Below are positions 1-41,412 of a stretch of 41,412 nt of DNA, piece by piece. The stretch is from positions 1 to 41,412 of the forward strand of contig JAIPFF010000051.1 of NCBI GenBank assembly GCA_021736785.1, in the 5' to 3' direction. The first letter of the stretch is position 1. Every line of letters begins with the position of its first letter. The translations under genes were made by a program, and so were the position numbers. The DNA is from Thiohalocapsa sp. (GTDB lineage Bacteria; Pseudomonadota; Gammaproteobacteria; Chromatiales; Chromatiaceae). Below the pieces are notes generated by a model. It was not told the origin of the DNA, did no database searches, and saw only the letters and a list, made by a program, of their open reading frames with translations.

Positions 1-69
1 GCCGAACCGGCGCAGAGCCCGGCACCGGGCCCGGCGCCGAGCGCCGAGCCGCCGGCACCGACGCGCCCG

Positions 70-1668
70 GTGCGCCGGCCCGCGCCGGCGGTGGGTGCGA
101 AGCAACGCCCGACGCGCCCGACACGTCCGCCGCGCCCGCGCCCGGCGGTGAAGCCGGTGCGCCCGGCGCGAGCCGATAGTCAAGATCGGCCTCAGGCGCC
201 CGCCCCGGTCGCTCGTCAGGCGGCGCCGGCCCGGGCGGGCCTGCGGCAGCGCTGCCATCCGCTGACGGATCAGCAGGCCAATGCCCGCCTGCACGACTAC
301 GAGTCTTCGGTGAAGCGTGCCTTCGACGATATCGTGCCCGTACTTCGGCGTGTTGCCAGCGAGCGCTGCGAGCCCGACTTTGCCGACCGCGCTCAGCGCA
401 TTGCGCAGTCCGAGCTCGGCTTCGCGCTGCCGGCACACATCATCGATACGGCCTGGATCAACGGGCTCGACATGCGCCGGCTGTTCGCCTGGTGCACCTT
501 CGAGACCTACCGGCGCGTGAGCGATGAATTTTTTACCGCCGACCCGCTCGGCGGGCGCGACGGCAGCGAGTTCGCCCGTTTTCTTCAGGACTGCGGCTTC
601 CACTCCATGGACGTCACGCCCTGCGCCGATGGCCGGCTCGCCCATGCGATCAGCTACGTGCTGCGTCTGCCCTACGGCGCCGTGCGGCGGAAGTCCTACG
701 CCGGGTCGCTGTTCGACATCGAAAACACCGTCGAGAAATGGGTGGAGACCGAACTGCTGCGTTTCCGCGAGGGCCGGCCGAACACCGCCGACGAGCCGAC
801 GCGTTACCTGAAGGCCGTCGTCTATCACTACAGCTCGGTCGATCCGGCCCACCAAGGCTGCGCCGCACACGGCTCCGACGACGATCTCGCCGCGAGCGAG
901 GGCTGGGAGCGCCTGAAGGCGTTCCGCCAAGCCATCGAAAACAGCTTCTGCTGCGGTGCGTCGGTGGATTTGCTGCTGATCGGCATGGATACCGACACGG
1001 ACGCCATTCGCGTGCACGTGCCCGACTCCGACGGCTACTGCGAGCTCGATCACTGGCTCGACGCCGGAAAGGTCTACGAGATCACGCGCGATCTGTCGCC
1101 GGGCCCCGCCCGCGAGCGCATCGCCGAGCTGGTTCGCTCCCATGCCCCCGGCAAGGCCGCGCGCACGCCTGCCCAAGGTCCGCCGGACGGCATGGTGGCG
1201 CTGATCGCCCGTCTGATCGAGCAGAACCTGTCCCAGATCGACTACGTGCGCGCCTATCACGACGGCAGCTATGCGGATATCGGCCATGCCGAGCGGTTCA
1301 TCGGGGCCGGCATCGGCTTCGAAGAGATCCAGCTGCGCAACCTGACGTACTTTGCCTATCTCGCGACCATCGAGGAAGGCGCCGCGGACATGGATGTCGG
1401 CATCAAAATCTTCACCGGACTGAATGTCGGCCGCGGCTTGCCGGTGCCGGTAGTGGTCCGTTACGACTATCACGGCGGCGTGCCCGGCGCGCGCGAGCGC
1501 GCGATCGGACACTGCGAGCGCATTGCCGGGGCGTTGAAGGCGCGTTACCCGAAGCTCTGTGCCGACGGGCTGCTGCACTGCCTGCGCGCGGTACGCGACT
1601 GCGACGCGCAGGCGCCGATCGAAATCGTCGGCTCGTCACTCGAGCCCGCTGCCGAGGCCGGGCACTGA
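70..1668 (+). CDS. csoSCA: Carboxysome shell carbonic anhydrase CsoSCA (CsoS3)
   Basis: This enzyme converts bicarbonate to CO2 inside the alpha-carboxysome to feed Rubisco. Zinc and catalytic residues known from the Halothiobacillus enzyme are visible: C185 in CADGR, with D187 and R189 as the Asp/Arg pair, then H253 (YHYSS) and C264 (QGCAAH) 11 residues later. The 532-residue length fits the family. Residues 1-60 are Pro/Arg/Ala-rich and presumably disordered; in Halothiobacillus the N-terminus of this protein binds Rubisco. The GTG at 70 has no Shine-Dalgarno sequence. The frame stays open, with similar Pro/Ala-rich composition, to the first base of the window, so the true start may lie upstream. 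The stop overlaps the csoS4A start (TGATG). Family assignment is very secure; the start is not. Confidence 0.95.
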   Translation: MRRPAPAVGAKQRPTRPTRPPRPRPAVKPVRPARADSQDRPQAPAPVARQAAPARAGLRQRCHPLTDQQANARLHDYESSVKRAFDDIVPVLRRVASERCEPDFADRAQRIAQSELGFALPAHIIDTAWINGLDMRRLFAWCTFETYRRVSDEFFTADPLGGRDGSEFARFLQDCGFHSMDVTPCADGRLAHAISYVLRLPYGAVRRKSYAGSLFDIENTVEKWVETELLRFREGRPNTADEPTRYLKAVVYHYSSVDPAHQGCAAHGSDDDLAASEGWERLKAFRQAIENSFCCGASVDLLLIGMDTDTDAIRVHVPDSDGYCELDHWLDAGKVYEITRDLSPGPARERIAELVRSHAPGKAARTPAQGPPDGMVALIARLIEQNLSQIDYVRAYHDGSYADIGHAERFIGAGIGFEEIQLRNLTYFAYLATIEEGAADMDVGIKIFTGLNVGRGLPVPVVVRYDYHGGVPGARERAIGHCERIAGALKARYPKLCADGLLHCLRAVRDCDAQAPIEIVGSSLEPAAEAGH

Positions 1669-1922
1669 TGAAGATCTGCAAGGTCGTCAAGCCGCTGGTC
1701 TCGACGTATCGCATCCCGGGCTTCGAGCATAAGCATTTGCAAGTGGTGCTCGACGGCAGTGCGCATTTGGTCGCGGTCGATGCCATCGGCGCCAAGCCGG
1801 ATGACTGGGTCATCTGCGTCGGCAGCTCGGCGGCGCGCGAAGCCGCGGGCAGCAAGGAATATCCGAGCGATCTGACCATCGTCGGGATTATCGATAACTG
1901 GGACCCGGACGCGGTGCTGTGA
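1668..1922 (+). CDS. csoS4A: Carboxysome vertex pentamer protein CsoS4A
   Basis: An 84-residue member of the CcmL/EutN family. Its pentamers cap the vertices of the alpha-carboxysome shell. The sequence runs from MKICKVVKPLV through DDWVICVGSSAAR to a C-terminal TIVGIIDNW, the pattern expected for this family. The ATG overlaps the csoSCA stop codon, so translational coupling is likely. It is shorter than the longest open frame here, which begins inside csoSCA; the ATG at 1668 is chosen because it starts exactly at the conserved N-terminus. It is followed after 26 nt by its paralogue csoS4B, the standard order in cso operons. Confidence 0.93.
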   Translation: MKICKVVKPLVSTYRIPGFEHKHLQVVLDGSAHLVAVDAIGAKPDDWVICVGSSAAREAAGSKEYPSDLTIVGIIDNWDPDAVL

Positions 1923-1948
1923 GCGCCGAGGGCACCGAGCGCTGAGCC

Positions 1949-2287
1949 GTGGACATCAACCAAGTCGTCGGCACGCTGATCTGCACCGAGCGCGTTCCGG
2001 GCCTCGAGCATTGCAGCCTGCGCATCCTGAAAGATCGCAAGGGCAAGCTGCTGGTGGCGACCGATCCGGTCGGCGTCCGGCCCGGTAACTGGGTGTTTAC
2101 GGTCAGCGGCTCGGCGGGGCGCTACGCGATGGGCGACCCGAAGATCCTGACCGACCTGACCATCGGCGGGATCATCGACAACTGGGCGCCGGAGGTCGTG
2201 GCGAAGCCGGAGCCGCCGGCACAACCGGCCGACGCCGAAGCCGAAACGCCGCCGCCGCGGGATGACCCGGCCGAGCGCGCGGCTTAA
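1949..2287 (+). CDS. csoS4B: Carboxysome vertex pentamer protein CsoS4B
   Basis: The second CcmL/EutN-type vertex protein, 112 residues. Residues 1-83 align by eye with CsoS4A (GTLICTERVPGLEH, PGNWVFTVSGSAGR, LTIGGIIDNW). The GTG at 1949 is used because it places the conserved VDINQVVGTL at the N-terminus and no better start is visible. Unlike the compact CsoS4A, it carries a tail of about 28 residues rich in Pro, Ala, Glu and Asp (KPEPPAQPADAEAETPPPRD) that is probably disordered. The tail may be lineage-specific; I infer no function for it. Confidence 0.92.
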   Translation: MDINQVVGTLICTERVPGLEHCSLRILKDRKGKLLVATDPVGVRPGNWVFTVSGSAGRYAMGDPKILTDLTIGGIIDNWAPEVVAKPEPPAQPADAEAETPPPRDDPAERAA

Positions 2288-2365
2288 TCCGGCGTACACG
2301 GCAACGAATTGCACCGCCGGCCCTCGCGGGACTGCGGATCGAGACAACAGCAGGAGACAGCAAAG

Positions 2366-2689
2366 ATGGCAGGCGATACCTACGGAGTCGCGTTGGGCAT
2401 GATCGAGACGCGCGGCCTGGTGCCCGCGATCGAGGCAGCGGATGCGATGACCAAAGCCGCGGAAGTGCGGCTCATCGGCCGCGAATTCGTCGGCGGCGGC
2501 TATGTGACGGTGCTGGTGCGCGGCGAGACCGGCGCGGTCAACGCCGCGGTGCGCGCGGGGGCCGACGCCTGCGAGCGGGTCGGCGACGGCTTGGTGGCGG
2601 CGCACATCATCGCGCGTCCCCACCCCGAGGTCGAGCCGGTCGTGCAGAACACCGGCAACGCCTTTGCGCCGGGACGTCCGGGGCGCTGA
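2366..2689 (+). CDS. csoS1: Carboxysome shell hexamer protein CsoS1, first copy with C-terminal extension
   Basis: A single-BMC-domain shell protein whose hexamers tile the facets of the alpha-carboxysome. The BMC signature is clear (GMIETRGLVPAIEAADAM, LIGREFVGGGYVTVLVRGE, GAVNAAVRAGADAC). It is 107 residues because of a different tail after HPEVEPV, ending in NAFAPGRPGR. The two downstream copies are 101 residues and start MANETMGIA, whereas this one starts MAGDTYGVA. In Halothiobacillus the extended paralogue is CsoS1B, at the end of the trio; here the extended copy comes first, so I do not assign a letter. The ATG at 2366 follows an AGGAGA ribosome site at 2352-2357; an upstream in-frame start at 2309 is rejected. 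Confidence 0.93.
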   Translation: MAGDTYGVALGMIETRGLVPAIEAADAMTKAAEVRLIGREFVGGGYVTVLVRGETGAVNAAVRAGADACERVGDGLVAAHIIARPHPEVEPVVQNTGNAFAPGRPGR

Positions 2690-2693
2690 GCCG

Positions 2694-2728
2694 GACGAAG
2701 GCAGGACAGTCGGCGCCCGGGCTTCGTC
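2694..2728 (+). other. Hairpin in first csoS1 spacer
   Basis: GACGAAG (2694-2700) and CTTCGTC (2722-2728) are perfect inverted repeats with a 21-nt loop, five bases after the csoS1 stop. There is no T-tract, so it is more likely an RNA-stability or processing element than a strong terminator. Confidence 0.4.
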
Positions 2729-2791
2729 GACACCGTCGCGGCCCGATCGATTGAGAACTGAACGAACCTAAAGACAGACGGAGAGCGAGAA

Positions 2792-3097
2792 ATGGCTAAC
2801 GAGACCATGGGTATTGCACTGGGCATGATCGAGACGCGCGGTCTGGTGCCGGCCATCGAGGCGGCAGACGCGATGACCAAGGCGGCGGAAGTGCGCCTGA
2901 TCGGCCGCGAGTTCGTCGGCGGCGGTTACGTCACCGTGCTGGTGCGCGGCGAGACGGGTGCGGTCAACGCCGCCGTGCGTGCCGGCGCCGATGCCTGCGA
3001 GCGTGTCGGTGACGGTCTGGTTGCCGCCCACATCATTGCCCGCCCGCACCGCGAGGTTGAGCCGGTACTGCCCACCGGCGGCGGCTCCGCAGACTGA
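2792..3097 (+). CDS. csoS1: Carboxysome shell hexamer protein CsoS1, second copy
   Basis: A 101-residue single BMC-domain facet protein of the alpha-carboxysome. It differs from the third copy at only one position, the penultimate residue (GGGSAD here, GGGSGD there), while the DNA carries many synonymous changes: nine in the first 54 bases. The start codon is preceded by a GGAGA ribosome site. It is presumably the CsoS1A/CsoS1C type, which forms the bulk of the shell. A 102-nt spacer separates it from the first copy and a 147-nt spacer from the third. Confidence 0.94.
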   Translation: MANETMGIALGMIETRGLVPAIEAADAMTKAAEVRLIGREFVGGGYVTVLVRGETGAVNAAVRAGADACERVGDGLVAAHIIARPHREVEPVLPTGGGSAD

Positions 3098-3162
3098 GCA
3101 GGCCGCGACGCGGCTGCCCGTCGGCCGCGATAATCGCCTTGCGGGCGCGCTACGGCACACCC

Positions 3163-3180
3163 GCCCGCGGTGACGCGGGC
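3163..3180 (+). other. Hairpin in second csoS1 spacer
   Basis: GCCCGCG-GTGA-CGCGGGC, a perfect 7-bp stem closed by a GNRA-type tetraloop, in the spacer between the second and third csoS1 genes. There is no T-tract. A hairpin of this kind could block 3'-to-5' exonucleases. Confidence 0.45.
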
Positions 3181-3244
3181 CGAGCCCGACGCGCCGGGCT
3201 GCGAGTTTCTTAACCAACTATTCGGATACGACCGGAGATCAGAA

Positions 3245-3550
3245 ATGGCCAATGAGACCATGGGCATTGCCCTCGGTATGATCGAAACCCGCGGCCTGGT
3301 GCCGGCCATCGAGGCGGCAGACGCGATGACCAAGGCAGCCGAAGTGCGCCTGATCGGCCGCGAATTTGTCGGCGGCGGTTACGTCACCGTGCTGGTGCGC
3401 GGGGAGACGGGCGCCGTCAACGCCGCCGTGCGCGCCGGCGCCGATGCCTGCGAGCGTGTCGGTGACGGCCTGGTCGCCGCGCATATCATCGCCCGCCCGC
3501 ACCGCGAGGTTGAGCCCGTGCTGCCCACCGGCGGCGGCTCCGGCGACTGA
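3245..3550 (+). CDS. csoS1: Carboxysome shell hexamer protein CsoS1, third copy
   Basis: A 101-residue single BMC-domain facet protein, nearly identical in protein sequence to the second copy but clearly different at synonymous sites. That argues against an assembly duplication and for selection on the protein, with or without past gene conversion. The ATG at 3245 follows a GGAGA site; the longer open frame from 3170 adds 25 residues not found in the family and is rejected. It is the last structural shell gene in the window. No csoS1D, cbbQ or cbbO is seen here. Confidence 0.94.
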   Translation: MANETMGIALGMIETRGLVPAIEAADAMTKAAEVRLIGREFVGGGYVTVLVRGETGAVNAAVRAGADACERVGDGLVAAHIIARPHREVEPVLPTGGGSGD

Positions 3551-3563
3551 TAAAGCCCCCCGT

Positions 3564-3585
3564 CCGCGCGGTCTGCACCGCGCGG
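3564..3585 (+). terminator. Strong GC hairpin after the csoS1 block
   Basis: CCGCGCGGT-CTGC-ACCGCGCGG, a perfect 9-bp stem with a 4-nt loop, 14 nt after the third csoS1 stop. It lacks a U-tract, so it may be a partial terminator or an mRNA 3'-end stabiliser that separates highly expressed shell genes from the accessory genes downstream. Confidence 0.45.
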
Positions 3586-3631
3586 CGCGCACTGCATTCC
3601 CGCCGCGACTGAACGAACTTTCGGATAAGAC

Positions 3632-4108
3632 ATGCGTCATGCCAGCGTCCATCCGCGCACCCTGGGCTACTTGGGCCGAGCCCTGAGCCTGGAATATTCG
3701 GCCGTGCAGCAATATATGACCCAAGCGGCACTCGCCGAGGCCTGGGGCCTGCAGGATGCCGCCAACCGTTTCCGGCGAGAAACGGTGGAGGAGATGCAGC
3801 ACGCCGAGCGCATCGTCAAGCGGATGCTCGGCCTGGGTGTCGCGCCCAATGCCTCGCAGTTGCGCCCGGCGGGCGTGGCCCGCAATCTGGTGGATCTGCT
3901 GCTGCAGGATGTGGCGCTGGAACGCGAGATCGTCGCGCTCTACGCAGAGGCCACAGAGTTCTGCCGCCGCGTCGCCGATCACGAGAATGCGGAGTTCTTC
4001 AACGGGCTGTTGCAGGATGAGCTGCACCACGCGGCGGAGATCGACCAATGGCTGACCGCTCTCGGCGTGCCGCGATACGACGCTGCCCACGACCGGGCCT
4101 ATTTCTGA
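3632..4108 (+). CDS. Bacterioferritin-like protein of the carboxysome locus
   Basis: A four-helix ferritin-like protein of 158 residues, a common accessory gene in cso operons (iron storage or redox role; its carboxysome function is not established). The di-iron ligands match E. coli bacterioferritin with a constant +3 shift: E21, E54, H57, E97, E130 and H133. M55, in the EEMQH motif, sits where Bfr has its haem-ligating methionine. So the protein looks able to build a ferroxidase centre and perhaps bind haem at a subunit interface. The ATG at 3632 is the only sensible start. It sits 81 nt after csoS1 and 19 nt before acRAF. Confidence 0.85.
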   Translation: MRHASVHPRTLGYLGRALSLEYSAVQQYMTQAALAEAWGLQDAANRFRRETVEEMQHAERIVKRMLGLGVAPNASQLRPAGVARNLVDLLLQDVALEREIVALYAEATEFCRRVADHENAEFFNGLLQDELHHAAEIDQWLTALGVPRYDAAHDRAYF

Positions 4109-4127
4109 TGCCGTTGCCAGCGACGCC

Positions 4128-4421
4128 ATGAGTACCGACCCGACCAGCACGCCGCCACACGGCTGGAAACGCCGCGAGCGCCCGCCGCGCCTCGAATGCC
4201 GCCACGAGTTTCCGGACTACGAGGCGCTGCGCACGTTTCTCGACCGGGTCGCCGAACGCTCGGAGCAAACGGGAATCTTCCCCAACCTGAGCTTCGGCCG
4301 AACCTACGTCAACATGACGCTGTTCGCCGATGAAGACACCGGCGAGCTGACGACCGAGGCCGAGCGCTTTGCGCACGACGTCGACGGCCTAGTGAATCCA
4401 CCCGAGGACGACGCATCATGA
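4128..4421 (+). CDS. acRAF: Alpha-carboxysome Rubisco assembly factor (pterin carbinolamine dehydratase fold)
   Basis: A 97-residue protein of the pterin-4a-carbinolamine dehydratase-like family found in cso operons, which acts as a chaperone for assembly of form IA Rubisco rather than as a dehydratase. Family features seen are the RLECRHEFPDYEALRTFLDRVAE helix, then PNLSFGRTYVNMTLF, an acidic DEDTGELT turn and a final helix (AERFAHDVDGL). I do not see the HHP-type catalytic motif of true dehydratases. Its stop overlaps the start of the next gene (ATGA), which indicates coupling to the McdB-like gene. Confidence 0.85.
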   Translation: MSTDPTSTPPHGWKRRERPPRLECRHEFPDYEALRTFLDRVAERSEQTGIFPNLSFGRTYVNMTLFADEDTGELTTEAERFAHDVDGLVNPPEDDAS

Positions 4422-4612
4422 GCGAAGACAACGCCTCCGGCGCCAGCGCCGCAAGCACCACCGCCACGCCCCGCACGCCGGCGCGCAAGAAAACCGCCAC
4501 CCGCGCCTCCACGGCACGCAAGCCCGCCAAAGGCGGGGCAGAGAGCAGTGTGGCGCTCGATCCCTCGCGGGAAGATAGCTTGCAGGGCGGGCGCCGCGTC
4601 TGGCCGGACTAG
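4418..4612 (+). CDS. Small basic protein ending in RVWPD, McdB-like
   Basis: A 64-residue, low-complexity protein: an acidic start (MSEDNASG), a middle rich in Ala, Thr, Lys and Arg (TPARKKTATRASTARKP), then LDPSREDSLQGGRRVWPD at the C-terminus. It overlaps acRAF by 4 nt, so it belongs to the cso transcript. Alpha-type McdB proteins, which partner the ParA-like McdA ATPase to space carboxysomes on the nucleoid, are small, disordered and end with an invariant Trp near the C-terminus. The composition, tail and location fit that class, but the protein is short and no mcdA lies in the window. The McdB assignment is inference. Confidence 0.6.
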   Translation: MSEDNASGASAASTTATPRTPARKKTATRASTARKPAKGGAESSVALDPSREDSLQGGRRVWPD

Positions 4613-4831
4613 GGTCGCTGCGTCCGCGCCGCCGCGTGGTCCATGCAGATCGCTGGAGCATGGCGGGAAAACGCGCTATTCTGAGCCGTTTCCTGTTTGC
4701 ACACGGTGGTTTAGGGCGGTCGGGCCGGGCCGATGGGTAATTCCCGTCCGCCGGAGTCCGGACAACCTGGCCGGCGTCCCCCGGGCCGAACGCCGAAGGG
4801 ACGCCCCGCCGGCAGTCGCCGCCACGACGAC
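4613..4831 (+). promoter_or_regulatory. Leader between the cso block and cbbR
   Basis: No convincing gene in these 219 nt. A TATTCT hexamer (4677-4682) is a possible -10 box without a good -35. GGCGTCCC (4773-4780) and GGGACGCC (4798-4805) form a perfect 8-bp inverted repeat upstream of the preferred cbbR start, a possible operator or leader hairpin. An in-frame ATG at 4733 would make part of this region coding. Confidence 0.3.
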
Positions 4832-5854
4832 ATGGCCGACACAAGCGAAGGGCGCGCCGCCTCACCTGGCGGCGGCGCCGACTATCTCATCAGGCACACC
4901 ACGCTGCGCCAGCTGCAATTGCTGGAGGCCATCGTTCGGCTCGGCAGCTTCACCCGCGCCGCCGAAGAGCTGTTCCTCACGCAGCCGACGGTGTCGATGC
5001 AGATCAAGAAGTTGTCCGAAGCGATCGGCGCGCCGCTGTTCCGCCAGGTCGGGCGCGCGGTCGAGCCCACCGATGCGGGACGCGAGGTGCACGCCGCCTG
5101 CCGCGAAATTCTCTCCACGCTCTCGAACCTCGAGATCAAGCTGGCCGACTTGAAGGGCCTTCGGCGCGGCCGGCTGCGGCTTGGCGTGCTGACCACCGCG
5201 AAGTACGTCGCGCCGGAAATTCTGGGTGCCTTCTGTCAGCGCTATCCCGGGATCGACGTGTCTCTGAAGGTCACCAACCGCGAGAGCATCATCGAGCGCC
5301 TGACCGGCCACGACGACGACCTCTACGTCATGGGCCAGCCGAAGGAGCCGACCGACCAGATCGAGTCGATTCCGTTCGCCCCGAATCCGCTGGTGATGGT
5401 CGCGCGCAGCGATCATCCTCTGGCGAAGGAGCGCAACATTCCGATCAAGGCCCTGGCCGATGAAAATCTGATCCTGCGCGAGCCCGGCTCCGGCATCCGC
5501 GATGCCGTGCTGCGGCACTTCGCCGCGGCCGGCTTGCAGCCGCGCGTGCGGATGCAATTGGGCAGCAACGAGGCCATCAAGCACGCCATCGTCGGCGGGC
5601 TCGGCATCTCGGCGCTGTCGCTGCACTCTTTGACCCTGGAGAGCGCCGGCGGGCGGCTCGCTCTGCTCGATGTGGAAGGTTTTCCGATCGTGCGCCGCTG
5701 GCATCTGGTGCATTGGCGCGGGCGCGAGCTGTCTTTGATTGCCCGCACCTTCCTGGAGTTCGCCATCGAATACGAGCCGGAAATCCACGCCCGGCTGGCC
5801 GAGGCCCAAGCCGCTTTCGACCGCTACAGAGACAGCCTTCAAACCCCGGGCTGA
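4832..5854 (+). CDS. cbbR: LysR-family regulator, CbbR-like
   Basis: A LysR-type transcription factor of 340 residues. The N-terminal winged HTH is at about 24-66 (LRQLQLLEAIVRLGSFTRAA, then TQPTVSMQIKKL), followed by a substrate-sensing domain with RGRLRLGVLTTAKYVAPEIL. The closest family match from memory is CbbR, the activator of Calvin-cycle and carboxysome genes, and its position next to the cso block supports this. CbbR genes are usually divergent from cbbL; here it lies downstream on the same strand. The ATG at 4832 is preferred because the in-frame ATG at 4733 adds 33 Pro/Arg/Gly-rich residues not expected in the family. No Shine-Dalgarno sequence supports either start. Confidence 0.85.
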   Translation: MADTSEGRAASPGGGADYLIRHTTLRQLQLLEAIVRLGSFTRAAEELFLTQPTVSMQIKKLSEAIGAPLFRQVGRAVEPTDAGREVHAACREILSTLSNLEIKLADLKGLRRGRLRLGVLTTAKYVAPEILGAFCQRYPGIDVSLKVTNRESIIERLTGHDDDLYVMGQPKEPTDQIESIPFAPNPLVMVARSDHPLAKERNIPIKALADENLILREPGSGIRDAVLRHFAAAGLQPRVRMQLGSNEAIKHAIVGGLGISALSLHSLTLESAGGRLALLDVEGFPIVRRWHLVHWRGRELSLIARTFLEFAIEYEPEIHARLAEAQAAFDRYRDSLQTPG

Positions 5855-5873
5855 GGCCCATGCGATCACGCCC

Positions 5874-7052
5874 ATGCCCATGAGCAGCATCTCCGGCAAC
5901 GATTCCTATCCCTATCCCGTCGCGCGCATCGGCATCATCGGCGGCGGCCAGCTCGGTCGCATGATGGTGAAGGCGGCGAAGCGCATCGGCTGCACCTGCG
6001 TGGTCCTCGATCCGCTGCGTAACTCGCCGGCCGGACAGGTGTCCGGCCACCAGATCGTCGGCGACTACCACGATCCCGGCGCGCTGCGAGAGCTGGCTGC
6101 CGCCTCCGACGTGGTGACCTTCGATATCGAAGATATCGACACCGCGACGCTGATCGAGCTCTCGCGCGCCGGTCACGCGATCTTTCCCTGCCCCGGGCTG
6201 TTGGCCGACATACAGGACAAGCTGCGTCAGAAGGACGTGCTGGCCGAGGCGGGCATTCCGAGCGCGGAATACGTCGCCGCCGACGCACCGACGGCCGAGG
6301 CCTTCGCCGCTTTCGGGTATCCCCTGGTACAGAAGGCGCGGCGCGGCGGCTACGATGGGCGCGGCGTGCAGATCATGCACACGCCGGCGGATTTCGCCCG
6401 CCATCTTCCGGTGCCGTCGCTGATCGAGCGCTTCATCCCGGCGGAGAAAGAGCTTGCGGTGATGGTCGCGCGCGGACAAGACGGGCAGACCCGTTGTTAC
6501 CCGCCGGTGGAGATGTGCTTCCGCAAAGGCGAGAACATCCTCGACATGTTGCTGGTACCTGCACGGGTACCCGAGCAGACCGCCGCCGCCGCGCGCCGGC
6601 TTGCGATCGAGACGGTCGAGGCGCTGGCCGGCGTGGGCATTTTCGGTATCGAGATGTTCCTGACCGCGGACGGCAGTCTGTTGGTCAACGAGGTGGCGCC
6701 GCGCACCCACAACTCCGGGCACTACACCATCGAGGCCTGTGTCACCGACCAGTTCGAGCAGCATTTGCGCGCCATCACCGGCCTGCCGCTCGGCGCGCCG
6801 GATCTGCTGACACCGGCGGCCATGATCAATCTGCTCGGCGAGCCTGGCTATAACGGCCGGCCCGTGATCCGGGGGTTGCGCGCGGCCTTGGCCATTCCCG
6901 GCGTGTCCGTCCATCTCTACGGCAAGGCGACGACGCGGGCGCACCGCAAAATGGGCCATGTGACCGTGCTCGACCAGGACGTGGAGCGGGCGCGCGAGAA
7001 GGCCGAGCGCGTGCGCGCCCTGATTCGAATTATCGGCGAGGAAAAAGAATGA
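5874..7052 (+). CDS. purK: 5-(carboxyamino)imidazole ribonucleotide synthase PurK
   Basis: An ATP-grasp enzyme of de novo purine synthesis: AIR + bicarbonate + ATP gives N5-CAIR. The N-terminal nucleotide-binding motif [13 protein letters not shown], the ATP-grasp lysine segment [15 protein letters not shown] and the C-terminal [15 protein letters not shown] are diagnostic. It is about 390 residues, normal for PurK. The start could be ATG 5874 or ATG 5880 two codons later; no good ribosome site separates them. It starts 19 nt after the CbbR stop and overlaps purE by 4 nt, so cbbR, purK and purE may share a transcript. Confidence 0.95.
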
Positions 7053-7615
7053 CCCCGAAACGCACCGGCAGCGATGCCGCGCCCCGCGTGGGCATCATCA
7101 TGGGCAGCGATTCCGATCTGCCGGTTATGCAGCCCGCCGCCGATGTTCTCGCCGAGCTCGGGATTGCCTACGAAATGACCATCGTTTCGGCGCACCGAAC
7201 GCCGGCACGCCTCTATGACTATGCACGCACCGCGGTGGAGCGCGGCCTGCGGGTGATTGTCGCCGGCGCGGGCGGCGCGGCACACCTGCCCGGCATGGCG
7301 GCGGCCATCACCCCGCTGCCGGTCATCGGCGTACCCGTCAAGACCTCCTCGCTGTCGGGACAAGACTCGCTGCTGTCCATCGTGCAGATGCCGGCCGGGG
7401 TGCCGGTGGCGACCGTGGCCATCAACGGCGCGAAGAACGCCGGCCTGCTCGCGGCGCAGATTCTCGGCACCGCGGATCCCGAAATCCTCGAGCGCGTCGC
7501 GGCGTTCAAGCATGACCTGGAAGCCCAGGTGCTCGATAAGGTCGAGCGCATGGCTGCCGGGGAGATCACGGCCGAGAGCGTCAGCCGCTCCCGCGCGGCG
7601 CCGGCGAAATCCTGA
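7049..7615 (+). CDS. purE: N5-CAIR mutase PurE
   Basis: Class I PurE, which converts N5-CAIR (made by PurK) to CAIR in purine biosynthesis. Motifs are MGSDSD (18-23), SAHRTP with catalytic H49, and GGAAHLPGM around residues 75-83. At 188 residues it is slightly longer than the usual 160-170, through a basic N-terminal extension and a C-terminal tail ([13 protein letters not shown]). The ATGA overlap with purK is the classic arrangement. Confidence 0.96.
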
Positions 7616-7706
7616 GCCCGGCGGTTGCCGCGCCAAGCCGACGCGCGCCACTGCCCTGTGCGTCGTCGGCTTCGCCGAGCTCGGACATCGGGACCGCGCG
7701 CGCTTT

Positions 7707-8501
7707 ATGGAACAACTCCAAGACATCACGCTGACGCTGATACTGCTGACCTTCGTCGCCAGTTTTGCGGCCTGTTTCTTTTCCAGTCTCTCGGGCGGCG
7801 GTGCCGGCCTGATCCTGCTGCCGGTATTGCTGTTCACGGGGCTGCCGTTCATCAACGCCTTGGCCAGCCACAAACTGGCCGTGGGCTTCATCGGCATCGG
7901 CTCGACCTATCGCTATGTGCGCGAGCGGTTGGTCGATTGGCGGGTGTTCTGGTGGACGGCGATCGTGGGATTGCCCTTCGTGATTCTCGGCACGCGCTTC
8001 GCGGCCTCGGTTCCGGGCGAGGTGATGGAGCCGCTGGTCGGCGGCGTGATCATCGCCATGGTGCTGTTGACGCTACTGAAGAAGGCGGCGCCCGATGTCT
8101 TGGAGCCGCGGCGTCTGTCGCCCCGGATTCTGCTGATCGGCTCGCTGCTGCTGGTGCCGGCGGCGTTTTATTCCGGCTGGATTTCCGCCGGCAGCGGCGT
8201 GTTCACGACGTTCATTTACCTGTGGCTGATGCGCTACGATCAGCTCCATGCGACGGCCATGACACTCGCGGCCAACGGCATTTTCTGGAACGGCGTCGGT
8301 GCCTTGGCCCATGTCTTCATGGGGCATGTGATCTGGCCGTTGGCGCCGGGCCTGATCCTCGGTGCTCTGCTCGGCAGCTATTTCGGCGCCAGCTTCGGTA
8401 TCAAGCGCGGCAACCGCTTTCTGCGCGTGATGTTCCTCGCTACCGCGGCCGTTACCGGTGTGTTGCTGCTGTACCCATGGCTCGCGCAGCAGTTCGGTTG
8501 A
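7707..8501 (+). CDS. TauE/SafE family membrane permease
   Basis: A 264-residue polytopic membrane protein of the sulfite/sulfonate exporter family (COG0730, seven to eight predicted helices). The N-terminal [20 protein letters not shown] and the repeated half with [22 protein letters not shown] are the internal glycine-rich repeats typical of the family. The ATG at 7707 begins just before the first hydrophobic helix; the longer open frame runs out of purE and is rejected. The substrate cannot be read from sequence. In a sulfur oxidiser, export of sulfite or another sulfur anion is plausible but unproven. Confidence 0.85.
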
Positions 8502-8516
8502 CCATGCGGCAGCGCT

Positions 8517-8541
8517 CGGCCTCCGAGATGCTCCGAGGCCG
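8517..8541 (+). terminator. Inverted repeat after the permease gene
   Basis: CGGCCTC (8517-8523) and GAGGCCG (8535-8541) form a 7-bp stem 16 nt after the TauE-like stop. There is no T-tract; a weak or Rho-assisted terminator is possible. The rest of 8502-8670 shows nothing else recognisable. Confidence 0.3.
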
Positions 8542-8670
8542 GTCGGCGAGCGCCAAGGGCGGGCTGCACCGAATCGGCCTTCGGGCTTAGGATGCCGGGG
8601 ATGCCGTGCAGCCAGGGTGCCGGTCGGGCGCTCGGCCGCCGGGCGCGATGCGCCGCTCTATCCGCGGCGT

Positions 8671-8757
8671 TCAGGCTGCCGCGGTCTCGAGCGCGGCCAG
8701 CGCCGGATAGCGCTCCACGTCGCCGGTGATGGCGCGGATCGCGAAGCGCGCGAACAT
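8671..8757 (-). pseudogene. crtA: Severed C-terminal segment of crtA
   Basis: In the same minus-strand frame as crtA, directly after the TAG at 8758-8760, 28 sense codons follow: MFARFAIRAITG, then DVERYPALAALETAAA and a TGA at 8671-8673. In CrtA proteins the conserved SEELFARF segment spans this junction (here SE-stop-MFARF). With the TAG read as an amino acid the protein would be 237 residues, close to the known family length of about 240. This segment therefore looks like genuine crtA coding sequence cut off by a nonsense codon. Confidence 0.7.
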
Positions 8758-9384
8758 CTACTCGGACAGCCAGTGTTCCTTGCGGGCCGCGATGGACGCC
8801 TCGTGGTGCGGCGTATGCCGATAGGCGAACTCGCGCATATGGTCCACGTCGGTCCAGATGCTGAACGTGGCCGGCGTGCGCAGCGGATGCTCGCCGAAGC
8901 CGATATGGTAGGCGCAGCCCGGCGCGTCGCGCAGATGGCGGCGAATCGCCGGCACGCTGCGCCAAAAGTCGCGCGTGTGTCCGCTATTGACGCGGGCGTG
9001 GGTGAGCACGGCAAAGGGCCGGTCGCCGGGCTTCTCGCGGGAGTAGTCGAACAGCGCGTCGCCGTCCCAGGTGCCGTGGCCGGACATGGGCTCGAGCTCG
9101 AAATGCAACTGCTCGATACTGGGCCCGGCCACCCATCGGTAGAGCCGGGTACGCCGCAGGGCCGGCATCTCGCGGGGGTCGTCGAGCGCGCTCATCAGGC
9201 AATAGGCGCGCAGATCCGGCACGATCGAAAAGCCTTCGCTGCCGCCGCATCCCATCAGGCGCACGATCCCGGCCGGCATGCCTTTACCGATGAACAGGCC
9301 CTGAAAGCCCATCCTGACGAAGGCGCCGAAGACGTGTCCGGGCGGATAACGGAAGAAGCTGAAGACGACGTGCTTCCTGAGCAT
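8758..9384 (-). CDS. crtA: CrtA-type spheroidene monooxygenase, truncated by in-frame TAG
   Basis: A 208-residue homologue of CrtA, the carotenoid oxygenase that adds C-2 keto groups to acyclic carotenoids such as spheroidene and spirilloxanthin in purple bacteria. Family features are a start into FSFFRYPPGHVFGAFVRMGFQG, then GCGGSEGFSIVPD and the C-terminal PATFSIWTDVDHMREFAYRH. It is divergent from crtI-crtB, which supports the assignment. The frame stops at a TAG inside the conserved SE-(E)-LFARF segment, and homologous sequence continues beyond it (see 8671-8757). Either the gene carries a nonsense mutation, or the amber codon is suppressed, or there is a base error. The truncated protein may not be functional. 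Confidence 0.8.
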   Translation of the reverse strand: MLRKHVVFSFFRYPPGHVFGAFVRMGFQGLFIGKGMPAGIVRLMGCGGSEGFSIVPDLRAYCLMSALDDPREMPALRRTRLYRWVAGPSIEQLHFELEPMSGHGTWDGDALFDYSREKPGDRPFAVLTHARVNSGHTRDFWRSVPAIRRHLRDAPGCAYHIGFGEHPLRTPATFSIWTDVDHMREFAYRHTPHHEASIAARKEHWLSE

Positions 9385-9385
9385 G

Positions 9386-9416
9386 ACAATTCACTCGGGT
9401 CGGATACGGGAATTGT
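9386..9416 (-). promoter_or_regulatory. Inverted repeat at the crtA translation start and possible -10 box
   Basis: ACAATTC (9386-9392) and GAATTGT (9410-9416) are perfect 7-bp inverted repeats spanning the crtA leader one base upstream of its ATG. On the minus strand TACAAT (9412-9417) could be the crtA -10 box. The repeat could act as an operator or as an RNA hairpin hiding the ribosome site; the evidence is positional only. Confidence 0.35.
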
Positions 9417-9556
9417 AGACGCGATGCCACCGCCGGCGCTCATCCGTGCGTCGGTTGCCGTGTCCCACCGCGATCTGTGCCCCATCCAATTGACAGAAGG
9501 CAATAATCGGCGATCGGGAACGTTGCGCACACTGGCGCCGTTTCGAGGGCTGCTGC

Positions 9557-9579
9557 TATACTGTCAAACATTCTTGACA
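9557..9579 (+). promoter_or_regulatory. crtI promoter with PpsR/CrtJ-type operator
   Basis: TATACT (9557-9562) is a good -10 hexamer, placing transcription start near 9568-9570. Overlapping it is TGTCAA-N6-TTGACA (9562-9579), which fits exactly the TGT-N12-ACA palindrome bound by PpsR/CrtJ, the aerobic repressors of photopigment genes in purple bacteria. Extra TTGACA half-sites lie at 9490-9495 and 9590-9595. No good -35 is present. The motif is seen directly; binding by a PpsR/CrtJ homologue is inferred. Confidence 0.6.
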
Positions 9580-9598
9580 TTTGAATTGGTTGACACTT

Positions 9599-11143
9599 GT
9601 GACTAGCGTTCCCCCGCGCTCTCCGGAGCACCTCGCCGGCACCTTGGCGACCGGCCCGAAATCCCACGCCGTCGTCATCGGCAGCGGCTTCGGCGGACTG
9701 GCGGCGGCGATTCGGCTCGGCTACCGCGGCTACCGCGTTACCGTGCTCGAGAAGCTCGATAAGCCCGGCGGGCGGGCCTACGTTCACGAGATCGACGGTT
9801 ACAAGTTCGACGCCGGCCCCACCATCATCACCGCGCCGTTCTTGCTGGAGGAGCTGTGGGAGATGTGCGGGCGGCGATTCGCCGACGACATCGACCTGGT
9901 CGCGATGGACCCCTTCTACCGCATCCGCTTCGACAGCGGCGAGACCTTCGACACCAACGGCGATGCAGACGCCATGCGCGCCCAAGTCGCCCGCTTCTCG
10001 CCCGGCGACGTGGCCGGTTACGACCGTTTCATCGAGGCCAGCAAGAAGATTTTTCAGGTGGGCTTTCAGGAGCTCGGCCATGTGCCGTTCACGCAATGGC
10101 AGGACATGGCCCGCATCGTGCCCAAGATGGTGGCGCTGCAGAGCTATCGCAGCGTCTACGCCATGGTCTCGAGCTACGTCAAGGACGAGCGCCTTCGTGT
10201 CGCGCTGAGCTTTCATCCGCTGCTGATCGGCGGCAATCCGTTCTCGGTCACCTCCATCTATACGCTGATCTCCTATCTGGAGCGCCACTGGGGCGTGCAT
10301 TCGGCGATGGGCGGAACCGGGGCCATCGTGCAGGGCCTGGTGAGCCTGATCGAGGGCCAGGGCAATACGGTGCGCATGAACGCCGAGGTTGCGGAGATCA
10401 CCGTCGATGACGGCAAGGCGACCGGCGTGCGACTCGCCGACGGCGAGCATATCCCGGCCCATGTGGTGGTCTCCAATGCCGATGTGGCCTGGACCTATCG
10501 CAACTTGCTGCCCGGTATCGAGCGCAAGCACTGGACCGACGAAAAGCTCGACAAAGCGCGCTATTCCAACGGGTTGTTCGTTTGGTACTTCGGGACCAAA
10601 CGGCAGTATCCGGACGTCAAGCACCACACCATTCTGCTGGGACCCCGCTACAAGGGCCTGCTCAAAGACATCTTCGACCGCAAGCATTTGGCGGACGATT
10701 TCAGCCTTTACCTGCATCGCCCGACCGCGACCGATCCGTCGCTCGCGCCCGCCGGCTGCGATACCTTCTACGTGCTCGCCCCGGTACCGCACTTGGACGG
10801 CGATGTGGACTGGGCGGTCAAGGCCGAGCAATATCGAAGCGCCATCTCGGCCTATCTGGCCGATACCGTGCTTCCAGATCTGGAAAACCAGATCACGGCG
10901 TCGCTCGTGACCACTCCCAAGGACTTCGAGCAGCGCCTACTATCCTTCAAGGGCGCGGGCTTCAGTCTGGAGCCGGTCTTGCTGCAGAGCGCCTGGTTCC
11001 GTCCCCACAACAAGAGCGAAGAGGTCGAGTATCTCTACATGGTCGGCGCCGGCACCCACCCCGGGGCGGGTGTGCCGGGCGTTATCTCCACAGCACGAGT
11101 CCTCGATACGGTGGTCCCAGATGCCTCTGTTTTTACAACGTGA
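9599..11143 (+). CDS. crtI: Phytoene desaturase CrtI
   Basis: An FAD-dependent carotenoid desaturase that converts phytoene stepwise to neurosporene or lycopene at the membrane. The N-terminal dinucleotide fold GSGFGG (28-33) with LEKLDKPGGRAY, and the C-terminal FAD segment YMVGAGTHPGAGVPGV, are diagnostic; the length of 514 residues is typical. The GTG at 9599 is chosen because the alternative TTG at 9581 would sit almost on the operator and only 12 nt from the predicted transcription start. The final 23 nt overlap crtB, so the two are translationally linked. The number of desaturation steps cannot be told from sequence. Confidence 0.94.
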   Translation: MTSVPPRSPEHLAGTLATGPKSHAVVIGSGFGGLAAAIRLGYRGYRVTVLEKLDKPGGRAYVHEIDGYKFDAGPTIITAPFLLEELWEMCGRRFADDIDLVAMDPFYRIRFDSGETFDTNGDADAMRAQVARFSPGDVAGYDRFIEASKKIFQVGFQELGHVPFTQWQDMARIVPKMVALQSYRSVYAMVSSYVKDERLRVALSFHPLLIGGNPFSVTSIYTLISYLERHWGVHSAMGGTGAIVQGLVSLIEGQGNTVRMNAEVAEITVDDGKATGVRLADGEHIPAHVVVSNADVAWTYRNLLPGIERKHWTDEKLDKARYSNGLFVWYFGTKRQYPDVKHHTILLGPRYKGLLKDIFDRKHLADDFSLYLHRPTATDPSLAPAGCDTFYVLAPVPHLDGDVDWAVKAEQYRSAISAYLADTVLPDLENQITASLVTTPKDFEQRLLSFKGAGFSLEPVLLQSAWFRPHNKSEEVEYLYMVGAGTHPGAGVPGVISTARVLDTVVPDASVFTT

Positions 11144-12176
11144 GCGTTGTTTCGCCGACCCGGCGGATCTCGCTGCCTGTCGCGAGCTGCTGAGCAACGG
11201 CTCGCGCTCTTTTTACGCCGCTTCTTTCTTTCTGCCCAAGTCGCTGAGTCAGCCCGCCTCGGCACTGTACGCATTCTGCCGCATCGCGGACGATGCGATC
11301 GACCTCGAGGCGGACCGCGACGCCGCGCTCGCGAGCCTGCGCGAGCGCCTCGAGCGCGTCTATAACGGCGACCCGATGCCCTATGCCGTCGATCGTGCCT
11401 TCGCCGGTGCGGTCGAGCGCTTCCATATGCCGCGCGAGCTGCCGGAGGCGTTGCTGGAAGGGTTTGAATGGGACGCCCAGGGCCGGGTCTACGAGGACAT
11501 GTCCGACGTCTACGACTACTGCGCCCGCGTCGCCGCCGCGGTCGGCGCGATGATGTCGTCGCTGATGGGCGTGCGCTCTCCACATGTGCTGGCGCGGGCC
11601 TGCGACCTGGGCTCGGCGATGCAGCTGACCAACATCTGCCGCGACGTCGGCGAGGATGCCCGCAACGGGCGCATCTACTTGCCGCTGAACTGGCTGCGCG
11701 AAGCCGGTATCGACCCCGAGGCCTTTTTGGCCAAGCCGGTCTTCAGCGAGGCGCTGGGCTCGGTGGTGCAGCGCGTGCTCGATGTCGCCGCGGATCTCTA
11801 TCGCCGCTCCGAGTCCGGGATCGCGAGGCTGCCGGTGGGCTGCCGGCCGGGTATCTATGCCGCTCGGCTGCTGTACGCCGAAATCGGCCAAGAAGTCGCG
11901 CGCAACGGCTATGATTCAGTATCGCGACGGGCAGTCGTGCCGGCGGCGCGCAAGGTCGCGCTGCTGAGCCAGGCGCTCGCCGTGACGCCCTTCCCGGGCG
12001 GACGCTGCAAGGCGCCTCCGCTGGACGAGAACCGGTTTCTGGTGGATGCCGTCGCCGCCGCGCCGCTGATGCCCGGCGAGGCCATGCGCAACCGTGGTCT
12101 CGAGGAGAAGGTCGTCTGGGTCTTGGATCTGTTCGAAACCCTGGAGCAGCGTGACCGGCTCGCCGCGACCCGGTGA
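11121..12176 (+). CDS. crtB: Phytoene synthase CrtB
   Basis: Condenses two geranylgeranyl diphosphates to phytoene, the first committed step of carotenoid synthesis. The 351-residue trans-isoprenyl synthase fold shows both Asp-rich Mg-diphosphate motifs: DDAID (57-61) and NICRDVGEDARNGRIYLP. The ATG at 11121 starts inside the last codons of crtI; the longer open frame from 11070 runs through crtI sequence and is rejected. A C-terminal extension after PVGCRPGIYAARLLY (VVPAARKVALLSQ and following) is usual in proteobacterial CrtB. Confidence 0.95.
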   Translation: MPLFLQRERCFADPADLAACRELLSNGSRSFYAASFFLPKSLSQPASALYAFCRIADDAIDLEADRDAALASLRERLERVYNGDPMPYAVDRAFAGAVERFHMPRELPEALLEGFEWDAQGRVYEDMSDVYDYCARVAAAVGAMMSSLMGVRSPHVLARACDLGSAMQLTNICRDVGEDARNGRIYLPLNWLREAGIDPEAFLAKPVFSEALGSVVQRVLDVAADLYRRSESGIARLPVGCRPGIYAARLLYAEIGQEVARNGYDSVSRRAVVPAARKVALLSQALAVTPFPGGRCKAPPLDENRFLVDAVAAAPLMPGEAMRNRGLEEKVVWVLDLFETLEQRDRLAATR

Positions 12177-12214
12177 CGGGAAGCTGTTCCTTCTCACCTA
12201 ACGGAGATTGAACG

Positions 12215-12568
12215 ATGCGCTACTACCTCGGTGCAATCTGCCTACTGTGGGGAGTCTGGCTGATCTATCGGGCGATTGCCCACCGCAAGCTGGTGATCGC
12301 CGCGCGCGAGCGTGCGGCCTCCGCCGGCACCGAGCAGCAGATCGATCCGGGTCTGGCGGCAATGGGGACCGCGATGCTGCCGTTCTTCGCGCTCTACGGC
12401 GGCTTCGCGTCGCTGCTGCTGATCGGTGGCTACTTCCTGTCCGACCTCTCTGCCTACGTGTCCATTCTCGATCTCGCCGGGCTGCTGGTGCTCGTCGCCG
12501 GTTATAGCCTGTGGATGATCATGCGCGCCGCCTACAGTAAGCTCGGGCTCGATATGTCGAGCGCCTAG
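12215..12568 (+). CDS. Small membrane protein downstream of crtB
   Basis: An unrecognised 117-residue protein with three hydrophobic segments: residues 3-20 (YYLGAICLLWGVWLIYRA), about 50-75 (AMLPFFALYGGFASLLLIGGYF) and about 82-103 (LDLAGLLVLVAGYSLWMIM). A short charged loop follows the first. A GGAG site lies 8 nt before the ATG, and the gene begins 38 nt after crtB with no terminator between, so it is probably cotranscribed with crtI-crtB. A role with carotenoids is only suggested by position. Confidence 0.7.
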   Translation: MRYYLGAICLLWGVWLIYRAIAHRKLVIAARERAASAGTEQQIDPGLAAMGTAMLPFFALYGGFASLLLIGGYFLSDLSAYVSILDLAGLLVLVAGYSLWMIMRAAYSKLGLDMSSA

Positions 12569-12580
12569 CGTCCTCTCCGA

Positions 12581-12605
12581 CGATGCCGGCCGCGTACCGG
12601 CATCG
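12581..12605. other. Perfect inverted repeat after the crt genes
   Basis: CGATGCCGG (12581-12589) pairs with CCGGCATCG (12597-12605): a 9-bp stem with a 7-nt loop, 13 nt after the small membrane protein gene. It has no T-tract, and a better terminator follows at 12638. Confidence 0.45.
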
Positions 12606-12637
12606 AACGGCGCCAACCCTGGCTGTGCCGAAAGGCC

Positions 12638-12664
12638 CCGAAGCTCCGGCTTCGGCTCCTTTTC
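12638..12664 (+). terminator. Intrinsic terminator of the crtI-crtB unit
   Basis: CCGAAGC-TCCG-GCTTCGG, a 7-bp stem with a tetraloop, followed by CTCCTTTTC. It lies 70 nt after the last plus-strand gene and just before the convergent STAND gene, where a terminator is needed. Confidence 0.6.
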
Positions 12665-12699
12665 GTTGAAGTCCGCTTCCCTGCCGTGCGTGGCCGCCC

Positions 12700-15600
12700 T
12701 CATTCCTGCGTCTCCTGCGTCTCCTGCGTCTGCGCGTCGCTGCTCGTGACCGGGTTATCGGCGCGGAAACGATAGGCCTCGCCGATCAGGGCGAGGCGGG
12801 CGCGGTCCGGACCCCAGCGCTCGGCGAGGTCTTGCGCAAGGTCGTGGTCTTCGGCCCAGATACGCCAAAGCACGGCGGCGTTCTCCCAGTAGGCGCCGGC
12901 GATATAGTGGCCGTCGGGACTGAAGTCCGCGGTTGCGACGCCGCCGAGGTCGGCCCGCAGCGGCAGAAAGGCGCTCGGCCGCGCCGGCGGCGTCCCCGAC
13001 GTCTGCGGCCGCGGCGTTTGCCAGACGCGGATGGTCCCGTCGCGAGATGCCGTCAGCATCCACCGCCCGTCGCCCGGACTGAATGCCGCCCGGTAGATGC
13101 GATCCTGATGCCCCAGCAGAACCGCCTGCGGATTACCGTCCAGATCCCAGACGCGCGCGGACTTGTCCAGAGACGCCGTCAGTACTTGCCGCGCGTCCGG
13201 TGACAAGGCGATGCTGTAGACGCGCCCGCTGTGCCCCTCCAAGTAGGCGCGCACACTGCACGGCCCGTCGGCGGTGACCTCGACGACGGCGGCTCTGTTC
13301 TGGTCGCCCGCGGCGCCGATCAATCTCCCGTCGGCCGAGATGTCGACATCGACGATGGGGCCGATCCCCACCTCCAAGACGCATGCCTGCCGCCAGGCGC
13401 CGGCGGCATCCGCGCGAAGCACCCGCAAAGTGCCGTTTTCGTCTCCGGTCACCACGGCCGCGGCGCCGGCGCCCAGATCGCCCACCGCGGCGGCCTCGAC
13501 CGCGGCACCGCCGTGGGCTAGTGCCGCACCGGCGTCGATCGGTGCGCAGCGACTCGGCGAGAACACCCGGACCGGGCGCCGGGTGTCGTTGGAGGTGGTC
13601 ACGAGCCAATCGGCATCGGGGCCGAACAGGGCATTGTATACCTGATTGCCGCCGTCGCTGCCGGCGAGCTGCAGCTCGCAGTGGGAGCCCGAGATCAATC
13701 CGTTGACGTTGACCCGGCCGTCGTAGCCCGCGGAAGCCAGCAGTTCGCCCGATGCGGAGAAGCGGACTTGGCGCACTCGCGCGTCGTGCTGGCGAAACTC
13801 CGTCAGCGGCTCCGGCACCGGCTTGTCGGCCGAGCGCTCGTAACGCCATACGCGCACGCCGCCGTCGAAGCCGGCGGTCGCGAGCAGCAGTGCGTCGCCG
13901 TCGGGTGCGACCGGGTCCGGTGCGGCCGTCGTGTCCAGGTCCCAGACGTGATCCGGGTGCGCCAGCTTGAATCCCAGGCGCGAGACAGGATCGACGCTCC
14001 ACAGCCGCACCGAGCCATCGCGCTCGGAGAAGGTGAGCACGCGCCCGCCGTTGCGGCTGAAGCGCGCCGTGCTCACGGCCCCGTCATGGCCGAGCACAGC
14101 GGCCTGCTTGCCGGTCTCCAGGCCCCAGAGCCGGGCTGTACGATCCAGCGATGCGGTCAGCACCAAGTGCTCGTCGGACAGGCCGGGGTGGTCGCCGGGG
14201 CCGATCGCCACCTGACCGACGCTGAGGGAATGGTTACCGAGCACCACCGCTTGTCGGTCGCCGTCCAGCGACCACCGCACCACCTGTCCCTCGTCGTCGA
14301 CGGCGACCAGAAAATCTCCCCCGGGTGCGAACGCGACGTCGCGCACCGCGGTGCGATGGATCTTGAAGCTGCGCCCGCCGATTTTGCTCTCGGCGAGAGC
14401 CGCGATCGGGGTGCCGTCGCCGCGATAGAGGCGCACGCGCTCGTCGACCGCGGCAATGGCGATGTGCTCGCCGGCGGCATCGAAGACGGCGTTGTTGAAC
14501 GGACGCCCCAGCGGACCATCCGAAGGCAGCGAGAAGCGGATCGCGGATCGCTGCAGGTCGATCGCATGCGTTCGGCCCGCCGCCGACGCGCTCAGCAGGA
14601 CGGTGCTGTCGGGCGAAAAGGATAGCCCCCGGATTTCGCCCTCGCGCAGTTCCAAATCGAGCAGGACGCGGCCCGGCAGTGCCAAATCGACCACGCAAAC
14701 GCTCTGCCGGTCGCCGCCGAGGTCGCGCGCCACCGCCAGCAGGCGGCGCTCTGGATCGAGCGCGTAGACCGCCCCCGGCGCGCTCCCGCACGGATACAGC
14801 GCGGGCGCATCGTCGGCAGCGGGCAGGCGCCAAATGCCGTCGCGGCCGATGCCGAAGACCTGATCGTCATCGCCGATGATCAGCGTGTGCAGTCCGAGCG
14901 CGTCGCCGTCGAGCTCATGCTCGAGCGCGAAGCGCCCTCTTGCCAAGCGCCACAGCACGGGGCCGCGCGTCGCGTCGATGGTGGCGAGCAGGGAGCCGTC
15001 GGCGCTGAAGCCCGGCCGGTAGGGCTGGTCGGGCGCCGGCCCGCGGGTGTGCTCCATCGCCAGCAGCCGGTTGCTGCTGAACGCGTTGCTCAGTGTCTGC
15101 ACGGCCTGTTGCGGCAGATCGCGGCCTGCATCGATTGCGTTGGCCACCGCCTGCGGCGTATTCCCCCGCGCGATGAAAATGTCCGCCTCCTTGAGCTTGC
15201 TGCGGTGCAGGTTGATCCGCGCCTCCTGCGAGGCGTTCAGCGCGAGCCAGGCGGCAATGGTGGCCGCGGCGAGCAGCGAGAGCAGAATCAGCCCCGTGAG
15301 ACGTACCAGCCGGTTGCGCCGGCGAACGAAGCGAAGATTGGCCGCGGACTGCTCCAGGAACTCCCGCTCCAGATCCTCCAACTCGTCGCCCGCGGCCTCC
15401 ATGAGGTCGAGCGCTTGGGCGTAGCCGACCTCGCGGTAGAGATACTCGCGGTTGCAATCGGTGCGTTTCCACAGCTGGGCTTGGCGCGTGAGCTGAGAGC
15501 GCAGCTGCAGCAGACGCCGGTTCTCGGGCTGCGCCACCCACTCGCTGACCGGCTGCCAGCGCTCGATCAGGATCGGGTGAATGAAGCCGGCCACCGGTTG

Positions 15601-17568
15601 AAATTCCCGCCAGTCGAGGTCGGCCTCGTCTGCGGGGGAAGGCGGCTCGGCGTTTGCCGGCGCCGCCGACTTCGGATCAGTCGTATTCGCGGACGCCGAG
15701 CGAGGGCCGCGCAGGATCCGCAGGCGCAGTAAGCGGGCTTGCCACTCGTCTCGCCCTTGCCGCCACAAGCCTCGCAGCAGATCCGAGAGCCGGTGCTGCG
15801 GCGCTTCGCAGGTCTTCAGCAGCGAGGGATCGCGAATACCTTCGGCGACCACCAGCCGGGCCTCGATGAGCCGCTCCACCAGCGCCTCGCAGGCCGGATC
15901 CCCGCGCAGCACGCGCAGGTCGCCGTTGCGGGGCACGAGCTTGGAAGTGCCTCCGTCGGTGCCCACCAAGGCGCGGCACAGGCGCGGCAGGGCCGCGCGC
16001 TGCTCGCTCGATAGCTGTTCCCAAAGCTCGCCGGCCCGCCGCAGCACGTGGCCGCTGATGCCGCCGACAGCACGGTAGTGCTCGACGGTCAGCCTGATCT
16101 CATCGTGCTGGCGGTGCTTGTCGGCTGCCTCGGCGAACGCGGCATCGAGCACGCCTTGCACTGCCGGCGGCCAGAGTCGCAGCGCGCCGGCTTCGGCTTC
16201 GATCTCGGCGACGATGCCGTGCGCACCCTCTCCCTCGCCCGTATCCAGCTCGATGCCGGCCACGCGCGCCGGGATCTCGACCACTTGCCGGATGCGTGCT
16301 GGCGCCGGCGGCGGCAGCTCGCGCCAAGTGTCGTGGTCGAGCATCTCGCGCAGTGCCGGTATCCCCGCAAGCCGATACAGGGCGTCGCCGCGGACGGCCG
16401 CGATGACCCAGATGGCGTCGTTGGCCGCAAGGCCCTGCAATGCCCGCGCGAAGCCGTCGACGACGGCAGCCTCCCGCCCTTCCAACAGCCGATCCAGCGG
16501 ATCGACAATGATCGCGAGCCGCGCCTGCGCATCGCTCTCGTTGGCCTGGGCCACCAATGCGAGCGCACTCGCGAGCTGGCGAGCCGCCACCCGCGGGTCC
16601 GCGGCGAGCAGGCGCTCGAGCTCGTCGGGGCCGAGGCCGAAGCGCGCCAGCGCGTCGCCGAGGACATCGCCGGCGCACAGGCGCGCCGCCAGCACCTCGA
16701 GCGGAGCCGGGCCGCCGGTATCCGGCTCCACCAGGGCGCAGCGCACCGTGGCAATGTGCTCGAAAAGGAACGGACGCGTCAGCCGCGGAACCAACCCGGC
16801 TCGAAGCAGCGAGGTCTTACCGCTGCCGCTCGCTCCGCTCAGCAGCAGAAAGCCGCGGTGCCTGCCGTCGGTGTTTTCCATGCGCGCGAGCAAATCGCGA
16901 ATCTCGCCCTCGCGGCCGGTGAACACGCGCTCGTCGCCGATCTCGAACGGGCGCTCCGCGCGGAACGGACTGCCGTGCCACTGCAGCGCCCCGGCGGTGG
17001 CGCGGCGCTCCGCGCTGATCCGCCGGTTGAGCAATTTGCGCAGTTGCACCTCCAACAGCTCGCGGAATGCGGCATCGTTGTCGAAGGTACGGAAGGCACG
17101 CTTGAAGGTATTGTCTTCGTTGAAGAAGTGGCTGCGGAAGAATTCGCTGAGCCGGCGCTGGTCCTCGACGGCCTCGCGGGCGGAAGCGGTGTCGGTGATG
17201 TCGACGAGCTTCGGCGCGCTCTTCTTATAGACCAGCACCTCGGGCGTGCCCGTATGCGTCGACGCCTCGACCGCATTGACGAACTCCCACTCGGTGCCCG
17301 TCATGCCTCGATAAGGCTCCTCGGGCAGCGGCGAGCCGAGCCGGGTCCAGACGATCACCAGCACGATCTCGCATTCCGCGGGCTGGGTGAGGCCGGCCTG
17401 GAAGGTCCGGTCGGCGGTCAGCGCCTCTTCTTCCCACAGAATCGCCTGCAGTGTGAAGTAAGGCAGATATTCGGCGGCCAAACGCTCCACAATGTCCTTG
17501 ACCGCCGAGCGCTCGCGTTCCACGTCGGAGGGGGACGAGACAAAGATTCGAACCCGGTCGTCGCTCAT
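12700..17568 (-). CDS. DUF4062-STAND NTPase-transmembrane-WD40 protein
   Basis: A 1622-residue multidomain protein. Residues 4-115 resemble DUF4062 (RVRIFVSSPSDVERERSAV), a domain common at the N-terminus of signalling or conflict NTPases. Residues about 215-500 are an nSTAND-type NTPase: FTGREGEIRDLL, P-loop GASGSGKT (245-252), Walker B-like IIVDPLDRLLEG near D356. One strongly hydrophobic helix lies at 757-777. From about 815 to 1590 there are some 14-15 WD40-like blades (TASLDRTARLWGLETG, TASLDKSARVWDLDG, TASRDGTIRVWQTP), enough for two propellers. STAND proteins couple ligand sensing to oligomerisation; this one appears membrane-anchored. The ATG at 17568 starts the DUF4062 core; an upstream GTG at 17601 adds 11 residues. 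The ligand and output are unknown. Confidence 0.85.
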   Translation of the reverse strand: MSDDRVRIFVSSPSDVERERSAVKDIVERLAAEYLPYFTLQAILWEEEALTADRTFQAGLTQPAECEIVLVIVWTRLGSPLPEEPYRGMTGTEWEFVNAVEASTHTGTPEVLVYKKSAPKLVDITDTASAREAVEDQRRLSEFFRSHFFNEDNTFKRAFRTFDNDAAFRELLEVQLRKLLNRRISAERRATAGALQWHGSPFRAERPFEIGDERVFTGREGEIRDLLARMENTDGRHRGFLLLSGASGSGKTSLLRAGLVPRLTRPFLFEHIATVRCALVEPDTGGPAPLEVLAARLCAGDVLGDALARFGLGPDELERLLAADPRVAARQLASALALVAQANESDAQARLAIIVDPLDRLLEGREAAVVDGFARALQGLAANDAIWVIAAVRGDALYRLAGIPALREMLDHDTWRELPPPAPARIRQVVEIPARVAGIELDTGEGEGAHGIVAEIEAEAGALRLWPPAVQGVLDAAFAEAADKHRQHDEIRLTVEHYRAVGGISGHVLRRAGELWEQLSSEQRAALPRLCRALVGTDGGTSKLVPRNGDLRVLRGDPACEALVERLIEARLVVAEGIRDPSLLKTCEAPQHRLSDLLRGLWRQGRDEWQARLLRLRILRGPRSASANTTDPKSAAPANAEPPSPADEADLDWREFQPVAGFIHPILIERWQPVSEWVAQPENRRLLQLRSQLTRQAQLWKRTDCNREYLYREVGYAQALDLMEAAGDELEDLEREFLEQSAANLRFVRRRNRLVRLTGLILLSLLAAATIAAWLALNASQEARINLHRSKLKEADIFIARGNTPQAVANAIDAGRDLPQQAVQTLSNAFSSNRLLAMEHTRGPAPDQPYRPGFSADGSLLATIDATRGPVLWRLARGRFALEHELDGDALGLHTLIIGDDDQVFGIGRDGIWRLPAADDAPALYPCGSAPGAVYALDPERRLLAVARDLGGDRQSVCVVDLALPGRVLLDLELREGEIRGLSFSPDSTVLLSASAAGRTHAIDLQRSAIRFSLPSDGPLGRPFNNAVFDAAGEHIAIAAVDERVRLYRGDGTPIAALAESKIGGRSFKIHRTAVRDVAFAPGGDFLVAVDDEGQVVRWSLDGDRQAVVLGNHSLSVGQVAIGPGDHPGLSDEHLVLTASLDRTARLWGLETGKQAAVLGHDGAVSTARFSRNGGRVLTFSERDGSVRLWSVDPVSRLGFKLAHPDHVWDLDTTAAPDPVAPDGDALLLATAGFDGGVRVWRYERSADKPVPEPLTEFRQHDARVRQVRFSASGELLASAGYDGRVNVNGLISGSHCELQLAGSDGGNQVYNALFGPDADWLVTTSNDTRRPVRVFSPSRCAPIDAGAALAHGGAAVEAAAVGDLGAGAAAVVTGDENGTLRVLRADAAGAWRQACVLEVGIGPIVDVDISADGRLIGAAGDQNRAAVVEVTADGPCSVRAYLEGHSGRVYSIALSPDARQVLTASLDKSARVWDLDGNPQAVLLGHQDRIYRAAFSPGDGRWMLTASRDGTIRVWQTPRPQTSGTPPARPSAFLPLRADLGGVATADFSPDGHYIAGAYWENAAVLWRIWAEDHDLAQDLAERWGPDRARLALIGEAYRFRADNPVTSSDAQTQETQETQE
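12704..12730 (-). repeat. Three 9-bp tandem repeats at the STAND gene 3' end
   Basis: TCCTGCGTC occurs three times in a row (plus-strand reading), encoding the TQE-TQE-TQE C-terminus of the STAND protein. Slippage here would change tail length without breaking the frame. Confidence 0.7.
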
Positions 17569-17572
17569 CGAA

Positions 17573-17605
17573 ACTATACGGTCGCTGTAGGCAGCCCCCA
17601 CTATA
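17573..17605 (-). promoter_or_regulatory. Possible promoter(s) of the STAND gene
   Basis: On the minus strand TATAGT occurs at 17600-17605 and again at 17573-17578. The first would start transcription about 25 nt before the ATG. The second ends only 4 nt before the ATG and would give an essentially leaderless mRNA. No Shine-Dalgarno sequence or clear -35 box is seen. Confidence 0.35.
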
Positions 17606-17800
17606 CCGATCGGGCGCTTGCGTGCGCAGCCGCCGCGGGTGGTGACCGACGACCGCCGCCGGTGCTTCTACGGCACGCGGGAAGCCGGCCGAGGAAACGG
17701 CCGCGACCAAGTCCCGAATTTGCGATCGACACCGACCGGCCGCATCGCGTTAGAATCCACTAGCCGGGCGAGCCGACGCGCCACTGATACGGGGGTCGCC

Positions 17801-19729
17801 ATGAAACATCGCGAGCAACGGGATCTGCAGCGCATGGAGGAACTGATCCTGGAAGCGGTACGCCATATCCTCCGGCATCGCGACCTCGACCGCTTCCTTA
17901 CCTGGGCCAAGGAACGCATTCCCGAGGCACTCGGCGTCGACGACGACTTCAGCATCGACGACGAACGCCGCCTCGCAACCTTGCTCGGGCTCGGTATCTG
18001 GAACGCCCTGCCGCGCCCCGACAATGATTTTCGCCCGCTTCCGGCGCCGCAGCCGGAAGAACGAGACCCGTGCCCGTGCGGTTCGCGCGAGGCCTTCGGC
18101 GACTGCTGCGCCCATGCCGGCGATGTGCCGGAATTGCCGGCCGAGCTGTTTTGGGAGCTGCTGCTCGACGAATTGCCCGAGGCCGAGGTTCAGCGCGCCC
18201 TGCGCTGCGGCATGGTGCCCGAGCCGCTGCTGGCCAAGGTTGCCGACCGTTGGCTCGGTATCGACCGTCCCGGGCGCGCCGTGGCGCTGCTCGAGCCGCT
18301 TTTCCAAGGCGATGACCTGACACGGCTCGATGCGGCGTTCGAGCCGGCGCTCGATGTGCTCTGCGATGCCTACGACGCGCTCGATCACTGGAAAAAGAAG
18401 CAGACCTTCCTGCTGCGCGTCACCGAGGTCGGCAGCCGTCCCCTGAAAGCGGCGGCATGGCAGCGGCTGAGCATCATGTTCATCGACGAAAGCGAGTTCG
18501 AGTACGCCTTCGAGGCGTTCGAGCAGGCCCAGCGCTACGGCCCCGAGAGCCCGGGCACGGCGTTGCTGGAGATCACGCTGCTGGCCGCCCAGCACCGCGA
18601 CGATCACGCCCGCTCGCGGGCGCTGTTCTGGCGTCACAAGCTGCGCCGGGCCGGCGTCGACGGCGCCGGCATCATGGAATTCCTCGAGCGCGCGGCCATC
18701 GACCCTCAGGAGGCCCTGGTAGCGAGCCAGGCGGAGGCGATGGATCCGTTGCTGCTCGATCTGCGCGCCTGGATCGAAGGTATCGACGAGCGCCCGCCGG
18801 CCGCGCTGGAGGTGACGGCACTGCCCGATCCCTTGGATAGCGTGGATACGCGCCAGTTGCCGCTGTTCGACGAATTGCCGCTGCCCCGCGGTGTGCGCGG
18901 CAGCGGTGCATTCGGCACGCTGCGCGCCGGGCGCGAGCTGCGCCGCCTCGAGCATGCTTGGCACCTGGCTTTCGAAGCGGAAAAGCCCGCCTCGACGGCC
19001 CTGTCCGGCATCGGCGTCGAGGCGGTGTGGGAACAGGACAACTGGCTGCGTTTGTTGCAGGCGCATCCCGAGTGTTCCGACAGCCTGGATATCCTCGACG
19101 ATATCGCGACGGCCCTCTACGAGCATCCCGACAGCAGTCTGCCCTGGATCGCCCACGTGCTGCTGCTGCCGCTGCTCGAGCGCGCCGAGCGCATCATCCG
19201 GCTCAGCGTGCGCGACAGCGGCGTGCAGTGCCTGCCCTGGAGCGATCTTCGCAACCGCCCGGCGCTGCGGCTGCTGTTTCGTCTGTATCTGCAGTTGGCG
19301 GAGTCCAGCGAGCGCCGCCGCGCGGTCGAGGTGCTGGAGCTGCTGCTGGCGCTCAATCCGCGTGATAACCACGGTGTGCGCGCCGAGTTGATGAACTATT
19401 ATCTGCGCGGCCGCGAGGACGAGAAGGCCTTGGCCCTGGCGCGGCAGTTCCCGACCGATGCGCTCGCCGATCTGGCCTATGGCGAGGTGCTGGCCTTGTA
19501 CCGTCTGGGTGAGCAGGAGCGGGCGGAACGGGTGCTGCATCAGGCCGTCGACCGCTTGCCGCGTATCCCGCGTTTTTTGCTCCGCAAGCGCGTCAAGCGC
19601 CCGGCCCTGAGTGCGGGCGGCTTCACACCGGGGGGCGACGACCAGGCCTGGCTCTACCGTCAGGCCATGCGCGACGTCTGGGAGGCCGAGCCCGGGCTGC
19701 TGGCCTGGATGAAGAATTTGACCGCGTGA
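17801..19729 (+). CDS. SEC-C motif protein with helical repeats
   Basis: A 642-residue soluble protein. A zinc-binding SEC-C-type motif CPCGS-x7-CC has its cysteines at 91, 93, 102 and 103, the spacing of the SecA C-terminal motif. It is preceded by an acidic helical N-terminus and followed by long Leu/Ala/Glu-rich helices that look like TPR-like repeats (for example FEYAFEAFEQAQRYGPESPGTALLE, and ELLLALNPRDNHGVRAELMNYYLRGREDEKAL). The start at ATG 17801 follows a GGGGG stretch; the open frame from 17618 has an unconvincing Arg-rich lead. It is divergent from the STAND gene. SEC-C proteins often take part in protein-protein or ribosome-related contacts, but I cannot name a function. Confidence 0.75.
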   Translation: MKHREQRDLQRMEELILEAVRHILRHRDLDRFLTWAKERIPEALGVDDDFSIDDERRLATLLGLGIWNALPRPDNDFRPLPAPQPEERDPCPCGSREAFGDCCAHAGDVPELPAELFWELLLDELPEAEVQRALRCGMVPEPLLAKVADRWLGIDRPGRAVALLEPLFQGDDLTRLDAAFEPALDVLCDAYDALDHWKKKQTFLLRVTEVGSRPLKAAAWQRLSIMFIDESEFEYAFEAFEQAQRYGPESPGTALLEITLLAAQHRDDHARSRALFWRHKLRRAGVDGAGIMEFLERAAIDPQEALVASQAEAMDPLLLDLRAWIEGIDERPPAALEVTALPDPLDSVDTRQLPLFDELPLPRGVRGSGAFGTLRAGRELRRLEHAWHLAFEAEKPASTALSGIGVEAVWEQDNWLRLLQAHPECSDSLDILDDIATALYEHPDSSLPWIAHVLLLPLLERAERIIRLSVRDSGVQCLPWSDLRNRPALRLLFRLYLQLAESSERRRAVEVLELLLALNPRDNHGVRAELMNYYLRGREDEKALALARQFPTDALADLAYGEVLALYRLGEQERAERVLHQAVDRLPRIPRFLLRKRVKRPALSAGGFTPGGDDQAWLYRQAMRDVWEAEPGLLAWMKNLTA

Positions 19730-19946
19730 GCGGCCGCGCCGGTCACGTCGCGGGCCGTATCGCATGCCGGGCAGCCGTGCCGCCGCCGGCAACCGTGGCG
19801 CACTGCGCGCAAATCCATGACGCGGAAGCCACCATTTTCGGCCTGCGCGGCGATGGTCCGTACCCGCGGGCCGCCGGCACGGGGCTTGCCGCCGGCACGG
19901 GACGCATCGATGGGCGTCTCCCGGCATCGTTTGACGGAGGTCGTTG

Positions 19947-21191
19947 ATGGGATCGCTGTATCAAGTCGTCTATACCGGCGAGTTGCAGCCGGGCACCAGT
20001 CCGGACCAGGCCGCGCGTGGATTCGCCGACGTCTTCAAAGTCGACGAGGACAAGGCGCGCGCGCTGGTGCTCGGCGAACAGGAGCACGTGCTTAAGAAAG
20101 ACGTCGACGAGGTGAATGCGCGCCGCTATCGCGAGATTCTGCTGGAGATCGGCCTGCAGGTGCGGGTCGAGACCGCCGCCGGCGAATTGTTGGACGATTC
20201 GCCTGCCGCGGACTTTCGCGCCCGCGCTCCCGAGATGACTTTGGCCGACGCTCCCGCCCGCCAGCCCGCTCCGCCTTCGGAGCCGCCGCCGAGCGAGCCG
20301 GCCGCCACCGACGCGGACCGGCCTCAACCGACGCTCGACCCCTACGCACCGCCTTCGTCGGAGGTGCGTCGGCCGGCTCCCGACGGCGTCTCTCCGACCC
20401 ATGTGCGGGCCGGGCACGGTTGGCGCTGGGTGACCTGCGGGATCGAGCATCTCAGGCGCGCCCCGGTTGCCTGGATCGGCGCGGTCGCGATCCTGTTCAC
20501 CATCACCTTGGTGCTGGTGATGATCCCGCTGATCGGCAGCCTGGCATCGGCATTGATCAGCCCGATTCTGCTCGGCGGCCTGATGCTGGCCGCGCATGGA
20601 CAGCGTTCCGGGCGGCCGATGCGCCCCGCCTCCATCTTCGATGCCTTCGCCCAGTACGGCGGGCGCCTGGCCACCGTCGGCGCCCTCTACCTGGTCGGCA
20701 CCGTTGTGGTCACCATCCTGCTGGGCATTCTCATGGCGGCCGTCATCGGCGGCATGATGGGGATTGATCCCGCGCAGCTCGAACAGCAAGATCCGGCAAT
20801 GCTGATGGACCTCATGGGGCCGACGATATTGCTGCTGCTTTTGGGCGTGCTTGCGCTGACACTGCCCCTGGTGATGGCCTACTGGTTTGCGCCGGCCCTG
20901 GTGGTGCTGAACGGCATGACCGCGGTCGAGGCCATGAAGGCAAGCCTGCGCGGCTGCCTGAAGAACATCCTACCGTTCTTGGTCTATGGCCTTGCCTGGA
21001 TGCTGATCGGCTTCCTCGCGCTGATTCCGATGCTGCTGATTATGGCCGTGTTCCCGCCGGCGACCGGTGGCGCCGATTCGACACTGGTCTACCTCCCGGT
21101 CTTGTTCGCCACCATGTTGGTGGTGTCGCCGATCATGATCGCGTCCATGTATTGCGGATACCGCGACATCTTTCGCGCCGAAACGCAGTGA
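19947..21191 (+). CDS. BPSS1780-type membrane protein with N-terminal accessory domain
   Basis: A 414-residue protein. Residues 1-75 (LYQVVYTGELQPGTSPDQAARGFADVFKV, then LKKDVDEVNARRYREILLEIGLQVRVE) form a small alpha/beta module seen fused to various proteobacterial membrane proteins. A Pro/Ala-rich linker follows (about 80-150). From about 155 the GWRWVTCGIEHLRRAPVAW start and four to five helices match the BPSS1780 family of uncharacterised membrane proteins. GGAGG at 19936-19940 sits 6 nt before the ATG at 19947, fixing the start. The 217-nt gap before it holds no gene I can support. Confidence 0.8.
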   Translation: MGSLYQVVYTGELQPGTSPDQAARGFADVFKVDEDKARALVLGEQEHVLKKDVDEVNARRYREILLEIGLQVRVETAAGELLDDSPAADFRARAPEMTLADAPARQPAPPSEPPPSEPAATDADRPQPTLDPYAPPSSEVRRPAPDGVSPTHVRAGHGWRWVTCGIEHLRRAPVAWIGAVAILFTITLVLVMIPLIGSLASALISPILLGGLMLAAHGQRSGRPMRPASIFDAFAQYGGRLATVGALYLVGTVVVTILLGILMAAVIGGMMGIDPAQLEQQDPAMLMDLMGPTILLLLLGVLALTLPLVMAYWFAPALVVLNGMTAVEAMKASLRGCLKNILPFLVYGLAWMLIGFLALIPMLLIMAVFPPATGGADSTLVYLPVLFATMLVVSPIMIASMYCGYRDIFRAETQ

Positions 21192-21258
21192 GCGGTGTCT
21201 GATTCGTCTTGACTTGGCCGCCGCCGGCGCCGGTCTTTACCTCCTGAGGAGATCATCC

Positions 21259-22605
21259 ATGGGTTTTCGCGCCATGACCCTGCTGGCGGCGCTGGCCGCC
21301 ATGAGCCTCGGCCACGCCGCGTCGGCGGCCGACGGCGACAAGCCATCGAGTCCGCGGCCGGGGGCTTCCGATGATGTACCGGCCGTGGATGTGCCGGGCG
21401 AGCGCGAGTCCGCCTCCGCCTCCGGCGCGTCGGACGGCCTGTCCAAGGCTCGGCTGGAGTACGGCGCCTATCTGACGCTGGCCGGTGACTGTGCTGCCTG
21501 CCACACGCGGCCCGACGGCCAGCCGTTCGAGGGCGGCCGCGCGCTGGAAACCCCGTTCGGTACGATCTATACACCCAATATCACGCCGTCGAAGCGCCGC
21601 GGCATCGGCGATTTCAGCGACGAGGACTTCCTGCGCGCGCTCCACCGAGGCATCGGCCCCGACGGCAAGCCCTATTATCCGGCGTTCCCCTATACCTCCT
21701 ACACGAAGGTCAGCGCCGACGACGTGCTGGCTATCAAGGACTACCTGTTCTCGTTGCAGCCGTCGGACTACCGCCCGCCCGAGACCGAACTGCGCTGGCC
21801 GTTCGATGTTCGCGATCTGCTGTTCGGCTGGCAGGCGCTGTATTTCGCGGCCGGGCGCCTCGAGCCCGATCCGGACAAGGGCGAGGCCTGGAACCGCGGC
21901 GCCTATCTAGTGGAAGGGCTGGGCCACTGCGGCGAGTGCCACACGCCGCGCAACCTTGCCGGCGCGAGCGAGCCGTCGGAGGTGCTCGACGGCGCGGTCA
22001 TCGACGGCTGGTTCGCCCCGAATCTGACGTCCGACCTCAACCAAGGCATCGGCGAGTGGAGCGTCGAAGCGCTGGCGACCTATCTGCGCACCGGTCTCGA
22101 TAAGCCGGGCGATGCAGACGGCGCGCCGCGGACTGCCGCCATCGGACCCATGGCCGAGGTGGTGCACGACAGCCTGTCGAAGCTTGCGCTCTCCGACCTG
22201 CGTGCCATCGCCGTCTATCTGAAGGACATGCCGGCCGCCGAGGCACCGGCGCCGCGGCCGTCGGCTGCCGCCGAGGCGCCGCAGGCCGGCGGCACGCTCT
22301 ACCAGCGCTACTGCAGCGGCTGTCATCAGCGTTACGGCCAGGGCATCGCCCCTTACTTCCCGGCGCTGCGGGGCAATCCGGCGGTCACGCTCGAGCAGCC
22401 GGACGACGTCGTCGAGGCCATTCTGCTCGGCGCCCCCGCCGACCCCGCCGAGGCCTACTCGGAGCATGTCGTGATGCCGTCGTTCGGCAGCATACTCAAC
22501 GACGAAGAGATCGCCGCGGTCGCGAGCTTCATCCGCGCCAGCTGGGGCAACGCGGCGGCACCGGTAGCGCCGGACATCGTGCGTGAGCTTCACAAGGAGC
22601 CTTAG
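21259..22605 (+). CDS. Periplasmic triheme cytochrome c (dehydrogenase electron-transfer subunit type)
   Basis: A 448-residue exported protein with a signal peptide (about 1-23, ending HAASA) and three c-type haem sites: CAACH (C78), CGECH (C224) and CSGCH (C352). This three-domain layout is that of the cytochrome subunit of membrane-linked alcohol, aldehyde or gluconate dehydrogenases. MPSF and similar segments may supply axial Met ligands. TGAGGAG at 21245-21251, 7 nt before the ATG, supports the start. No dehydrogenase catalytic subunit is adjacent, so the electron donor is unknown. A Pro/Ala-rich linker precedes the third haem domain. Confidence 0.88.
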   Translation: MGFRAMTLLAALAAMSLGHAASAADGDKPSSPRPGASDDVPAVDVPGERESASASGASDGLSKARLEYGAYLTLAGDCAACHTRPDGQPFEGGRALETPFGTIYTPNITPSKRRGIGDFSDEDFLRALHRGIGPDGKPYYPAFPYTSYTKVSADDVLAIKDYLFSLQPSDYRPPETELRWPFDVRDLLFGWQALYFAAGRLEPDPDKGEAWNRGAYLVEGLGHCGECHTPRNLAGASEPSEVLDGAVIDGWFAPNLTSDLNQGIGEWSVEALATYLRTGLDKPGDADGAPRTAAIGPMAEVVHDSLSKLALSDLRAIAVYLKDMPAAEAPAPRPSAAAEAPQAGGTLYQRYCSGCHQRYGQGIAPYFPALRGNPAVTLEQPDDVVEAILLGAPADPAEAYSEHVVMPSFGSILNDEEIAAVASFIRASWGNAAAPVAPDIVRELHKEP

Positions 22606-22677
22606 AGATGCGCTCGACTATCCAGTGATTCTCTCGCGCGAGGCGGGATGCTCCGTCATGTTTGGGCGCAGAAACAA

Positions 22678-22689
22678 TTGAAAATTCAA
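22678..22689. promoter_or_regulatory. AT-rich patch before the MlaC-like gene
   Basis: The 269-nt gap 22606-22874 holds no gene. It contains an AT-rich stretch (about 22671-22700) with TTGAA-AA-TTCAA, a small inverted repeat. TTGAAA could be a -35 box. A promoter for the following gene is likely here but not defined. Confidence 0.3.
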
Positions 22690-22874
22690 GAAAAAATGAA
22701 GATGTGCTTGCGCGTGCCGGGCTGATTTCCAGCCGGAAAGCCAACCAATGGGCGTCTGCTCAGGCAAGCACCGATACCCTTGCGCCGCATCTTTTCCCGG
22801 TTGATTAAAGCCCGGCCCCGGGGCAATCTCCGAGCGCCGCGCCGCGGCGTTCCAATAAGTACCGGAGGATAACG

Positions 22875-23504
22875 ATGATCGATCGCGTCTGGCTGCCGCT
22901 GACGGCCGCCCTGCTTCTGTCTTGCTCGACGCTGCACGCACAGCCGGCGGGTCCCCATGGCTTCGGCCCGGCGCAGCCGCGTGCGCCGATGATGGGTCCA
23001 TCGCGTTCCAGCGCCGGGCGCGAGGCCGCGGCCGCGGTCAGCGCGGGGCTGGACAAGCTGTTCGAATTCATGCGCTCGGACGAGGTTCCCAATCAGCTGC
23101 AGACCGCGGCCTTCCTCGACCGCGAGATTGCCCCGTACTTCGATTTCGATTACATGGCCGAGTTCGTCGCCGGACCCGATTGGGCGCGCATGACGCCGGC
23201 GCAGCACACGGCGCTGGCGGCGCAGCTGGAATCGCGCATGCTCGGTGGACTGACCGGACAACTTCTGAAATTTCGGGATCAGAAAGTGCGCTTCCTGCGT
23301 CCGCGTCCCGGCAAGCGGGGCAGTATCGACGTCCAAGTGGGTCTGGCCAGTCCGGGCGCACCGCCGGCCCGATACGTCTTCCGGCTCTATAGCACCAAGG
23401 AAGGCTGGAAGATTTTCGACGTGCTCGCGGAGGGTCGCAGCTTGCTCGCCTTCTATCGCGAGGCCTTCGAGCGCCTGACCGGCGACCGGCGCACCTTGGG
23501 CTGA
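22875..23504 (+). CDS. MlaC/Ttg2D-family periplasmic phospholipid-binding protein
   Basis: A 209-residue exported protein with an N-terminal signal sequence (LTAALLLSCSTLHA). The body matches the MlaC/toluene tolerance Ttg2D family: FLDREIAPYFDFDYMAEFVAG, then a KVRFLRPRPGKRGSIDVQV strand region and a final GWKIFDVLAEGRSLLAFYREAF, the usual family ending. In Mla systems this subunit shuttles phospholipids between the membranes. The rest of the mla operon (mlaFEDB) is absent here, so it is a stand-alone paralogue. GGAGG at 22864-22868 supports the start. The cysteine at 17 could make it a lipoprotein, but the lipobox is poor. Confidence 0.82.
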   Translation: MIDRVWLPLTAALLLSCSTLHAQPAGPHGFGPAQPRAPMMGPSRSSAGREAAAAVSAGLDKLFEFMRSDEVPNQLQTAAFLDREIAPYFDFDYMAEFVAGPDWARMTPAQHTALAAQLESRMLGGLTGQLLKFRDQKVRFLRPRPGKRGSIDVQVGLASPGAPPARYVFRLYSTKEGWKIFDVLAEGRSLLAFYREAFERLTGDRRTLG

Positions 23505-23662
23505 GCGCTCGGCGCCCGCGCGGCGGCGGAGGTTGACTTTCCGCGCCGCCGCGCCCTTGCAGCGTTGGCGGTCGGGTTTGCGCACCGCCGCGCAATCGCG
23601 GCAGCGCCGGGCCGGACATGAGGCGGCGGGATTTTCGCGAAAATGTCCCCACTATCGGTGCC

Positions 23663-24199
23663 ATGAACCGAGATCTTCCCACTGCCAATGACGTGCCGTC
23701 GCGTTTCGGCCGATCGATGCTGTTCGGTGCATGGATCGCGGGCATTGCGCTGCTGGTGCTCTTCTTCAACGACTACCTGGAAGACCAGCGCAATCCCAAC
23801 CGCAACGCGAGCGTCGAGCTCAGCGCCCAAGGGCTGCCGCAAGTCGTGTTGCAGCGCAACCGCCAAGGGCATTTCGTCGCCGGCGGCAGCATCAACGACG
23901 CGGCGGTGACTTTCCTGGTGGATACCGGCGCCACCTCCATCGCGCTACCCATGGAACTCGCCCGGACCTTGCAGCTGCCGCTGCGCCCGGGCGGCATGAG
24001 CAAGACCGCCAACGGACTCGTGCGTATCTGGAATACCCGACTCGACAGCGTCAGCCTGGGCGGGCTTGAAATGCGCAACGTGCGCGCGGTGGTCATGCCC
24101 AATATGCCCGGTGACGATGTCCTGCTGGGCATGAACTATCTGCGCGAGTTCGAGATGATCCAGCGCGGAGATACCTTGACGCTCCGCGTTCCGGGCTGA
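23663..24199 (+). CDS. Membrane-anchored retropepsin-like aspartic protease
   Basis: A 178-residue protein with one N-terminal transmembrane segment (about 19-35, MLFGAWIAGIALLVLFF) and a single clan AA protease domain. The catalytic motif is DTGAT at D87 (FLVDTGATSIALP), followed by a conserved LLGMNYLREFEMIQRGDTL ending typical of the TIGR02281 family. These act as homodimers, presumably on the periplasmic side. The ATG at 23663 is preferred over 23618 because it gives the usual short N-terminus. The natural substrate is unknown. Confidence 0.83.
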   Translation: MNRDLPTANDVPSRFGRSMLFGAWIAGIALLVLFFNDYLEDQRNPNRNASVELSAQGLPQVVLQRNRQGHFVAGGSINDAAVTFLVDTGATSIALPMELARTLQLPLRPGGMSKTANGLVRIWNTRLDSVSLGGLEMRNVRAVVMPNMPGDDVLLGMNYLREFEMIQRGDTLTLRVPG

Positions 24200-24233
24200 C
24201 GCAGGACGACCCGAGTCCGGCCCACGGCCGCCC

Positions 24234-24255
24234 GCCCGCCGACTCCCCGGCGGGC
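24234..24255. terminator. Hairpin between convergent genes
   Basis: GCCCGCCG-ACTCCC-CGGCGGGC, a perfect 8-bp stem in the 140-nt gap between the protease gene and the convergent GGT gene. No T-tract on either strand; possibly a weak bidirectional terminator. Confidence 0.4.
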
Positions 24256-24339
24256 ATGCGTCGCCTGGGCACGTTCAGGGCGCCTTCGCCGGCGGCGCGG
24301 CGCAGGCCATCGCGCCGCGCCTCGCCGGCTTGACCTCGG

Positions 24340-25881
24340 TCAGTGCCCGACTCGCTCGACAACGCCCCCGCGGCGACCGTCGCCGGCTCCTTCCAGGGTT
24401 CCGTCCGCACCGAGACGCACGCTGTGGGCGCCGCCGAAGAAGACACTTCGCTCGGACCACGCGAGGATGTTCGGCCAATTTCGGCGCAGTACCTCCATCA
24501 CCGCCGCGTCGCAGGGCGGCTCGATGTTGAGGATGCCGTTCTCATAGTGAATACGCGGGGCATCGACCGCGTCCGCAAGCGGCATATCCAGGTCGATCAG
24601 GTTCGTCAGCACTTGCAGGATGGCGCTTCGAATGCGGTTCGATCCGCTGGAGCCGGTCACGGTCCAGCCGCCGTGCGCATGCGCGATCAGTGTCGGACAC
24701 ATCATCGAGCCGATGCGGCTGTCCTCTGGCCAGCTGTGAAAGCCGCCGGGGCTTAGGTCTTCCTCCCCGAGCATGTTGTTCATCATGATCCCCGTGCCGG
24801 GCAGCAGATACCCGGCGCCCTCGCCATTGGACAGCGTCAGACTGGCCAGATTGCCGTGCGTGTCGGCGATGCTGATCTGCGTGGTGCCGCGGCTCACCGT
24901 CCAGTGATCGCGCATCGCGGCCCGGTAGCGCGCCAGCAAGGCCGGATCCAGTCCCGTCGGATCGCCGTTGATGCCCGCCTCGGCGCGCAGTTCCTGGGTC
25001 AGGCGCATGGCACTGGCGAGCCAATGTCGATGCTCGGCGTGACCGAACCCCGCCCGGTCCGGGACGCGCTGCGCCAGCAGGTCGAGCGTCAGACCGAGCA
25101 GCGGGCCGCCGACCGAGGGCGGTGGATTGAAGTACAGCGTCGCGTCGTGATAGCCGGCCGCCAGCGGCTTGCGCCGCTCCACCCGGTACGTTCGCAGGTC
25201 CTGTTCGCTCAAGTGCCCGCCATGGGCGGCGCAGTCCGCGACCAGTCGGCGGCCCCAGGCGCCGCCGTGCAGCAGTTCGGGTCCCCGCTCGGCAAGATCG
25301 CCCAGCGCCGCCGCCAACTCCGGCTGCGGGATGCGCTCGCCGGGCCGGGCCAACTGCAGCGGATCCGAGCGCGACGCGTGCAGCGCGAAAATGTCGGGCC
25401 GCGCCCGGAGGATGGGCTCGACGATGCGGGTGATACGGTGCTGGAATGCATTGATGACAACGCCGCGCCGGGCCATGGCCTGCGCCGGCGCCAGCAGGTC
25501 CGCGGCCGGCAGCCGGCACAGGGTTCGCTGAATCTCGAACAGGCCGGCGACGGCACCCGGCGTCGCCATCGCGCCCAGGCCGATATGGAACTCTTGGTGG
25601 GTATCGCCGAAGTCCGCAATGATCGGATAGAAGTCCAGTGACTGCGTCGGCTGCTTATGCCTCGGCGTCTGGGTGAAGAAGTCGTACAGCACGGGCTCGC
25701 CGCCGGCCGGGCGGGCATGCAGGAAACCCCCTCCGCCGAGTGATGCCAGTACCGGCTCGGCCACGCACGCGGCCGCCAGGGCGGCGACGATGCCGTCGAA
25801 GGCGTTGCCGCCGTCGCGCAGCACCCGTGCGGCGGCCTCGGCGGTCTCTGCGTGTCCTGCGGCAATGATGGCCCGGGTCAT
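24340..25881 (-). CDS. Gamma-glutamyltransferase family protein, no signal peptide
   Basis: A 513-residue Ntn-hydrolase of the GGT family. Autoprocessing would occur before the nucleophile in RGTTQISIADTHGN (T333). Classic enzymes have TTH at this point; here it is TTQ. Other family blocks are GGNAFDGIVAALAAACVAEP, GGGGFLHARP, and GSSGSNRIRSAILQVLTNLID. The small subunit includes the lid-region-like MMNNMLGEEDLSPGGFHSW. Most bacterial GGTs are periplasmic, but this one starts MTRAIIAAGHAETAEAAARV with no signal sequence, so a cytosolic location and perhaps a substrate other than glutathione are likely. Confidence 0.85.
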   Translation of the reverse strand: MTRAIIAAGHAETAEAAARVLRDGGNAFDGIVAALAAACVAEPVLASLGGGGFLHARPAGGEPVLYDFFTQTPRHKQPTQSLDFYPIIADFGDTHQEFHIGLGAMATPGAVAGLFEIQRTLCRLPAADLLAPAQAMARRGVVINAFQHRITRIVEPILRARPDIFALHASRSDPLQLARPGERIPQPELAAALGDLAERGPELLHGGAWGRRLVADCAAHGGHLSEQDLRTYRVERRKPLAAGYHDATLYFNPPPSVGGPLLGLTLDLLAQRVPDRAGFGHAEHRHWLASAMRLTQELRAEAGINGDPTGLDPALLARYRAAMRDHWTVSRGTTQISIADTHGNLASLTLSNGEGAGYLLPGTGIMMNNMLGEEDLSPGGFHSWPEDSRIGSMMCPTLIAHAHGGWTVTGSSGSNRIRSAILQVLTNLIDLDMPLADAVDAPRIHYENGILNIEPPCDAAVMEVLRRNWPNILAWSERSVFFGGAHSVRLGADGTLEGAGDGRRGGVVERVGH

Positions 25882-26141
25882 GGCGTGCTCGCGTGTGTAT
25901 CGGGGGCGGTGACCCTATAGTATCGACCTAGGGCTCCGGATAGGCGTCGTCGCGGGACTCAAGCCGAAGCAGCGGATGCCGTAGGCAGGAGAACGATGAT
26001 CGGTCGGCCCGCCGGCGCCGTGCACCTTCGGCTTGGATCCGGGATCGCGCCGCGGGCAACCGCGATCGGCCGTAGTTGGCCTTGGTTCGTGGAGGGGGAT
26101 GCGCGCCCGTCGCATCGACGCAGGGCATTCGGGGAGGCGCC

Positions 26142-27056
26142 ATGACGGCAGCAGAGACCGAGCGCGGCTGGATCCTCGGGGTCGGTATTGCCGTGCTCGA
26201 TATCGTCAATCTGGTCGATGCCTATCCGCGGGAAGACGACGAGGTGCGGGCGTTGTCGCAGCGCACCGTGCGCGGCGGTAATGTCTCCAATACATTGTCG
26301 GTGCTGCGCCAATTCGGCCACCGCTGCGACTGGATCGGCACTTTGGCCGACGACGCCGGCGCCGCGCTGATCGCCGACGACCTCGATCGGCGCGGTATCG
26401 GCCGCGGCTTCGCCGTGACGCTGCCGGGTACGCGTACGCCCACTTCCTACATTACGCTGAGCCGTGCGACCGGCAGCCGCACCATCGTGCACTATCGCGA
26501 CCTGCCCGAGTTGACGGCCGGCGATTTCGCGGCCGTCTCGCTCGAGGGGTGCGAATGGGTGCACTTCGAGGGACGCGATCCGGCGGAAACGGCGCGGATG
26601 ATCGAGCAGGTGCGCCGCGTCCGTCCGGGGCTACCGATTTCGGTCGAGATCGAGAAACCGCGCCCGCAAATCGAACGACTGCTCGACGGCGCTGCGGTGC
26701 TGATCTTTTCGCGCGCCTTCGCCTGCGCATCCGGCCACGGCGATCCGCTCGGTTTCCTGCGTGAGTACGCGGCCCGCTGCGCGGCGGATCTTTGCATCCT
26801 GCCCTGGGGGGCGCAGGGCGCGTATGCACTCGCGCGCGGCGCCGAGCCTGTCTTCTCGCCGGCGCATGCCCTGCCGGCGCCGGTGGACACGCTGGCCGCC
26901 GGCGACGTCTTCAACGCCGCCGCGATCGACGCGCTGCTGCGCGGCCTCGGCGTCGCGGATATGCTCTTGCACGCGAACCGAATTGCGGGCCACAAGTGCG
27001 GCCGCGAAGGCCTCGACGGCCTCGCGGAAAGCGCACGTGACGCGGGGCTTTTGTGA
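26142..27056 (+). CDS. PfkB-family sugar kinase, ketohexokinase-like
   Basis: A 304-residue ribokinase-family protein that transfers phosphate from ATP to a sugar. The substrate-side motif RGGNVSNTLSVLRQFG and the catalytic/anion-hole motif DTLAAGDVFNAAAI (base D255) are closest to animal-type ketohexokinase (GGN-SN and DTLGAGDTFNA). GGGGAGG at 26131-26137 lies 4 nt before the ATG at 26142; the longer frame from 26076 is rejected. Its stop overlaps the Rieske gene start (TGATG), so the two are coupled. Ketohexokinase specificity is inferred from these motifs; another ketose or nucleoside is possible. Confidence 0.82.
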   Translation: MTAAETERGWILGVGIAVLDIVNLVDAYPREDDEVRALSQRTVRGGNVSNTLSVLRQFGHRCDWIGTLADDAGAALIADDLDRRGIGRGFAVTLPGTRTPTSYITLSRATGSRTIVHYRDLPELTAGDFAAVSLEGCEWVHFEGRDPAETARMIEQVRRVRPGLPISVEIEKPRPQIERLLDGAAVLIFSRAFACASGHGDPLGFLREYAARCAADLCILPWGAQGAYALARGAEPVFSPAHALPAPVDTLAAGDVFNAAAIDALLRGLGVADMLLHANRIAGHKCGREGLDGLAESARDAGLL

Positions 27057-27403
27057 TGGCGGACGACATCTTGCTGTGCCGTGTGGACGACATCCCGGAT
27101 CCGGGCTCGAAGGGCTTCGAGGTCGACGACTTGGAAGGCTTTCTGGTGCGCCGCGGCGATACGATCCGCGCCTATCGCGATAGCTGTCCGCATACCGGTG
27201 TGCCGTTGGCCTGGGCGCCCGGCAATTATCTGGACAGCGACGATGCGCTGATCCAGTGCGCCTTTCACGGCGCGCTGTTCGTCATCGAAACCGGCGAGTG
27301 CGTTCACGGCCCGTGCGTCGGCCGCAGCCTGGAGCCGCTGCCGATTCGGGTCGAGGCCGGGGCGATTTTGCTGGATGCCTCGTCGTTGGACGACATCGGC
27401 TGA
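27056..27403 (+). CDS. Rieske [2Fe-2S] ferredoxin-type protein
   Basis: A 115-residue single-domain Rieske protein. The cluster ligands are all present: C44-x-H46 (SCPHTGVPL) and C68-x2-H71 (CAFHGALF). It has no transmembrane segment or signal peptide, so it is a soluble cytosolic ferredoxin of the kind that feeds oxygenases or reductases. The ATG at 27056 overlaps the kinase stop by one base. Pairing with a sugar kinase rather than an oxygenase is unusual. Confidence 0.88.
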   Translation: MADDILLCRVDDIPDPGSKGFEVDDLEGFLVRRGDTIRAYRDSCPHTGVPLAWAPGNYLDSDDALIQCAFHGALFVIETGECVHGPCVGRSLEPLPIRVEAGAILLDASSLDDIG

Positions 27404-27432
27404 TCGCCCCGGGCGGCCGAGCGCTGCCGGGT

Positions 27433-28473
27433 TCAGGGGCAGGGGTTCGGGTGGGCCGTGTGCACGGCTTCCAGCTCCGTGACGATATCCTCGCTCAGCG
27501 TCACGTCGGCACTGGCCAGGTTGCTCTCCAACTGCGTCATCGTTGTCGCCCCGATGATGTTGGATGTCACGAACGGCCTGCCGGTGACCCAGGCCAGCGC
27601 CATCTGCGCCGGATCCAGGCCATGGCGGCGTGCGATGTCGACGTAGGCGCTGGTCGCGTACTCGGCAGGGCCGCTCGAGTAGCGGTCGAAGCGCGCGTAC
27701 AGCGTCAGGCGCGCGCCCTCGGGGCGGGCACCGTTCAGATACTTGCCGCTCAGTACCCCGAACGCCAGCGGCGAGTAGGCCAACAGGCCGCATTGCTCGC
27801 GGATCGCGATCTCGGCCAAGCCGACTTCGAATGACCGGTTCAGCAGGCTGTAGGGGTTTTGGATGCTGACCATCCGGGGCAGGCCGTGCTGCTCGGCGAG
27901 CTGCAGCATCCGCATCGTGCCCCAGGGCGTCTCGTTGGACAGGCCCACGTGGCGCACCTTGCCCGCAGTGACCAGATCGTCCAGCACGCGCAGCGTCTCC
28001 AGCAGCGGCACGCTGTCGTCCTCGGCCGGATGCTCGTAGCCGAGCTTGCCGAAGAAGTTGGTCTCCCGATCCGGCCAGTGCAGTTGGTACAGATCGATGT
28101 AGTCGGTCCGAAGGCGGCGCAGGCTGTCCTCGACGGCCGTCTCGATATTGGCGCGGTCCAAGCGCGCCTTGCCGGCGCGGATATGCGGAATCCAGTCGCC
28201 GGGTCCGGCCACTTTCGTCGCCAGGATCAGCTTGTCGCGATTGCCGCGGTCGGCGAGCCAGTTGCCTATATAGCTCTCCGTGCGCCCCTGCGTTTCGCCC
28301 ATCGGCGGCACCGGGTAGAGCTCGGCGGTGTCGATGAAGTTGATGCCGGCCTCGACGGCCCGATCCAGCTGCGCGAAGGCCTCGTCTTCGCTGTTTTGCT
28401 CGCCGAAGGTCATGGTGCCGAGGCAAAGCTCGCTCACGCTGAGGTCCGTTCGGCCCAGGGGTCTGTAGCGCAT
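27433..28473 (-). CDS. NADP(H)-dependent aldo/keto reductase, Tas-like
   Basis: A 346-residue TIM-barrel oxidoreductase of the AKR family, close to E. coli Tas. Catalytic tetrad segments are visible: FIDTAELYPV (Asp and Tyr), LATKVAG (Lys) and LYQLHWPDR (His). GETQGRTESYIGNWL and the start MRYRPLGRTDLSVSELCLGTMTFG are typical of the Tas group. The C-terminal cofactor segment (NIIGATTMTQLESNL) is present. The physiological carbonyl substrate is unknown. It converges with the Rieske gene, leaving a 29-nt gap. Confidence 0.93.
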   Translation of the reverse strand: MRYRPLGRTDLSVSELCLGTMTFGEQNSEDEAFAQLDRAVEAGINFIDTAELYPVPPMGETQGRTESYIGNWLADRGNRDKLILATKVAGPGDWIPHIRAGKARLDRANIETAVEDSLRRLRTDYIDLYQLHWPDRETNFFGKLGYEHPAEDDSVPLLETLRVLDDLVTAGKVRHVGLSNETPWGTMRMLQLAEQHGLPRMVSIQNPYSLLNRSFEVGLAEIAIREQCGLLAYSPLAFGVLSGKYLNGARPEGARLTLYARFDRYSSGPAEYATSAYVDIARRHGLDPAQMALAWVTGRPFVTSNIIGATTMTQLESNLASADVTLSEDIVTELEAVHTAHPNPCP

Positions 28474-28609
28474 CTCGTTTCCTCGTGACGGTCGTATCGG
28501 ATGCCTGGCCTGGTGAGGGCGATTTGTGTTATCTCAACTGACCCCGACCTTCCCGTTATACCGCAATCCTCGCAGTTCCCTTGCCACCCGCGGCAGACGG
28601 CCGAATCCG

Positions 28610-29275
28610 ATGAACCTCGATCCCGCATTATTTTCCGATTTCGCCGTTCTGACGGCCGTGGCGCTCTACCTGTGCTGCCTGCTGCTCGCGTTGTGGCTTG
28701 CGCCATGGCGGCGGTTGTTGCAGGCGCGCCTGACGCATGTGTTCTTCGGCGCCACCGTCGTGCTGATGTTTTTGTGGCAGATGGAAGCCCAGGTCCAACC
28801 GGGATTGTCTTATCATTTGCTGGGCCTGACCGCGGTGACGCTGATCTTCAGCTGGTCTTTCGCCGTCATTGCGGCCTCGCTGGCGCTGCTCGGTGTGCAT
28901 GTCAACGCGGGGCTCGGCTGGGAAGGCTTTGCGCTGAACGCGCTGCTGAGCGGTGTGCTGCCGATCACGCTGACGCAGGTCATGCTGGTGCTGATCCGCT
29001 GGTATCTGCCGAAGCAGTTTTTCGTCTACGTGCTGGTCAATGCCTTCCTGACCGCGGGCCTGGTCGGCGTTGCCATGGGATACATGGCCGCGTGGCTGCT
29101 GGTCGGCAGCGGCGCCTACACCTTCGCCGAGCTGAGTCAGACGGTGCTGCCGTTTTTCCCGCTGATGTTCCTGCCGGAGGCTATGCTCAACGGCTGGATC
29201 ATGGTGATTTTGGTGGCCTTCAGGCCCGAATGGGTCTATTCGTTCTCCGACGAGCAGTATTTGAAGGGCAAGTAA
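28610..29275 (+). CDS. Polytopic membrane protein of the COG3235/CbiM-related group
   Basis: A 221-residue protein with about six hydrophobic helices. It resembles the COG3235 membrane proteins, related to the CbiM-type energy-coupling permease: LTHVFFGATVVLMFLWQMEAQVQPGLSYHLLGLTAVTL, conserved GLGWEGFALNALLSGVLPI, and a C-terminal MFLPEAMLNGWIMVILV. The ATG at 28610 gives the family length; the frame from 28526 adds an unlikely polar lead. No ATPase subunit is nearby, so transport of a metal or cobalamin precursor is not established. Confidence 0.7.
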   Translation: MNLDPALFSDFAVLTAVALYLCCLLLALWLAPWRRLLQARLTHVFFGATVVLMFLWQMEAQVQPGLSYHLLGLTAVTLIFSWSFAVIAASLALLGVHVNAGLGWEGFALNALLSGVLPITLTQVMLVLIRWYLPKQFFVYVLVNAFLTAGLVGVAMGYMAAWLLVGSGAYTFAELSQTVLPFFPLMFLPEAMLNGWIMVILVAFRPEWVYSFSDEQYLKGK

Positions 29276-29301
29276 CGGAGCAGTTCGAGGGCGGAATCGC
29301 A

Positions 29302-30138
29302 ATGGGATGGCTTGGGAAGGTAGTTGGCGGTGTGCTCGGCTTCGCCGCGGGCGGGCCGATCGGCGCCCTGTTGGGCGCAACGCTGGGGCATGGTGTCGAC
29401 CGCGGCGTCAATAAGCTCGCGGACGATATGCAGCTGCCGCCGGGCGACCGCCAGCGCATCCAGAGCGTCTTCTTCACGGCCACCTTCTCGACCATGGGCC
29501 ATCTTGCGAAAGCGGACGGGCGCGTTTCCGAGGCGGAGATTGCGCTCGCCGAGGCGGTGATGGCGAAACTGCAGCTCGCCGGCGAGCGGCGCAGCGCCGC
29601 GATCGCCTTGTTTCGCCAAGGCAAGGCCTCCGACTTCGATCTGCGCGGCGTCGTCGAGCGGCTGCGCCGCGAGTGCATGGGACGACGGATGCTGATCCAG
29701 ATGTTTCTGGAGATCCAACTGCAGGCGGCCTATGTCGACGGCGAGCCGACGCCGGCCAAGCGGCGGATGCTCGAAGAGATTCGCTCCGGTCTGCGTATTC
29801 CCCAGTTCGTCTTTCGCCAGCTCGAAAACCTGGTGCGCATGCAGCGTCAGTTTGCCGGAGCGGGCGGTGCCGGTTTCGGCGGCGGGGCCGAGCACGCGGG
29901 CGGCGGCCGGGCCGCGGTGCGTGGTCCGACTTTGAGCCAAGCCTACTCCGTGCTCGGTGTCGGCCCGGAAGACAGCGACGCCGCCGTCAAGAAAGCCTAT
30001 CGCAAGCTGCTCAGTCAGCATCATCCCGACAAGCTCGTCTCCAAGGGGCTGCCCGAGGAGATGATCAAGCTCGCGACCCAGAAAACCCACGAGATCCGCC
30101 GCGCCTACGAAATGATTCAGGAGGCGCGGGCCGCCTGA
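29302..30138 (+). CDS. djlA: DjlA-type membrane-anchored DnaJ co-chaperone
   Basis: A 278-residue protein with the three parts of DjlA: a glycine-rich N-terminal membrane segment (1-32, GWLGKVVGGVLGFAAGGPIGALLGATLG), a TerB-like domain (about 55-170, TFSTMGHLAKADGRVSEAEI) and a C-terminal J-domain (about 212-278) with QHHPDKL. DjlA stimulates DnaK at the inner membrane. The start at ATG 29302 begins the glycine-rich anchor; the much longer upstream frame is overlap with the preceding gene. It lies 26 nt after the COG3235 gene and may be cotranscribed with it. Confidence 0.92.
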   Translation: MGWLGKVVGGVLGFAAGGPIGALLGATLGHGVDRGVNKLADDMQLPPGDRQRIQSVFFTATFSTMGHLAKADGRVSEAEIALAEAVMAKLQLAGERRSAAIALFRQGKASDFDLRGVVERLRRECMGRRMLIQMFLEIQLQAAYVDGEPTPAKRRMLEEIRSGLRIPQFVFRQLENLVRMQRQFAGAGGAGFGGGAEHAGGGRAAVRGPTLSQAYSVLGVGPEDSDAAVKKAYRKLLSQHHPDKLVSKGLPEEMIKLATQKTHEIRRAYEMIQEARAA

Positions 30139-30197
30139 CGACAGTAGTCCCCGCGCGCCGGCGTCCTCGCCATCACGCGCTGCGTTGCCTGGCGCGA

Positions 30198-30218
30198 CCG
30201 TCGGGATTGGGCCGACGG
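30198..30218 (+). terminator. Hairpin after djlA
   Basis: CCGTCGG-GATTGGG-CCGACGG, a perfect 7-bp stem about 60 nt after the djlA stop. No T-tract. The rest of the 497-nt gap 30139-30635 shows only the short repeat listed next. Confidence 0.4.
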
Positions 30219-30232
30219 CGGGACCGGGCGCG

Positions 30233-30256
30233 CTCCACCCCTCCACCCCTCCACCC
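30233..30256. repeat. Three 8-bp tandem repeats
   Basis: CTCCACCC is repeated three times in direct succession in the non-coding gap after djlA. No further context. Confidence 0.75.
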
Positions 30257-30635
30257 CTTCACGACTTACACGATCGGCATGCCTCGGTGCACGGGTTCCC
30301 GCTGCTTACCCGCAGACCACCCATGGAATACCCCAATGGTGGCCCGCTGCGATAGCGCGCTCGCCGGCACCTGCCCATGCTGCGTCGTGTCGCATACAAG
30401 TATCTGATTTAAAAGGGATCGATGATTCTCTGCAGCCTGCGTGAACGGAAATCGGCACCGGTTTCGTCCGTTTCCGGCCGTGGCCGCCGGTTGCGAACTC
30501 GGTCACGGTTCCGGGACGCTCGGGCGGCTAACATTTCTATCAACCAAAGGACGCACGGGCCCGCCGGCGGAGCGGGGTAACGGACAGGGCCATGGACGGC
30601 AAATCGGGAACACAGGCAGCCACGGGAGAGCGGCT

Positions 30636-30779
30636 ATGATCGAAATTGCGACGTTGATGACGCTACTGGTTGGCTGCTTCGGACTATCGGCCCTTGCAGT
30701 GCTGCGCACGGCGCAGACGTCGCGGCCGGTTCCGGTAAGGATTCGCACCGTCGATCCTCGTCGGCGCCCGCGCCGCTGA
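30636..30779 (+). CDS. Small single-pass membrane peptide
   Basis: An unrecognised 47-residue peptide: a hydrophobic helix at about 2-25 (IEIATLMTLLVGCFGLSALAVL) followed by a short basic tail (VRIRTVDPRRRPRR). A GGGAGAG ribosome site lies 5 nt before the ATG, which is the main reason to believe it. It is followed at 30955 by an intrinsic terminator on the same strand. Confidence 0.5.
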   Translation: MIEIATLMTLLVGCFGLSALAVLRTAQTSRPVPVRIRTVDPRRRPRR

Positions 30780-30954
30780 GGTCGAAGCACGAATGCCGCT
30801 TACGGCAAGGAGCGCCATCTAGTCATTCGGGCCGGGCACGCGCTGCGCGCTCCGCCCTTGGGGGGCAGTAACCCCCGCACGTGTTGACCGAGTGCCGCCG
30901 GACGGATCGCGGGGCTCGACTCTCGATACCCTCTCAGTGGGACAACCAGGGTTG

Positions 30955-30980
30955 GCGGCGCTACGGCGCCGCTTTTTTTT
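30955..30980 (+). terminator. Intrinsic terminator or attenuator before the methyltransferase gene
   Basis: GCGGCGC-TACG-GCGCCGC is a perfect 7-bp stem with a tetraloop, followed by eight T residues (30973-30980). It is the best terminator in the window. It ends 21 nt before the ATG at 31002, too close for a separate downstream promoter with a leader, so it may act as an attenuator. Upstream (30780-30954) a GGGGG/CCCCC hairpin around 30860-30876 is also seen. Confidence 0.8.
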
Positions 30981-31001
30981 GGTCAAAAAAGAAGATCTCG
31001 G

Positions 31002-31760
31002 ATGCATACGAAAGAACATAAAGCGGTCTTGTCTCTTGTCAACGAGGCCGATTTTGCGCACGCGGGCGAGTTGGAGGCCGTTGATCTGCTGCTGCGCGGC
31101 ATTGAGCCGGACCCCGAGCGCAGGCTGCTCGACATCGGTTGCGCGAGAGGTGCGACCGCCGACCTTCTGCGCTCTCTCGGCATGGGGCGCGTGACCGGCA
31201 TCGATGCGGATGCCGAGCACATTGCCTGGGCACAAGCTCAGTATCCCGAGGTCGAGTTCCACTGCCTGGACATCGCGGCAGGCGATGATGCGTGCCCGCA
31301 CTCGCCGCAACTGCAGCCTTTCGATCTGATGGTTGCCTTCAACAGCTTCCACGGGATGCAGGATCATGCCGACGCGTTCGCGGTGTTGCGCCGTCTGGCC
31401 GCGGACGGCGCCCGGCTGCTCATTTTCGATTACGTGGACATGGGCGGCTATGGACCGCGCCCCTTGACCGATGCCGACGGCGAAGGGTTTCTTCCGAATC
31501 CGCTGCCGCTGCGCCGGCTCGCCGATATGCTGGAAGGGGCCGGCTGGCGACTCGAAATGCAACGGCCGCTGCTCACCGAGTACCAGTATTGGCACCGTAT
31601 GCTGGTTCAACGCCTCGCCGCGCGCCGTGCCATCGTCGACGAATGCCTCGGCGCCAGTGTCTACGAGCGCGTCTTCTCGCGGTACCGCGCCGTTTTGGCG
31701 GCGCTCGAGGAAGGGCGCTTGGGCGGCGCGCTGATTTCGGCCGTTGCGGAGACGGAATAA
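31002..31760 (+). CDS. Class I SAM-dependent methyltransferase
   Basis: A 252-residue cytosolic methyltransferase. Motif I is LLDIGCARGATADLL (D44-G50), followed by the acidic loop VTGIDADAEHI and a DLMVAFNSFHGM motif IV region. The C-terminal part (EYQYWHRMLVQRLAARRAIVDECLG) looks like a substrate-side helical cap. The substrate cannot be inferred. AAGAAGA lies 10 nt upstream of the ATG. The T-tract of the terminator hairpin at 30955-30980 ends 21 nt before the start codon. Confidence 0.8.
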   Translation: MHTKEHKAVLSLVNEADFAHAGELEAVDLLLRGIEPDPERRLLDIGCARGATADLLRSLGMGRVTGIDADAEHIAWAQAQYPEVEFHCLDIAAGDDACPHSPQLQPFDLMVAFNSFHGMQDHADAFAVLRRLAADGARLLIFDYVDMGGYGPRPLTDADGEGFLPNPLPLRRLADMLEGAGWRLEMQRPLLTEYQYWHRMLVQRLAARRAIVDECLGASVYERVFSRYRAVLAALEEGRLGGALISAVAETE

Positions 31761-31946
31761 TCGCGTCGGCTCTCATGCCGTGGGCATGCGGAATATTCTT
31801 CCGTGCTCTCCCGCCCATGAACCGGCCGATCCATTGGCCACCTTCAACAGGCGCCCGAAAGCAATGCGCCCCGTTAGGCTTGCTTTACCGGTTGCCGCCG
31901 TCCTCACGCGAATAATCCGATGGAGATGGCCCTGCGTCTTACGCTG

Positions 31947-31975
31947 TAAGGTGTGTACCTACGATGTACACCCTT
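31947..31975. other. Imperfect inverted repeat in the gap 31761-32336
   Basis: AAGGTGTGTAC and GTACACCCTT form an imperfect stem around a short loop (one bulge). It sits in a gene-poor stretch of 576 nt that appears less GC-rich than the neighbours. Function unknown. Confidence 0.4.
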
Positions 31976-31984
31976 CATCGGCGG

Positions 31985-32110
31985 GCGCCGCGTAAAAGTC
32001 TTGCCGAAATGCTGCGAACCTGCTAATCCCTGTCCTGGAACGTTCACATCGACTTCGCGGTTCGGCCCGAGCGCCTCGATGGGTGTACGGCCGTTCAGCG
32101 CAACTCGCAT
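31985..32110 (-). pseudogene. Possible transposase C-terminal remnant
   Basis: On the minus strand a short open stretch reads MRVALNGRTPIEALGPN and onward. ALNGRTPIEAL resembles the conserved end of IS3/IS481-type transposases and integrases (the ALxGxTPxE motif). No terminal repeats or upstream catalytic DDE part are visible, so at most it is a decayed fragment. The call rests on one short motif. Confidence 0.25.
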
Positions 32111-32336
32111 GCTTCTTCGCTCCGTGCACCTGCATATGTAGGGCATCGGCTGACCTCGTTTCCAGCCTCTTCTTGATTGTGCGCTCCGTCGCATATTGAT
32201 TCGATCCGTCTTACCTGCGCTGCGGGTGCGGCGGGCGCGTCACAGTTGCGCGCACAGGTGCGCACTAGATTGAAAAAGACATCGAAAAATCGTGCGGCCC
32301 CGATCGCACGCTAGGGATCGACCGAGGATCCAGGAT

Positions 32337-34898
32337 ATGACGCACCGACTCCCGAGCTACTTGCTCATCCTGCTGGGCTCGATGGCTTGCGTATGCGCCG
32401 CAGCCGCAACCGACCACCGACAAACAGCCGACACACACGGGCTGCACATGCTCGGGCAAGCGGCCCCGGTTACCCTGGCGACGCTGCCCAGCGCCCGCAT
32501 GCGTGCACGTCTGCAGTCGCTGCCGGTCCCGGCTCGGGAGCGCGCGCTGGCGTGGATGAACCGCCTCTCGTTTCCGGCGCGCGATCTCGCGACCATGCAC
32601 GTGGATGCCGGCGGCGGCGTGCTGTATGTGGACCCGCCGCCCCGCTGCTTCGGCGGGATCTGTGCGAGCTTCGACGCCCATGCTGCGACGGATGCCGATG
32701 CCGATTTCGACCTTTCCCTGCTCGCCGCGGCGGCGGACGATGCGTTCGCGCTGCATAGCCGCCCCGGGGCGACGAACGTTGTCTATCTGGACTTCGACGG
32801 CCATACGATCACGGGTACTGCCTGGAATCGTTACAAGGATCCGATCCAAGCCCGACCCTTCGACACCGACGGCAACTCGACAGGGTTCAGCGACAGCGAG
32901 CGCAGGGCGATCGCCGAGGTTTGGCATCGAGTCGCCGAAGACTATGCCCCCTTCGATATCGATGTTACCACCGAGGATCCGGTGACTTTCACGCCGACCA
33001 CCGGGCGAATCCTCATCACCTCCGACACCGACGCCAGCGGGCAGCCCATGCCCTACGACAGCGCCGGTGGCGTGGCCTACGTCGGCGTTTGGGGGCGCGG
33101 CGATTACCCGAGCCGCTATTCACCGGCGCTGGTGTACTACGACAATCTCTCGAGCGCGGCCAACTACATCGCCGAGGCGGCGAGCCATGAATTCGGCCAC
33201 AACCTGGGTTTGTCCCATCACGGTACCAGCACCGCCGATTACTACAGAGGTCACGGCAGCGGCTCCATCTCATGGGCGCCGGTCATGGGTGTCGCTTACT
33301 ACGCCCAGGTCTCGCAGTGGAGCAACGGCGACTATCCCGGCGCCAATAACCGTCAAGACGATATCGCCGTCATCGCGGATCTGCTCGGTGTCGTCGGCGA
33401 CGACCACGGCGATACCGCGGCGACGGCCACCGCACTGGTGGTGGGCGCGGGTGGCACGATCGCGGTGAGCACGCCGGAAGACGATCCCCATGACGAACTG
33501 CCCCACAACAAGGGCATCATCGAGCAGGCCGGGGACTCGGATTACTTCTTTTTCAGAGCCGGCGCCGGCACCCTCGATATTGCCGTGACGCCGGCGTGGG
33601 AGGCCTTCTATCGCAACAGCTCCCGCGGTGCGAACCTCGACGTGGAGGTGCGCCTGATGAACACGCAGGGCGAGGTACTGCAGATCGCCACTCCGGCCAC
33701 GGAAACTCACGCGAGTTTGCGGGCCGCCGTCGCTGCCGGCGACTACTACCTGTCCGTGACAGGCGTCGGCAGTGCCAACTACTCCGACTACGACAGTCTC
33801 GGGCAATACTTCATCTCGGGCACGATCCCGCAGCCGGCGGACAATCTGGCGCCCACGGCGGCGTTCGGCTACGGCTGCGCCGATCTGGTCTGCAGTTTTA
33901 CAGATGCATCGGGCGACGTTGATGGCTCGCTCACGGCCTGGTCTTGGGGCTTCGGGGACGGAAAAAGCTCCGCCAGCCGCAGCCCCGGCCACACCTACGC
34001 GGCGGCGGGCGAGTATACGGTGACGTTGACCGTCACCGACGATGACGGCGCCAGCGACGATGTGTCGCAAACCGTCAATGTCAGCGACGGCGACGTCTGT
34101 GAGTTGCCGCCCGCGTCGCTGTTCAATATTTCGACCCGTGCCCGCGTGCGTGGAGGCGACGGCACCATGATCGGCGGCTTCGTCATCCGCGGCGATCGCC
34201 CGAAGCGCGTGTTGATCCGCGCGCGCGGTCCTTCGCTTGCTGCCAGCGGCGTCGACGGCGCTATGGCCGATCCGACGGTTCGTCTGTTTTCCGGCGCGAC
34301 GCAGATCGGCAGCAACGACAATTGGCGAAGCGGGGGGCAATCCGTGGAGATCGCCGCGACCGGCCGTGCACCGACAATGGATGCGGAAGCGGCGCTGCTT
34401 GCGACGCTGTCGCCGGGCGCCTACACGGCGCATGTCAACGATGCGGCTGGCGCCACGGGTATCGCGATTATCGAGGTTTTCGGTATCGATGAAGAACAAG
34501 ACAGCCGGTTGTTCAATGTGTCCACGCGGGCCGGCGTCGAAACCGGTGACGGCGTCTCCATCGGCGGCTTCGTGATCCGCGGTACCGGCACCAAGCGAGT
34601 GCTGGTGCGCGCCCGCGGCCCGTCGCTGGCGGCCGCGGGCCTCGTCGGAACGCTGAGCGATCCGACATTACAGGTCTTCTCCGGAGGTACCGCAATCGCC
34701 TCGAACGATGACTGGCGCAGCGACGCGCGAGCCGACGAGATCACGGCCACGGGACGCGCGCCGCAGCACGATCGCGAAGCCGCGCTGCTGCTGGATCTGG
34801 CCCCGGGCGCCTACACCGCCATCATGAGCGGAGACGGCGGCACCAGCGGCATCGGCATTATCGAGGTCATTGCCGTCGATGAGGACAGCTGCCATTAG
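32337..34898 (+). CDS. Secreted zincin metalloprotease with PKD and duplicated C-terminal modules
   Basis: An 853-residue exported protein. The signal peptide is at about 1-25 (YLLILLGSMACVCAAAA). A zincin domain has HEFGHNLGLSH (H284, E285, H288, H294) and a likely Met-turn in PVMGVAYY. A pre-peptidase C-type domain follows (about 370-500, DYFFFRAGAGTLDIAV), then a PKD domain (about 505-590, WSWGFGDGKSS, YTVTLTVTDDDG), and two copies of a 130-residue module (from F596 and F726, each with STRA-V-GDG-IGGFVIRG and RARGPSLAA). Such modules are common in secreted proteins of soil and water bacteria. The ATG at 32337 is preceded by AGGA. Likely substrate: extracellular protein or matrix. Confidence 0.88.
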   Translation: MTHRLPSYLLILLGSMACVCAAAATDHRQTADTHGLHMLGQAAPVTLATLPSARMRARLQSLPVPARERALAWMNRLSFPARDLATMHVDAGGGVLYVDPPPRCFGGICASFDAHAATDADADFDLSLLAAAADDAFALHSRPGATNVVYLDFDGHTITGTAWNRYKDPIQARPFDTDGNSTGFSDSERRAIAEVWHRVAEDYAPFDIDVTTEDPVTFTPTTGRILITSDTDASGQPMPYDSAGGVAYVGVWGRGDYPSRYSPALVYYDNLSSAANYIAEAASHEFGHNLGLSHHGTSTADYYRGHGSGSISWAPVMGVAYYAQVSQWSNGDYPGANNRQDDIAVIADLLGVVGDDHGDTAATATALVVGAGGTIAVSTPEDDPHDELPHNKGIIEQAGDSDYFFFRAGAGTLDIAVTPAWEAFYRNSSRGANLDVEVRLMNTQGEVLQIATPATETHASLRAAVAAGDYYLSVTGVGSANYSDYDSLGQYFISGTIPQPADNLAPTAAFGYGCADLVCSFTDASGDVDGSLTAWSWGFGDGKSSASRSPGHTYAAAGEYTVTLTVTDDDGASDDVSQTVNVSDGDVCELPPASLFNISTRARVRGGDGTMIGGFVIRGDRPKRVLIRARGPSLAASGVDGAMADPTVRLFSGATQIGSNDNWRSGGQSVEIAATGRAPTMDAEAALLATLSPGAYTAHVNDAAGATGIAIIEVFGIDEEQDSRLFNVSTRAGVETGDGVSIGGFVIRGTGTKRVLVRARGPSLAAAGLVGTLSDPTLQVFSGGTAIASNDDWRSDARADEITATGRAPQHDREAALLLDLAPGAYTAIMSGDGGTSGIGIIEVIAVDEDSCH
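34116..34895 (+). repeat. Two direct 390-bp repeats coding the C-terminal modules
   Basis: Codons from 34116 and from 34506 encode two diverged copies of the same domain (LFNISTRA and LFNVSTRA starts, period 130 codons). The copies are clearly diverged at amino-acid level, so the duplication is old. Confidence 0.8.
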
Positions 34899-34902
34899 GC
34901 CC

Positions 34903-35592
34903 TTAGTCGCGATCCGGTGCCCTGCAGCGATAGCCGGCGCCGCGCACCGTTTCGATGACCTCGCCGCCGTCGCCGAGCTTTTTGCGCAACCGTCCGATAT
35001 AGACATCGACAACGTTGGTCTGCGGGTCTTCGTAGACGCTCCAGACGGTGCTCAGGATCCGCTCGCGCGAGAAGATCTTGCCCGGGTTCGATAGGAACAG
35101 CTTCAGGATCTCGCGCTCTTTCGGCGTCAGATCCACGGGCTTGCCGGCGCTGGCGGCCTTCAGCGAGCGGGTATCGAAGCTGAGCGCACCGACGCGGAGA
35201 AGATGCTCGCCGGCGGTGTTGCGATGATAGCCGGCGGCCCGGCGTGCCAGCGCCTCGATGCGGGCAATGAGCTCGTCGAAGTCGAACGGCTTGGGCAAGT
35301 AGTCGTCGGCGCCGAGGCGCAGGCCGGCGACGCGCTCGTCCACGTCGGCCAAGGCCGTCAGCATCAGGATCGGCGTGCAGTTGCCCTTCGCGCGCAAGCG
35401 CCGGCAAACGTCCTGGCCGCTGATGCCCGGCAGCATCAAGTCCAGCACGATCACGTCGAAATCCGCTTCGGCGACCATTACCAGCGCCGTCTCTCCGTCC
35501 GGCGCGACACTGACCAGCCAGCCTTCGGACTTCAATCCGCGGTGGATGAAGTCGGCAACCCGCGCTTCGTCTTCGACCAAGAGAATGTTCAC
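34903..35592 (-). CDS. OmpR-family response regulator
   Basis: A 229-residue two-component regulator. The receiver domain has the acidic pocket (VEDE), the phospho-acceptor D51 (VIVLDLMLPG) and the conserved Lys in DDYLPKPF. The C-terminal winged-helix domain has LTPKEREILKLFLSNPGKIFSRE and VDVYIGRLRKKL. It starts with GTG at 35592, overlapping the kinase stop (GTGA), so kinase and regulator are translated together. It is placed downstream of its kinase. Targets are unknown; the nearby beta-helix gene is one candidate. Confidence 0.94.
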   Translation of the reverse strand: MNILLVEDEARVADFIHRGLKSEGWLVSVAPDGETALVMVAEADFDVIVLDLMLPGISGQDVCRRLRAKGNCTPILMLTALADVDERVAGLRLGADDYLPKPFDFDELIARIEALARRAAGYHRNTAGEHLLRVGALSFDTRSLKAASAGKPVDLTPKEREILKLFLSNPGKIFSRERILSTVWSVYEDPQTNVVDVYIGRLRKKLGDGGEVIETVRGAGYRCRAPDRD

Positions 35593-37169
35593 GAGACGGC
35601 CTCCAAGTGCGGGCGGTCCGGCAGCATGACCGTGACCGTCACGCCCTGCCCCGGCTCGCTCTGCATCGCGATCTCGCCGTCATGCGCCTCGACGATGGCC
35701 TTCGCCACCGGCAGACCGAGTCCGGCGCCGCCCGAATAGCGCCGCGCCGCGTTACTGCCGCGAAAAAACCGATTGAAGACGCGGGCAAGATCTTCGGGGC
35801 CGAGGCCCGGCCCGTCGTCGTCGACCACGATCGAATAGCCGCGCGGGTGCCGCTCCAACTGCACGTCCACCTTCTCGCCTCCGTAGCGTAGGGCGTTCTC
35901 GAGCAAGATGATCATGACTTGCCGCAGGCGGTCGACGTCGCCGCGCATCAAGGCCGATTCGAGCCGGTTGCGAAACGATAGCTGGACATTGCGACCATCG
36001 GCCATGCTGCGGCAGTCGTCGATCACTTCCGGCAGCAGCGACACAAGGTCGACCTCGCGTCGCTGCAGCCGCGTCTCGCCGGACTCGCGTCGGGCGATGA
36101 ACAGCAGGTCATCCACCAGCCGAGCGGTGTGGCGGGCCGCGTCGCGGGTCTTTTCCAGCGCCTCCCGGTACTCCGGAGGCGTCTTGTCGGCCCCGCGCAG
36201 GGCGATCTCGGCCTCGCCGCGAATAATGGTCAATGGCGTTCGGAGCTCGTGGCTCACATCGGCGAGGAGACGCCGGCGGTCGTTCTCGGCCGACTTCAAT
36301 GTGTCGAGCAGGCGCTGCAGCTCGGCCGTGCGCTCGGCGACGGCGCGCTCGAGGCGTTGGTTGGCGGCCTCCAGCACCTGCTCACGGATCGCGATCTCGT
36401 CCGCCATGCGATTGAAGGCCAGTGCGACATTATCGAGCTCGCCGGTCCCGCGCGACTCGATGCGATGCTCCCGATCGCCGCGTGCCAGCGCCTCGGCGCC
36501 TTCGATAAGACGGGTCACGGGCGCTTTGAGGTCGCGCACCAGCAGCCAAAGGGCCGCGAGGGCGATGGCCGCGCCGACGACGCCGACCAAGATCGCCAGG
36601 ATCTGGTTCAAGCGCAAGCGGTGCTCGGTCAGCGTTTGCTGGGCGGCCAGTTCTTCGAGCTCTTCGTCGAGCGCGATCTGAATCTGCTGCTTGAACTCCC
36701 GGTCGACCTGTTCGTCGAGAATATTCGAGAGCCGTTCCCATTCATCGGTGAAGGCGATGGCGTAGCCGGAGTCGAGCACGCTCTGGTACTCCTCGAGCAG
36801 CTTTGCGATCTGCGCCTCGATACCCGCAAGGTGATTGAGCTCGTCGATCTCTTCATTCCCGGCGAGTCGGATCTCGCTGGCGATGATTTCGCGAATCCCG
36901 ACGATATCCCGGCGGATGGCCGCGAGCAGCTCGCGCTCGAGGGCGCCCTGATCGCGATCGCCGATCGTCATCGCGTCGCCGAACTGCTTGAACAACTGAT
37001 AGGTGTGGTTGGACAGGGACAAATGCGCTTCGTAGGAGCGGTGTGCCAAGTCCGTGCGCTTCAGATTGAAGCGGGCTTCGTGCGTCCCCCACAGGGCCAA
37101 GAGGGTGCCCAGGATCGCCAAGGTCAGCAAGCCGCCGAACAGTAGGTACAACTTGGTGACGAAGCGCAT
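35589..37169 (-). CDS. Sensor histidine kinase with periplasmic helical sensor
   Basis: A 526-residue membrane histidine kinase: TM1 about 5-27, a mostly helical periplasmic region about 30-195 with coiled segments (EIDELNHLAGIEAQIAKLLEEYQ), TM2 about 198-220, HAMP, and a coiled linker. HisKA has phospho-His H307 (DVSHELRTPLT) and the HATPase has DDGPGLGPEDL and GGAGLGLPVAKAI. The ATG at 37169, preceded by GAGGAAG, is the true start; the longer frame from 37313 adds a low-complexity lead. The signal is unknown. Confidence 0.92.
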   Translation of the reverse strand: MRFVTKLYLLFGGLLTLAILGTLLALWGTHEARFNLKRTDLAHRSYEAHLSLSNHTYQLFKQFGDAMTIGDRDQGALERELLAAIRRDIVGIREIIASEIRLAGNEEIDELNHLAGIEAQIAKLLEEYQSVLDSGYAIAFTDEWERLSNILDEQVDREFKQQIQIALDEELEELAAQQTLTEHRLRLNQILAILVGVVGAAIALAALWLLVRDLKAPVTRLIEGAEALARGDREHRIESRGTGELDNVALAFNRMADEIAIREQVLEAANQRLERAVAERTAELQRLLDTLKSAENDRRRLLADVSHELRTPLTIIRGEAEIALRGADKTPPEYREALEKTRDAARHTARLVDDLLFIARRESGETRLQRREVDLVSLLPEVIDDCRSMADGRNVQLSFRNRLESALMRGDVDRLRQVMIILLENALRYGGEKVDVQLERHPRGYSIVVDDDGPGLGPEDLARVFNRFFRGSNAARRYSGGAGLGLPVAKAIVEAHDGEIAMQSEPGQGVTVTVMLPDRPHLEAVS

Positions 37170-37294
37170 GGTCTTCCTCGCGATTGCCGGTGCCGCCGTC
37201 GCGGCGGCGGCGACAATAGCGGACTCGTTGCGCCGCTTCGGGGCGAGCGGCGACACGGGGCGCAGTGTAAGCTGTTCGCCCCGCCTTGCCCCTG

Positions 37295-37316
37295 CCGTTG
37301 CGCCTTTGCGCAACGG
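37295..37316. other. Perfect 9-bp hairpin between the beta-helix gene and the kinase
   Basis: CCGTTGCGC-CTTT-GCGCAACGG. It lies in the 198-nt gap between the beta-helix gene end and the kinase start, both on the minus strand. No T-tract follows on the minus strand. It could end the upstream transcript, or serve as an operator for the kinase-regulator pair. Confidence 0.5.
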
Positions 37317-37367
37317 ACCGCCGCGGATCTTGCGCGATGCGCGCGAACGGTCCGACGCGTTACCGCG

Positions 37368-37928
37368 TTACAGATTCCGGCACTGATCCTCTTTGTTGCC
37401 CGACACCCGGTTGAAGCCGCCGATCGGCCGCGGGCGGTTGCTCTTGCACTGCAGATTGCCGTCGATCGTGTTGTAGCGAATGACGACGCCGCCGGTGTTG
37501 GAGAACGCCTGCAGGTCGCCGTCGATGGTGCTGTAGATGGTCACCAGCCGGCTAGAGTTGCTGTCGTACTGGACATTGCCGCCGACGGTGCTGCGCGCGA
37601 CACGGCTGACGTCGCCGTGCACCCCTTCTAGCTGGATGTCGCCACCCACGTCGGAGCGGATGACGCGCACGAAGCGCCCGCCGTCGGCCTGCACGTTGCC
37701 GTCGACCTCGACATTGCGCGCGACAAGTGCGCCGCCGCTGTAGATCTTGATGTTGCCCTTGACGGTGGTGCCTTCCATTCGGCACAGACCGTTATCGACG
37801 ATGACGTCGTCGTCGATGGTCACGGCGCCCAGATTTTTCGGGCAGTAGACGTCGGCGACGGCGCTATGGGCGGTGACGGCGCCCGCGGCGATCAGTGTCG
37901 CGGCAAGCAGGCTTTTGGATAGATTCAT
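37368..37928 (-). CDS. Secreted beta-helix-like repeat protein
   Basis: A 186-residue exported protein, signal peptide about 1-26 (LLAATLIAAGAVTAHSAVA). The mature part is built of about six short repeats of roughly 20 residues with a G-(N/D)-(I/V/L) core: VKGNIKIYSGG, VDGNVQADGG, VGGDIQLEG, VGGNVQYDS, IDGDLQAFS, IDGNLQCKS. This spacing suggests a small right-handed beta-helix, as in bactofilin-like or adhesin-like proteins. Four cysteines (near both ends) may form disulfides. The ATG at 37928 is preceded by GAGG. No known family can be named. Confidence 0.75.
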   Translation of the reverse strand: MNLSKSLLAATLIAAGAVTAHSAVADVYCPKNLGAVTIDDDVIVDNGLCRMEGTTVKGNIKIYSGGALVARNVEVDGNVQADGGRFVRVIRSDVGGDIQLEGVHGDVSRVARSTVGGNVQYDSNSSRLVTIYSTIDGDLQAFSNTGGVVIRYNTIDGNLQCKSNRPRPIGGFNRVSGNKEDQCRNL

Positions 37929-38221
37929 GGGACTGACCTCGGTTTGTTCTGCGTGGGACAACCGGCTTCCGTGCCTTTGATTCCGTCACGACCAAAGGTG
38001 AGGGATGCGCCGTGAATTCCGGCTATCGAACCCATGAAGGCTGTCTGAGGAAACGATGAAAATCTTCTGAAGTCCGCCGGAGCGGGTTGTCGGCGGCCCT
38101 TCGCGCCGCCGGCAGGACCGGTAGCCTCGAAGCCACTGGCCATGCTGCGTCGCATCCGCCGCGGCGCTCGTAAAAGCCGGGTCGGACGGATGCGGTCTGC
38201 GCCTTCTCTCGGCGCCTGCGC
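37929..38221 (-). promoter_or_regulatory. Gap between OmpA-type and beta-helix genes
   Basis: 293 nt without a supportable gene. The minus-strand promoter of the beta-helix gene should lie here; an AT-richer patch at about 38050-38075 with the small palindrome CTTC-T-GAAG is the most likely spot, but no clear -35/-10 pair is seen. Confidence 0.25.
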
Positions 38222-39211
38222 TCAGTCGGGCTGCAGGGGGGTCGTCAGGATCAGCTCGACCCGGCGGTTGGCCAGACGGCCCGCCGCGGTGTCGTTGTCC
38301 GCGATCGGTAGGGTTTCGCCGCGGCCTTCCGCGCGGATGCGCGCCGGTTCGATGCCCAGAGCGATCAGCGCATCGCGGACCGCGCTCGCGCGCTGCTCGG
38401 ACAGCACCTGATTGCGTGCGGTATCTCCGCTGGCATCGGTGTGACCGATGACCGCGAGGCGTTGTTGCGGTTCTCGCCCCAGGATCTCGGCGACGGACGC
38501 AAGCACGGAGTCGGCCGCATCGGTGGGAAGCTCCGCCGAGCCGACCGGGAAGCGCACATCATCGGCCCCCAAGCTCACCCGAAGGCCCGCGTCGGTGAAG
38601 CAGGCACCGACCTTCGCGTAGCCGCGCAGCATGGCGTTCAGGTCGGGGCAAGACGGCTGGGGTATCGCGTCGGGGCCCGGCGCGCCGGCGGATTCGGCAA
38701 GAACCTTCGCGGGCCGGGCCGCATTCACGGCGGCTTTCAGCGCCGACTGCAGCGCATCGCGGGTCGCACGCAGCCGCTCGGCATCGAGCAGGGCCTGCCG
38801 CAGCGCGGCGTCGTTGCTCTCGAACTGGCCGGCGAGTGCTTGCATCGGGGTTTGCGGGGCCGACTCGCGCGGGTCGCCCGGCGGCGTGGCGCTGTCTTGC
38901 GGACGCTCCGTCATTGGCTCGTCCGGGGTCGGCGCGGGCGGGGGGCCGAGATCGGCGACGGCGTCGGCGCGGGCTTCGGCGGCGCGACCGCCGGCTGCGC
39001 CCGCGGCTTCGAGCCGTGCGTCGGCGTCCGCGCGGACCTGCTCGACCGCGTACACCGTCAGCACGCCGAGGCCGAACAGCGAGACCAGTAAGCTCAGCAC
39101 GGCGGTTGCCCGCAGCCGCCCCTCGAAGGTTTGCCGATCGGCAGGCCGTGCAGCGCCGGCGTCCGTCGGCGCTGCCTGCGACGAATGTGATTGATCGGTT
39201 GGTGTCGTCAC
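38222..39211 (-). CDS. Inner-membrane-anchored OmpA-domain protein
   Basis: A 329-residue protein. A short cytoplasmic lead is followed by one transmembrane helix (about 36-56, TAVLSLLVSLFGLGVLTVYAV), an Ala/Pro-rich linker with coiled segments, and a C-terminal OmpA-like peptidoglycan-binding domain (IGHTDASGDTARNQVLSEQRASAVRDAL, then EGRGETLP and NRRVELIL). The layout is that of MotB-like or TolR-like anchors rather than outer-membrane OmpA. The GTG at 39211 has AGGAG 9 nt upstream, and that site overlaps the stop of the transporter gene, so the two are cotranscribed. Confidence 0.87.
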   Translation of the reverse strand: MTTPTDQSHSSQAAPTDAGAARPADRQTFEGRLRATAVLSLLVSLFGLGVLTVYAVEQVRADADARLEAAGAAGGRAAEARADAVADLGPPPAPTPDEPMTERPQDSATPPGDPRESAPQTPMQALAGQFESNDAALRQALLDAERLRATRDALQSALKAAVNAARPAKVLAESAGAPGPDAIPQPSCPDLNAMLRGYAKVGACFTDAGLRVSLGADDVRFPVGSAELPTDAADSVLASVAEILGREPQQRLAVIGHTDASGDTARNQVLSEQRASAVRDALIALGIEPARIRAEGRGETLPIADNDTAAGRLANRRVELILTTPLQPD

Positions 39212-39224
39212 GATGCGCTCTCCT

Positions 39225-40217
39225 TCAATGCTCCGGAAGACAGATGCCGCGCTCGCGCACGGCCAGCGCCGTGGATGCCAGCAGCAGAATGACGATGCCG
39301 CTGAGCATGGTCAGCAGTCCGAAGCCCAGATAGCCGAACAGTCTGGTTCCGGTCTGCTCGAACATGGCCATGCTGGCGATGCTGACCGCCGCCAGCGGGA
39401 ACGAATAGGCCCACCACGACAGGTAGAAGCGAAGCTGCATGAACCGGTGCGCTTGGCTGAACAACAGCAACGTCAGAAAGAGGCCCGCGAAATACAGGGC
39501 CTGCGCGAACACGTCCAGTGTGTCCGCGAGCCGCAGATAAGCGATGAAGGCGACAGCGGGCGGCGCCACCAGGATGAACAGCGTCGGCATCAAGCGTTCG
39601 TCGATCGGGTGATGAAACAGCACCCGATAGAAGACGATCGTCATCAAAACCGACCACAGCAACACGCCGATGCTGAAGAAAAACCAAGAGATTTCCGAGA
39701 AGCCGAGCGGCACGCCGGCGATCGGAACCAAGACGTTCCCGACAGCGGGAATGAACCATGAAGGGTTCAGGTGGTGCACCTGAAATTGCCGCTCGTGCAT
39801 CCAGGCGCTGACGATATAGAGCGTGAAGCCGAGCTGGGACAGTGCGCCGACGACCCACAGCGGCAGGCTTACCGCCGGTGCGATCGGTAGAAACGCGATC
39901 GCCAGCAACAGCAGGCTGATTGAGATGGTCGGCATGAAATTCAGCCGCACCGGGTGCTTCAGCTCGGCGCGCACGGCATCTCGATAGAGCGCGATCTTGG
40001 CGGCGTAGACAAGCGCCAGCGCCGCGAACAGCAGCGTGCTGGCGCCGATCAGCCAAGGCACGAAGTCGAGCTGCAGCGACAGCATCGCCTCGGCCTTCTC
40101 CCAGGCGATGGTCAGGCCCGCGAGCCCCATCACCATCGCGAAAAAGGAGGCCGGAAAGTTTGCAAGCCTTGCCGCCGGCAGGGTCGGCGGTGCGTTGGTG
40201 GGATCGTTGCGCGACAT
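39225..40217 (-). CDS. SLAC1/TehA-family anion transporter
   Basis: A 330-residue protein with about ten transmembrane helices. Family marks include FPASFFAMVMGLAGLTIAWEKA at the N-terminus, HHLNPSWFIPAVGNVLVPIAG, and LYFAGLFLTLLLFSQAHRF. TehA/SLAC1 proteins are anion channels or carriers; bacterial ones are linked to tellurite tolerance and C4-dicarboxylate or nitrate/chloride flow. The ATG at 40217 has GGAG upstream; the longer frame from 40301 is rejected. It is followed after 13 nt by the OmpA-domain gene. Confidence 0.87.
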   Translation of the reverse strand: MSRNDPTNAPPTLPAARLANFPASFFAMVMGLAGLTIAWEKAEAMLSLQLDFVPWLIGASTLLFAALALVYAAKIALYRDAVRAELKHPVRLNFMPTISISLLLLAIAFLPIAPAVSLPLWVVGALSQLGFTLYIVSAWMHERQFQVHHLNPSWFIPAVGNVLVPIAGVPLGFSEISWFFFSIGVLLWSVLMTIVFYRVLFHHPIDERLMPTLFILVAPPAVAFIAYLRLADTLDVFAQALYFAGLFLTLLLFSQAHRFMQLRFYLSWWAYSFPLAAVSIASMAMFEQTGTRLFGYLGFGLLTMLSGIVILLLASTALAVRERGICLPEH

Positions 40218-40427
40218 GGCGTCTCCGGTCAATCGCGGTTCAAACGCCGCGACGGGCTTGTGGCTGCTTGCGGAATCCGCACACAGCGCCCGGCGAGGCA
40301 TCGGCCGAGGGTCAAATGCGAATGAGTCTAGGCAGGGGACCGGCGCGCGCGCATTGACAAAACCCGGACCGCGCCGCTTGGTTTTGTCCCGGTGGCCGAG
40401 GCTTCCGCGACCGGCCGGTCGCGTTTT

Positions 40428-40479
40428 TCGGCCGCGTTCTTCGGCCGCGTTCTCCGGGCGCGTTCTCTGGCCGCGCTCC
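40428..40479. repeat. Four imperfect 13-bp tandem repeats
   Basis: TCGGCCGCGTTCT occurs twice exactly (40428-40440, 40441-40453), followed by two diverged copies (40454-40466, 40467-40479). The repeat lies in the 454-nt gap between the divergent SLAC1 and DUF2333 genes. A period of 13 argues against coding. An AT-rich patch at 40553-40595 follows and probably contains the DUF2333 promoter. Confidence 0.75.
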
Positions 40480-40671
40480 GGCGAGCTGCCCGCGGCGCGC
40501 GTCGCCCCCGAGCAGTATCAAGCCACGTCCGGCCAGCAAAGATGACCTGCGATTGCCGATTTTCAATTTCTCCAAAATTAGAACTCGCTAATGTGTTTGC
40601 CAAAGCGTGGAGCTGGGAAATCGATCGCCCGGGCGCCGCGACGCGTCATTCAGAGACCCGGAGGCAGACTC

Positions 40672-41412
40672 ATGAGCCAACACAGCATCGCCGATCACAT
40701 GCCGACCACGGAGGGGAGGGGTGGCCCGGCAGCGCCGCATCGGCCGGCGTCCGACCGGCCCCGGCGCATTGCCCGGGATGGTGCGCAGGGCCGGGAATGG
40801 GTGCAGATCCTGATCGCGGTCCTGGCCGCGCTGGCCATCATTACCGCGGGGCTGATGCTCTACTGGAGCAGGCAGCCGCGGCCCTTCGACGTCCGGGCAA
40901 CAGTGGAGCAAATGGTGTCCGAAGAGGGCGGGTACGCCGCTCCCGGCACCGCGATGGCGGCCGTCAGCGTGCGCGTCGCCGAGACGCTTCTGGAGAAGCC
41001 CGGCGGTTTTCTCTACAACGACGCCATGCCGCCGGGCGCCCTGATGGACAACATGCCGAGTTGGGAATGCGGCGTCATGATGGCGCTGCGCGACGCGGTG
41101 CAGGCGCTGCGCAACGACTTTACGCGCTCGCAAAGTCAGTCGGTCGAGAACGCGGACGTCAAGCGCGCCGATCTGCAGTTTGCGATCGACCCCGCGTCCT
41201 GGCTGGTTCCGGCGGCGGAAGATCAGTATCGCAAGGGTATCGACGCGCTGCGCATCTTCCTGGCCGACCTGAGCGGTGCCGGCAGCGGGACGGCGGCCTT
41301 CTATCCGCGTGCCGATAATCTGGCCGACTACCTTTCGCTGGTCGAAAAGCGGCTGGGCAACTTCGCCGTCAGACTCAGCGGCAGCATCGGCGATGCCGAC
41401 CTGAGCGGCGCC
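40672..41412 (+). CDS. DUF2333 family protein (5' part, cut by window end)
   Basis: At least 247 residues, open to the window end. A polar N-terminus is followed by one transmembrane helix (about 46-66, ILIAVLAALAIITAGLMLYW) and a conserved body matching DUF2333: LLEKPGGFLYNDAMPPGALMDNMPSWECGVM, then DLQFAIDPASWLVPAAEDQY. It is an uncharacterised inner-membrane protein of gammaproteobacteria. A GGAGG site lies 8 nt before the ATG. An overlapping frame on the same strand (from 40392) is a shadow. Confidence 0.85.
   Translation, partial: MSQHSIADHMPTTEGRGGPAAPHRPASDRPRRIARDGAQGREWVQILIAVLAALAIITAGLMLYWSRQPRPFDVRATVEQMVSEEGGYAAPGTAMAAVSVRVAETLLEKPGGFLYNDAMPPGALMDNMPSWECGVMMALRDAVQALRNDFTRSQSQSVENADVKRADLQFAIDPASWLVPAAEDQYRKGIDALRIFLADLSGAGSGTAAFYPRADNLADYLSLVEKRLGNFAVRLSGSIGDADLSGA

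Follow-up and report, generated by a model that had tools for sequence, protein, structure and literature searches.

An in-frame amber codon near the 3′ end of a crtA-like carotenoid gene in Thiohalocapsa sp.

A crtA-like gene of the purple sulfur bacterium Thiohalocapsa sp. is interrupted by an in-frame TAG close to its 3′ end, in the single assembly from which the sequence was read. The question raised by this locus is whether the TAG marks the natural loss of an enzyme, a codon that is still translated, a shorter natural end of the protein, or an error in the assembly. The window analyzed here is the whole stretch of 41,412 nucleotides of contig JAIPFF010000051.1 in which the gene lies. The locus is best explained, and probably correctly, by a recent natural nonsense mutation through which one accessory enzyme of carotenoid oxygenation is lost.

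The interrupted frame and the codon at position 209

The crtA-like gene lies on the minus strand, starts with an ATG at 9384, and is closed by the TAG after 208 codons (Table 1). The same frame continues past the TAG for 28 sense codons (MFARFAIRAITGDVERYPALAALETAAA) to a TGA and contains no second stop and no frameshift. The coordinates given in the earlier note for the stop, the continuation, and the TGA were exact, and its read-through length of 237 codons is correct (208 + 1 + 28).

Table 1. Features of the crtA-like locus and the adjoining carotenoid genes, in window coordinates.
Feature	Position	Strand	Evidence or remark
crtA-like ORF as it stands	8758..9384	-	208 codons to TAG; NF045923 128 bits, E 3.3e-37
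In-frame amber TAG, codon 209	8758..8760	-	Ser in 15/15 Chromatiaceae rows (TCG 12, TCA 3)
28 post-amber codons, CrtA C-terminus	8674..8757	-	Rest of last predicted beta strand (to 221) and terminal helix
TGA closing the full-length crtA frame	8671..8673	-	Read from the sequence
Codon 171, CCG (Pro)	8872..8874	-	Leu in 15/15 Chromatiaceae rows, Gln in 12/12 distant rows
TGTCN10GACA palindrome	9562..9579	+	In the crtA-crtI gap; fits the CrtJ/PpsR recognition sequence TGTN12ACA
crtI-family phytoene desaturase, intact	9581..11143	+	TIGR02734, 631.9 bits; divergent from crtA
crtB phytoene synthase, intact	11070..12176	+	PF00494, 248.5 bits; NF045921, 417.5 bits (below cut-off 500)
Small ORF after crtIB	12215..12568	+	Kept in 7/7 relatives examined, 64-75% identity

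The 28 post-stop residues were searched alone against 210 genomes at E ≤ 10, and matches were found in 40 genomes, own genome counted. E-values below 0.01 were obtained in 10 other Chromatiaceae genomes, always within crtA, and in all 10 this match is free of stops and begins exactly 3 bases after the 208-residue match ends, on the same contig. Because the tail alone matches crtA after a gap of a single codon, the post-stop frame is the true C-terminus of crtA. In the remaining 29 genomes the matches were weak, with best E-values of 0.0175 to 1.88, and are presumably mostly due to chance; one of them (G031, E 0.18) is crtA again, also at a distance of 3 bases. Outside the 40 are three genomes that carry crtA (G091, G094, and G096), and their C-terminal tails have diverged. 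The match of a genome-wide search with the profile NF045923 spans one TAG in crtA.

The aligned Chromatiaceae rows, 15 in number with 14 distinct coding sequences (L008 and L055 are identical), comprise 14 out of the 210 genomes and one from a separate contig scan. The earlier note had held that the stop replaces a conserved residue in a conserved C-terminus, which is borne out: the column is serine throughout these rows. Its proposal that this residue was Glu, lost by a single GAG-to-TAG change, is ruled out by the same column. The codon before the stop is Glu in all 15 rows, and its GAG is intact in the window. The motif SEELFARF, which had been expected at the stop, describes the distant homologues in kind (E in 9 of 12 rows; D, S, and A in one each), but not the gene's own family. 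The ten distant rows with E or D belong to a single family of the same phylum, outside this class, and they are the rows that score above the NF045923 cut-off. The amber would most simply have arisen from TCG by one C-to-A change. The parent codon TCG rests on the majority of rows because the genus-mate that carries crtA (G004) has TCA at this column, from which TAG would need two changes.

An alignment had been proposed as a check for CrtA homologues that end at this point, and none was found among 27 rows (0 of 15 Chromatiaceae and 0 of 12 more distant rows). A nonsense pseudogene is marked by a premature stop beyond which intact homologues go on in frame, a pattern that crtA shows, and by an inactive product, which the predicted fold makes likely here.

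A structure model of the read-through protein was built from alignment A1 (15 sequences) with the TAG read as Ser, and it reached a mean pLDDT of 86.9 and a pTM of 0.86. The last predicted beta strand covers residues 206-221 and lies in blocks whose mean pLDDT is 93-94; a helix follows at 227-236. The stop at 209 falls inside this strand, and 29 residues are lost from the product. The positions invariant in A1 beyond the stop are S209, F211, R213, G221, and P227, S209 of the own row being Ser by construction. Since the stop takes away the terminal helix and most of the last strand, the protein is likely, according to the model, to lose its fold or its activity. One alternative is that the 208-residue protein is active and that the TAG is its shorter natural end. 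This agrees with the retention of most of the family-conserved sequence and with the varying tail length among relatives, but such a protein would lack the invariant A1 positions as well as the greater part of the last predicted strand, and its end would be shared with none of the 27 homologue rows, so that it is considered very unlikely.

Family, neighborhood, and distribution of the gene

NF045923 is the spheroidene monooxygenase equivalog profile, with a curated cut-off of 300 bits. The gene scores 143.6 bits when read through, and both this value and the score of the 208 residues (Table 1) lie outside the equivalog; three intact Chromatiaceae relatives are likewise under 300 (138, 157, and 167 bits). 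The read-through gene covers profile positions 4-221 of 226, all 15 members of A1 match the profile, and this near-full-length match places the gene in the wider CrtA superfamily. A Pfam search with the 208 residues returned no family, and PDB sequence searches returned insignificant matches only (E 0.75 and 0.78). PMC10604819 ascribes to the CrtA superfamily an O2-dependent ketolation at C-2 that involves a 5-coordinate heme. CrtA-OH, a flavobacterial CrtA homologue, is described in PMC11855829 as a carotenoid 2-hydroxylase that hydroxylates C-2 of the psi end and does not form a keto group there. The earlier note had suggested a loss of carotenoid ketolation. The recent loss of an oxygenation step is the plainest reading of the truncated conserved C-terminus, but "ketolation" says more than the family assignment does, because the score is far below 300 bits and a hydroxyl is described as the product of the related CrtA-OH (PMC11855829).

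The neighboring crtI and crtB are transcribed away from crtA. The true start of crtI is probably slightly downstream of the called one, and the called start of crtB is probably too far upstream. The small ORF after crtB gave no family match in profile searches. The crtI locus was fetched from 7 genus relatives, in which crtI, crtB, and the small ORF are conserved, and no crtA was found genome-wide in these seven. A stop flagged on crtI of one relative (G007) was discarded, as it stands before the gene start. The palindrome TGTCN10GACA between crtA and crtI occurs once in the window against 0.29 expected, and at least one copy occurs in 27 of 100 shuffles. The looser TGTN12ACA occurs 8 times against 2.2 expected. 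Because it recurs 7 times outside the crtA-crtI gap, the palindrome is suggestive only as a candidate CrtJ/PpsR site.

Reaction-centre genes were found in all 10 genus genomes searched. Contig C35 of the own genome carries pufLM, pufC, bchC, bchX, bchY, bchZ, a crtE-like gene, and an intact crtD, which is whole by profile NF045637 (693.5 bits). No internal stop was found in the genes for release factor 1, pufL, pufM, and crtI of this genome; crtD, bchC, bchX, bchY, and bchZ cover the length of their profiles, and crtB is open over its profile length. A second candidate amber in the pathway, a TAG at C35 3059-3061 in the crtD-like region, was rejected, as it precedes the GTG start of a 505-codon ORF.

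Other genes of the window are as follows. On the plus strand, a carboxysome shell carbonic anhydrase (TIGR02701, 653.5 bits) is encoded at 70-1668, and downstream of it, at 4733-5854, is a LysR regulator that is nearest to CbbR and below the cut-off of the CbbR model. On the minus strand, 12703-17601 encodes a 1633-residue protein with DUF4062, an nSTAND1 NTPase, and WD40 repeats, the architecture of STAND proteins that act in signalling or defence.

The own genome contains a single crtA match. The gene was found in 2 of the 10 genus genomes and in 17 of the 210 genomes, own included in both counts, and this patchy presence identifies crtA as an accessory gene. The 17 include a fragment (G152) and a weak match that failed direct comparison (G182). 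In the contig scan, crtA was confirmed in 2 of 47 stretches, one of which (L007) corresponds to the G004 contig and was counted only once. The alignments do not contain L007 (same as L004), L064 (the fragment), L065 (the weak G182 match), or L090 (a second weak match of G566), and L055, with the coding sequence of L008, was left out of A1 and the codon analysis.

The crtA of G004 follows genes for a PAS/Fis-type regulator, a UbiA-family protein, and an FAD-oxidoreductase, which may be ppsR, bchG, and bchP. In G152, which belongs to another genus, crtA breaks off after about 79 codons (L064, C1:571885-572100), and no significant trace of the rest was found within the fetched 1.5 kb; this is another natural loss of the gene. 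Five of the 10 genus genomes (G001, G003, G005, G007, and G009) carry a tandem pair of CrtI-family paralogues and no crtA, and no such pair was seen in the two genus genomes with crtA. G002, G006, and G008 have neither the pair nor crtA. Judged by the gene order described in PMC10604819, the pair may possibly be cruS-cruO of the okenone pathway.

The CrtA-like sequences of Chromatiaceae form a clade of 16 rows with an SH-aLRT of 100 in a quick midpoint-rooted tree that carries a long-branch warning. The clade includes L003-L006, L008, and L054-L063, and among its members is Thiocapsa marina 5811. No report of such a clade in purple sulfur bacteria was found in the open-access literature, judged by titles and abstract openings, and this clade is a more useful by-product of the analysis than the stop itself.

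Age of the stop and competing explanations

The selection history of the gene was estimated with a codon model of 15 rows and 233 codons in which the stop codon was masked. Omega was 0.117 on the own branch against 0.126 in the background (LRT 0.05, p 0.83), and the own branch departed from neutrality (LRT 20.0, p 7.6e-6). A two-phase fit, in which the other parameters kept their values, favored a neutral share of 0 for the own branch, and 1.2 log units were lost at a 5% neutral share and 2.4 at 10%. These estimates indicate that crtA has been under normal constraint for nearly all of its own branch. The branch is long, with the nearest row being 63% identical. Because selection looks normal and the branch is long, the stop is recent only relative to the branch.

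Decay of the 3′ end was considered and rejected. The mean ratio of identity after the stop to identity before it was 0.91 in the 15 own pairs and 0.83 in 72 other pairs picked for an upstream identity of 0.50-0.67, a comparison over 22 columns that has little power. The 26 post-stop codons gave a log-likelihood gain of only 0.40, which alone cannot separate read-through from recency. Pro-171 stands at the start of a predicted strand (171-177), and it is possible that it is a second lesion that arose before or after the stop. Including the stop, the own row has 2 specific changes at otherwise invariant columns; because the other rows show 0 to 4 such changes, Pro-171 alone is no proof of decay. 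Apart from the stop, the gene still has the appearance of one that worked until recently, so that crtA can be regarded as a young pseudogene.

The same appearance would be expected if the TAG were a base-call or assembly error and crtA were whole in the organism. Such an error is the main rival explanation. It fits the ordinary omega, the lack of any other stop or frameshift, and the dependence of the TAG on one assembly, but the conserved genes looked at elsewhere in the genome show no interruption, and a stop-making substitution is a rare sort of assembly error. On balance, an error is unlikely.

The earlier note had also considered a recoded or suppressed amber and had proposed a search of the genome for an amber suppressor tRNA; the search found none, and the evidence went against this possibility. 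The release factor 1 gene, prfA, is uninterrupted (528.8 bits against a cut-off of 423). Transfer RNA genes were located at 44 places by RF00005 (E ≤ 0.1) and as 43 distinct tRNAs by ARAGORN, with no CTA anticodon among the 43, a list that is incomplete because tRNA-Trp, tRNA-Ile(GAT), and tRNA-Ala(TGC) are absent from it. A CTA pattern scan, in a form that fits all 43 found tRNAs with their own anticodons, gave 6 places in the genome against 13 for a reversed control, and none of them is a CTA tRNA: three coincide with ordinary tRNAs but in a different register, and at the other three ARAGORN finds no tRNA. A suppressor tRNA is therefore considered unlikely on the RF00005 and ARAGORN searches, with their incomplete tRNA list, together with the pattern scan. 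A read-through element was also rejected, as RNA structure downstream of the stop does not exceed that of shuffled sequences (z 0.65). In addition, one RF00005 place above the cut-off has no ARAGORN call (L050, C53:9091-9151). It has the form of the 3′ part of a tRNA with a loop read by eye as CCT, perhaps an integration-site remnant related to the full tRNA-Arg(CCT) gene on contig C48.

The conserved frame and residues after the stop and the normal selection along the own branch would suit an amber that is read through or suppressed so that some full-length CrtA-like enzyme is made. Against this stand the intact release factor, the absence of a CTA anticodon from the incomplete tRNA list, the ordinary downstream RNA, and the absence of a stop at this column in all 15 relatives, so that read-through is highly improbable. 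A form of it in which the amber is leaky, by design or by chance, so that few ribosomes pass it and a little full-length C-2 oxygenase keeps the post-stop frame under selection, has only a very faint chance of being right.

The preferred reading, a recent nonsense mutation, can be put as a series of steps. A single C-to-A change would have turned the Ser-209 codon TCG, as judged from the relatives, into TAG. Release factor 1 would terminate at this codon and yield a 208-residue protein without most of the last strand and the terminal helix, which is most likely inactive. Carotenoids would be made without the C-2 oxygen group expected from the enzyme family, and the steps that make and desaturate phytoene would stay whole, as would the photosynthesis genes that were sampled. 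The stop in crtA would be an ordinary event, an accessory gene caught early in decay. The predicted visible trait is that the carotenoids of this one strain lack a C-2 oxygen group in comparison with relatives that have a whole crtA.

Comparison with known systems

The predicted fold resembles other proteins at a distance, with identities of 7-13% over the 50 Foldseek rows listed. Among these rows, the aldoxime dehydratases OxdB and OxdRE have the highest query-length TM-scores (0.55-0.59) at 9-12% identity to the CrtA-like query, a likeness in fold only. ABM-type or putative monooxygenases have the lowest E-values among the same rows, again a likeness in fold only, and they fit poorly onto the query (TM 0.33-0.40 for the first nine, rmsd about 16).

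Spheroidene monooxygenase CrtA is of the same family by sequence over nearly the whole length of the window gene, with 29-33% identity between this gene and the 10 rows above the cut-off. In contrast, the window gene scores under 300 bits and is interrupted by TAG, and its activity can be only predicted from sequence. In Rhodobacter capsulatus, according to PMC5362033, the CrtJ recognition sequence TGTN12ACA is present in the promoters of crtAI and other photosystem genes, and a sequence of this form likewise lies between crtA and crtI in the window. The likeness to the flavobacterial CrtA-OH is taken from its description and concerns another host and pathway. The closest parallel to the locus as a whole is found in ordinary bacterial nonsense pseudogenes, in which a single early stop likewise breaks an accessory gene that is conserved apart from it, and from which crtA shows no essential difference.
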